Source of the DNA: Promethearchaeota archaeon
GTDB lineage: Archaea > Asgardarchaeota > Lokiarchaeia > Sigynarchaeales > SOKP01
Length of the DNA stretch: 43,155 nt
Direction of reading: 5' to 3'
Assembly (NCBI GenBank): GCA_019058515.1
Contig: JAHPYY010000154.1
Span: 1-43,155, forward strand
The notes beneath the pieces are model-generated. The model did no database searches and was not told the DNA's origin. It was given only the letters and a program-made list of their open reading frames with translations. Shown in pieces: positions 1 to 43,155 of the stretch; positions within the stretch are counted from its first letter, which is position 1, and every line of letters starts with the position of its first letter. The translations under genes and the position numbers were made by a program.

Positions 1-1934
1 AACTCCCTCATCATGTCTAATTTTATTCGAGCAGATACATTTAACGCTTTTCTGACTTTTTCGAGAATTTCCTTTTCTTTCGCAATTCTAAGTTGTTTTT
101 CTTTTTCTAGACGCTCTCTTTCTAGACGCTCTCTTTCTAGACGCTCTTTTTCTAAACGCTCTTTTTCTAGACGCTCTCTTTCTAGACGCTCTCTTTCTAA
201 TTTTTCTCTTTCTAGTCGCTCTCTCGTTATTCTTTCCTTTAGCTCCAGTTCTTTTCTTTCTCTTTTTTTATGTTTTTTCTTTCTAATTACGATATAACTT
301 ATTATTATGATGGCGATAACGGGAATTGAAATAAACACGCCCCTAAAAAGCCAATTATCAATAAAATTCAACGGATCTGTACCGTAAGATACTTCATTTC
401 CATCAGAAAAACCATCGTCATCAGAATCGTAATCATTCGGATCAGTATTATAAGTATTTGTTTCACTCCCATCATTCAAACCATCGTCATCAGAATCGTA
501 ATCATTCGGATCAGTATTATAAGTATTTGTTTCACTCCCATCATTCAAGCCATCACCATCAGAATCAGAATTATCCGGATCAGTATTATAAGTATTTATT
601 TCACTCCCATCATTCAAGCCATCACCATCAGAATCAGAATCATTCGGATCAGTATTATTTTGATATTCTTCAAGGTTAGACAGATTGTCATTATCAGGAT
701 CCCCTAAGGAATCATTTACTAATGGATCTAAACTATTTAAAACCTCCCAACCGTCTGGCATGTTATCATTATCAGAATCGGAATCATTCGGATCAGTGCC
801 ATAAATAATTTCATCATCATCACTTAAACCATCCTCATCAGTATCAGTTCTATATTTAACTAGACAAATGTCATAAATTCCCGCCCCATAATTAGATGTT
901 GTTCCTACTATGTAAAGATTGACTAAGGAATCTACTGCCACTCCAGCTCCAGAATCATCATCAGTTCCGCCCCATGTAAGATACCATTGCTGTGTACCAG
1001 AAGTATCATACTTAATTAGACAAATATCACGATCTCCCGCCCCATAACTATATGTTGTTCCTACTATGTAAGGATTACCTAAGGAATCTACTGCCACTCC
1101 AGTTCCATAATCATAATCAGTTCCACCCCACATACGATACCATTGTTGCGTACCAGAAGTATCATACTTTACCAGACAGATGTCATTACCTCCCGCCCCA
1201 TAACTAGATGTAGATCCTACTACGTAAAGATTACCTGAGGAATCTACTGCTACTCCCCATCCAGAATCACTATCAGTTCCGCCCCACGTACGATACCATT
1301 GCTGCACACCAGAAGTATCATATTTTACCAAACAAATGTCACCACTTCCCGCCCCATAATTAGATGTTGTTCCTACAACGTAAAGATTACCTGAGGAATC
1401 TACTGCCACTCCAGTTCCAGAATCACTATATATTCCGCCCCACGTACGATTCCATTGCTGCGTACCAGAAGTATCATACTTTACCAGAAAGATGTCACCA
1501 CTTCCCGCCCCATAACTATATGTATATCCTACTACGTAAAGATTACCTGAGGAATCTACTGCCACTCCCCTTCCATCCTCACTATCAGTTCCGCCCCACG
1601 TACGATACCATTGCTGCACACCAGAAGTATCATATTTTACCAAACAAATGTCACCACTTCCCGCCCCATAACTTTTTGTATACCCTAGTAAGTAAAGATT
1701 ACCTGAGGAATCTACTGCCACTCCCCTTCCATAATCATGATCAGTTCCGCCCCACGTTCGATACCATAAATATGGGATCTGGTCCTCATTATTAGCTGTT
1801 GAAGGGGGTGTAATAATGCTATTTTTCTCGTTATTATTTTTATAAGAATAAAATTCTTTTTGATGCAATAAGAAGTTGGAACTAAAACATAGGAGTGAAA
1901 GAAAAAAAATTATAGCAATTCTCTTAATTTTCAT
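1..1934 (-). CDS. Surface beta-propeller / calcium-repeat / TM / coiled-coil protein (3' end outside window)
   Basis: The frame opens with ATG at 1934 and stays open to the left edge (about 644 residues seen, C-terminus missing). Residues 1-22 form a basic, hydrophobic signal peptide. From about 55 to 361 there are six near-identical 52-53-residue blades (WYRTWGGTD...GxGVAVDSSGNLY...GTT..YGAG..DICLVKYD), typical of SBBP-type beta-propellers. Residues about 363-516 hold DxDxDG repeats with a 23-residue period (NDGSETNTYNTDPND), like thrombospondin type-3 calcium sites. One membrane helix lies at about 527-550, then basic residues and a charged helix of RERLE/KERLE pentads. The inferred topology is a calcium-stiffened extracellular sensor or adhesin with a cytoplasmic coil. 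It starts 3 bases after the stop of the SPFH-TIR gene, so the two are very probably co-transcribed and co-translated. The ligand is unknown. Confidence 0.85.
   Translation of the reverse strand, partial: MKIKRIAIIFFLSLLCFSSNFLLHQKEFYSYKNNNEKNSIITPPSTANNEDQIPYLWYRTWGGTDHDYGRGVAVDSSGNLYLLGYTKSYGAGSGDICLVKYDTSGVQQWYRTWGGTDSEDGRGVAVDSSGNLYVVGYTYSYGAGSGDIFLVKYDTSGTQQWNRTWGGIYSDSGTGVAVDSSGNLYVVGTTSNYGAGSGDICLVKYDTSGVQQWYRTWGGTDSDSGWGVAVDSSGNLYVVGSTSSYGAGGNDICLVKYDTSGTQQWYRMWGGTDYDYGTGVAVDSLGNPYIVGTTYSYGAGDRDICLIKYDTSGTQQWYLTWGGTDDDSGAGVAVDSLVNLYIVGTTSNYGAGIYDICLVKYRTDTDEDGLSDDDEIIYGTDPNDSDSDNDNMPDGWEVLNSLDPLVNDSLGDPDNDNLSNLEEYQNNTDPNDSDSDGDGLNDGSEINTYNTDPDNSDSDGDGLNDGSETNTYNTDPNDYDSDDDGLNDGSETNTYNTDPNDYDSDDDGFSDGNEVSYGTDPLNFIDNWLFRGVFISIPVIAIIIISYIVIRKKKHKKRERKELELKERITRERLEREKLERERLERERLEKERLEKERLERERLERERLEKEKQLRIAKEKEILEKVRKALNVSARIKLDMMRE
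103..228 (-). repeat. 15-bp tandem repeat encoding RERLE/KERLE coil
   Basis: About eight copies of a 15-base unit (minus strand, AGA/AAA GAG CGT CTA GAA) encode charged pentads inside the surface protein. The copies are nearly identical at DNA level, so this is a recent slippage expansion. The same stretch makes a spurious SRRSL-rich open frame on the plus strand. Confidence 0.8.
850..1785 (-). repeat. Six ~158-bp repeats encoding propeller blades
   Basis: Units repeat every 157-159 bases, recognisable by the plus-strand core CCGCCCCACGTACGATACCA at about 965, 1120, 1276, 1434, 1591 and 1750. Conservation at DNA level, not only protein level, points to recent duplication or gene conversion between blades. 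Confidence 0.8.
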
Positions 1935-1937
1935 CTA

Positions 1938-3362
1938 TTACCTCACCTTGGATATCTTATTTTCTCGAATAATTTCATTATAAAGGTTTTCAATGAATTG
2001 ATCAAAATTCTCTTTGGAATATTTAACATTTAATAAATGTCCTAACACTACAGGGATGTTTTCTTCATTTTCGTAAACAGGGATAATTTTAAGCAATCCT
2101 TTTTTCCTAAGTTGAAAAGCTGCTTGCCATTCATCTTCTACAGATTTTGATCTCGCTGCATTTTCCGAACAGAACAACACAAACACATTTGAAACCTTTA
2201 AGGTTCTTTCCACGTATTTAATGATATTTTCTCCACTGTGTTTTTCCCAGAATAAAACATTATTAATTCGAGGGAATTTTTTTAGTCTTTCAGAGATTTT
2301 AAAGATTTGGAAATATTCTGAGTCCTTTGTCGAATAACTTAAAAAAATTTTAAAATCCTTTGAGCCATTTTGATATTTAGCTTCGTAAGTTTCTTTCTCT
2401 TTCAATAATCCTGCTTCAGCCATTACTTTTGCAATTTCAACATTTTTTTCTCCTTCCGCTTGGATTTTTGCTATATCCCCTGCAACTCTAGCTTTTTGCT
2501 CTTTTTCCAAAATTTCTACATCCATACTTTTTTCTAATTTTTCTGCTTCAACTAAATATTTTTTCTCAGCTAGTTTTGCTTTAGCATCTAATTCAGCTTG
2601 TTCACGTTCAAAAGCTTTCTTTTGAGATTCAAATTCCAGTTTTTTAGCCTCTAATTCTTGTTTTTGCTTTAAAATGTCAAGTTCATCAGTTATTACTGAT
2701 TTTTCTCTCTCAGTTCTATATAAAGCGTCCATTCCTTCTGGAGATTGTATTCCGAGTACATTTAAAGATTCAAGTTCTAAACCATATCTTATAAACTCAT
2801 CGGTGATCTTTGATATAATTAAATTTATTACACGTTCCCTATCTTCTAAAATTATTTTCTTTGCCTCATAATTCTTAAAAGTGTCTCTCATTGATGTTTG
2901 TAGAAGACTTATAATCCAATTCCGTAAATCTTTTATAATCCAGGTTTTCTTCCCTGCAACAATTTCAGAATAAAATGTTTTGACATCAGTAATTTTTAAT
3001 TTTAAATCACCATGAAGTCCTATTATATGTCCATCTTTAGTGGGGATGCCATTTGATTGTGGTACCCCCCATCGAATTTCAAGAAGGGAAGTATCAATCC
3101 AGACTATCTCTGTACCCTTAATTCTTGCCTTTTTATCAATTTCATAGACACCTCCTCCCAATTCTCCCATCAACTTACCTTTACTATAGAATAATGCTTT
3201 TTCATAATCTTTAACAGCAAAACAACTTATTTTTTTAATGTTATCTCCTAGTTGGGGATAGATATACAATAAAGGTGTTTCATTTCCCATACTCTTCTTT
3301 TGCCACGAGATAATCTTAGGATCTAAGTCTTTATACTTTTTATCACTTAATTTCTTAAACAT
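1938..3362 (-). CDS. SPFH/band-7 protein fused to a C-terminal TIR domain
   Basis: 474 residues. The N-terminal half (about 20-215) resembles SPFH/flotillin-type scaffolds: a beta-rich block with GELGGGVYEI and IEWVDTS-like strands, then helices with the IxSPEGMDALYRxEREK region. Residues about 216-330 are a long Lys/Glu/Ala coiled coil typical of flotillins. The TIR domain begins near 335 with FKIFLSYSTKDSEYF, contains NVLFWEK and FVLFCSENAARSKSVEDEW, and ends near 465; Glu411 is the best match to the catalytic glutamate of TIR NADases. There is no signal peptide or membrane helix, so it should be cytoplasmic, oligomerising through SPFH and coil. SPFH scaffolds cluster partners and TIR domains cleave NAD or signal, so an inducible NADase or signalling scaffold is inferred. 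ATG at 3362 has a purine-rich AAGGTAAGGCGG upstream. The downstream surface protein follows after 3 bases. Confidence 0.85.
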   Translation of the reverse strand: MFKKLSDKKYKDLDPKIISWQKKSMGNETPLLYIYPQLGDNIKKISCFAVKDYEKALFYSKGKLMGELGGGVYEIDKKARIKGTEIVWIDTSLLEIRWGVPQSNGIPTKDGHIIGLHGDLKLKITDVKTFYSEIVAGKKTWIIKDLRNWIISLLQTSMRDTFKNYEAKKIILEDRERVINLIISKITDEFIRYGLELESLNVLGIQSPEGMDALYRTEREKSVITDELDILKQKQELEAKKLEFESQKKAFEREQAELDAKAKLAEKKYLVEAEKLEKSMDVEILEKEQKARVAGDIAKIQAEGEKNVEIAKVMAEAGLLKEKETYEAKYQNGSKDFKIFLSYSTKDSEYFQIFKISERLKKFPRINNVLFWEKHSGENIIKYVERTLKVSNVFVLFCSENAARSKSVEDEWQAAFQLRKKGLLKIIPVYENEENIPVVLGHLLNVKYSKENFDQFIENLYNEIIRENKISKVR

Positions 3363-3438
3363 TTTTTTCCGCCTTACCTTTTTTTAATATTCTGACCATA
3401 TTTAATTTTTATTTAAAATTGATTAATATGAACTATGG

Positions 3439-4788
3439 CTATTTTTCTGAAACAATATACCATTGTTCACCGTGTAAAAATGATTTTGAATATTTCAAAA
3501 TACCAATTTCAGAGAGATGATCTAATATTTTTCTAACTTTATTTATAGGCCAATCTGTTTCACTCGCAAGATCGGCTATAGAGAATTTTGGTAGTTTAAT
3601 TGCCAATGAAATTAGTTTTGTTTCGTCTTCAGTTATATCTTGAGGTTTCAATTGGACAACCTTTAGATAATGATCTTCATCTCCCTGTATTTCTTTTATT
3701 CCTGGAATAAATCCTTTATCAGCAAGTAAATTTATTGTTTTTTCTAGCTGTTCGATGGTAATAGAAAGTTGAGGTTTTTCATCTAGGATTAGTTGATGAA
3801 ACTCATATAAGGGGATTGTTTCAGCAATTTCATAGTTATGATCTTTTAGCTTTTTTTGACCTTTATTTAATAAAGCAATAAATTCTAAAACAGTCTCCTT
3901 AATTGCTTCAATCTTATTCTCTTCATTCATTGGTATCTCTATAATATCTTCTAAGAGATCTGTTGAAAGTTCATTTCTGACTATCTTTTTCAAGTATTCA
4001 TCAGAAAATATATGAGATTTTACTTTTATAGATTCTCTTAAATTAATTAATTTAGTAATAAATCTTAATTCTTCCCTTAGATCATTTGCTATTGAAAAAG
4101 CATTTGAATATGCCTGGTTTTCAATTAGTTGAGATAATCTATTTAGATAATCTGAAATTCTATTTAATTGATTTAGAATTATAGAATTCAAAAATGCAAT
4201 TTCAGCGTAAATTTGCTTGGTATCTACTTTTGAAATAGTTTTTTTCTTTTCATTAATTTCTTTTATTTCTTTATGTAAATCAACAGGAGTTTTTGGTATA
4301 TTTACCATAGAAGTTCTAAGATATTTTACACGTTTTAAACTAAAACTTATTAAGTCTTCGAAAACAGGATGATTCAAGTTCAGGACAGGTCCTAAAACTT
4401 TACTTAACTCTATTTGCATTTGATTCAATTTTGAAATTATTTTCTCTTGAGTTAAATCTATCCTTTCATTTAACTCATTAAGTTTACGAGGGATCTGTAT
4501 ATCATGTAATAATTCATCTTCTATACTGAGAAATTTAATTTCATCTTCAATACCATTAGCTTTCTTTATTACCTTCATCCCAAATTTAGTTATTTGCCAT
4601 TTTGGTAAAACCTTATTTTCCTCCACTATTCTCTCAACTTGCCCAAATTTTTCCAATTGTAGAAGTATATTTTTTACAACTCTCATTGAAATGTCTGTTT
4701 TTTCACTTATATTACGTATACTTGATAATTTTTTTGTTTGTTTTAAAAAACGTAAAATTTTTTCAATTCCTTGTAGACTTAAGGGCAT
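3439..4788 (-). CDS. Multi-winged-helix, long helical protein (UFL1/DDRGK1-like candidate)
   Basis: I do not recognise a named family. The N-terminus (about 5-80) is a clear winged helix (LSSIRNISEKTDISMRVVKN, then a wing ending KWQITKFG). A long helical and coiled region follows (about 90-320). The C-terminus carries two more winged-helix-like units (about 328-390 and 390-449, the last with FSIADLASETDWPINKVRKI). Tandem winged helices joined by helices are also the architecture of the UFM1 E3 components UFL1 and DDRGK1, and the gene is divergent from the UFM1-type operon, so an E3 scaffold role is possible. A regulator of the divergent operon is the sober alternative. ATG 4788 is chosen; TTG 4809 would add 7 residues. 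The stop is TAG, followed by a second in-frame TAG. Confidence 0.7.
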   Translation of the reverse strand: MPLSLQGIEKILRFLKQTKKLSSIRNISEKTDISMRVVKNILLQLEKFGQVERIVEENKVLPKWQITKFGMKVIKKANGIEDEIKFLSIEDELLHDIQIPRKLNELNERIDLTQEKIISKLNQMQIELSKVLGPVLNLNHPVFEDLISFSLKRVKYLRTSMVNIPKTPVDLHKEIKEINEKKKTISKVDTKQIYAEIAFLNSIILNQLNRISDYLNRLSQLIENQAYSNAFSIANDLREELRFITKLINLRESIKVKSHIFSDEYLKKIVRNELSTDLLEDIIEIPMNEENKIEAIKETVLEFIALLNKGQKKLKDHNYEIAETIPLYEFHQLILDEKPQLSITIEQLEKTINLLADKGFIPGIKEIQGDEDHYLKVVQLKPQDITEDETKLISLAIKLPKFSIADLASETDWPINKVRKILDHLSEIGILKYSKSFLHGEQWYIVSEK

Positions 4789-4869
4789 ATCTCTCGAAGA
4801 TTCACTCAATTTTTTTTCTCAATTGGAATTTTTTTTTAGTTGATATATAATTGAAATAGATCATTTTCA

Positions 4870-4923
4870 TATTTAAATCTTTTGCCATATGGAAAACTTT
4901 GACCAAATGGAAATATTTAAATA
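4870..4923. promoter_or_regulatory. Divergent promoter with paired CCAWATGGAAA direct repeats
   Basis: Between the winged-helix gene and the UFM1-type operon lie two direct repeats, CCATATGGAAA (4885-4895) and CCAAATGGAAA (4903-4913), 18 bases apart. They are flanked by TATA-like boxes: ATTTAAATATG reading minus (about 4870-4879) and TATTTAAATA reading plus (4914-4923). The second repeat occupies the BRE position of the plus promoter. A shared operator that controls both directions is inferred. Confidence 0.5.
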
Positions 4924-5050
4924 ATTAGAAAAAAATAATTTGTATAAGAATGTTAAATAATTTAAATATTAAAATAAGAAATCAAATACAAAAATAGGAT
5001 AAATTGTAAATTAACCTGATATAATTAAAAATTTTAAACTAATTCGTCAT

Positions 5051-6136
5051 ATGATGCAAACCTACAAATTAATTCCCCAACTACGGGAAAACTGTATTAT
5101 AGAGGGTAAGAAAGAATGGTTATCTGAATATAGCAAAGGTGATACAATATTTTTGATTACAAATACTCCAATGAAAAAATTTTCTATAATTTCGAAAATT
5201 GAAGATATGAAATATTCTGAGACACCATATGTTTACATAGATAAAAGAATAGTGGAAAACTTCGGTGAAAATGATGAGGTTATATTATTAAAATATAATC
5301 CCGCAGAAGCATTAGAAGTTCAATTGAATATATCAAATGAATATGGAATTATAACAAAAGGAGATTGGACTTCAAATATCAAACCTTCTTTAATTAATAA
5401 AATAATAGATTTGGGTCAGGAAATTCCATTTTTGATTCCATGGAAAGGTGGTGCTTCAATAGTAGGTACGGGTTTCGTTAATTTCACATTACCAAATCCA
5501 CCCGTTTTTATAGGTGAGAGAACTAAAATCCTTTTGGATAAGGCTTCAAATGAACAATTAACCTCAAATAAAATGTCAAGCTTGATAATGAAAAAAGAAC
5601 GAGTAGATATTTTAGAAAAACAAATAAAAGAAAACACGATTCAAAAGATCCGAGAAATTAAACATCAAAATTATCCCAACAAAGGGATTAAATATAAATT
5701 TAAGGTGACCGATCCACCACAATTATTTTACTCCATTTCTAATATTTTTAAGGGGTTAGATGTAATAGAGGATCCTACTGAAAAAATTTACGGTGATAAT
5801 CAAGAAAACTACTTTGCTTCGGCAGTATTCTTAACTCATGATGAGAAGAGTTCTTTTCAACTAATTGATGTTCAAGTAGTAGCAACAAATTCATCCGGAT
5901 TTTTGATGATATGGGTTACTGCAAAAAATGAAGCAATCATAACTAAAACATTAGATTCTTATAATCTCAGAATTTCTCAATTAAAGAAAGGGTTAGAACA
6001 AGAAGCAATAGTGTTAAGTATTCAGTGTCCAGAATGTGGGGCACAATTACCAATAAAAAATATTGATATAAATGGAATTGTCGAATGTAATTTTTGTAGT
6101 ACAATCTCAAAAATTCCAAAGATCTTAAGGTATTAA
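5051..6136 (+). CDS. Cdc48-N/Ufd1-like double-psi barrel protein with C-terminal zinc ribbon
   Basis: 361 residues, first gene of the UFM1-type operon. Residues about 25-165 follow the order of elements in the Cdc48/p97 N domain and the related Ufd1 N domain: GDTIFLI, a second strand set, VYIDKRIVENFGENDEVILL, then a linker and a second lobe with IKPSLINKIIDLGQEIPFLI and GERTKILL. No AAA ATPase follows. Residues about 165-205 are helical, about 205-320 an unassigned alpha/beta domain, and the C-terminus is a four-cysteine zinc ribbon (C326, C329, C346, C349; CPECG and CNFC). The E1 gene starts 13 bases downstream. A Ufd1-like adaptor that binds the modifier or a conjugate and hands it to a Cdc48 ATPase is the favoured inference. 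The fold assignment rests on pattern only. Confidence 0.65.
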   Translation: MMQTYKLIPQLRENCIIEGKKEWLSEYSKGDTIFLITNTPMKKFSIISKIEDMKYSETPYVYIDKRIVENFGENDEVILLKYNPAEALEVQLNISNEYGIITKGDWTSNIKPSLINKIIDLGQEIPFLIPWKGGASIVGTGFVNFTLPNPPVFIGERTKILLDKASNEQLTSNKMSSLIMKKERVDILEKQIKENTIQKIREIKHQNYPNKGIKYKFKVTDPPQLFYSISNIFKGLDVIEDPTEKIYGDNQENYFASAVFLTHDEKSSFQLIDVQVVATNSSGFLMIWVTAKNEAIITKTLDSYNLRISQLKKGLEQEAIVLSIQCPECGAQLPIKNIDINGIVECNFCSTISKIPKILRY

Positions 6137-6149
6137 ATTAATCAATGGT

Positions 6150-6998
6150 ATGGAAAGGAAAGAAACAAGATACACCAGATTAAAAGCAATAAAAGAATTT
6201 GGTTATGATGTAGATTGGGATTTATTAAAAAAATTCCATGTAGGGATTATAGGAGTAGGAGGTCTAGGTTGTGTATCTTCTGAGATGGTTGTAAGGTGTG
6301 GAATTGGTAAACTTTCCTTATTTGACTTCGATACAGTTGAAATTGTAAATTTAAATCGACTAATGTTCAAAGAAGAACATATAGGTTTGAAAAAAGTTCA
6401 AGTGGCCTCTAGAATTCTAAAAGAAATTAATCCTGATGTTGAAATAAAGATTTATGATAGAAATATTATGGATATAAATTTTGAAAGCAAATTTGAAGAC
6501 TCAATCTCCAAAATGAATATTATCTTAAATGGACTTGATAATATTCCCGCTAGAGAATATTTAAATGTAAAATGTATTAAACTTAATATTCCCTATATAG
6601 ATGCAGGTGCTTCAAGAAGTGGTTTATCGGGTTATGTTCATCCTGTTATTCCATATAAAACAGCCTGTGCAAAATGTATAAGTAGCATTGGTTTAGATCT
6701 TCCAGATGAGAGAGGTGAACCATGCGTAGCATCACTTCCTTCGACCATGGCAATTTTAGCAGGTATACAACTCCAAGAAATGTTAAAATTTCTATTGAAA
6801 TTTGGAGAAATGGTTGATTATTTAATGTATGATATGGTAAATGGGTGCTTTTTTAGTTATGCGACTCATTTGGATGAAAATTGCCCAATTTGCGGAAAAA
6901 AATCTAAAAAATTTAAAAACGAGGTAACACCAAAAATATCCGCTTCAGATCTAGATGATTTAATAAATATAATTAAAGATGAGGGTGAAGAACAATAA
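6150..6998 (+). CDS. UBA5-like E1 activating enzyme of a UFM1-type system
   Basis: 282 residues, ThiF/E1 superfamily. It has the adenylate-binding GVGGLG (35-40), FDFD followed by VEIVNLNRL, and DNIPAR. It is closest in pattern to UBA5 rather than MoeB/ThiF or UBA1: KVQVASRILKEINPDVEI, the catalytic-cysteine block GEPCVASLPSTM (C192; UBA5 has GVCAASLPTTM), and LAGIQLQEMLKFLLKFG, which UBA5 shares almost word for word. Zinc ligands are C173/C176 (CAKC) and C245/C248 (CPIC). The short C-terminal tail (about 265-278, SDLDDLINIIK) resembles the UBA5 terminal UFC1-binding helix (SLEDLMAKMK). Length suits the minimal homodimeric E1 class with no second catalytic-cysteine domain. It activates the modifier encoded 1.3 kb downstream by adenylation and thioester transfer. 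The gene order supports one transcript. Confidence 0.92.
   Translation: MERKETRYTRLKAIKEFGYDVDWDLLKKFHVGIIGVGGLGCVSSEMVVRCGIGKLSLFDFDTVEIVNLNRLMFKEEHIGLKKVQVASRILKEINPDVEIKIYDRNIMDINFESKFEDSISKMNIILNGLDNIPAREYLNVKCIKLNIPYIDAGASRSGLSGYVHPVIPYKTACAKCISSIGLDLPDERGEPCVASLPSTMAILAGIQLQEMLKFLLKFGEMVDYLMYDMVNGCFFSYATHLDENCPICGKKSKKFKNEVTPKISASDLDDLINIIKDEGEEQ
6983..6997 (+). promoter_or_regulatory. Shine-Dalgarno and ATA start for the JAMM gene, inside the E1 3' end
   Basis: GGGTGA at 6983-6988 complements the archaeal 16S 3' end (AUCACCUCC). After 6 bases comes ATA at 6995-6997, which shares bases with the E1 TAA stop. No ATG, GTG or TTG exists in this frame before 7154. Stops close the frame just upstream (6974, 6980, 6986), so this is the only SD-linked start that keeps the catalytic glutamate. 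Confidence 0.6.
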
Positions 6999-8194
6999 GA
7001 TATTTTAATATTTCGAATGAATTTTTAGAAGCCATCAAAAATCAAGCACTTTCTAATGAAAATGAAATTTATGGATGGCTAATTGGCTACCAGAAAAATG
7101 ATATTTCAAATGTATTAGCAATTTTTGAATGTAAAAGATTTGAACACCAAACTTTGATTAGTGCTGTTCCTGATGCTCAGGAGTTTCAGGAATTCAGTTT
7201 TATGCTACCTCAAGGGATTGGACCTATTGGGATTTATCATTCTCATCCGTTCTCAAGTAAAATCTTCCATAGTCACACAGATGATTCTACTTTAATTAGC
7301 TTAAGTAATCAATTTCCTCAATGTATATCAATAGTTACTAATGGACAGCAAATTAATTATTATCAAATGGGTAAAGAAAGCAAGACACAAGAAATTAAAG
7401 TAAAAATTATTAAACCTAATATTCCTAGATTTCTATTAATTTCTATGAAAGAAAGTCTAGTAATAAAATTACAACAAGAAGATCTCAACAATTCAATAAA
7501 TAGAAACAACGTAAAAATCAAAATTCTCAATAAAATAAGAGAATTTTTTGAGCAGTGTTGGGAGGAGATGGTGTTATTTCATAAACATAAATTAATCAAG
7601 AAACATGAAATTATTAAACCATATTTGGTAAATTCCATTAATGAAGAACCTATATTTATTAAAATCCCAGATCACTATAAGATTCATAAAATGGAAGAAT
7701 TATTAATCGAAAGTTCCAAGAAAAGTAATAGTAACGAGCTTACAAGCTTTAATTTAATGATAAAGACTACAATTCCAATATACATTACAGAGGAAAATAA
7801 AAAATTTGATGAAATAAGCCAATTAGTAAAAACAGAATTTATTAGTAATAACATTTTAAAAAAAATTTATAATAGCATTATTAATATTGAACGTACACAA
7901 ATCCTTATTCCTGAAGATTGTTTTCTTAATTATTTCGGTTTCTGTATTAAATTAATTACTTTTAATAATGAACTTATTCCTCACAATGATTTAAATAAAT
8001 CAACAAATGAATTTTTAATCAAACTTTTATCATTTTTTGAAATTTTTAGTCATATGAAGATGGAAATTAAATTTAAAAGCAAAATATTTACGTTTCTTAA
8101 TGATTTTGAAAATTCAATTAATTTATTTAATTGGGACGAAGAAATTGTAAGGAAATTTTCAATATTTAAAAAAAATGTAAATTTAATAGATTAA
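6995..8194 (+). CDS. JAMM/MPN+ metalloprotease, probable deconjugase of the UFM1-like modifier
   Basis: The JAMM zinc site is HSHPFSSKIFHSHTD (His, His, then Ser and Asp). The spacing is one residue longer than the usual HxH-x7-SxxD. The nearest conventional start (TTG 7154) would delete the first strand and the catalytic glutamate. The same frame runs upstream through NEIYGWLIG, a proper JAMM Glu strand, to ATA 6995, which overlaps the E1 stop by 4 bases and has GGGTGA 6 bases before it. From ATA the protein has 399 residues: E24, H82, H84, S93 and D96. About 260 C-terminal residues match nothing I know. Eukaryotic UFM1 is cleaved by cysteine peptidases (UFSP1/2), so a JAMM here would be a distinct solution, as Rpn11-like JAMMs are in archaeal ubiquitin operons. 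Confidence 0.82.
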   Translation: MRYFNISNEFLEAIKNQALSNENEIYGWLIGYQKNDISNVLAIFECKRFEHQTLISAVPDAQEFQEFSFMLPQGIGPIGIYHSHPFSSKIFHSHTDDSTLISLSNQFPQCISIVTNGQQINYYQMGKESKTQEIKVKIIKPNIPRFLLISMKESLVIKLQQEDLNNSINRNNVKIKILNKIREFFEQCWEEMVLFHKHKLIKKHEIIKPYLVNSINEEPIFIKIPDHYKIHKMEELLIESSKKSNSNELTSFNLMIKTTIPIYITEENKKFDEISQLVKTEFISNNILKKIYNSIINIERTQILIPEDCFLNYFGFCIKLITFNNELIPHNDLNKSTNEFLIKLLSFFEIFSHMKMEIKFKSKIFTFLNDFENSINLFNWDEEIVRKFSIFKKNVNLID

Positions 8195-8273
8195 CATTAA
8201 AGGAAAATTAAAAAAAATTAAAAAAGAAAATATAAATTATATAATTAAAAAAAGGGTATAGGGATAAGAAAAA

Positions 8274-8540
8274 ATGGCTTCAGAATTAAATACGATATAT
8301 TTTGTAAATAAGTTTGGATCAGAAAAAAAGCAAATCCCATTTCCTGTAGCTCCAAACATTAAATTAATGGACATTATTCCCGAAATATCTAAAAAATTTG
8401 GGATTTCTTCTCAAAATATCTGTGTTGCTAATATGGGTGGACAAGTCTTAACTGCAACTGATTTGCTTCGCCCCATAAGCGAGCTAGTAAATATGTTTGG
8501 TAATTCTTTTGACATAATAGATCGAGGAATCGTAGGATGA
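8274..8540 (+). CDS. UFM1-like ubiquitin-fold modifier
   Basis: 88 residues, beta-grasp size (human UFM1 has 85). The pattern follows UFM1: a short N-terminal strand, IPFPVAPNIKLMDIIPEISK (compare VLSVPESTPFTAVLKFAAEE), KFGISSQNICVANMGGQVL (compare EFKVPAATSAIITNDGIGI) and the terminus DIIDRGIVG (compare RIIPRDRVG). It ends directly in Val-Gly with no Ser-Cys extension, so the conjugating glycine is already exposed and no maturation peptidase is needed. It lacks the Gly-Gly of ubiquitin, URM1 and SAMPs. The TGA stop lies within ATGA, overlapping the E2 start by 4 bases. Upstream AGGGATAAG is a good ribosome-binding site, and the A/T-rich 79-base gap could add a promoter. Confidence 0.88.
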   Translation: MASELNTIYFVNKFGSEKKQIPFPVAPNIKLMDIIPEISKKFGISSQNICVANMGGQVLTATDLLRPISELVNMFGNSFDIIDRGIVG

Positions 8541-9085
8541 CACAAGAAACTTATCGTTGGCAAAAATCAATCTTAGATGAGATTGTTCAAGAATTTCCTG
8601 AAAAATGGAGTGAAATAGGACCAAAACATCCTGCCTGGAAAGATCGTATTAAAGTTGAAATTGAAAAAGTTATGAAATATATTAATTTCCTTAAAACTAC
8701 TAAAAACCGCCCTTGGTTCAAACTATTTCCAGAAAAAAATCCTCAATATAATTATTTAATTTGGAATGGAAATTTGTTAGTTCCAGAAAGATCGGAGATA
8801 ATTTTTGAGATAAAAGTGTTATTAACTTCAGAATACCCTAAAGTATGCCCTAGATGCTTTATTGAGGAAGATATCATTAATTACTGCGGAAAAATATTTC
8901 TAAAAAATATCTGGGAGCAAAATACAAAAAAATATGTAATGATATGCCATGAGCATATGTCAAATACAGAAGCTTGGCATACACGGCTAGGCATTGCTCA
9001 CTTTTTTATAAGACAAATTTGGGTTTGGTGGGCAGCTCAACAAAATGCAATCATAACAGAATTTAATAAGTTAAATAAAAAATGA
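8537..9085 (+). CDS. UFC1-like E2 conjugating enzyme
   Basis: 182 residues (human UFC1 has 167). It shares UFC1 landmarks rather than those of UBC-fold ubiquitin E2s: an N-terminal helix ending in the W...L motif (PWFKLFPE; UFC1 DWFRLESN), a strand pair with SEIIFEIKVLLTSEYP (UFC1 EFDIEFDIPITYP), the active-site block VMICHEH with C137 as catalytic cysteine (UFC1 KICLTDH), and AWHTRLGIAHFFIRQIWVWW (UFC1 LWARNVPKFGLAHLMALGLG). The HPN motif of ubiquitin E2s is absent, as in UFC1. An extra cysteine pair (CPRC, 104-107) precedes the active site. Its start overlaps the modifier stop, so modifier and E2 are translationally coupled. It should take the modifier from the UBA5-like E1 by transthiolation. 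Confidence 0.88.
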   Translation: MTQETYRWQKSILDEIVQEFPEKWSEIGPKHPAWKDRIKVEIEKVMKYINFLKTTKNRPWFKLFPEKNPQYNYLIWNGNLLVPERSEIIFEIKVLLTSEYPKVCPRCFIEEDIINYCGKIFLKNIWEQNTKKYVMICHEHMSNTEAWHTRLGIAHFFIRQIWVWWAAQQNAIITEFNKLNKK

Positions 9086-9141
9086 AGGTTTAAATTTCAA
9101 TTGAATTTATATAATTCTTTAAATTAGAAAAACTGGGTGAA

Positions 9142-9561
9142 ATGATGAATAAGAAGAGATTTTTGGTAATAGTATTCATATTTTCATTCTCAATTATGCA
9201 TTTTATTGTTCAAAATAATTGGTCGATTCAAACTTAGTGATGGTAGTTTAATCGCTTAGCACCCTTTAAACTCTCTGAATTGCGAAGTATTTGTTGCGAT
9301 ATTCGACCAAATAAAGATCTTATCTTTTTTTCACTAAAACCTACAAAATCTATTGATGAGGAGCAAGATATTATCAAGGCGGTTGATTATAAAATAATAA
9401 AACAACTAGGAGACTCTATTTACCAAAAATCTCTCTTCCTGATAGAGGAGATACATATGGACCATTTGAGATTCTCTTTCAAAATCCTTTTATTGTTCCA
9501 TATAATTCAATTATAGCTAATTTAAACGAATGTTGGATTGCTAAAAGATTGAATTCTGTTT
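9142..9561 (+). pseudogene. Decayed secreted-protein gene
   Basis: ATG 9142 opens a 31-residue peptide with a clear signal sequence (MMNKKRFLVIVFIFSFSI) that stops at TAG 9235. Further coding-like sequence follows at 9280 (PNKDLIFFSLKPTKSIDEEQ) and, after a frame change near 9440, LPDRGDTYGPFEILFQNPFI to a stop at about 9561. I read this as one secreted or lipoprotein gene broken by a stop and a frameshift. The original function cannot be told. It is the main content of the 594-base gap between the E2 gene and the GPH transporter. Confidence 0.4.
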
Positions 9562-9588
9562 AGAGTTTTTTTAAATGAATATTTTCTC

Positions 9589-9613
9589 GAGGGTTCAAAT
9601 CCCTCCCTTGGCA
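9589..9613 (+). tRNA. Isolated 3' end of a Ser-type tRNA (T-arm plus acceptor strand)
   Basis: A perfect T-arm, GAGGG-TTCAAAT-CCCTC (9589-9605), is followed by CCTTGGC (9606-9612) and A, the shape of a tRNA 3' end. The CCTTGGC end resembles archaeal tRNA-Ser. The partner GCCAAGG is not present in the preceding sequence, so no full tRNA can be built. It is best read as a fragment left by integration at a tRNA 3' end (att-like scar). Confidence 0.5.
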
Positions 9614-9679
9614 ATACTGATATTAATTAGTCTTTAATCAATATTAGTTAAATAAACAAATAAGAAAAAAAAGAAAGGC

Positions 9680-11065
9680 TTAGGCCTGAGATTTTCGTTT
9701 TTGAACTTCTTTAAGTTGCTCTTTCATGTCGAGGATTTCTTCTTTTTTTGGGTAAAAATATACCGAAACCACCCCAAGAATTAACAAGAATAGAAATGGA
9801 AACAATCCTATTACTAATCTGATACCTAATAAAGCGATATCTGTTTGAGGGTGGTGTATTATGTCGCCAGTGACTGGATTCACGGTGTCGCTAATAAATC
9901 CCGTAATTAGAAGCATTGTAGCTAGAATCGCCTGCGCTAAACCTATAGCCGGTTTGGTTAATAATGCGTTCGTTCCAAAGAATGTTCCCTCGCGCCTTCG
10001 GTTGGTTCGAATCTCGTCGTAATCAGCAGATTCTACTATCATCACATTTCTAGTCATTAATGGACCCGACATTCCAAATCCTGCAATTATGAAGGATAAT
10101 AGGGTCTGTAGGTAATCTTGAGCGAGGAATAACCCTAGCATCGCGAACGCATAAATTACAGTTGATATCAATGCCGTTGTGCGTATTCCATATTTCGATT
10201 GTATTTTTCCCATAACGACAAATCCCGGTAGCATTGCTAAAACCACAGCTAACAACAATAAAGTTGCACTAAATCCAGTTACACTGATGATAAAGGTCGC
10301 GTAAAAGATAGCATTTGACATAATTATGGCCCAAGTAAATTCAATTGAAAAATACCAAAAACACGAGCTTAAGAACGGACGATTCTTCAAGCTTTCCTTC
10401 AACGCGCTCCATATTTCAAGAGGAGTTTCTTCAGGTGGAATAGTACGCTCTTTCACAAATAATCCTGGAATAAGTAAAGCAATCATACCTGATAGTCCCC
10501 CTATCAAAATGAAGATTTGAAACGCAAACAAATTTTCCTTAACGAGTAACGGAACCCCAAGTCCTATAATATTTCCCAATAATCCTAATACCCAGGCTAT
10601 CGTATTAGTTTTCGCTCTCTCGGTTGTGTCGTAGGATATTTCCCCTAATAGCGCGTTGTAGCTGTTTCCTATGAATGTGTAGCAGGTGTCAAACGCGATA
10701 ATACTCACACTAAACCATATAATTAATCCTATATCGACGGTTACTAACGGGAAAAACAGAAAAAGGTTAGTAACAAACCACAAAGGAGCAAAAAGGCGAA
10801 TAAATGGTACTCTGCGCCCCCATCTAGTTCTTGTTTTATCGCCGTACCATCCAAACACTGGGTCGTTAACGGCGTTCCATATGTTGTAGAACACAAGCAT
10901 AATAATCGAATAAGCAATGTTATCAATTCCCATTATATTAAGCCAAAACCATGCCGTGGAACTACCTTGCATAGAGTTAAAAATCTGCGTGCCGAACATC
11001 CCCGAAGCAAAGATAAGCTTTTCCTTTAAAGGTACAATATGTTTTTTTTCTTGCGTTTCTTCCAT
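9680..11065 (-). CDS. GPH-family (MelB-like) sugar:cation symporter
   Basis: 461 residues with 12 predicted membrane helices. It has the glycoside-pentoside-hexuronide family signature in the first cytoplasmic loop (NDPVFGWYGDKTRTRWGRRV) and the typical GEISYDTTERAK in the middle. A further loop (RTNRRREGTFFG) matches the second-half signature. The likely role is uptake of a sugar, glycoside or polyol, energised by a cation. It lies in the same region as the inositol genes, so it may feed that pathway, but the substrate cannot be read from sequence. ATG 11065 is chosen. Confidence 0.85.
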   Translation of the reverse strand: MEETQEKKHIVPLKEKLIFASGMFGTQIFNSMQGSSTAWFWLNIMGIDNIAYSIIMLVFYNIWNAVNDPVFGWYGDKTRTRWGRRVPFIRLFAPLWFVTNLFLFFPLVTVDIGLIIWFSVSIIAFDTCYTFIGNSYNALLGEISYDTTERAKTNTIAWVLGLLGNIIGLGVPLLVKENLFAFQIFILIGGLSGMIALLIPGLFVKERTIPPEETPLEIWSALKESLKNRPFLSSCFWYFSIEFTWAIIMSNAIFYATFIISVTGFSATLLLLAVVLAMLPGFVVMGKIQSKYGIRTTALISTVIYAFAMLGLFLAQDYLQTLLSFIIAGFGMSGPLMTRNVMIVESADYDEIRTNRRREGTFFGTNALLTKPAIGLAQAILATMLLITGFISDTVNPVTGDIIHHPQTDIALLGIRLVIGLFPFLFLLILGVVSVYFYPKKEEILDMKEQLKEVQKRKSQA

Positions 11066-11328
11066 AATTTCGATTTTTAGATTCTAAAAGATATTTTATT
11101 GATTTACTAACTTTCAAGGTTAATAAAGATTTAATACTCTTCGATATTTAGATAAAATTATTAGAGATTGGAATAAAACGCAACTAAAACTTCCCAAATT
11201 TGAAGAAAGGATTTATTATCCTCCCGATTTAATTCAGAAATTTACCACATTAAATATAGGGGAATCGAAGGTGTTTTAGATTTTCCAAATCGAAATAGAA
11301 ACATTTAGTTAACACCCAGAGATTATAT

Positions 11329-12090
11329 TCAAAAAGAGAAGTCAAGTTCTCTCGATGTTTGCTTTCTCCTTTTATCGTTTTTTATATATTCCTTGAACTC
11401 TTCGCTATCATCGTCAATAAATTCCCAAAATTCCTCGTAAATTTCTTTTAATCGATTTACTTTTTCCTCTTTAGGGATTTCTTTTGGATTTGTTCTATTT
11501 AATTGCTTTTTAGTAGATTGTTTTTTACTGCTGTTAGAGAGTTTGTTCCATGCGTTTGTGAACTTACTCTCTTTTTTTACTTCTTTTATTGGTGATTTTG
11601 TAACATTTGTTTTTTTAACTGGGGGGTTGGTATAGTTGTTGTCTTTTTGTTGTTTTCCTTCTTTTCTTAGCAATAGCAAATTCTCTAAGTGTTTTTCATT
11701 ATAATTAGTTTGAATTGGCTTTTTCTTAGGACGATATTCTAAGAAATTTCCTTCCATAATTAAATTATCGAATAAATTATTGTCGTTATCGCGTATTTCT
11801 TCAATAAAGTTGGGATCTTTACGCTTCTGCTGTGTTTCAAACTCGAAATCTACCTTTTGATACCCTCTAACTTTGAAGTTTTTATCAACGAACGCTTGGA
11901 ACAGATGGTTACATACTGCTCCTTTAGGGATAGACACTGTCGTCAATTGTTTGGCTTGATTTATAATGGAGGCGGGGACGTCTAAAATTCGTTCTTGTTT
12001 ACATATGGGGCATATTACCAAGATTTTCCTTGTTAATTTTTGTTTTTCACTTACCTGTTTTTCATCAACTTTTGCAATTGCCATTGTCAT
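11329..12090 (-). CDS. Zinc-finger domain protein with long charged tail
   Basis: 253 residues. The N-terminal domain (about 22-85) has CPIC, then about 29 residues, then CNH, followed by LFQAFVDKNFKVRGYQ. It is a close copy of the N-terminal domain of the roadblock-fused protein at 20295-20912 and probably binds zinc through Cys3His. The rest (about 90-253) is Lys/Glu/Asn-rich, low in complexity and probably disordered, ending in an acidic helix. It is cytoplasmic by lack of signal or membrane helix. No known function; the shared domain suggests a lineage-specific adaptor family. Its upstream 263-base gap to the GPH gene shows no further gene. Confidence 0.7.
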   Translation of the reverse strand: MTMAIAKVDEKQVSEKQKLTRKILVICPICKQERILDVPASIINQAKQLTTVSIPKGAVCNHLFQAFVDKNFKVRGYQKVDFEFETQQKRKDPNFIEEIRDNDNNLFDNLIMEGNFLEYRPKKKPIQTNYNEKHLENLLLLRKEGKQQKDNNYTNPPVKKTNVTKSPIKEVKKESKFTNAWNKLSNSSKKQSTKKQLNRTNPKEIPKEEKVNRLKEIYEEFWEFIDDDSEEFKEYIKNDKRRKQTSRELDFSF

Positions 12091-12208
12091 AAAGATTACT
12101 CTTTGACTAATTTATGATTTTAGTAATAAAAACTACGAGATGTAATAGAGTAAAAAGTTGAGAAATTATCGAGTTAAAGCAATGGTTGACATTTTCTGAA
12201 CATCAAGC

Positions 12209-12679
12209 TTAAGCTTCCCTTGGATCGAACTTAACATTCATATTTTTTTCTGTTAACTCGAAATTAATTGTTATCTTAGGAAAATTTGCTCCTTCAAATA
12301 TTAAGCTATGCTTACCTTCTGTAAACCACTTGAGGGCTTCATCTTCCAATTTTATAAGGATTGAGAAAGTATCGCCCATTGCTATAGTCCTACCCGCCAT
12401 TGTTCCATTTAAAATATCATTTAACCTAAAACCATCTCCTTTATGATATATTATGAACCGCTCTTGGACTACCTCTTTACCCGTTTCCATTTTAGAAATA
12501 TCTAATTCATTCTCATCAAGATAGATCTTCATATAGTCAGACAGATTAAAGTCATCGAAATTAACATCCTCTAACTTTTTGTCACCATATTCAATTTTTG
12601 ATGGTACCGTATAAGGGATTGCTACATTAATGCCTTTTACTTGTAATGTGTCGGCTTTTCCGTCTCCCGTGGTGTCCAC
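12209..12679 (-). CDS. Hypothetical protein with calcium-type DTTGDGKAD motif, possibly 5'-truncated
   Basis: 156 residues from GTG 12679. The start is doubtful: the coding-like frame continues upstream (IPIKPLIKKFFPPKKSFFTV) to a TGA at 12758-12760 without ATG, GTG or TTG and without a ribosome-binding site. DTTGDGKADTLQ near the N-terminus is a dockerin/EF-hand-like loop seen in archaeal surface proteins. The rest is beta-rich (KHSLIFEGANFPKITINFEL), like an Ig-type surface domain. The gene has probably lost its signal-peptide end, or it starts at a non-standard codon. Confidence 0.5.
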   Translation of the reverse strand: MDTTGDGKADTLQVKGINVAIPYTVPSKIEYGDKKLEDVNFDDFNLSDYMKIYLDENELDISKMETGKEVVQERFIIYHKGDGFRLNDILNGTMAGRTIAMGDTFSILIKLEDEALKWFTEGKHSLIFEGANFPKITINFELTEKNMNVKFDPREA

Positions 12680-12861
12680 TGTAAAAAAGCTCTTTTTCGG
12701 AGGGAAGAATTTCTTTATTAAGGGCTTTATTGGTATATTTCCAAATGAAATAAGGGCTCAACTAATTTTAGTTTTAAGAAGTGATTACTTTATAAATTGG
12801 TTTAACGATTTTAAACTTATGGTAATAAGGATTACCATGATACTTAATACAGGTGTAGCAT

Positions 12862-13884
12862 TTATGGCTTGATTTCTGAGATTTTTACTGGTCGATTTTC
12901 TTTAAACGATTTTTGGGCGGCGTGCGCAACTAGCACGCTTTTAAGCCCATCCTCACCATTTGGTTTTGGCTCTTGTTTATAGTTTAAACACTCAAAGAAG
13001 TATTGCAATTCAGCAGCGTAAGAGGCTCTATATCTCTCTAAAAAGAAGTATGGGATATTGTTAGTTTGAATATTCTTTGAAGTATACAATCGAATAGTGT
13101 TTTCACTTTCGTTATCAGCAATCACACAACCTTTTGACCCAAATACCTCAACTCTTTGGTCGTATCCATAGACTGCTTTCCTTGAATTATCTACGATGCC
13201 AAGAGCGTTGTTCTTAAACTTCAAAATCGCTACAGCAGTGTCAATATCTCCTGCAAGACTAAAGTTAGGATCTACTAGCACTTCCCCCCTTGCATATACC
13301 TCCTCAATATCACTTCCTGCTAAGTAATAAGCCATATCCCAATCGTGGATGCTCATGTCTACGAAAATTCCACCCGAATTTTTTATATATTCCATAGATG
13401 GGGGAGCTGGGTCTCTTGAAGTAATCTTAATAATGTGTGGCGTACCAATTTCTCCTGAATTAACCATTTCCTGAACCTTTTTAAAATTACGATCAAACCT
13501 TCTGTTAAAACCAATCATTAAACGAACATTTTCCTCTTTTACTATGGAAAGAGTAGTTTCTATTTGGTTTATGTCTACATCAATGGGTTTCTCACAGAAA
13601 ATATGCTTTTTTGAACGAGCTGCTTCTCTAATATAAGTACTATGCGTATTGGTAGATGAGGCTATAACGACTGCGTCAATTTCATTATCCAAGAAAATTT
13701 CCTTGGCATCTGTACTTAATTTTGAAATTCCCAAGTTGGATATCCAATCTCTTAATTCATCAGTAAGGTCTACATCCACAACAATTTTAAGTTCTGCGTT
13801 TGGGATATTCTTCATTAAGTTTTCAATGTGAATCTTCCCGATTCTTCCCGCTCCTATTACTCCAATACGTTGCTTCCGGCTCAT
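12862..13884 (-). CDS. iolG: Myo-inositol 2-dehydrogenase-like Gfo/Idh/MocA oxidoreductase
   Basis: 340 residues. The Rossmann GAGRIGKIH motif (about 11-19) binds NAD(P), the family EKP motif holds K99, and D176/H180 in VDMSIHDWDMA match the catalytic Asp and His of inositol dehydrogenases. It is expected to oxidise myo-inositol to scyllo-inosose (2-keto-myo-inositol). Context supports this: an IolM-like dehydrogenase, IolO-like epimerase and a creatininase-family hydrolase follow within 5 kb. Transcription is divergent from the MFS carrier gene at 13981, with only about 96 bases between starts. Other sugars are possible substrates in this family. Confidence 0.85.
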   Translation of the reverse strand: MSRKQRIGVIGAGRIGKIHIENLMKNIPNAELKIVVDVDLTDELRDWISNLGISKLSTDAKEIFLDNEIDAVVIASSTNTHSTYIREAARSKKHIFCEKPIDVDINQIETTLSIVKEENVRLMIGFNRRFDRNFKKVQEMVNSGEIGTPHIIKITSRDPAPPSMEYIKNSGGIFVDMSIHDWDMAYYLAGSDIEEVYARGEVLVDPNFSLAGDIDTAVAILKFKNNALGIVDNSRKAVYGYDQRVEVFGSKGCVIADNESENTIRLYTSKNIQTNNIPYFFLERYRASYAAELQYFFECLNYKQEPKPNGEDGLKSVLVAHAAQKSFKENRPVKISEIKP

Positions 13885-13980
13885 AATATAGATTTATATT
13901 CCTTCCTTAAAAAAAAACATTTATATTAATTAGAACCGAATAAGAATCACTAAAAAAAAATAACAAAAAAAAAAAGAATT

Positions 13981-15177
13981 ATGAGCGAACAAAAAACGGC
14001 ATATAGCTTTCGATGGATTGTTCTTGTTGTTTTTATGCTTGAAAACTTGACTGTGCAGATCTTGTGGATTTCTTTTGCTTCGGTAACTCTTGAAGCGGCA
14101 GTTTACTATTCTGTGGACGAATTTTCGATTTTACTTTTATCAATGGTGTTTATGATCGTTTATATCCCAATTTCATTCATAGCTTCCTGGATAATAGACA
14201 AATATGACTTCAAAATTGGTGCCAGCGTAGGAGCGTTATTATCCGGAATATTTGGACTTTTAAGGTTTTTCGCGGGTCAAGATTACTTTCTTCTTCTACT
14301 ATTTCAAATTATTATTGGTATAGGACAACCATTCCTTCTCAATGCGATTACAAAATTATCTGCTAATTGGTTTCCCAAAGAAGAGCGTACCACATCGACT
14401 GGATTATCTCTTATATCACAATTCATTGGTATAATGCTTGGGTTGCTTATTACGCCATTCATAGTCTTGGCTTCAAACATTGGAGTTATGGTATTGATAT
14501 ATGGAATACTGGCACTAGTAATTGGCATAGTATTTGTGGTAGTTGTCAAAACCAAACCTCCTACACCCCCTTCAGGCGGTGAACTCGAGGAAAAAGTATT
14601 TACATTCAACCAGATGAAGGATATTTTTAAAAACAAGTATTTCTTGATTCTAACATTGATTTTCTTTTTTGGGTTAGGTATGTTTAATATGATTACATCT
14701 TATGTCCAGTTGATAATCGTGCCTCGAGGATACAATGCTACTGACGCAGGAATTCTTGGAGCTCTCATGTTGATAGGCGGAATAGTGGGATGTATTGTTA
14801 TGTCTGCCTTGTCAGATAAGTATCAAAAAAGAAAGTTATTGATAATCGTTTCGGCTGCGATTGCAATGGTTTCGCTACTGATTATGACATTCGCGTTTGA
14901 TTTGATATTATTGGATATATTTGGATTTTTACTAGGTTTTGGTATATTATCTGCAGGTCCTGTAGCTCTCGAGTTTGCTGTTGAGATAACTGAACCAGTA
15001 CCAGAAGCAACATCCAACGGAATTCTAATGGTATTTGGACAAATTGGAGGGATACTATTCATACTACTATTTGAAGGATTTACGCTCCCCAACGGAGATT
15101 ATTTTCCAACGCTTCTCGTTCTAACTATTTTCGGAGTGGTTATTCTTGTTTTGGCCTTCCTTCTAAAAGAAGAATAG
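13981..15177 (+). CDS. MFS transporter (SLC49/FLVCR-like type)
   Basis: 398 residues with about 12 membrane helices and a central cytoplasmic loop (about 185-210, TKPPTPPSGGELEEK). Residues about 118-142 (GQPFLLNAITKLSANWFPKE then ERTTSTGL) match the loop 4-5 signature of the FLVCR/SLC49 type of major facilitator. The gene sits between iolG (divergent) and iolM (same strand, 98-base gap), so an inositol or related polyol carrier is the natural inference. The eukaryotic relatives carry other small metabolites. It ends with TAG. Confidence 0.8.
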   Translation: MSEQKTAYSFRWIVLVVFMLENLTVQILWISFASVTLEAAVYYSVDEFSILLLSMVFMIVYIPISFIASWIIDKYDFKIGASVGALLSGIFGLLRFFAGQDYFLLLLFQIIIGIGQPFLLNAITKLSANWFPKEERTTSTGLSLISQFIGIMLGLLITPFIVLASNIGVMVLIYGILALVIGIVFVVVVKTKPPTPPSGGELEEKVFTFNQMKDIFKNKYFLILTLIFFFGLGMFNMITSYVQLIIVPRGYNATDAGILGALMLIGGIVGCIVMSALSDKYQKRKLLIIVSAAIAMVSLLIMTFAFDLILLDIFGFLLGFGILSAGPVALEFAVEITEPVPEATSNGILMVFGQIGGILFILLFEGFTLPNGDYFPTLLVLTIFGVVILVLAFLLKEE

Positions 15178-15275
15178 CCTTCCCAATACTACTTTTTTTT
15201 TCTATAAGATTACATTTAAAAACTTTTATTCTGAGATATAATTTAAATGTCTATCTAAACAACTCCTTTTAAACA

Positions 15276-16454
15276 ATGAAAGCAGTAGAATTATTAGCAA
15301 TGTGGTTTCCTAAGCCAGAATATAAGCTTGGAGCCAAGGATATCGACGGAAAGTTGTCCTATTTGGGATCTCAAGTATGGCGATATCCCAAAGTGAGTTT
15401 AGTCGAAAAGGAAGTACCAAAAATAACTGCAAACGAAGTACTGATAAAAATAAAAAGATGTGGGATTTGCGGATCCGATGTTCATATGGCCCAAAGTCAT
15501 GAAGATGGGTATATCTATTATCCTGGCTTAACTGCTTTTCCCGTCACGATTGGTCATGAATTTTCCGGAGAAATTGTTGAAGTAGGAAGCGAAGCGGTTA
15601 ATAAGCGAACTGGAAAACCATATGAAATTGGAGAACCCGTAACCGTTGAAGAAATGGTATGGTGTGGGGAATGTAAACCGTGTTGTGACGGTTTTCCTAA
15701 TCATTGTGAAAGGCTTCAGGAAATTGGATTTTCAATCGACGGAGCGTTCGCAGAGTTCATCTCAGTTCCTGCAAAATTATGTTGGAGTTTAAAAAAATTA
15801 GAAGGGAAACACGACGATATATTCAAAATTGGAAGTCTAGTGGAACCTACATCCGTCGCATATAACGCAGTTATTGAGCGAGGAAGCGGAATAAAACCAG
15901 GAGAAAATGTAGTTATTCTAGGAGCAGGACCAATTGGCATAGCAGCGACTAAGATTCTTAAAACTGCAGGAGCTGCTTTATGTATTGTTTCCGAACCTAA
16001 CGAAACTAGAGCAAAATTAGCAAAAAGAATGGGTGCAGATTATATAATAAATCCAGAACGAGAAAATTTCGTTGAACAAGTAAAAGAATTTACCGACAGC
16101 GAAGGGGCGAGTATTTATTTAGAAGCAACGGGTTTACCCCACATAGTCACAGAAGACATTCAAAACGCAATTTGGGAGTGTAAAACAATCAATAGCACGG
16201 TCGTTGTGGTTGCGAGAGCGGAACAACGAATGGCAGTTTGTGGAGAATACTTCCAAGTAAGACGCGCCCGTATTGTTGGCGCTCAAGGACATTCAGGACA
16301 CGGTACTTTCCCTAATGTGATAAGTTCCATGGCTGCTGGGATGGATATGACTCCCATGATAACAAAAGAAATTACGCTTGAAGAAGTTCCACAGAATCTC
16401 ATATTATTACAAACTGATAGGGAAAATTGTAAAATATCGGTAAAAATCGACTAA
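15276..16454 (+). CDS. iolM: Zinc-dependent dehydrogenase, scyllo-inosose 3-dehydrogenase-like
   Basis: 392 residues, medium-chain dehydrogenase. Catalytic zinc ligands lie in CGICGSDVHMAQ (C65) and GHE (H94/E95). The structural zinc loop is CGECKPCCDGFPNHC. The NAD-binding motif is GAGPIG, and SLVEPTSVAYNAV is present. The protein follows the Thermotoga scyllo-inosose 3-dehydrogenase closely from end to end, including the N-terminus (GAKDIDGKLSYLGSQVWRYP) and the C-terminus (VGAQGHSGHGTFPNVISSMA). It is expected to oxidise scyllo-inosose to a diketo-inositol. A promoter lies in the 98-base upstream gap and the ATG looks leaderless. Confidence 0.85.
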   Translation: MKAVELLAMWFPKPEYKLGAKDIDGKLSYLGSQVWRYPKVSLVEKEVPKITANEVLIKIKRCGICGSDVHMAQSHEDGYIYYPGLTAFPVTIGHEFSGEIVEVGSEAVNKRTGKPYEIGEPVTVEEMVWCGECKPCCDGFPNHCERLQEIGFSIDGAFAEFISVPAKLCWSLKKLEGKHDDIFKIGSLVEPTSVAYNAVIERGSGIKPGENVVILGAGPIGIAATKILKTAGAALCIVSEPNETRAKLAKRMGADYIINPERENFVEQVKEFTDSEGASIYLEATGLPHIVTEDIQNAIWECKTINSTVVVVARAEQRMAVCGEYFQVRRARIVGAQGHSGHGTFPNVISSMAAGMDMTPMITKEITLEEVPQNLILLQTDRENCKISVKID

Positions 16455-16474
16455 GTTGGGATCGCTAATAAGCG

Positions 16475-17293
16475 TTAAATGATAAACTTTAGGTATTCTA
16501 TTGAATCTCTTGCAACATCTTCGAATGATGGATTCATTATAGTTTCAATCGAAGCGTATCCTTGATAACCTGCATGTTTAAATATTTCTAAAAATGTTTT
16601 AAAATCAAAATGACCAGTCCCAGGGGCTCGTCGAGTGGAATCTGCAAGATGTAAATGCTGTACTAGGTGTTTGATCTCTCTCAAGTAATCCCAAACAAAT
16701 CCGGGATCTTCTTCTAAATAAGTGTGATAGGTATCAATCATTAGCTTGAGGTAATCAGAATTGATTTTTTCCACTAATTTTACGACCTTAGAAATTGTAT
16801 TATAGGAGTCAATTTCAAATCGATTAATCGGCTCCACAACTAACATGGTGTTGTTATCCTCAGCTATTTTACTACATTTTTTAAGAGAGGAGGCAATATT
16901 TAATTTTTCTTTTTTCGGATTGCTGTCGTGAGAGTATCTTCCTCTAATTAACCCTATAATTACTTTCGAATTTGTTTCTCTAGCAAATTCGATGTACTTT
17001 TCAATTCGGTTAATCGCTTTTTCGCGCATTGATTCGTCAATATGCCCTAAGGAATACCCAAATCTAATGAAGGTTGATCCTGTCCCTAATGCGGGTATCT
17101 CTAAGTTAAATGAATCAAGGATTTCACAAATATCGTTAGTGTTAATCTTTTCAGGTTCTAATAAGCTTAATTCTACTCCATTATATCCTACCTGGTTAAG
17201 AAACTCACATAATTCAGAAAACTTGTTTAAAACTGTGTCGGTATCGTTTTTGGATTCTTCTAATCCAGCAACAATACTTAACTTGATAGGCAT
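16475..17293 (-). CDS. Xylose-isomerase-like TIM barrel epimerase (IolO-like)
   Basis: 272 residues, sugar phosphate isomerase/epimerase family. Metal-binding residues are visible as VVEPINRFE, LMIDTYHTYLEE, HLHLADSTRRAPGTGHFDF and SIETIMNP at the expected positions of the barrel. In the Thermotoga inositol pathway an epimerase of this family (IolO) converts 5-keto-L-gluconate to D-tagaturonate. Placement between iolM-like and the hydrolase gene supports that role. D-psicose/tagatose 3-epimerase activity is the alternative. It is convergent with iolM, 20 bases apart. Confidence 0.75.
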   Translation of the reverse strand: MPIKLSIVAGLEESKNDTDTVLNKFSELCEFLNQVGYNGVELSLLEPEKINTNDICEILDSFNLEIPALGTGSTFIRFGYSLGHIDESMREKAINRIEKYIEFARETNSKVIIGLIRGRYSHDSNPKKEKLNIASSLKKCSKIAEDNNTMLVVEPINRFEIDSYNTISKVVKLVEKINSDYLKLMIDTYHTYLEEDPGFVWDYLREIKHLVQHLHLADSTRRAPGTGHFDFKTFLEIFKHAGYQGYASIETIMNPSFEDVARDSIEYLKFII

Positions 17294-17411
17294 TGCATTT
17301 CAATTATTATCTAATAACAATATAAAATAAAAAAACGAATATTATTAAAAAACTTAACAGATAGGTTTACCTTACTATATTTAGGAATTATTATATGAGT
17401 TGAAGATAAAG

Positions 17412-18380
17412 ATGAGTAAATGGAATTTACCGCCTAAGGGTGGTCATATGGACTTACCAGACGGTATCTACCTACAAAATATGTCTATTTCTGAGATACG
17501 ACAACGACTTAAGACAAGTGATGTGATAATCATCCCCGTTGGATCTACAGAAAACCACGGTCCAGCCGCGTGTGTAGGTGAGGATACATTTCTTGTTACT
17601 AGGATGGCAGAATTAGTCGCTGAAAAAACCGGTTGTACCATTACTCAACCCACATGGTATGGGAGCCATCCCTATCACCATTTAGGCATGCCGGGGACAA
17701 TTGTTGTTCCTGAAGAAGTTTTTAAAGGATTATTAAGAGCCGTCATGGCAGGGTGTTGGAACATGGGTTTTCGAAAGATGATCTTACTAAACGGTCATGG
17801 TCATGAATATGTGATCCCATCAGCCATACACGAATTTGCAAAAAATTATCAGCTCCCCATGCTTGTGTGCAATGTAAACTGGTACCACGCTATCCCGGAT
17901 TTTTGTAAAGACATTGAGCACGGAGGTCCTTTTGAAACTCCCTTTATTCACGCTGATGAAGCTGAAACTTCGTTTTCTATGACTTTATTTCCAGAAATGG
18001 TCAAAAAAATTGAATCCTGCGAGGATAACGAAGTTGTTGGGTGGATGCCCGAAGGACATGTAGATAAAGCGGGAAATGTATACCAAAAACCAATTAGATG
18101 GTACGGTCAAGTGGGATTCGGACCGATCGAAGTTTCAGCTTATCCTGAAGGCCATGTTGGATGTCCTAGCAAAGGTTCCTTCGAAAAGGGTAAACCCGGA
18201 ATGGAAGCTTTCTTGGATTATCTAGAAAAATTAGTCAATGACATTTTAGAAACCTTTCCTCCTGGACAGCTTCCTCCTGTAGAAGGAATTACTCAAAGAG
18301 ATCCTTCTAAAATTGAACCTTACATAAAAGGACCGCTTAATGGGGGCAAAAGTATCTACGAATTAAGATATCCTCCCTAA
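17412..18380 (+). CDS. Creatininase-family amidohydrolase, candidate diketo-inositol hydrolase
   Basis: 322 residues from ATG 17412 (TTG 17400 would add 4). Creatininase-fold metal ligands are clear: GSTENHGP near residue 50, VGEDTFL, LLNGHGHE and HADEAETS. In the non-phosphorylating inositol pathway a hydrolase (IolN) opens diketo-inositol to 5-keto-L-gluconate. The dehydrogenases before it and the epimerase after it are both encoded next door, so this enzyme is the natural candidate. The family also includes creatininase and the FAPy deformylase ArfB, so the assignment rests on context. Confidence 0.75.
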   Translation: MSKWNLPPKGGHMDLPDGIYLQNMSISEIRQRLKTSDVIIIPVGSTENHGPAACVGEDTFLVTRMAELVAEKTGCTITQPTWYGSHPYHHLGMPGTIVVPEEVFKGLLRAVMAGCWNMGFRKMILLNGHGHEYVIPSAIHEFAKNYQLPMLVCNVNWYHAIPDFCKDIEHGGPFETPFIHADEAETSFSMTLFPEMVKKIESCEDNEVVGWMPEGHVDKAGNVYQKPIRWYGQVGFGPIEVSAYPEGHVGCPSKGSFEKGKPGMEAFLDYLEKLVNDILETFPPGQLPPVEGITQRDPSKIEPYIKGPLNGGKSIYELRYPP

Positions 18381-18411
18381 AATTAACTATTTTTTTAAAT
18401 TTATTTACCTA

Positions 18412-18903
18412 TTATTTCATACCAAACCAAGGACCGCCGTTCAATTCTTCAATAAAATACGACTTGTCCTCCTCAGCTTTGATATCTTCGCCAGCTTTTT
18501 TAGCTAAATCGAAATAGGTTTTAAAATCTTCGTTATTATCTGCTAATGCCGAAGCTCTTGCCATCGCTTCATACGCAAACGCTAAATCAAAATCTCCAAT
18601 TTTATTATCCTCAGTTAGTTTTAAACATATTTTCGCATGATGTAGAGCGGACTCTTTTCTTTCTAATAATGTGTATATGTGAGCGATTTGCCATTCTCCC
18701 CTTTGGAGATTTATCGCCGTTCCTTTTCCCTTTTCGACTAAAACACCCCAGTGAAAGCGAGACGCGTGAGCAGCGTGAATCATTTGTAAATCTTCTTCGT
18801 TTGTTCTCTCATCTTTGTCTATATAATCCCAAGCTTTGTTAAAACTTTCTTTTGCCATTTTTTCATGGCATTTGAAGGTAAATTCGTTATCATCTTCTGC
18901 CAT
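18412..18903 (-). CDS. Conserved alpha-helical TPR-like protein
   Basis: 163 residues from ATG 18903 (TTG 18912 would add 3). It is all helical with TPR-like pairs (WDYIDKDERTNEEDLQMIHA, EWQIAHIYTLLERKESALHH, DFDLAFAYEAMARASALADN). The HASRFHWGVLVEKG segment is typical of a widespread small family of unknown role in archaea and bacteria. No catalytic motif is visible. It is convergent with the creatininase-family gene, so it is probably expressed independently. Confidence 0.7.
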   Translation of the reverse strand: MAEDDNEFTFKCHEKMAKESFNKAWDYIDKDERTNEEDLQMIHAAHASRFHWGVLVEKGKGTAINLQRGEWQIAHIYTLLERKESALHHAKICLKLTEDNKIGDFDLAFAYEAMARASALADNNEDFKTYFDLAKKAGEDIKAEEDKSYFIEELNGGPWFGMK

Positions 18904-19032
18904 TTTAACCAACTTTTTAAAAAAAATTATTTATTAGATAAAGTAGGAGATTTCCACGTTTAAATTATTCATTAATAAAGTATAAGCGTTTAATAAAACA
19001 AGTAAATACAAAAAAAAGGGTTAAAATAATGT

Positions 19033-19548
19033 TTATAGTTTACTTCCGCAAAACTCACAATATGCAGCGTCTACGTGTTTAACGGCCGTCCCGCAGGAAG
19101 GACAATATTTCGCATCCGTTTTTGCGATTTCAAGAGTGGGAGGAACTCGGGCAGCTGGAGTTGGTTTTTGAATTGAAACATGTTCCATTTGACCAGTCGT
19201 GGGTGAGAAAGCTCCTCTTAGTTGACCTCGACCTTTCAAATCTAAGATAATTGCTCGAGCATCCTTTTCGGTAATACCTAACGATATTGCAATTTGTTCT
19301 ATAGTCGCATTAGGTTTTTGTTCAATTTCATATTGCACTGCGGTCCTTAGTTTTCCCCGATTAGCTATTCTGTATATCTGGTTTATTATAATACTAAGGC
19401 CTATGCCCAACCATATAAATCCTATCCAAAAAACTAAATTCCAAGGTGGGTTAAACAACCAGCTAAAACCCCACCATAAAAAGCCACCCGCGATAATTAA
19501 CGAGCAAATACTCACACCTTCGCTGTATTGATTTTTCTCGTACTTCAA
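19033..19548 (-). CDS. Membrane-anchored winged-helix / zinc-ribbon protein
   Basis: From TTG 19548 the protein has 171 residues. This start is preceded by AAGGTGAT 4-5 bases upstream, whereas ATG 19614 has no such site. Two membrane helices (about 9-30 and 36-58) are followed by a small winged helix (about 70-112, PNATIEQIAISLGITEKDAR) and a C-terminal zinc ribbon (CPSC...CEFC at 149/152/164/167). The soluble part should be cytoplasmic. A membrane-tethered regulator or adaptor is inferred. Nearby roadblock genes suggest a signalling neighbourhood. Confidence 0.75.
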   Translation of the reverse strand: MKYEKNQYSEGVSICSLIIAGGFLWWGFSWLFNPPWNLVFWIGFIWLGIGLSIIINQIYRIANRGKLRTAVQYEIEQKPNATIEQIAISLGITEKDARAIILDLKGRGQLRGAFSPTTGQMEHVSIQKPTPAARVPPTLEIAKTDAKYCPSCGTAVKHVDAAYCEFCGSKL

Positions 19549-19700
19549 TAAAATCACCTTATTAGATCTATCGAGAAATAGTAGGGGATAATATAAATAA
19601 TTATATGGGTCCATTTATTATACAATGAACTTCCTCGAACTAGAATTGCTTTTTGTTTTTGTAAGATAAGGGAACCTTATCAAAATTTTCGTAGTAATAG

Positions 19701-20048
19701 CTATTTAATGCAATTATTTACCGTTTTAAAAATTTCGGCGATCTCAATTTGGTCTTCCATCAAAAGTATGATTATTTTTTGAAGAACTTTAATTGACATA
19801 ATATAAAAGTTATCCGAATGACTAATATTAAAATCTGGTTCGTGAATACCTATTGAATCGGTAATTTCCTCAGCAGTTTCATATATTTGAGAAACATTTA
19901 AACTGATGAGAGATTTATTAAACTCCTCTTCGTTAATGTAAGATTTTTCTACCACACCGTTTTCAGTAGCAATAATAATGAAGTAGATTCCCGACTCAAA
20001 TTTTTCTATCAAACTCTTAACTACCAGATCGAGATCTAAAGAAACCAT
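19701..20048 (-). CDS. Roadblock/LC7-like small protein
   Basis: 115 residues with the alpha/beta order of roadblock/LC7 (profilin-like) domains: an N-terminal helix (LDLVVKSLIEKF), a strand (GIYFIIIATENGVVEKSYI), a long helix, and strands FNISHSDNFYIMSIKVLQKI. No glycine-rich or catalytic motifs. In archaea such proteins are thought to act as partners of small GTPases of the MglA/Ras type. The gene is divergent from the zinc/roadblock fusion at 20295, about 246 bases away, a gap with only promoter-like A/T sequence. Confidence 0.6.
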   Translation of the reverse strand: MVSLDLDLVVKSLIEKFESGIYFIIIATENGVVEKSYINEEEFNKSLISLNVSQIYETAEEITDSIGIHEPDFNISHSDNFYIMSIKVLQKIIILLMEDQIEIAEIFKTVNNCIK

Positions 20049-20294
20049 AATTAAATTAAATATAAATTTTCATTATAAATATTTTAGGGAAAGAGTAAAT
20101 ATTTCGGGTTGTTCGATATGGACATGTCATAGCAAGCATTAAGAAAAGGGGACATCTGAATAAATTTCTTCTTTTTAATCTATAAACGCGCAAATAATTA
20201 AATATAATTTGTTTTGTTAATATAGTAAGTTGAGATCAAAAAAAAACCACTTTTAAACAAAGACAAAAAATAATTTTCCGTCATTGAGAATCTC

Positions 20295-20912
20295 ATGTCG
20301 CAAACTAATAGTAATGAAGTTGCTTATAAAATGGTTGTAATGAAATGTCCTAAATGCCAGTCTAGTAAAACTGTACAAATTCCAACAAAGATCATCAATC
20401 AAAGCAAACAATTAACTACCGTTTCAATCCCCGGTCAATTAGTATGCGAACACACTTTTCAGGCGTTCGTTGATAAGAACTTCAAGGTACGAGGATACCA
20501 AAATGTAGTTTTTGAACTCGCTCGTATGGAATTCTTAGAAGAAGAGGAAGAAGAAAAACTTAATATTCCTTCATTCAACGAAATTGTAGGATTGTTAAGA
20601 CAATCATTTAGCGAAACTGAAGTTTTAGGAACTGCTATCCTTTCAGAAGATGGAAATGTGCTTTACTCCTCTTTACCTCAGGACGCTATCTCAAGTACTA
20701 TGAAGGAATTTGAAGTTAGAAACGAGAAGAAATTGGTTCCAGTTAAAAAAATGTTTCTAGAATTTGATAACAACGAAAAGATATGCTCCGAGTTCATAGT
20801 GTACAACGATATCAAATTTGCCATAGTTGTGATGTTTTCCAGCGATGTTCGATTAGGTTTAGGCAACTTGATGCTAAGAGAACTCACTTCGAAGATCGAA
20901 GCGTTGCTTTAA
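20295..20912 (+). CDS. Zinc-finger domain fused to roadblock/LC7-like domain
   Basis: 205 residues. The N-terminal domain (about 10-75) has CPKC, then CEH, then TFQAFVDKNFKVRGYQ. It is a paralogue of the domain at 11329-12090 (14 identical residues in a row, QAFVDKNFKVRGYQ). An acidic linker (EEEEEEK) leads to a roadblock/LC7-like domain (about 95-205, EVLGTAILSEDGNVLYSS and FIVYNDIKFAIVVMFSSD). The architecture suggests an adaptor that links a zinc-binding module to a GTPase-regulator fold. The start looks leaderless. Confidence 0.75.
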   Translation: MSQTNSNEVAYKMVVMKCPKCQSSKTVQIPTKIINQSKQLTTVSIPGQLVCEHTFQAFVDKNFKVRGYQNVVFELARMEFLEEEEEEKLNIPSFNEIVGLLRQSFSETEVLGTAILSEDGNVLYSSLPQDAISSTMKEFEVRNEKKLVPVKKMFLEFDNNEKICSEFIVYNDIKFAIVVMFSSDVRLGLGNLMLRELTSKIEALL

Positions 20913-21187
20913 CATGTTTTAACTTTAAATCTTTTATTTGTATAAATATCTTTTTAACTAAAATCTTAAAAGATATCCTTTTAAACTTTTGCCTAGTTCT
21001 CTAAAAGTTTAAATTACATTACTGTTATTATTACAAATAAGCAAAATTTAATACAATTTAGAGTTTAATGTCTCAGAGCAACGACATAATTTCGCTTTAT
21101 TGTATTATTAGCAATAGATTTTAAAAACAAAAGACTACAACTTCTCATTTTTATTAAACTAAAATAATTCGAAAAATGTGAAAAATT

Positions 21188-21436
21188 ATGGATGAATTAG
21201 AAATAAAATTATTAGATTTTGTATCTTATTTTAAGAAAAATTATCGAGTGTCAGATAAATCAGAAGTTAATAAAATTCTTAATTCGAAAAAGTATGCTGA
21301 GTTTATAGACATGGTTTATGGCTACTTTAATTCCAAATTAGTGAGAGAGGAAGCGGAACAAGTACGACTTCACCTAGAGTGTTATCAAGATGCCGATAAA
21401 ACCATCGAACAATTCTGGTCAATGTTGTCTGGCTAA
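21188..21436 (+). CDS. Small helical hypothetical protein
   Basis: 82 residues, mostly helical and charged (VSYFKKNYRVSDKSEVNKIL, KLVREEAEQVRLHLECYQDA). A weak ribosome-binding site (GTGA) lies 7 bases upstream. No family recognised. Codon use fits its neighbours and the open frame begins and ends cleanly, so it is probably real. The 275-base gap before it contains only A/T-rich sequence with promoter-like boxes. Confidence 0.55.
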   Translation: MDELEIKLLDFVSYFKKNYRVSDKSEVNKILNSKKYAEFIDMVYGYFNSKLVREEAEQVRLHLECYQDADKTIEQFWSMLSG

Positions 21437-21583
21437 AAGTTAGGTGATTCGCTTAATAATCGAGTAAGACTTGGTTCTAATCCATAGTTATTTGGAAGAA
21501 CATTTATCCTTTTAGGAAATATAAATTGTGCTTTGGCTAAATACAGTTATTTTTAGGTTTATTCTAACAAAAAGAAGAATTAA

Positions 21584-21713
21584 TGGGCCTGGCAGGATTC
21601 GAACCTGCGATTTTGGGCGAATATACGTCAATCCGTATCCCAGTCCGAAGCCGGGCACCCTCTCTGGTAATTAATCACATCGAAAAATTACATCCAGACT
21701 AGATTACAGGCCC
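21584..21713 (-). tRNA. tRNA-Arg (anticodon TCG) with non-canonical introns
   Basis: Acceptor strands GGGCCTG (21707-21713) and CAGGCCC (21585-21591) pair fully, with discriminator A and no encoded CCA. The T-arm is GCAGG-TTCGAAT-CCTGC. The anticodon arm CCCGG-CTTCGGA-CTGGG gives anticodon TCG. The gene is 130 bases, about 55 longer than a tRNA. Extra sequence sits between D-arm and anticodon stem (a hairpin GTAATT...AATTAC) and between anticodon stem and variable loop (a hairpin ATACG...CGTAT). GGGTG and CGCCC in the extra pieces flank and extend the anticodon stem. Exact splice points cannot be fixed by eye. It fills most of the 502-base gap between genes. Confidence 0.8.
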
Positions 21714-21938
21714 TTGGATTCAGATTTCCTATCTACTTCAATATTTCACTACATATATGGAGGATGTATCTTAGAAAACCCTAGCAATTATGGAACCGAA
21801 TTAACTATTGCTATTATATTTAAGAAACACCTCGTTAATAATTGTTCGTGATGTATAGCTAAAAAAACTTATTATGTCAAAAAGAAGTATAGCGAATAAT
21901 AGGAATGGTATTAATTTTTTGTACTCACTTTATGGCTG

Positions 21939-22373
21939 TTACCTGCAATTTTCTGTGTATTCGCAAACTAATTGAACGCAGTTTTTAATACTGTACAAGT
22001 GAAGGAGATTACCTCTCATAAGCACTAAACCTTTCATATATGCCTCAATTCCAGTCAATTTTTTCTTCGCAATTTGTAGCATCGTACTTTTGGTTAAACT
22101 TAGTTCAATTAATGGATTTTTGTATATACCTAGTTGGTATTTAAGTTCACCCTCGTGTATTTTAACCCAAAAATTAAATTCATCATCCCGAACTTTAATT
22201 TGGCAGACTCCATTATAAATGTTAAAATGTTCTTTCAATTCCTCTGCAGATTCTAACAAGAACGCAAGCTTTTTCAGTATTTCTGAGATATTCGTTTTGT
22301 AGGAGTCTTCAGTCCATTTCAGGTTTGAGAAAATGTACTTTTCAGTATCTAACTTAGATCTGGCGCGAATCAT
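21939..22373 (-). CDS. SCP2-like domain protein
   Basis: 144 residues. The C-terminal two thirds follow the SCP2 sterol-carrier fold: a strand set (GVCQIKVRDDEFNFWVKIHE), the short helix (ELSLTKSTMLQIAKKKLTGI) and EAYMKGLVLMRGNL, the usual xxAfxxGkixixGd region. Such single-domain proteins bind lipids or other hydrophobic ligands. A second one is encoded at 27300. The ATG at 22373 is preceded by TAGACGATT with no clear ribosome-binding site. Confidence 0.7.
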   Translation of the reverse strand: MIRARSKLDTEKYIFSNLKWTEDSYKTNISEILKKLAFLLESAEELKEHFNIYNGVCQIKVRDDEFNFWVKIHEGELKYQLGIYKNPLIELSLTKSTMLQIAKKKLTGIEAYMKGLVLMRGNLLHLYSIKNCVQLVCEYTENCR

Positions 22374-22585
22374 AATCGTCTAGTAATAATCCTTTATACC
22401 TAACTAATACCTATTAATAAAATGACATTAATCATATATATTTTTTTCACTTTCATCGATAATTAACCATATAATAGTTCGTAACAATTGATATTGCAGA
22501 ATCTAAACTAAGAATACGAAATATTATTAAAGTTTAGAGTATTTCTATGGATAGGATAAACACCCTTGTATTTAAAATAACAAAT

Positions 22586-22755
22586 GCCCACATTTTAAAA
22601 CAGATTCCCTGTTTTGAGTGTGAAAGTGTAGCCCGGTCTACGGATGAAACAAGGTGTTTATCCGGTCGAAAGCATTCGGGACTGTCACTCCTGCGACGCG
22701 GGTTCAAATGCGGTTGAACGATCTCCAACCGAGGAAAATCCCGCTGTGGGCGCCA
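22586..22755 (+). tRNA. tRNA-Asp (anticodon GTC) interrupted by three introns
   Basis: Acceptor strands GCCCACA (22586-22592) and TGTGGGC (22745-22751) pair fully, with discriminator G and an encoded CCA (22753-22755). The anticodon arm is CGGGA-CTGTCAC-TCCTG (22677-22693), giving GTC. The T-stem strands are GCGGG (22698-22702) and CCCGC (22740-22744), around loop TTCAAAT. Three insertions are visible: about 30 bases after the acceptor strand (hairpin AAAACAG/CTGTTTT), about 29 in the D-loop (22639-22667, bordered by repeated CCGGTC) and about 30 at the end of the T-loop (22710-22739, hairpin CGGTTG/CAACCG, bordered by repeated AAAT). The gene is 170 bases in all. Confidence 0.85.
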
Positions 22756-22802
22756 CTTCCTTACATTAAACTAAATTGTTACCCTATCCTTCATGAGCAC
22801 AC

Positions 22803-24044
22803 TTAAACTTCCATTAATCTAAGTTTAGGGAGGAGGATTAGCAAGAATACACTGATAGCAATTAATATAAGGGAAAGGGTAAGATAAGCCCCAAAAAGAG
22901 TAATTTCCGCTAAAAATCCTACGAAAAGAGGCGTAATAAAAAACATAGATCCTAATATACTCTCAGAAATCGCACTATATCTATTCGTTTGTTTTTGTAC
23001 ATTCAAGATTATGAAAAATCTTACTCCTATTGCGTATATTGCTCCTGAAAAAAAACCAATGAAGATGAACATTAATATGAAAACTTTATATTCGCTGTAA
23101 ATCCCTATCAATAGGATTGTCAAACTCACTATTGGCAAAGATATTGAGATTACGATTTTGTGAATTCTCATTGAAAAATTGTTAATAGTACTTGCAACTA
23201 ATGTTTGTGCAATGAGTGAGACGAAAGTTAAAAAATATACGCTATAGGCCTCATAACCGAGGATTTCAGATTTAATTGGATAAATTAAATTAATGCCCCC
23301 TTTAGCTATGCCAAAACTAACAACGCAGATAGCAGGTATAATCAGAGGAATCTTGAATTTTATCAGATGATTGTCGAGAGGTTTCAATTTCTCTCTTAAG
23401 CTTATATACTCCGGCTCTTTTGGTTCGACCGCCGGGGCAGATGGAACGGGAATGGCTAAAATTGAGCGAGATTGGCTGTTCGCCTTGGGTTCTTCAAAAA
23501 ATATTATAACAATCGCAGCTAATATCGCAAATGAAATAGGACCAAGGTAAAAAATCAACTGAATTTCGAACACAAAAAAAAGTATTACTACTCCGGTAAT
23601 ATACCCTAAAAGCACCCCCGAATTCCAGGCTAAATTATATCTTCCCATATATTTTCCCTGATCTTCACTTGGAGTATTAGAAATACTCGTTAATAAGTTA
23701 GGCCAAATAAAACCTAGAAAGACGCCTTCTATAATTCTCTCGAGCCAAAAAAACAGCGGTTCTAGCGAAATGTAAAACATAACCTGGGCAAAAAATATAC
23801 CAAGACTTCCGATTATCAAGCTATTTCTCTGCCCTATCTTTTTGCAAAGTTTGTTTAAAAGTAAGGGAGAAAATAGATAAGATAATGCCATACCAGTGAC
23901 AACAAATCCAATAATAGCAATCTCTAATCCCTGTTGATAGAAATAAAGAGGAATTGCTAAGGAAATGAGACTACTATTCAATGGTTGTATAATGGATACA
24001 ACTACAACGGGCCAAAAACGCCATTTCTTCGGTTGCGAAGACAT
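22803..24044 (-). CDS. MFS transporter, drug/unknown substrate
   Basis: 413 residues with about 12 membrane helices in two bundles, joined by a cytoplasmic loop near residues 190-220 (PAVEPKEPEYISLREK). Typical major-facilitator turns are visible (GQRNSLIIG, NTPSEDQGKYMGRYN). The substrate is not predictable. The start ATG 24044 has no ribosome-binding site, consistent with leaderless translation. Confidence 0.8.
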   Translation of the reverse strand: MSSQPKKWRFWPVVVVSIIQPLNSSLISLAIPLYFYQQGLEIAIIGFVVTGMALSYLFSPLLLNKLCKKIGQRNSLIIGSLGIFFAQVMFYISLEPLFFWLERIIEGVFLGFIWPNLLTSISNTPSEDQGKYMGRYNLAWNSGVLLGYITGVVILFFVFEIQLIFYLGPISFAILAAIVIIFFEEPKANSQSRSILAIPVPSAPAVEPKEPEYISLREKLKPLDNHLIKFKIPLIIPAICVVSFGIAKGGINLIYPIKSEILGYEAYSVYFLTFVSLIAQTLVASTINNFSMRIHKIVISISLPIVSLTILLIGIYSEYKVFILMFIFIGFFSGAIYAIGVRFFIILNVQKQTNRYSAISESILGSMFFITPLFVGFLAEITLFGAYLTLSLILIAISVFLLILLPKLRLMEV

Positions 24045-24251
24045 GTTGATTTTTTAATTTCTCATTTTTATTATGAACAGAAAAATGGTTAATCCATGAT
24101 AAGAGTTCCTATTACTAAATCCTCTTATTTGTCACAAGATTTTTCAGAATTGTCGAATTTTGCTTAACTTTTTGCAAATAGGAATATCTTTATAAATTCA
24201 AAATTCAATCTAAAATTACATTACTCAAAAATTATTTACTGAGGATCTAAT

Positions 24252-24854
24252 ATGGGATTAGGGACAGTTAAAGTTAATAATAAGAAATTCAAGGTGACAG
24301 AATTTTACGAGCATAACCAGTTAACAATAGAAGATATATCCTTAAAAAAGATTTCTGAAATAAAAGGGTTGGATAAAGTTAAAAATGTAACCTCTTTGTC
24401 GCTTTCAAATAATTAGATAACAGACGTCAAAGGAATAGAGAATTTAACTAATCTTCAACTACTATTTCTCAATAACAACCAATTATCCAATTTAAAGGGA
24501 CTTGACTCTTTGAAAAATTTAGATCGAATTTTCTTAAACGGCAATAACATCTCAGAAATTACCGATCTGGATAAATTGACCAATTTACAATGGTTAGAAC
24601 TCAATAAAACTCAAATTAATGAAATTAAAGGATTAAGTTCTTTAGAAAATCTGGAAACTCTATATTTAGATACTAGTAAAATTAAGGAATTAAAAGGATT
24701 AGAACGCCTTGATAAATTGAAAAAGTTAAAACTGCTATTTCTTGGGCTGAATCCTATAAATGAAGAGGAAAAGCATTTCGCTAAAGATGTAATGGGAGAA
24801 GAGAGCATGAAAGATTTGATAAACTCGTACAGAGAATGGCTGAAAACATACTGA
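24252..24854 (+). pseudogene. Leucine-rich-repeat protein with in-frame TAG
   Basis: From ATG 24252 the frame has 200 codons with one internal TAG at 24414-24416 (codon 55). Both sides are LRR units of about 22 residues of the SDS22/internalin type (LTNLQLLFLNNNQLSNLKGL, LTNLQWLELNKTQINEIKGL), ending in a cap (EEEKHFAKDVMGEE). The stop replaces the usual Asn-Gln position of one repeat (SLSNN-stop-ITDVKGI), as expected from CAG to TAG. The frame is otherwise intact. It is either a recent pseudogene or a read-through gene. Confidence 0.75.
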
Positions 24855-24900
24855 AAAAACAAGAACTCGACTATAATTTCTTCAAAATTTATTATTTTTT

Positions 24901-25716
24901 TTAAGTAGAATATGTTCGAATTAATTTTATAGCGGTGATAGAAGTTTCTATAATCGAATATTGGGAATCGTTCCATAATCCTTGGTTGTTCTACAGTGCT
25001 TGTAACCGCTGGATACCTTTTTTAATAAGCGGATCTGTTTCTGGAAAATTTGCACCGTTGAGAGCGTCTAATAATCAAGATAGCGGTTGAGGATAAACTT
25101 TAGGTAGGCAATTTAGAGTGTATTCATAACATTTTTCAGATAAAGATTCAGGTAAATTTACTTTAAAAGGATAAAGACATAAAACTGCCCATGGACCATA
25201 CCAAGTACCAGCTAGATAATCCCATTTCTCATGATGGTGGCTTAACCATTCTATAGCCGGTTGGATCGAATCGTGTTTGGAACAACCTAAAGAAAATAGT
25301 CTCATCGGTACAGCAGCAGTAAAGTAAAAACGATCTATTAAAGTCTCTTCTTGAAGCCATTTTTGAGGAGAATGAATTAATTTTTCTTTAGTTTCGTAAA
25401 ACGAGCCATCTGAATTTTGAATTTTGGATAGAAAATCCAATGTTGGTTCCATTAACGAAGATTTTTCTAAACCAAATTCTCTAATCCACCTAAGACAATG
25501 GATAGTACCCCCTAATGAACCTATTCTGCTTGGATTCTCTTCTGGCGAATCATAATCCCAACTAACATCAGGAAATTGATAAGGATTTAAAATACCTATT
25601 GCATCGGTTTTTGAATATTTTTCCCCTAATGCCATCTTTAGTCTTAACTTATCAAGGTTATTTCCTTTTTCTTGAACATTCTGTAATAAATTACTTAAAG
25701 CATTCATATTTTTCAA
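24901..25716 (-). pseudogene. Terpene-cyclase/prenyltransferase-like alpha-toroid gene with two in-frame stops
   Basis: From ATG 25716, 213 codons precede a TGA (25075-25077). The same frame continues with LLDALNGANFPETDPLIKKG, then TAG (24991-24993), then NNQGLWNDSQYSIIETSITA, ending at TAA 24901. The repeats (FLSKIQNSDGSFYE, AIEWLSHHHEKWDYLAGTWY) match the QxxDGSW-type motifs of squalene-cyclase/prenyltransferase alpha-toroids. Continuity of the family pattern across both stops without a frameshift shows the stops are recent or read through. No DxDD catalytic motif is visible, so it may never have been a cyclase. Confidence 0.7.
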
Positions 25717-25848
25717 TTTGATTTTTTACAGTCATTTTAATTAGATTAATGGATTCGCAAATCTTAAAAATTCAACCCAATAGCAACCCTATTAAATTAG
25801 ATTTTGAAAACATCACTCCTTTACCTATTTAGCATAAATTATAATTAC

Positions 25849-26313
25849 CTAGTGTTTGTTGCGAGTTTTAATCCAAAAGATTATTGAGAAGCTAGCCATA
25901 ACAAATCCAACAAGGATTAAAAGAATAGATCCGACTTGCAACTCCCAAGATGGCTCCTGAAACATTGCTAATTTTCCATTGACTGAAGAATCCGATTTTA
26001 CTGTAATTAGAGCGTAGGAATGAGGTTCAATTATTATATCGTAGTGAGTGCCGTTATAAACATAGATCCCATCTCTGTAAATTTGTATAGAATTATTCGA
26101 AGTGATGGTTATATGAAGTCTTGTGTTGGTAGAAAAAGGAAATTGGGTTGTATAGTTATTATAAGACTCTAAATAAAATCTTTCTCCAGCACCATAACCA
26201 AGTATAAGAGAAGGATAAATTAAAACGGTGAAACTAATACCTATTACTCCACTAAAAATAAAAAGCAACGAAAACAAACCGCTAGTTAAAATAATTACTT
26301 TCGATTTTAGCAA
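25849..26313 (-). CDS. Membrane protein with extracellular beta domain
   Basis: 154 residues: membrane helix about 8-32, an extracellular beta-rich part about 38-120 (ITSNNSIQIYRDGIYVYNGT, HYDIIIEPHSYALITVKSDS), and a second helix about 124-148. Both ends are cytoplasmic. No family recognised. The ATG 26313 start follows an A/T-rich stretch. Confidence 0.6.
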   Translation of the reverse strand: MLKSKVIILTSGLFSLLFIFSGVIGISFTVLIYPSLILGYGAGERFYLESYNNYTTQFPFSTNTRLHITITSNNSIQIYRDGIYVYNGTHYDIIIEPHSYALITVKSDSSVNGKLAMFQEPSWELQVGSILLILVGFVMASFSIIFWIKTRNKH

Positions 26314-26457
26314 CTCAATAAACTATTAGTATATTTTTTCTCTTTAAATTATGGTGAAGCAGCGATACTATATATATGCCATTATTGTAAAGCTATTAGG
26401 ATCTAATTTCCGTTTGTCTTCTTGTAAATCTCGTAACTTAATTCTGCTGAAATATGT

Positions 26458-27060
26458 TTATTTATGAGTATTATTAGATTTTCTATATCTATTTTCGTAA
26501 TTTCGCTGGGATTCTTCCCATATCGGTAAATAATGTATAGCAATTTTATTTCCTTCAAACGCTAGAATCGTGGCTAAGAGAAAACTCCAAAGTGAAATGG
26601 GAATAGTAATCCAAATAGGAAAAGTTCCCCAAAAAAGTAAAATGAAATAAAAAAAAACGATAATAATTAATAAAATCGTTGCATTAACGACCATCCTGTT
26701 ATGATATGGTTTTTCTTGATTAAGATTTCTTATTTCATTGTGGATTATTCCAATAAATAAGATAATACATATAATTAGAAAGAGATTGGGAAGGAAGGAT
26801 ACAAGTAAAAAGAGATTGGGGCGGAAAAAATTAGAATAACCTATATCATCAGAAAACCACGAAAAGTGTAGCCAATAAACTCCTATTCTGTATCCCTCCG
26901 AATGATATTGTACCTCCATACTTAGCCCCCATAACCAATAGTAGTGATCGGAACATATAATTGAAGGGAAGTAATCCCGTAGGAAATAGGTTGGAAATAT
27001 AAACCCTAGTAAGCAAAATACCTCCGCTAAATATAATTGTGTGGGAGCCCTTTTAGACAT
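26458..27060 (-). CDS. Polytopic membrane protein, unknown
   Basis: 200 residues with about four hydrophobic helices (LAEVFCLLGFIFPTYFL, NLFLIICIILFIGI, NATILLIIIVFFYFILLFW, ITIPISLWSFLLATILAF) and aromatic-rich loops. It is transcribed in line with the preceding small membrane protein gene, 144 bases away. No family recognised. Base composition is low in G+C like the neighbouring pseudogenes. Confidence 0.6.
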   Translation of the reverse strand: MSKRAPTQLYLAEVFCLLGFIFPTYFLRDYFPSIICSDHYYWLWGLSMEVQYHSEGYRIGVYWLHFSWFSDDIGYSNFFRPNLFLLVSFLPNLFLIICIILFIGIIHNEIRNLNQEKPYHNRMVVNATILLIIIVFFYFILLFWGTFPIWITIPISLWSFLLATILAFEGNKIAIHYLPIWEESQRNYENRYRKSNNTHK

Positions 27061-27299
27061 AAGATCGTTGTAAGTTTTTTCAAATGCAAAAGATCCAAGT
27101 TAAATTATTATATCTTTGGAGGTCTATAAAATAAAGAACATAGGTCTTGTGGATTATATTCACTAATGTAGTCTCAACTTTAACTCACGCGAAGAATCCA
27201 ACACTTCTTAATATAATAATACGAAAAAACGCTAAATATATTAAAAAAAGTTAGAAAAAAAAAATAATGGTTAAGATTTTGCGAAAGCTTTGCGGAATT

Positions 27300-27746
27300 T
27301 TACAAATCTTCAGCTAAATCTTCGAAGGCTTCCATGGCTAATTCAATAATTTCTTGGAACGCCATGGCATCTTGTAAATTGCCTTCTACGGTAATGTCTC
27401 CAGCCATATAAGCGCTAGTGGCATCAACCTCTCCAAATAACATGCCAGCTCCAACCTCTTTTGTAGCCGAGAATGTGAAGGATGGATTTTCAATTTCCCC
27501 ATCTCCATATTCTAACATTCCATCATGAGCTTTCATCCACCATTTTCTGTCAATGTCCGTAATGACCATTTGGACAGTAATGTCCATATCTTCTAATTCT
27601 TCTTTAAGATCTTCGTTTTCTACGGCAATTTGTTTAAAAAGCTCATACATTCTTGAAATGTCGTCAGGAGACGCCGCTGCGGCGCCAGCATCAACTTTTC
27701 CTTTAATTTCTTTAATTAAAGCTTCATCAACCATTTTCTTATTCAA
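27300..27746 (-). CDS. SCP2 sterol-binding-domain protein
   Basis: 148 residues. An N-terminal helical part (about 1-45) is followed by the SCP2 fold: ITVQMVITDIDRKWWMKAHD, ENPSFTFSATKEVGAGMLFG, and DATSAYMAGDITVEGNLQDA, the classical G-x-ixixGd region. Widespread in archaea as a lipid or acyl-CoA binding protein. The second SCP2 gene of the window (21939) is divergent in sequence. The protein is acidic, cytoplasmic and probably soluble. Confidence 0.8.
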   Translation of the reverse strand: MNKKMVDEALIKEIKGKVDAGAAAASPDDISRMYELFKQIAVENEDLKEELEDMDITVQMVITDIDRKWWMKAHDGMLEYGDGEIENPSFTFSATKEVGAGMLFGEVDATSAYMAGDITVEGNLQDAMAFQEIIELAMEAFEDLAEDL

Positions 27747-28205
27747 CCTCTGTTTGATTTACCTTCTAATTTGTAAGATTGAATTATATTTTTGTACAAT
27801 TTGCGAATTGAATCCAATCAAATTGTAATTTATAATAGTATAGTAATATATAAAAAGGTTTTATTTCTGAACCTATTTTCTTTATAAATTATTGAAGGAT
27901 TTGAGGGGTTTTAACAAGTTTAAAGGCAGTTTGTAATAGAGTCGGTAATTTATGCGATTTTAAGGCGATAAACCGTCGTTTTATCAACGATTTTTTGTTA
28001 AATAACTACCTATGTGATTATATCTAATTTTACCCGTAAAACAAGTTTTTGATTGATAAATCATTTTTTTTTTTTTGGTAAATTCAAAAATTTTTGCGTC
28101 AGATCAATTATCAATAAACTACCCTATTAGAATCTTAGTGGTTAAATTTTAAAAAATATACTATTACCATAAATACCATATTGTATTATTTTTCAAAGAG
28201 CTCTT
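27747..28205. other. Long intergenic region with hairpin and T-tract
   Basis: 459 bases without a credible gene between divergent SCP2 and GCS2 genes. It holds TATA-like boxes (ATATATAAAAAGG near 27848) and a small hairpin, TCGTT-TTATC-AACGA (27976-27990), followed directly by six T's, terminator-like on the plus strand although no gene ends nearby. A run of 12 or more T's follows near 28066. An unannotated short RNA is possible but unsupported. Confidence 0.35.
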
Positions 28206-29669
28206 ATGTTCTTCTATGAAAAGCAAAAAGAAGTCGACTCTAATCTGCATGAGCAGTACCAAGTGCTTTGCGGAATCGAAGAGGAATTTCTAATTCTCAA
28301 CGAGGATGGCGTTTTAAGTAATTCCGCTGACGATATCATGGTGCAAGCTGCAAGAGTATTGGAAAAAGACTCCAACTTGTTAGATTCGCTTCAATTGAAG
28401 ATCAGGGGTTTAGACGCCGAACCTAATCCTGCTCAGATTGAGTATGTTACATTACCATTACCTCCAAGTAAACTAGAAGACGCAGTAAGAACGGGGAGAC
28501 AATTGCTCACGGATACTGCTAAAAAATTGGACCTTAAAATTCTAGCTCAAAGTTTGCATCCAATTCAGAGCGATCCTAATCCGATCGTCGGGACACATAT
28601 TAATGTGTCCGTACAAAAAAGAGATTCACTCATGAAAGCATCCGAGATCAATGCGGTATACAATTATCTATGGAACATGTTACCCGAAATCATTGCGGTT
28701 TCTGCAAACTCTCCTGTATTTGGGGGAAGTTCGACTAATATTGCGAGTAATCGCGTATCTAATAGCACCGTGCTAAAACCTAATGGTCCCGCTATAATAC
28801 AGATCCCCGAGAACAAACCTGCCTTAATCCCGATGCGATACTACGGAAGGATGCGCTACAAGTTGAAAATTACATCGGGAGAAGACGAATTTTCAAAAAA
28901 AGTGATAGCCAATCCGAGGGGAGATAGGTTGATGGACATCACCCCAAGAGGGCCTTCGAGTAATATTGGAGACGATAAAGACGAAGCTCCAACACGGAAT
29001 CGTATCGAAGTCCGTATTGTAGATGTACAAGAAAATACCGATGATTTGCTAGATTTAGCCTACCTATGTTGTGCTTCGGGGCTTCATGCGATTTCACTCT
29101 CTAAATCGGGAAAAATACTAGTTGATCAATACCACAATTCAAATCTTCAAACCGCAATAGCCTATGGGCTTAAATCTAATTTTAAGAGAGATAATGGAGT
29201 AGCAGAATCGCTGGAAAGTAGTCTTATTGATTGGATAGATCAGACTAAGAATTACCAAGAGTATTTGGGTGTGAACATAAAAAATTTACCCCTTCAAAAG
29301 CTTAAACAAGTTCCTAAACAAGCCCAACTCGAGGTGGAGTACGAAACTCGAAGAATAGAAAAAATACGTCAGCAAGGGAGGTCCAGAGCGGTTGTAATGT
29401 TAGGTAAATCGCGAGTTGTGGAAGATGGAGCTGGTAATAAGTATAAAGTCACAGGAAGTAGACGAATCCGCGGGATTCTTACGGCAGATTATAAATTTTC
29501 TTACGAAGAACGAGAGAACATGGTTTCAAACTTTACATCAATTAAAATTGTGAATTATTTAGATGTTCAAGGGTTAAAGATACCGTTAAGTAACGAAGAT
29601 AAGATAGTAAATGTGGAAACTAAATACGAAAGTCTTCTTGGTCAATTATTTGGGGGACTTGGATTCTGA
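28206..29669 (+). CDS. GCS2-family glutamate-cysteine ligase-like enzyme
   Basis: 487 residues, carboxylate-amine ligase/GCS2 fold: GIEEEFLILNEDG near the N-terminus (metal-binding glutamates), GTHINVSVQ, and NRIEVRIVDVQEN toward the C-terminal half. Family members join glutamate (or related acids) to an amine with ATP, typically making gamma-glutamylcysteine. A gamma-glutamylcyclotransferase gene follows after 46 bases and a class I amidotransferase-like peptidase after that, so a gamma-glutamyl metabolic unit is inferred. A C-terminal extension (about 395-487) follows the ligase core. Confidence 0.75.
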   Translation: MFFYEKQKEVDSNLHEQYQVLCGIEEEFLILNEDGVLSNSADDIMVQAARVLEKDSNLLDSLQLKIRGLDAEPNPAQIEYVTLPLPPSKLEDAVRTGRQLLTDTAKKLDLKILAQSLHPIQSDPNPIVGTHINVSVQKRDSLMKASEINAVYNYLWNMLPEIIAVSANSPVFGGSSTNIASNRVSNSTVLKPNGPAIIQIPENKPALIPMRYYGRMRYKLKITSGEDEFSKKVIANPRGDRLMDITPRGPSSNIGDDKDEAPTRNRIEVRIVDVQENTDDLLDLAYLCCASGLHAISLSKSGKILVDQYHNSNLQTAIAYGLKSNFKRDNGVAESLESSLIDWIDQTKNYQEYLGVNIKNLPLQKLKQVPKQAQLEVEYETRRIEKIRQQGRSRAVVMLGKSRVVEDGAGNKYKVTGSRRIRGILTADYKFSYEERENMVSNFTSIKIVNYLDVQGLKIPLSNEDKIVNVETKYESLLGQLFGGLGF

Positions 29670-29715
29670 ATCAAATATTCAAATTAAGACATTATTAATA
29701 TTTATGTGAACAAAT

Positions 29716-30093
29716 ATGAGAAATAATTCTATGAACAACGATAAAAGTGAAATAAATCTTTTCGTGTACGGAACCCTTCAACATGGTCAGAGTCGGAATT
29801 ACATTCTTGGAGGTTTGACTTTCGAAAAAGCTATATTACCCGAATACAAAAAGGTACAACCTCCTAATCTAGGGTTTCCCTTTATTATTCGAAGCGACGG
29901 TTCGGTCGTGGAGGGAGAGGTTTATTACAATTTAGACCCGCTCCTCCTGTCTGAGCTTGACATTATTGAAGGAGAAGGAAGTCTTTACCATCGCATAGTG
30001 GTTGAGGTAAAAACTGAATCGAATAAAATTGTTAAAGCTTTTACATACTATCCATCTGAAAAACTAATCTCTTCGTTTATTTCTTATCTATAA
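29716..30093 (+). CDS. Gamma-glutamylcyclotransferase-like protein
   Basis: 125 residues. FVYGTLQHGQSRN is the YGSL-type substrate loop of the GGCT/AIG2 fold, and SVVEGEVYYNLDPLLLSELD carries the family pattern with a central acidic segment; the catalytic Glu is probably in LDIIEGEG. Members release 5-oxoproline from gamma-glutamyl compounds. It lies between GCS2 and the amidotransferase-like gene, spaced 46 and 19 bases, so probably one operon. Confidence 0.8.
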   Translation: MRNNSMNNDKSEINLFVYGTLQHGQSRNYILGGLTFEKAILPEYKKVQPPNLGFPFIIRSDGSVVEGEVYYNLDPLLLSELDIIEGEGSLYHRIVVEVKTESNKIVKAFTYYPSEKLISSFISYL

Positions 30094-30112
30094 CTCAACT
30101 TAGGGTGATTTT

Positions 30113-30862
30113 ATTCAAAAAAGCGATAATATTAAACCAGAAGCATACATATATGTAATCGATAACTATCCTTATGGTTTTCCTACAGACAGGGTAATAC
30201 GGATAGAGTCAATCTTAAATGATAATTTTCCTAATATAGATGTGGTAATCGATCATTACTCTAAATTTGATGTCTTAAAAGCCCAAAATTCTTTAGGGGT
30301 TATTATATCAGGATCGAGTTTAAATGTGTCAGATTTTTACTACAACGAGCGTTTGCGGCACTTATTCGTGCCCCAATTGGATTTTATTAAGAACCCAAAC
30401 GCTACTCCCATTTTAGGAATATGCTTCGGATTTCACTTAATTTCCTACGCTTACGACGCTCAAATCTGTAGGATGCGGATCCCAGGGTTGGGAAGTAGAA
30501 TGATATTTATAATTTTAGACAAAACCGATAATTTAATAACTAAAAAAAACATACCTGTCGATGCGCATCACCGAGATTTCATATCTCCTAACGACATGAA
30601 AATTCACGAATCGTTTGAAGTTTTATCGACTACGCACACGATGCGATACAAAATTATCGAGTATATAAAGCATAAAACTAAACCAATATATGGGCTACAA
30701 TTTCACCCTGAAACTCATAATGCGTTTTATTTTCGTTCTGATATCTATGACGAGAAAATTGTGGATAGAACGCGCGTGTCAGGTGAAGAAATTCTAAAAA
30801 ATTTTGTGTATTTTTGTTTATACGAACAGCAAAAAGAAGAAACACAAAAAATAAATAAATAG
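30113..30862 (+). CDS. Class I glutamine-amidotransferase-like peptidase/amidase
   Basis: Triad visible: nucleophile in GICFGFHLI (C104) and FHPETH (H198, E200). The frame has homology-like sequence upstream of the first usual start (GTG 30242): PEAYIYVIDNYPYGFPTDRV is the normal first strand of the fold. The only start joined to a ribosome-binding site is ATT 30113, 4 bases after GGTGA, giving 249 residues. No synthase partner domain is present, so it is more likely a free peptidase or amidase acting on gamma-glutamyl compounds, like PuuD or plant GGP, than a synthetase subunit. It shares the operon with GCS2 and GGCT genes. Confidence 0.75.
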   Translation: MQKSDNIKPEAYIYVIDNYPYGFPTDRVIRIESILNDNFPNIDVVIDHYSKFDVLKAQNSLGVIISGSSLNVSDFYYNERLRHLFVPQLDFIKNPNATPILGICFGFHLISYAYDAQICRMRIPGLGSRMIFIILDKTDNLITKKNIPVDAHHRDFISPNDMKIHESFEVLSTTHTMRYKIIEYIKHKTKPIYGLQFHPETHNAFYFRSDIYDEKIVDRTRVSGEEILKNFVYFCLYEQQKEETQKINK

Positions 30863-30875
30863 AGTAAGAAAAAAA

Positions 30876-32618
30876 CTAAACTATTGGAATTTGAAACCAG
30901 AAGAATATAATTATCAGCCCTATTATAAACGCTAATACCGCCCAAATGTAGGTCATGTGCTTACTGTAGTTCCGCCACCGTTTTCCCATTTCGCTTTCAA
31001 TAGTATCCACTTGGAAATATGGCGCAGGACCCCGTCGATACCAACCTTTAATCCGTACCTTTTGTCCAATGATTTTATTAACTTTGGTTATTGCCCAAAA
31101 GAAGTCTACTATGGAAAGTCCAAAGCGATAGTCTATGTACATGAGACCTGTATCGTCTTGGAAGTATAGGTCGTCGCTGAAATAATATCCTGGAACGCCT
31201 TTTCCTACAATTCTTCCCTCAATTATAGCTGGAACGCTCCTTATAGGAGAGACTTTCACGTTCGTAAGCAAATCGACTACTTTTTGGGGATTAAAGCCGC
31301 TTTTGTACATAAATCGAGTTCGTAAAATAAACCCAAACGCGATGATATAAAATCCTATTCCCCACGCAAGAACCATGTCCTTAAAGCTTAAGCCAGAAAT
31401 GATAGGCATCGGAAAGAATATACCAATTACCCATACAACGGTGAACGCAATAAGTAAGAAGAATATTGTCCATGGTAAGTTCTTCACCACAAGATCTACC
31501 ATAAATTCGTCCAACATGGAAGCTCCGGCTTGTTCTTCTTTGATTTGCTTGGACTTGGCAAAGTCTAATTCTGGTTTGATACCATATAGCGCACATTGGT
31601 CGTTTAATCGCTGAATTCTCTTAGCAGGTAATGGATGAGTGCTGAAGATTTGGTAATACTTCGCCCAAGGATTATACAAATCCCACGCTGCAGCAGCTTG
31701 TATCGCTTCTTTCGAATATACTCCAGTGGTGGTCATACCTGAGACTGCAAACGCTCTGGCACCGTTTGGATCAAAAATCCCTAGACCTTTGACTCCTCTC
31801 ACTTTCGATTTATTTCTCTCTTTAATTTCAAGTCCTTGGTCTGAGATTAAACCGTAAGCAATTTTAACAAGGCCTGTGGATAACGCGTTTGGGTCTTCTA
31901 ACACTTCTGCTGCGTGTTGGTCCGCGTAGTATTCCCGAATTCTACTTACGATTAACGATATAAGAAACCCGATGTAATATGCTACATACGAAAGCACCAT
32001 GACTACAATAAATATTAGATAAATATACGCAGTTTCGTCACTATCGCTTCTACTCCTTCTTGAGGAGGTTCGACCTCCGAATAAAGTTGCGTAATAGGCC
32101 CAACGAGCAATTGTAAGAAGAATTAATGGAATAGCGAATACTATGGTCATTAAAATGAAATCTGAATGAACCACATGTCCTAATTCGTGCGCTAATACCG
32201 CATTTTGCTCCTTTTCGTTTAGATAATGTAAAATACCATCGGTTAATACAATTCTTGCTGAATTTTTGGTCCATCCAAATGTAAATGCGTTAGGATTTAA
32301 GTCGTGAATAATTCCCATCCGAGGCATTTTGATTTGTTGAACGCTCACTACTTTGTTTAGAGTTTCAGCTAAGTGTGGATATTGCGCTACAAACTGGTCG
32401 TAAGGCATCCAGTCGATTCGATATATCCATCGTATAATAAGTGGAGAGATTCCATATTGAAATAACACCATTAATAGTGTAAACCCAACCATGATTAGTA
32501 ACGAGAAGTATCCCCAGTCAGTAAATGGGAAAAACCAAATGGTTAGCGTAAACATCACTGCGTACACGAGTCCAAATAAGGCGATAATTGCCAACGCTGA
32601 TGCTGACTTTAAACCTAT
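30876..32618 (-). CDS. htpX: HtpX-like M48 membrane zinc metalloprotease
   Basis: From ATA 32618 the protein has 580 residues; the first conventional start is TTG 32594. AAGGTGA lies 6 bases before ATA and nothing precedes TTG. HELGH (about 144-148) is the zinc-binding motif and REYYADQHAAE supplies the third ligand. STHPLPAKRIQRL near 300 is typical of the family. Membrane helices occur near 9-60, at 160-220 and in the C-terminal half. A large C-terminal extension (about 385-580) with four more helices and a beta-rich insert (VKGYYF...) exceeds normal HtpX (about 290 residues). It is a membrane quality-control protease. It ends with TAG. Confidence 0.85.
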   Translation of the reverse strand: MGLKSASALAIIALFGLVYAVMFTLTIWFFPFTDWGYFSLLIMVGFTLLMVLFQYGISPLIIRWIYRIDWMPYDQFVAQYPHLAETLNKVVSVQQIKMPRMGIIHDLNPNAFTFGWTKNSARIVLTDGILHYLNEKEQNAVLAHELGHVVHSDFILMTIVFAIPLILLTIARWAYYATLFGGRTSSRRSRSDSDETAYIYLIFIVVMVLSYVAYYIGFLISLIVSRIREYYADQHAAEVLEDPNALSTGLVKIAYGLISDQGLEIKERNKSKVRGVKGLGIFDPNGARAFAVSGMTTTGVYSKEAIQAAAAWDLYNPWAKYYQIFSTHPLPAKRIQRLNDQCALYGIKPELDFAKSKQIKEEQAGASMLDEFMVDLVVKNLPWTIFFLLIAFTVVWVIGIFFPMPIISGLSFKDMVLAWGIGFYIIAFGFILRTRFMYKSGFNPQKVVDLLTNVKVSPIRSVPAIIEGRIVGKGVPGYYFSDDLYFQDDTGLMYIDYRFGLSIVDFFWAITKVNKIIGQKVRIKGWYRRGPAPYFQVDTIESEMGKRWRNYSKHMTYIWAVLAFIIGLIIIFFWFQIPIV

Positions 32619-32833
32619 TTTATTTCACCTTTTTTATAATTTTGAATTCCTTTTTTATAAATTTTAATAGATCCATACAGAGAAATATATCTGTATATCA
32701 TGTGTTATTATAAAATTTAAGAATTAATATCTTTTCATTAGAATTCGAACTACAAAAATATTAATAACCATTATTTTCATTAATTTATAGAGACTACTTG
32801 TCTATTAATTTTAGTCAGGATTTGCGATTGAAC

Positions 32834-32854
32834 ATGAAGATAATAGAAAAATAG
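32834..32854 (+). promoter_or_regulatory. Six-codon leader ORF from a duplicated start region
   Basis: ATG AAG ATA ATA GAA AAA TAG (MKIIEK-stop) sits just before the gene at 32862, whose start reads ATG AAG GTA ATA GAA AAA CTA. The preceding bases (TTGAACATG) are shared too. A 28-base tandem duplication of the start region explains both. The small ORF may affect translation, or be neutral. Confidence 0.5.
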
Positions 32855-32861
32855 GTTGAAC

Positions 32862-33491
32862 ATGAAGGTAATAGAAAAACTAATAAACGCAACTGACAAT
32901 CTCGTGACTCAGCAGTTTTACGCAGCTGGGACCGATACAATACTCGGCCGAACTCCCGATATCTATGTAAAAATTAAATATTCCGGGCAAATCGTAAAGA
33001 AATTCAAAGATTTGTTCAACACAAATTTAAACTTATTTCTTGAAGGCAAGTATTACGAGTTTCTCTTACCTTTGACTAAAATAAAAGGGATTGACGAACA
33101 TCAAGTAAAAAAATTACATAAAAGTATAGAAAATAAACTCGCTAAATTAAAGAAATCTTTAGGCGAATTTGACGATTTGTTGCTTTATACTATTATATTA
33201 AGTGATTCTATTTCAAAAATTAGGGACCTACATTTTGAGAATTCTATAGATGAATTGCTTAGTAGAGCTCAAGCAAAATATCCTCACTTAACTATAAATG
33301 AAATACAAGATATTCTTAACGAATTTTTTCAGCGAAACGATAGTAATATTTCCATTTTATACAACCTCTCGTATTTAAATGCCTTGGCGGAGAGCTTCTC
33401 TTATCGCCAAACTGCCAAAATTAGTAAAATCCTAAGAACCAAATATATGAATGTCATCATATCTAATATTGCATATCGCAAGTTCGCTTAG
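32862..33491 (+). CDS. Helical hypothetical protein
   Basis: 209 residues from ATG 32862 (TTG 32856 adds two), with AGGTTGAAC just upstream. It is mostly helical, with Lys-rich segments (NENKLAKLKKSLGEFDDLLL type) and IDEHQVKKLHKSIE. No motif or membrane helix. No family recognised. It lies divergent from htpX with 261 bases of A/T-rich intergenic sequence. Confidence 0.6.
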   Translation: MKVIEKLINATDNLVTQQFYAAGTDTILGRTPDIYVKIKYSGQIVKKFKDLFNTNLNLFLEGKYYEFLLPLTKIKGIDEHQVKKLHKSIENKLAKLKKSLGEFDDLLLYTIILSDSISKIRDLHFENSIDELLSRAQAKYPHLTINEIQDILNEFFQRNDSNISILYNLSYLNALAESFSYRQTAKISKILRTKYMNVIISNIAYRKFA

Positions 33492-33619
33492 TAGAGTCGT
33501 ATTCTATAGTTTCCTTTTGATTATGTAAATACCTTTAGAATTTAATTTAAAAGTTTATTTTTATCAAAATACTTACTTTGCTTGAGAAAAATAGCAATAA
33601 ATGACTAAGCTGGTCTGAA

Positions 33620-35530
33620 TTGTCAAAAAATGTAGATTATATCGATTTGGAAAACTTAAAGAAGTATTCCCACAAAAAAGTTAGCCTGAGTAATGCCATT
33701 AAAAAATACATCAATCCTGGAGATCGCATATTTATCGATTCAGGGTGTTCAGAACCTTTAGATTTAACTAAAAAATTAATCGAGCTAGGCCCAGAACTTC
33801 CCGATGTCGAAATCTTACACTTTTTAAGCTTAAGCGATTTAGATTATTACGAAACCGCTGGTGGAATTGAGGATTTGTTTAGACACAACGCGTTTTTTAT
33901 TGGGAAATCCTTACGAAAATATATAAAAGCAGGTCAAGCAGATTACTCCCCAATGCTCTTATCTGAAATTCCCCGTTTATTTAAGCAGGGACAAATGCAT
34001 TTGGATACTGCATTAATTCAAGTAAGCCCTCCAGATAGGTATGGTTTCTGTAGCTACGGAATAAATGTTGACATCGTGAAACCTATAGCTGAAGCAGCAG
34101 AATATGTTGTAGCTGAAATCAATCCTAAGATGCCAAGAACTTTAGGTGACAGCTTTATCCACATGGACGATATAAACGCCTATATCGAAACTAATCACGA
34201 TATAATTGAATTCACCTACGATCCACCGGATGAGGTAGCAAACAACATTGCGAAATATGTGTGTTCTCTCGTTGAAGATGAATCTACGATTCAAATGGGT
34301 ATAGGTGAGATTCCTAATGCGGTGACTAGTGAGCTAATGGATAAAAAAGATCTTGGAGTACACAGCGAAGTATTTTCTGACGGTGTTGTCGACCTTGTAG
34401 AGGAAGGGGTCATTACCTGTAAAAAAAAGACCATCCATAAAGACAAGATTATTTGTTCCTTTGTAATGGGTTCAAAACGGTTGTATGATTTTGTTTCAGA
34501 TAATCCAATGGTGGAATTTCACCCCTGCGATTATTGTAACGATCCATTTATTATTAGTCAGAACAACAAGCAAGTAGCAATTAACGCGGCTTTAACGGTT
34601 GATCTAACTGGACAAGTTAACGCGGACTCCTTAGGCCACCAATTTTACAGCGGGATTGGGGGGCAAGTAGACTTTGTAAGGGGAGCGGGAAGATGTAAGT
34701 ATGGTAAACCAATTATGGTAGTGCCTAGTACCGCTACTCTATCTAATGGCGAGGTTGTGTCTAGAATCCTACCAAATTTACTACCTGGTTCCGGCGTAGT
34801 CATTACTCGGGGAGATGTTCATTATGTAGTTTCTGAATACGGCATTGCCTATTTATACGGGAAGAGCATTAGAGAAAGAGTTTTGCAGATGATAAACATA
34901 GCACATCCCGATTTTAGAGACGAATTATTGGAGAAAGCCAAGAAATGGAATTACGTGTATTCTGATCAGAAATTACCCCGTTCGGTTGATGGGAGAATCT
35001 CGATTTATCCGATTAAGTATGAGACAAACCTTAAGCTTAAAAACGGCGAACTTTTAAAAATCAGACCTGTAAAACCAACAGACGAGAGAATGATTCAGGA
35101 ACTTCACTACTCTTTAGACGAGAAAGATCGCTACTATCGCTTTTTTGCTCCCGTTCAAGACTTCCGACACAAAAAAATGCAGCCATTAGTTACTATTAAT
35201 TATTCTACAGATATGATCCTTGTAGCCGAATCTAAAGACAATGGAAAAACAAGAATTGTTGCAGTAGGAGCGGTTTTTTCCACGAATAAACCCTCTCTTG
35301 GAGAGCTCGCCTTTATTACTCATAAAAATTGGCGTGGATTGGGTATTTCCAAATTTCTCCTCAATGAACTTATCATAATATCTAAAGAACTAAATTACAA
35401 GCAACTAGGTGGCTCTATATTGCTGGAAAACAGAACTATGTTTCACATAATCAATACTTCAGGCTATCCAATTTCTATCAAGAGTATAGAAAGTGGAGTG
35501 TCTGACTTTATAATGGATATTTCTTCGTAA
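33620..35530 (+). CDS. Acetyl-CoA hydrolase/4-hydroxybutyrate CoA-transferase fused to GNAT acetyltransferase
   Basis: 636 residues. The first part (about 15-445) is the CoA-transferase family: QVSPPDRYGFCSYGINVDIV, QMGIGEIPNAVTSEL, and GIGGQVDFVRGAGR with the C-terminal SRILPNLLPGSG. Glu in SEVFSDGVVDL is the likely CoA-thioester nucleophile. The second part (about 475-625) is GNAT-like: RPVKPTDERMIQELHYSL, then FITHKNWRGLGISKFLLNEL, the acyl-CoA-binding pattern. The same fusion is known in other archaea and bacteria, where it may acetylate and silence CoA enzymes. Start: TTG 33620; no better start exists (TGA 33602 upstream). Confidence 0.8.
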   Translation: MSKNVDYIDLENLKKYSHKKVSLSNAIKKYINPGDRIFIDSGCSEPLDLTKKLIELGPELPDVEILHFLSLSDLDYYETAGGIEDLFRHNAFFIGKSLRKYIKAGQADYSPMLLSEIPRLFKQGQMHLDTALIQVSPPDRYGFCSYGINVDIVKPIAEAAEYVVAEINPKMPRTLGDSFIHMDDINAYIETNHDIIEFTYDPPDEVANNIAKYVCSLVEDESTIQMGIGEIPNAVTSELMDKKDLGVHSEVFSDGVVDLVEEGVITCKKKTIHKDKIICSFVMGSKRLYDFVSDNPMVEFHPCDYCNDPFIISQNNKQVAINAALTVDLTGQVNADSLGHQFYSGIGGQVDFVRGAGRCKYGKPIMVVPSTATLSNGEVVSRILPNLLPGSGVVITRGDVHYVVSEYGIAYLYGKSIRERVLQMINIAHPDFRDELLEKAKKWNYVYSDQKLPRSVDGRISIYPIKYETNLKLKNGELLKIRPVKPTDERMIQELHYSLDEKDRYYRFFAPVQDFRHKKMQPLVTINYSTDMILVAESKDNGKTRIVAVGAVFSTNKPSLGELAFITHKNWRGLGISKFLLNELIIISKELNYKQLGGSILLENRTMFHIINTSGYPISIKSIESGVSDFIMDISS

Positions 35531-35580
35531 TTTTTCCGAACTATATCAGATACAAACTGAAAACCATTTGGTGTTTGCCC

Positions 35581-36441
35581 ATATTAATATCCGAATTTCA
35601 TAGATTCTACAAAGAGAAAGGATTGACCTCAGAACTCGTCCAAAAGTTCCAAACTATAATCTTTAATTACTACAAGAAGCATGGTCGAAAATTTCCATTT
35701 AGGGAAAAAGTTACACCGTACAATGTAGTAGTATCCGAAATTATGCTTCAACAAACTCAAACATCTCAAGTTAGCGAAAAATTCTTAAATTTCGTTGCGA
35801 ATTTCCCTGATTTTCGGGAATTGGCTAATGCTCCTCTAAAATCTGTGATATGCGCGTGGCAAGGACTTGGTTACAATCGAAGGGCAATTGCGCTCCATAA
35901 GATTGCAGAGATAATAGTTAAAGAATACAACGGTGTCTTGCCTTCAGATCTTGAGGTACTCAAATCGTTTCCACAGATTGGGTACAATACCGCTTCTTCG
36001 ATATTGGCATTTGCGTTCAATATGAAAACATACTTTATTGAAACCAATATTAGACGCGTATTTATTTACTTCTTCTTTCCAAACAAAAAAGAAATAGGTG
36101 ATAAAGAAATCATGCCCCTAGTTAAAGAAACCATGGTTGAATTCAATCCTCGGGAATGGTATTATGCGTTAATGGATTACGGAGTAATGTTGAAGAAGAC
36201 TCACCCTGAATTGACTAAAAGAAGTAAGCACTATCGCAAGCAACAACCGTTCAAGGGATCCACAAGGCAATTAAGAGGAAAAATCTTAAAAAAAATGCTT
36301 CAAAAGGCTGAAATTACTCAAATTGAGCTCTCAAAAGAGCTACGCGTAGAATTAGATAAATTGAAAATTATACTGAACGATTTACAAAAGGAAGGATTTA
36401 TTGATTTGTTAGGGGACAAGGTTACATTTTCGAAATCTTAA
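35581..36441 (+). CDS. MutY-like HhH-GPD adenine glycosylase without FeS loop
   Basis: Residue pattern SEIMLQQTQTSQVSEKF and AWQGLGYNRRAIALHKIAE is MutY-like, followed by FPQIGYNTASSILAFAF, the helix-hairpin-helix with its G. In the catalytic loop, the expected Asp (DGN in MutY) is replaced by Glu (IETNIRRVF). The four-cysteine iron-sulfur loop of bacterial MutY is absent. A C-terminal winged helix (about 230-286) replaces the NUDIX-like domain. TTG 35575 and ATA 35581 are start options; ATA sits at the usual distance from GGTGT. The 3' end overlaps the convergent radical SAM gene by 20 bases. Confidence 0.7.
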   Translation: MLISEFHRFYKEKGLTSELVQKFQTIIFNYYKKHGRKFPFREKVTPYNVVVSEIMLQQTQTSQVSEKFLNFVANFPDFRELANAPLKSVICAWQGLGYNRRAIALHKIAEIIVKEYNGVLPSDLEVLKSFPQIGYNTASSILAFAFNMKTYFIETNIRRVFIYFFFPNKKEIGDKEIMPLVKETMVEFNPREWYYALMDYGVMLKKTHPELTKRSKHYRKQQPFKGSTRQLRGKILKKMLQKAEITQIELSKELRVELDKLKIILNDLQKEGFIDLLGDKVTFSKS

Positions 36442-37720
36442 AGCAATTCTCAGTTTGTTTCATATATTGTGCAATTTTTTTCGCTATCCTTTCTTGTTTC
36501 CTCCATTCTCCAAAAGCTTGTCCGCGGGCAGTTAACTGTTTTATTTTATTTTTATACTTGTTATGGACGCGAGTAACAGATTCATTGGCAAACGGAGTCA
36601 TTGGTAACGGTATAAATGAATGGGTGTGTATCCTTGCTCCTAGCTTTGAAATGTAGGTCATTAGATTAAGTGTTTTTTCTATATCTTGATCTGTTTCCCC
36701 CGGTAACCCAAAAATAAAATCAACATTTGCTTTAATGCCGTATTTCAAGGTTAATTCTACAGCATTAACAACATCTTCAATGCTATGTCCGCGATTACAT
36801 TTATCCAAAATTGCTTGACTTCCAGATTGAGCTCCTATGGTAATGTTATCATTTGAAGCGTATCTCAACACTAGCTTCAAAGTTTCATCGTTTACGTGTT
36901 CAGGACGCACTTCAGATGGAAAAGAGCCAAGAAATATCCTCCCATTAGGTTTAATAATGTTAGAAATGCGTACTAGTAATGTTTCAAGTTCTTCAAGATT
37001 TAATTCTTTTCCATCTTGAGATCCATAGGCAAAAGTGTTTGGAGTTATAAATCTCAAATCGGTAAGGTTTTCATGTTTCATAATTTCTACATACTTACAA
37101 ATATTACCGACGGTGCGATGTCTTGGTTTACTACCGAAAATAAAAGGGGTTTGGCAAAAGTAGCATACATATGGACATCCTCTTGATATTTCGATGGGTC
37201 CAAATCTACTATTTTTTAAGGGAAAAGGGGGATATAAGTTCAAGTCAATTCTTGCGCGTTTTTGATTACTTATGCAATTTCCATGTTTCTCAAAAGCTAT
37301 ACCTGCAATCTTTAGGATATCTTTTGAGTTAACCATGCGTTTCATAAGTTCAATTAGAGTTACTTCCCCCTCTCCAATTACAACCACATCTGCTCCCATT
37401 TTCAGAGTTCCCTTAGGGTCTCCTGTAGGATGAGGTCCGCCGCATATTATAAATACTTTTTCTTTATAAGTTCTTTTAAGTCGCCTAATTAATGGGGTTA
37501 TCTCCCATATCTGTGTCGTAAAAAACGAAATTCCTAGTATAACCTTTTCAAAATTAATCACAGCATTCGAAACGAGTGTTAACAATTCAGCTTCGTTGTT
37601 AGCAAACCAGAAAGTAATCTTGTCAAGTGAAGGTTCGGTTTCTAAGGCGCCTACTAACGCATTGAAACTGAATTTATTCGTTTTTGTATAATACGAGATG
37701 AACGCAACTTTTTTAGGCAC
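36422..37720 (-). CDS. B12-binding-domain radical SAM protein
   Basis: 432 residues. N-terminal cobalamin-binding-like Rossmann domain (about 5-135, VFIICGGPHPTGDPKGTLKM and VVIGEGEVT), then radical SAM core with ISRGCPYVCYFCQTP, the CxxxCxxC cluster, and an extended TIM barrel (NADVDFIFGLPGETDQDIEK type). It matches archaeal TIGR04013-like proteins of unknown substrate. Start is GTG 37720, probably leaderless. Confidence 0.8.
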   Translation of the reverse strand: MPKKVAFISYYTKTNKFSFNALVGALETEPSLDKITFWFANNEAELLTLVSNAVINFEKVILGISFFTTQIWEITPLIRRLKRTYKEKVFIICGGPHPTGDPKGTLKMGADVVVIGEGEVTLIELMKRMVNSKDILKIAGIAFEKHGNCISNQKRARIDLNLYPPFPLKNSRFGPIEISRGCPYVCYFCQTPFIFGSKPRHRTVGNICKYVEIMKHENLTDLRFITPNTFAYGSQDGKELNLEELETLLVRISNIIKPNGRIFLGSFPSEVRPEHVNDETLKLVLRYASNDNITIGAQSGSQAILDKCNRGHSIEDVVNAVELTLKYGIKANVDFIFGLPGETDQDIEKTLNLMTYISKLGARIHTHSFIPLPMTPFANESVTRVHNKYKNKIKQLTARGQAFGEWRKQERIAKKIAQYMKQTENCFKISKM

Positions 37721-37830
37721 ACTTATATCAGTAGTGTTTCTTAGTATTCAGATTAAAATACTAAATATTTCTTATATATAATAATTTCGAATAAATTTGA
37801 ATTTTTTTTCGATTTTTTAAAATTAGCCAA

Positions 37831-38301
37831 GTGATTAACATGATATTTAATGAAATTGTAGCCACCACCTTAGAAGAAGTAGGACAATCATGGTTTGATT
37901 TCTACAGCATTGGACATGTGTGTTTTGGGATAGGCGTGTTTCTTTTTTTTAGCTTATTTTACACCGTCCCAAAAAATAAAGGCAACACTCCTATCTTTTC
38001 TTTGTTATTTGTTTTCATCATAACTCTCATAATTTTAATCGTTTGGGAGTTATTGGAAAACATTTTATTCGTCATGATCGGATTGAAATTCGAGGGGAGG
38101 GCAGATAGTATTCCCAATATCATAACAGACCTTACATTGGGGATAATTGGGGCAATAGTTACATGGATCATTTGCTATGAGATATTTATACAGGATAAAA
38201 ATATTTGGGGGTATTACATCTTCGGTATCATTGGATTTTCTGTATGGTTGATATTTTTCTTCCTACTACGGTATTTTACGTACGTGTACAATACTGTTTG
38301 A
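37831..38301 (+). CDS. Four-helix membrane protein, unknown
   Basis: 156 residues with four hydrophobic helices: about 28-48, 60-82, 95-118 and 128-150. It has an acidic GRADSIPN loop between helices 2 and 3. It is similar in build to DUF2585/VanZ-like four-helix proteins, but I cannot place it. TATA-like TTATATATAATA lies about 55 bases before the start. Confidence 0.6.
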   Translation: MINMIFNEIVATTLEEVGQSWFDFYSIGHVCFGIGVFLFFSLFYTVPKNKGNTPIFSLLFVFIITLIILIVWELLENILFVMIGLKFEGRADSIPNIITDLTLGIIGAIVTWIICYEIFIQDKNIWGYYIFGIIGFSVWLIFFFLLRYFTYVYNTV

Positions 38302-38345
38302 TGTATATCAATTTATTAATTATTTTTTTTATTTTACTTAATTGA

Positions 38346-39107
38346 ATGACTATTTCACACCCTTATTTCGATCTATATTACGGACAACTCCCATTAATAA
38401 TATCTAGTCCTCATTCTGGGATATTAGAGGATGAAATAATTCCTAAAAGAACAACTGGTGTTTTAGGAATTGATAAAAAGACCGATGTTATTGCAAAAGA
38501 ACTTTTTCGTGTTTTTTCAATGTTTATCAATCAAGAACTTGATAATGATCCTCGAAAACCCTCGTACATTATTTCTAAAATACACAGAAATAGACTTGAC
38601 CTGAATAGGAAGATCTCTGCGTCTTTTGAGGTTAAATCTGACTTAGCTAGAAGCGCATATACTTTCTTTCACGAATTTCTTAGCAAGCAAATTCAAAAAA
38701 ATATAGAAAATCACGGATATTCTCTTTTAATAGATATACACGGATTTGAAAAGGAAAAGAACCCATTTCGCGAAGTGGAACTAATATTAGGGACTAATAA
38801 CTTAAAAACATTATTTGGAGAGAAAATTCCGAAAAGAGATTGGCCAAAGAACATTCGCGGGAAAATTATAAAAAAGTTTAACCAATTAGATATTCCCATT
38901 GCTCCAGGACATCCATTGCGTCGGGAATATGTACTAAAAGGCGGTTATATCACAAAACATTACGGGGCATCTCGCATTCCACTGAGTCAGGCAATGCAAA
39001 TTGAATTTTCCGATCGAATTCGTCTTTACGATGAGAAATTGAAAGAAAAGGTGATATTTAATATATCTGAAATTATCTTTAAGGAGATAATAGAACGACT
39101 AGATTAA
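38346..39107 (+). CDS. N-formylglutamate amidohydrolase-like enzyme
   Basis: 253 residues. LIISSPHSGILEDEIIPKRT is the N-terminal zinc-site strand, SLLIDIHGFEKE supplies His, and VLKGGYITKHYG with a C-terminal Glu completes the FGase fold. N-formylglutamate amidohydrolase releases formate from formylglutamate in histidine breakdown, although no hut genes are nearby, so another N-acyl substrate is possible. The ATG is about 45 bases after the upstream gene and looks leaderless. Confidence 0.7.
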   Translation: MTISHPYFDLYYGQLPLIISSPHSGILEDEIIPKRTTGVLGIDKKTDVIAKELFRVFSMFINQELDNDPRKPSYIISKIHRNRLDLNRKISASFEVKSDLARSAYTFFHEFLSKQIQKNIENHGYSLLIDIHGFEKEKNPFREVELILGTNNLKTLFGEKIPKRDWPKNIRGKIIKKFNQLDIPIAPGHPLRREYVLKGGYITKHYGASRIPLSQAMQIEFSDRIRLYDEKLKEKVIFNISEIIFKEIIERLD

Positions 39108-39294
39108 ATTAATTATTAAATCGAATCTAACAAGCTCATATATTTATATCTCTATACTTATATATAGTAAAAGCTATATTTCACGTCCAATTTCTTAAAT
39201 TAAGTTAAGGATGTTATTTACGAAAGTGAACTAAGGGAATAGATTTGCTTTATTTCATATTTCATAAATCAAAAAGTCTTTAGGGGATAATTTC

Positions 39295-40020
39295 ATGGAA
39301 GAAACCAATGATAAAATAGGATTTATTTTCGATTTGGATGGTACTTTAATTAATAGTACCGAAGTTGGAGACAAGGTAGGTGCTGAAATATATGCGAAGT
39401 TCAATATTGAAATGACTGATGAGTTAAAAGAAAAAATCGACGAATTTACGGAAAAAATGATGCAGGAAAAGAATCGAAAGAGCCTCGTAACGAAAATTAT
39501 ATGGGAACTTTTTAAAATTCTTGGGTTAAACTTCTTTCAAAGAGTTAAAGCTCTTTTGTTGGCAAATAAGATATTCAAAGAAGAAATAAATAAAGTGAAG
39601 ATGTTTGAAGGCGTGGAAGCGTTATTTAACTTTTTAGACGAAAATAAATATCCTTATTCTATCTTAACTACTTCATCATCTAAGGAAGTTGATGATAGAC
39701 TTATCAACTTCCCCAAATTTTACGAAAAGTTGAAAGGGAAAATCATCTCAAGATCTGATGTCCAAAATTTAAAACCTCACCCCGAGGGGGGGATAAAAGC
39801 CGCAGCTATTATGAAAGTCCCTACTCACAAATGTGTAATGGTGGGAGATATGACTATTGATATTCAATTAGGTAAAAACATTAATGCTCTTACTATTGCT
39901 GTTCTAACAGGTGTTCATACTAAGGAAAAATTTAGGGAAGTAAATCCTGATTACATGCTTAATTCGATCTCAGAAATTTCTAATATATTTAAAGAGTTAA
40001 AAGAAAGATTTAAACACTGA
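39295..40020 (+). CDS. HAD-superfamily phosphatase (phosphoglycolate-phosphatase-like)
   Basis: 241 residues. FIFDLDGTLINS is HAD motif I. A helical cap follows (about 20-110), ILTTSSSKEVDD is motif II (Ser/Thr), KPHPEGGIKAA motif III and VMVGDMTIDIQLGKNI motif IV. The cap and length fit subclass IA phosphatases such as Gph. Substrate not predictable. AGGGGATAATTTC before ATG 39295 is a good ribosome-binding site. Confidence 0.85.
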   Translation: MEETNDKIGFIFDLDGTLINSTEVGDKVGAEIYAKFNIEMTDELKEKIDEFTEKMMQEKNRKSLVTKIIWELFKILGLNFFQRVKALLLANKIFKEEINKVKMFEGVEALFNFLDENKYPYSILTTSSSKEVDDRLINFPKFYEKLKGKIISRSDVQNLKPHPEGGIKAAAIMKVPTHKCVMVGDMTIDIQLGKNINALTIAVLTGVHTKEKFREVNPDYMLNSISEISNIFKELKERFKH

Positions 40021-40143
40021 TAATATAAAAAACTTGTTTAATATAGCACTTATCATGCTTAAAATTAAATAACTATAACACATTAGTATTATTTATAGAG
40101 AAATTTATCTTAAATTATTCATATTAGCGTATTTCAGCTCATT

Positions 40144-40479
40144 ATGTCCAAGGATAACATCGAAGTCAGAGACTTAGAAGCTTTTATTGATGGATTACAG
40201 ACAAGCTTTGATACTCTCGAGCATGTGACTCCTGAAAATACGTCAGGTGTTCAAGCACAACTTGCAAAAGCTATCTCAATTTTAAGGAGTAAAAAAGTAG
40301 CAAAAATCACCTCTGAAACACCAATAAAAAAGATGAACAAAGAACAACTTAAAAAATTGTTGTTAAGTGAGTTAGAAGAACTTAAACTCGATTTAGAAGC
40401 TGGTGATTATAATCAGAGGAAGAAATTTGAATTAGTAATGAAAATCGTTAAACTACGAGAAAGAATTAGTAGATTCTAA
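40144..40479 (+). CDS. Small acidic/helical hypothetical protein
   Basis: 111 residues. The N-terminal part (EVRDLEAFIDGLQTSFDTLE) and the C-terminal part (KEQLKKLLLSELEELKLDLE) are amphipathic helices. No known domain. Its 3' end overlaps the convergent UroD-family gene by 14 bases. The ATG has no ribosome-binding site. Confidence 0.55.
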   Translation: MSKDNIEVRDLEAFIDGLQTSFDTLEHVTPENTSGVQAQLAKAISILRSKKVAKITSETPIKKMNKEQLKKLLLSELEELKLDLEAGDYNQRKKFELVMKIVKLRERISRF

Positions 40480-41626
40480 ACTCAATTGCTGCTTCAAACA
40501 TAGCTACAATGTTTTCCGGAGGAACTTCTGCAGTAATGTTATGGATATTTGCTGCTACAAATCCTCCCCCTGGTTTTAAGCATTGAAAGTTTCGGTGGAC
40601 CTCTTCTCGTATTTCTTTTGGGCTTCCAAAAGGTAAGGTTTTTTGCGTGTTACATAACCCTCCCCAAAAAGTTATTATGTTTCCGAACCTCTGTTTAAGA
40701 CTACAAGGATCCATATCATACGCAGATATTTGTACAGGGTTAACCGCATTGTAGCCTATTTCTGAGAAATGTGGAATGAACATTGGAATAGAACCACAGC
40801 TATGATAATTTATTTTAACATTTGCTAAATCGTGAATTTTTTCCGAAAGCTTTCGCTCAATTGGTTTAATCTTCTCCTCGTATATTTTTAAATTCATTAT
40901 TGGCCCTGCTTGCTCCGCAAGATCACCATTAATACATACAACATCTAAATACTCTCCAATTTCATCTAAGAATGTAACGCAATAATCAATCCAATATTTT
41001 AGTAATCCTTCCATCGCCGTAACTATTAGATTTGGCTTGGTTTTAAGGTAGCGTAATACCTTGGTAAATCCAAACAAAAAAGTAGTATATTCATATATAC
41101 ACCCAATTGGAGAAGTAACCAATGCATATTCTGTTTCCTCATGCAATTTCTTAGCTTGAGCCTTAAGCCCTTTAAATACAGATTTATCGTTACCATCGGG
41201 CCAATTGAAATCTTTAATATCTTGTTCGCTTTTAAAATCAGCAAAGGGATGGATAACTGGATCGTAATATAAGATATCATCCAGCTTCTTTTCTGCGTCG
41301 TTGCCCCAAAATACTCCGAATTGATCGTATACGCCTACATATTTACTCTCATACTGTGGCTCCATATCTTCAATTTTAACCATTCCTCCAAGAGTTCTAA
41401 TGCACCGAGTGTCGATTTCAAATTTTTTTAATAATTCTTCACAGGGCACAGCTATTTGCTGAATAAAATCCGCGTATTGAGGGTTCTTATCCTCGATTCC
41501 TAGGTACTTTAATAATCGTTTATAAGCTTTTACATGGATGCTAGATTGGTTACCACCTAAATCCAGTGGAATCATGTCTGGTTCTTGGTGATTTAAAGCT
41601 CTTAATACTCGCTCTCTCGAATTTAT
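40466..41626 (-). CDS. Uroporphyrinogen-decarboxylase-family protein (methyltransferase-type)
   Basis: From ATA 41626 the protein starts (M)NSRERVLRALNHQEPDMIP, the standard opening of this family. GTG 41635 would add three residues that lie in the ribosome-binding site. AGGTG is 6 bases before the ATA. The core follows the UroD fold used both by heme decarboxylases and by corrinoid:CoM-type methyltransferases: VVCINGDLAEQAGPIMNLKI, INYHSCGSIPMFIPHFSEIG, and GGGFVAANIHNITAEVPPEN. The HSCG motif fits the zinc-site methyltransferases (MtaA-like) more than HemE. Adjacent genes give no substrate clue. Confidence 0.8.
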   Translation of the reverse strand: MNSRERVLRALNHQEPDMIPLDLGGNQSSIHVKAYKRLLKYLGIEDKNPQYADFIQQIAVPCEELLKKFEIDTRCIRTLGGMVKIEDMEPQYESKYVGVYDQFGVFWGNDAEKKLDDILYYDPVIHPFADFKSEQDIKDFNWPDGNDKSVFKGLKAQAKKLHEETEYALVTSPIGCIYEYTTFLFGFTKVLRYLKTKPNLIVTAMEGLLKYWIDYCVTFLDEIGEYLDVVCINGDLAEQAGPIMNLKIYEEKIKPIERKLSEKIHDLANVKINYHSCGSIPMFIPHFSEIGYNAVNPVQISAYDMDPCSLKQRFGNIITFWGGLCNTQKTLPFGSPKEIREEVHRNFQCLKPGGGFVAANIHNITAEVPPENIVAMFEAAIEFRIY

Positions 41627-41759
41627 GATACACACCTACACATATCGTTTTATTTTGTAATCTCCAAACCTTTTTAAATCCTTTTTTTCATCCACCGTAA
41701 TAATTATTATATATCAGCTTTTTAACATAATTATAATTAAAGAATTCTTATAATCTACT

Positions 41760-42518
41760 ATGCTAATCGATATTCATTGTCATGCTAACTTGTATCTTAA
41801 TCTAGAAGAAATTATTCAGGATGCAAACGAAAATGGCGTCCATAAAATTATATGCGTTGGTATGAGCGCTTTAGGATTAGAAACTGTTTTGAACATTTGT
41901 AGAAACTCTCCCTCGTTGTATCCCGCTCTAGGAATACATCCTGAAGAAGTTAAAATGAATCCGAATATTGAAGCGAATATCGATGAAATCGTTGAGTTCA
42001 TCATATCTCACGAATCAGAAATATGTGTAATAGGTGAGATTGGATTAGATCATCATTTTGTTAAAAACGAGGAGTTATACCCTTTACAAATGAAAATCTT
42101 TAAAAAAATGTTAGAGATCGCCCAAAAACTAGAGTTGCCAGTGAATCTTCATACTAAAGGGGCAGAGAAAGAGGTATTTGAACTTTTACCATCTTATAAA
42201 ATCCCAAATGTGAATGTGCATTGGTATTCAGGTCCGGAAAAGTACCTATACCAAGGAATTGACCGTGGTTATTTCTTTTCAATAACTCCCGCGATCTCTT
42301 ACTCTCCCGCTGTTAAGAACACAGTTAAAATTGTGGAACCTAAAAAACTTCTTTTAGAAAGTGATGGTCCAGTAAAATATTCTGGCTCCATTGGCGTACC
42401 TTCTATGGTCCACGAGGTATTAAATACTATTTCAAATATTAAAAAAATCCCTAAGCAGGAATTGGAGGAAATAATTTACCAGAATACCAGAAAAATCTTT
42501 CCTAAAATTTTCATATGA
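41760..42518 (+). CDS. tatD: TatD-family metal-dependent nuclease/hydrolase
   Basis: 252 residues. DIHCHANL (metal ligands), GIHPEE, GEIGLDHH, NLHTKG, the VHWYSG turn and LLLESDGP are the successive TatD/amidohydrolase motifs. It likely acts as a 3'-5' DNA exonuclease or a general phosphoesterase. Upstream A/T sequence has a TATA-like box near 41703; the start looks leaderless. Complete within the window. Confidence 0.85.
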   Translation: MLIDIHCHANLYLNLEEIIQDANENGVHKIICVGMSALGLETVLNICRNSPSLYPALGIHPEEVKMNPNIEANIDEIVEFIISHESEICVIGEIGLDHHFVKNEELYPLQMKIFKKMLEIAQKLELPVNLHTKGAEKEVFELLPSYKIPNVNVHWYSGPEKYLYQGIDRGYFFSITPAISYSPAVKNTVKIVEPKKLLLESDGPVKYSGSIGVPSMVHEVLNTISNIKKIPKQELEEIIYQNTRKIFPKIFI

Positions 42519-42678
42519 ATTTAACAACCTCTTTATTATAATTTGATGCGTAAGAAGTTTATAGCAACATGAATTATGAATTAAGTTCATAGAATAATAT
42601 TTTACTAACGTAAATCTTTTTATTCCCAATTGACGCATTATTACTTACAATTTAAGAACTATATATAAGCGAAAGAAA

Positions 42679-43155
42679 ATGTCAATTGAAAAACCTTATT
42701 ATTACGAATTACAAACAACTAAAGAATTAATGTCTTTACTCGGAGGAAGGGCCACCTCAGGCATCATGGCCCTATTCTTTTCGAGCAGAATTTACGCAGG
42801 GAAAGTTGGATTTATACTGGTTAGCAATTACTTAAAAGAGACTATACCACCTGAAGATCGAAGAGCTTTAATTATTACGGATTCATTTACTAAGAAATTC
42901 GCAGATAAGGTCGGATTTTTCCTCGAGCGAATCGATATGAAGTATGAAGTATGGTCTGGAGCGCTACCCGAAGCCCCAATTCCTACCATTGATGAAGCCG
43001 TTAAGATATGTGAGGATTTGAAACCGACCGTTATTATTGGAATTGGTGGGGGAAGCGTGATGGATACTTCCAAAATAGTCATGTTAAGGTACGAAAAACC
43101 TAAAGAAGATATCTACTTGATAATGCCTTTTTTAAGTGCTCTTGGCCTTCATCAA
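42679..43155 (+). CDS. Iron-containing alcohol dehydrogenase (3' end outside window)
   Basis: 159 codons visible. The N-terminal Rossmann-like half follows type III alcohol dehydrogenases: ALIITDSFTKKFADKVGFFL, VWSGALPEAPIPTIDEAVKI, and IIGIGGGSVMDTSKI, the NAD(P)-binding GGGSxxDxxK motif. The iron-binding His residues lie past the window edge. The N-terminus carries an extra 60 residues (MALFFSSRIYAGKVGFILVS) before the usual start of the fold. ATATATAAG lies just upstream, so the ATG may be preceded by only a short leader. Confidence 0.85.
   Translation, partial: MSIEKPYYYELQTTKELMSLLGGRATSGIMALFFSSRIYAGKVGFILVSNYLKETIPPEDRRALIITDSFTKKFADKVGFFLERIDMKYEVWSGALPEAPIPTIDEAVKICEDLKPTVIIGIGGGSVMDTSKIVMLRYEKPKEDIYLIMPFLSALGLHQ

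Follow-up and report, generated by a model that had tools for sequence, protein, structure and literature searches.

Does an Asgard archaeon encode a conjugation system of the UFM1 type? UFMylation is regarded as eukaryotic, as a sequence-only reading of this DNA had noted and as passages of two surveys state: Ufm1 is given as absent from Archaea and Bacteria (PMC4327156), and UFM1 and UFC1 as absent from prokaryotes (PMC10183829), the latter holding UFL1 and DDRGK1 to be therefore older than UFM1, perhaps in another role. For the window (the whole stretch of 43,155 nucleotides analysed here), that reading had proposed a complete archaeal system of E1, modifier, E2, and JAMM peptidase. We consider it very probable that genes 6150 to 9085 are the Asgard counterpart of the UFM1 pathway and attach the modifier by a UFMylation-type E1-to-E2 thioester relay. 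The evidence consists of gene order, the sequence relationships of the E1 and E2, invariant residues, and co-occurrence, together with a predicted modifier fold; the catalysis is proposed. Sequence, predicted fold, and co-occurrence together give good support to a UFM1-type cascade in Asgard archaea.

Five open frames lie where the sequence-only reading had placed them, and all features that it named are present (Table 1): C192 of the E1 falls within GEPCVASLPSTM, the modifier ends in DIIDRGIVG, and C137 of the E2 lies in MICHEHMS, with the HPN motif in none of the 22 aligned E2s. The 4-base overlap of modifier and E2 (ATGA, 8537 to 8540) holds as described, whereas that of E1 and JAMM gene (ATAA, 6995 to 6998) exists only if the latter starts at the AUA triplet at 6995. 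Open from 6989 to 8194, the JAMM frame has its first ATG, GTG, or TTG only at 7154, inside the domain; a start at this AUA, six bases past GGGTGA and overlapping the E1 stop codon, is likely. The enzymatic core occupies 6150 to 9085 of the proposed cluster of 5051 to 9085; the gene at 5051 to 6136 is conserved but outside the core, and no E3 was recognised within the cluster. The cluster is real and beyond chance, since its genes recur together in Lokiarchaeota-, Heimdallarchaeota- (including the complete chromosome L013), and Sigynarchaeota-named records and share invariant residues. In the Sigynarchaeota-named records, the genes are in a different order.

Table 1. Features of the putative UFM1-type cluster and its flanks (positions in the window)
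Feature	Position	Strand	Remarks
F4, SPFH/Band-7 protein with C-terminal TIR domain, cluster-linked family	1938..3362	-	
F6, winged-helix protein	3439..4809	-	456 aa; MarR-like N-terminal winged helix, helical middle, Vps22/SNF8-like C-terminal half
F3, cluster-linked protein	5051..6136	+	361 aa; C-terminal four-cysteine zinc-ribbon-like end
UBA5-like E1	6150..6998	+	282 aa; predicted catalytic C192, pairs C173/C176 and C245/C248, C-terminal LDDLINIIK
Shine-Dalgarno-like GGGTGA, then AUA triplet (putative JAMM start)	6983..6997	+	
JAMM/MPN metalloprotease-family protein, proposed modifier peptidase	6995..8194	+	399 aa from AUA
Modifier, predicted UFM1 fold	8274..8540	+	88 aa; Val-Gly end, no removable tail
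UFC1-like E2	8537..9085	+	182 aa; predicted catalytic C137, HPN absent

The E1 has the features of a UBA5-type enzyme, namely, an adenylation domain without a separate Cys domain, a cysteine in a C-x-x-SLP loop, and two cysteine pairs. Its first five PDB matches were UBA5 (best, 5.7e-53; 183 bits) rather than MoeB or ThiF, and the next was MoeB (1.1e-24; 91 bits); NCBIfam gave MoeB/ThiF-type similarity only, all below cut-offs. C192 and the paired cysteines C173, C176, C245, and C248 are invariant in all 16 aligned cluster E1s, which are 41% to 75% identical to the E1 of the window, and all five align with cysteines of a stretch of human UBA5, C192 standing opposite the cysteine in REGVCAASLPTTM. 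The catalytic residue of human UBA5 is C250.

In a tree of 35 E1 sequences, 21 cluster-type E1s (18 from the loci and three placed by similarity alone) and five metazoan UBA5s formed one branch (100/100), apart from nine other Asgard E1s. The window's E1 fell among sequences from Lokiarchaeota-named records in this and an earlier tree. In the earlier tree, the other Asgard E1s numbered 14, and three stood on a long branch beside UBA5; these three and two more were omitted from the 35-sequence tree. Neither tree includes the partial E1 L018, bacterial E1s, or protist UBA5. The place of UBA5 among the archaeal E1s is decided by neither tree (p-AU of 0.27 for a single archaeal clade in the 35-sequence tree). 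Of the suggestion that the cluster is an ancestor or sister of the UFM1 pathway, the kinship is supported by the E1, E2, and modifier matches, while the E1 tree does not separate ancestor from sister.

The C-terminal end of the E1 also resembles the UFC1-binding sequence of UBA5. As a passage of PMC8481289 describes, a C-terminal helix of human UBA5 (L394, L397, M398, M401, and M404) binds UFC1 at its helix 1 and strand 1, including F54 and L56. Human UBA5 ends in SLEDLMAKMKNM and the window's E1 in SDLDDLINIIKDEGEEQ, so that LDDLINIIK compares with LEDLMAKMK. The spacing pattern of this helix was found in 10 of the 18 cluster E1 tails (0.49 expected from shuffled tails) and was absent from eight (G083, G153, L001, L002, L014, and the very short L009, L016, and L017). 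E2 residues W60, F61, and L63, which stand opposite human UFC1 W53, F54, and L56 in the alignments, are invariant (22/22), and the archaeal tail, as a putative helix, may dock at that E2 surface. No counterpart of the UFM1-interacting sequence or the long linker of UBA5 was recognised by eye in the archaeal tails, which have 9 to 49 residues.

UFC1 was likewise the best match of the E2 profile in PDB (1.5e-5), with ubiquitin E2s at 0.14. The window's E2 scored 23.6 bits against Pfam UFC1 (PF08694), slightly below the cut-off of 25, and the divergent E2 of G083 scored 39.4 bits. All 22 aligned E2s matched PF08694 at an E value of 0.1 or better (best, 1.2e-8); the next family, UEV, was matched by eight (best, 4.5e-4). 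The Pfam UFC1 tag is already on 19 of 42 database relatives of the window's E2. C137 is invariant in all 22 sequences. When hhalign, set to align permissively, compared a profile of 24 E2 sequences with human UFC1 as a single sequence (E value, 2.3e-6; 153 columns), C137 stood opposite C116, preceded by an archaeal insertion. This pairing rests on the profile alignment, since the two cysteines do not line up in a plain multiple alignment.

The modifier is closer to UFM1 than to ubiquitin, MoaD, or ThiS in its predicted fold and by profile alignment. The sequence-only reading had set MoeB/ThiF and canonical UBC families as best matches, with a modifier grouping with ubiquitin, MoaD, or ThiS, as the outcome that would count against it, and all three proteins gave the opposite result. 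Sequence searches of Pfam, NCBIfam, and PDB, whether run with the single modifier sequence or with a profile, did not find UFM1; the Pfam Ufm1 model gave only subthreshold matches in the 16 genomes that carry the cluster E1 (carriers) and did not reach the window's modifier. Among 55 modifier sequences, one lacked the terminal motif; of the other 54, 53 had VG and one had AG, 34 were encoded without a tail, and 10 were fused to an E2. The four modifiers closest to that of the window are 93% to 99% identical to it, and three of them are from Promethearchaeota or Odinarchaeota assemblies. UFM1-like domains without a Val-Gly end also occur, one inside a 611-residue protein of G008 (L129) and another in G180 (L131).

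A peptidase would be required for the tailed and the E2-fused modifiers, and the cluster's candidate is the JAMM protein. Its metal/catalytic set of E, HxH, S, and D (E24, H82, H84, S93, and D96) is invariant (14/14), and it matched Prok-JAB with 29.8 bits, above the cut-off of 25. The sequence-only reading had a JAMM enzyme instead of UFSP. The JAMM part stands; a search for UFSP (C78) peptidases matched 0 of 18 genomes, a result not readable as absence because the control genomes were equally silent.

Of 227 Asgard genomes, 16 had the E1 at an E value of 2e-98 or better, followed after a clear gap by a partial second copy in G015 (1.6e-63) and then by the next E1 at 3e-53. The modifier was found in all 16 carriers and the E2 in 15; in the remaining carrier, G153, the contig stops 13 bases past the modifier frame. 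Outside the carriers, E2 matches occurred in G010 (an 897-residue frame) and in G048 (JAMM and F3 genes adjoining), and G017 and G161 had fragmentary ones. Modifier-like matches without the cluster E1 were seen in six genomes: weak ones in G028 and G042, ones inside larger frames in G106, G107, and G109, and a 208-residue frame in G180.

E3 candidates were sought inside and outside the cluster. None of the seven window proteins scanned had a RING E3 match. UFL1-family (PF09743) matches were present in 14 of the 16 carriers, three of them as short frames only (G009, G011, and G012), and in 15 of 19 E2-positive genomes versus 80 of 208 others (Fisher p of 0.001, not corrected for kinship). However, UFL1 was rejected as a cluster-specific partner because so many cluster-free genomes also match: the family occurs in 95 of the 227 genomes, far more widely than the cluster, and its genes lie outside it. 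The best-scoring DDRGK matches sat inside UFL1-like frames, with weaker ones in other frames, and the control Methanosarcina acetivorans also matched. C53/CDK5RAP3 gave two weak matches among 18 genomes, one of them at the cut-off and with an internal stop. The winged-helix protein F6 was rejected as a UFL1/DDRGK1-like E3: hhalign of its family with Asgard UFL1-like proteins gave a probability of 2%, and in Foldseek a UFL1-DDRGK1 chimera ranked 18th (E value, 0.05), behind ESCRT-II Vps22 in first place.

The flanking genes recur as well. Across the stretches taken from 20 loci and the window, the E1 family was present in 17 loci, JAMM in 16, F3 in 15, the SPFH family F4 in 12, and F6 in nine. 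A tandem winged-helix half of the Vps22/EAP30 type was identified in F6: its C-terminal part is Vps22/SNF8-like (9.5e-7; best EAP30 value, 1.7e-9) and related to the Heimdallarchaeal F10 gene (hhalign, 87%), and its first four Foldseek matches were ESCRT-II. For the window's own F6, EAP30 was below the cut-off, and TrmB was higher but likewise below its own. The N-terminal part of F3 has a weak, only suggestive likeness to the Cdc48 N domain (hhalign score of 31, probability of 15%, versus 13 to 15 for three control families). In G083, the cluster is followed by a Vps4-type ATPase (Vps4_C, 1.1e-5). Two small proteins beside this ATPase had looked like ESCRT-III by eye, a reading that was dropped: Pfam was blank for both and PDB for the first, and the Snf7 matches of G083 sit on another contig. 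By gene order, the SPFH, Vps22-like, and Vps4-type neighbours suggest tagging at membranes with an ESCRT-type partner.

In the proposed relay, the E1 would adenylate the C-terminal glycine of the modifier and form a thioester at C192; with the C-terminal helix of the E1 seated on the E2 at helix 1 and strand 1, the modifier would then be handed over to C137. An E3 with no recognised gene in the cluster, perhaps a UFL1-like protein or a winged-helix partner, would steer the modifier to lysines, and the JAMM enzyme would trim tailed or E2-fused modifiers and also free substrates of the modifier. Judging by the SPFH and Vps22-like genes alongside, this tagging may act at membranes with an ESCRT-type module. 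More tentatively, and with chances that we put a little short of even, the origin of UFMylation may lie in Asgard archaea, in such a relay that used a JAMM peptidase and was seated at the cell membrane, where an SPFH scaffold and an adaptor of the ESCRT-II type took part; in that scenario, eukaryotes would have inherited the pathway, replaced its peptidase with UFSP, and relocated it to the endoplasmic reticulum.

An archaeal ubiquitin- or SAMP/URM1-type system, or a bacterial-type ubiquitin-like operon, could merely resemble UFM1 enzymes; the ThiF-fold E1 also matches MoeB/ThiF models (below cut-offs), a JAMM protease is typical of such systems, and ubiquitin folds all resemble one another. 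This is very unlikely, however, as UBA5 lies above MoeB by about 90 bits for the E1, the E2 matches UFC1, and UFM1 is above ubiquitin for the modifier by fold and profile; neither the Gly-Gly end nor, where an E2 exists, the HPN motif of those systems was found. Also very unlikely is a modifier acting mainly as a non-conjugated signal or sulfur carrier, with E2 and JAMM serving another step. The UFM1-like domains of G008 and G180 that lack the Val-Gly end would fit such a role, but the invariant predicted catalytic cysteines of E1 and E2 and the conserved C-terminal glycine of the modifier argue for thioester transfer.

The conjugation genes could also have been acquired by Asgard archaea from eukaryotes and not be ancestral. 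Their patchy spread (16/227 genomes) and an E1 tree that puts eukaryotic UBA5 clearly neither inside nor outside the archaeal set are compatible with lateral transfer. We nevertheless consider it unlikely, given how deeply the archaeal E1s have diverged from one another, their occurrence in records named for three Asgard groups, and their clustering with a JAMM protein and, in some cases, with modifier-E2 fusions.

We found no recognisable literature report of archaeal UFM1, UFC1, or such a cluster in a search that left preprints and most subscription journals outside. The term UFM does not occur in the main text of the recent Asgard papers PMC12993045 and PMC12872458. An Asgard ubiquitin-ESCRT cluster is described in PMC9192718, the available text of which names "Asgard archaeal UFM1" once, as the outgroup for a Vps22/Vps36 winged-helix tree; presumably, a UFL1-type protein is meant. 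The surveys' premise that UFM1 and UFC1 are absent from prokaryotes is overturned by a linked UBA5-modifier-UFC1 cluster in several Asgard groups, which also provides an archaeal and possibly ancestral UFM1 relay open to rebuilding in vitro. The SPFH and Vps22-like links make a first UFM1 job at membranes a testable idea, and a possible beginning of UFM1 maturation is suggested by the modifiers that lack a tail and by those fused to the E2.

SAMP/URM1 systems have a MoeB/ThiF-type E1 and a MoaD/ThiS-type modifier. The Asgard cluster shares with them a ThiF-fold E1, a small beta-grasp modifier, and a JAMM peptidase but has a UFC1-like E2, and UBA5 and UFM1 are the better-scoring matches of its E1 and modifier. 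With the archaeal ubiquitin cluster, as parts of PMC6043591 and PMC9192718 describe it for Caldiarchaeum and Asgard archaea, it shares clustered genes for E1, E2, modifier, and JAMM and an association with ESCRT genes, whereas the E1, E2, and modifier families differ, no RING E3 was found among the seven window proteins scanned, and VG replaces GG. The Asgard UFL1- and DDRGK1-like proteins covered in sections of PMC10183829 belong to the same eukaryotic pathway but lie outside the cluster. Compared with eukaryotic UFMylation (UBA5-UFM1-UFC1), the Asgard system is archaeal, with clustered genes, a short E1 tail, no recognised in-cluster E3, a JAMM-family protein in place of the cysteine peptidase UFSP, and modifiers that are often tail-less (34/54) or fused to the E2 (10/54). 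The two are alike in E1 type, in a UFC1-type E2 without HPN, in the predicted UFM1 fold and Val-Gly end of the modifier, and, in 10 of 18 archaeal E1s, in a tail segment resembling the UBA5 helix.

No ATG, GTG, or TTG codon was found upstream of the conserved core of the JAMM frame in 7 of the 14 loci, namely, the window and the related loci L001, L002, L004, L005, L006, and L007. A GGTGA or GGTGG motif followed within ~6 bases by AUA, AUU, or AUC was identified in the window (6983 to 6997) and in L001, L002, L004, L006, and L007, and this triplet may serve as a deliberately weak start codon of the JAMM gene.

At L005 (5650 to 9737), additional frames are located between the E1, JAMM, and modifier genes; the same genome carries a second copy of the cluster, L007, which is compact. 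In Asgard genome G083, the genes directly adjacent to the cluster encode two small proteins and an AAA ATPase of the Vps4 type (L130:8104-9282). TIR domains are present on three different cluster-linked proteins, in the window, L016, and L133.

TIR domains on proteins linked to the UFM1-type cluster
Protein carrying the TIR domain	Locus	Coordinates
SPFH protein	Window	1938-3362
F3 family protein	L016	5734-7407
537-residue frame preceding E1	L133	3247-4860

Partial relatives of the Asgard E2 were also identified in L015 and L020, which belong to a genome labelled Patescibacteria (AMOR_Bin_1762); these contigs are probably mis-binned.

A UFM1-like domain is located internally in a 611-residue protein of G008 (L129:394-2229) and lacks a Val-Gly end, and hydrophobic stretches were noted by eye close to the C terminus of this protein. 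Larger frames with matches resembling this internal domain were identified in G106, G107, and G109.
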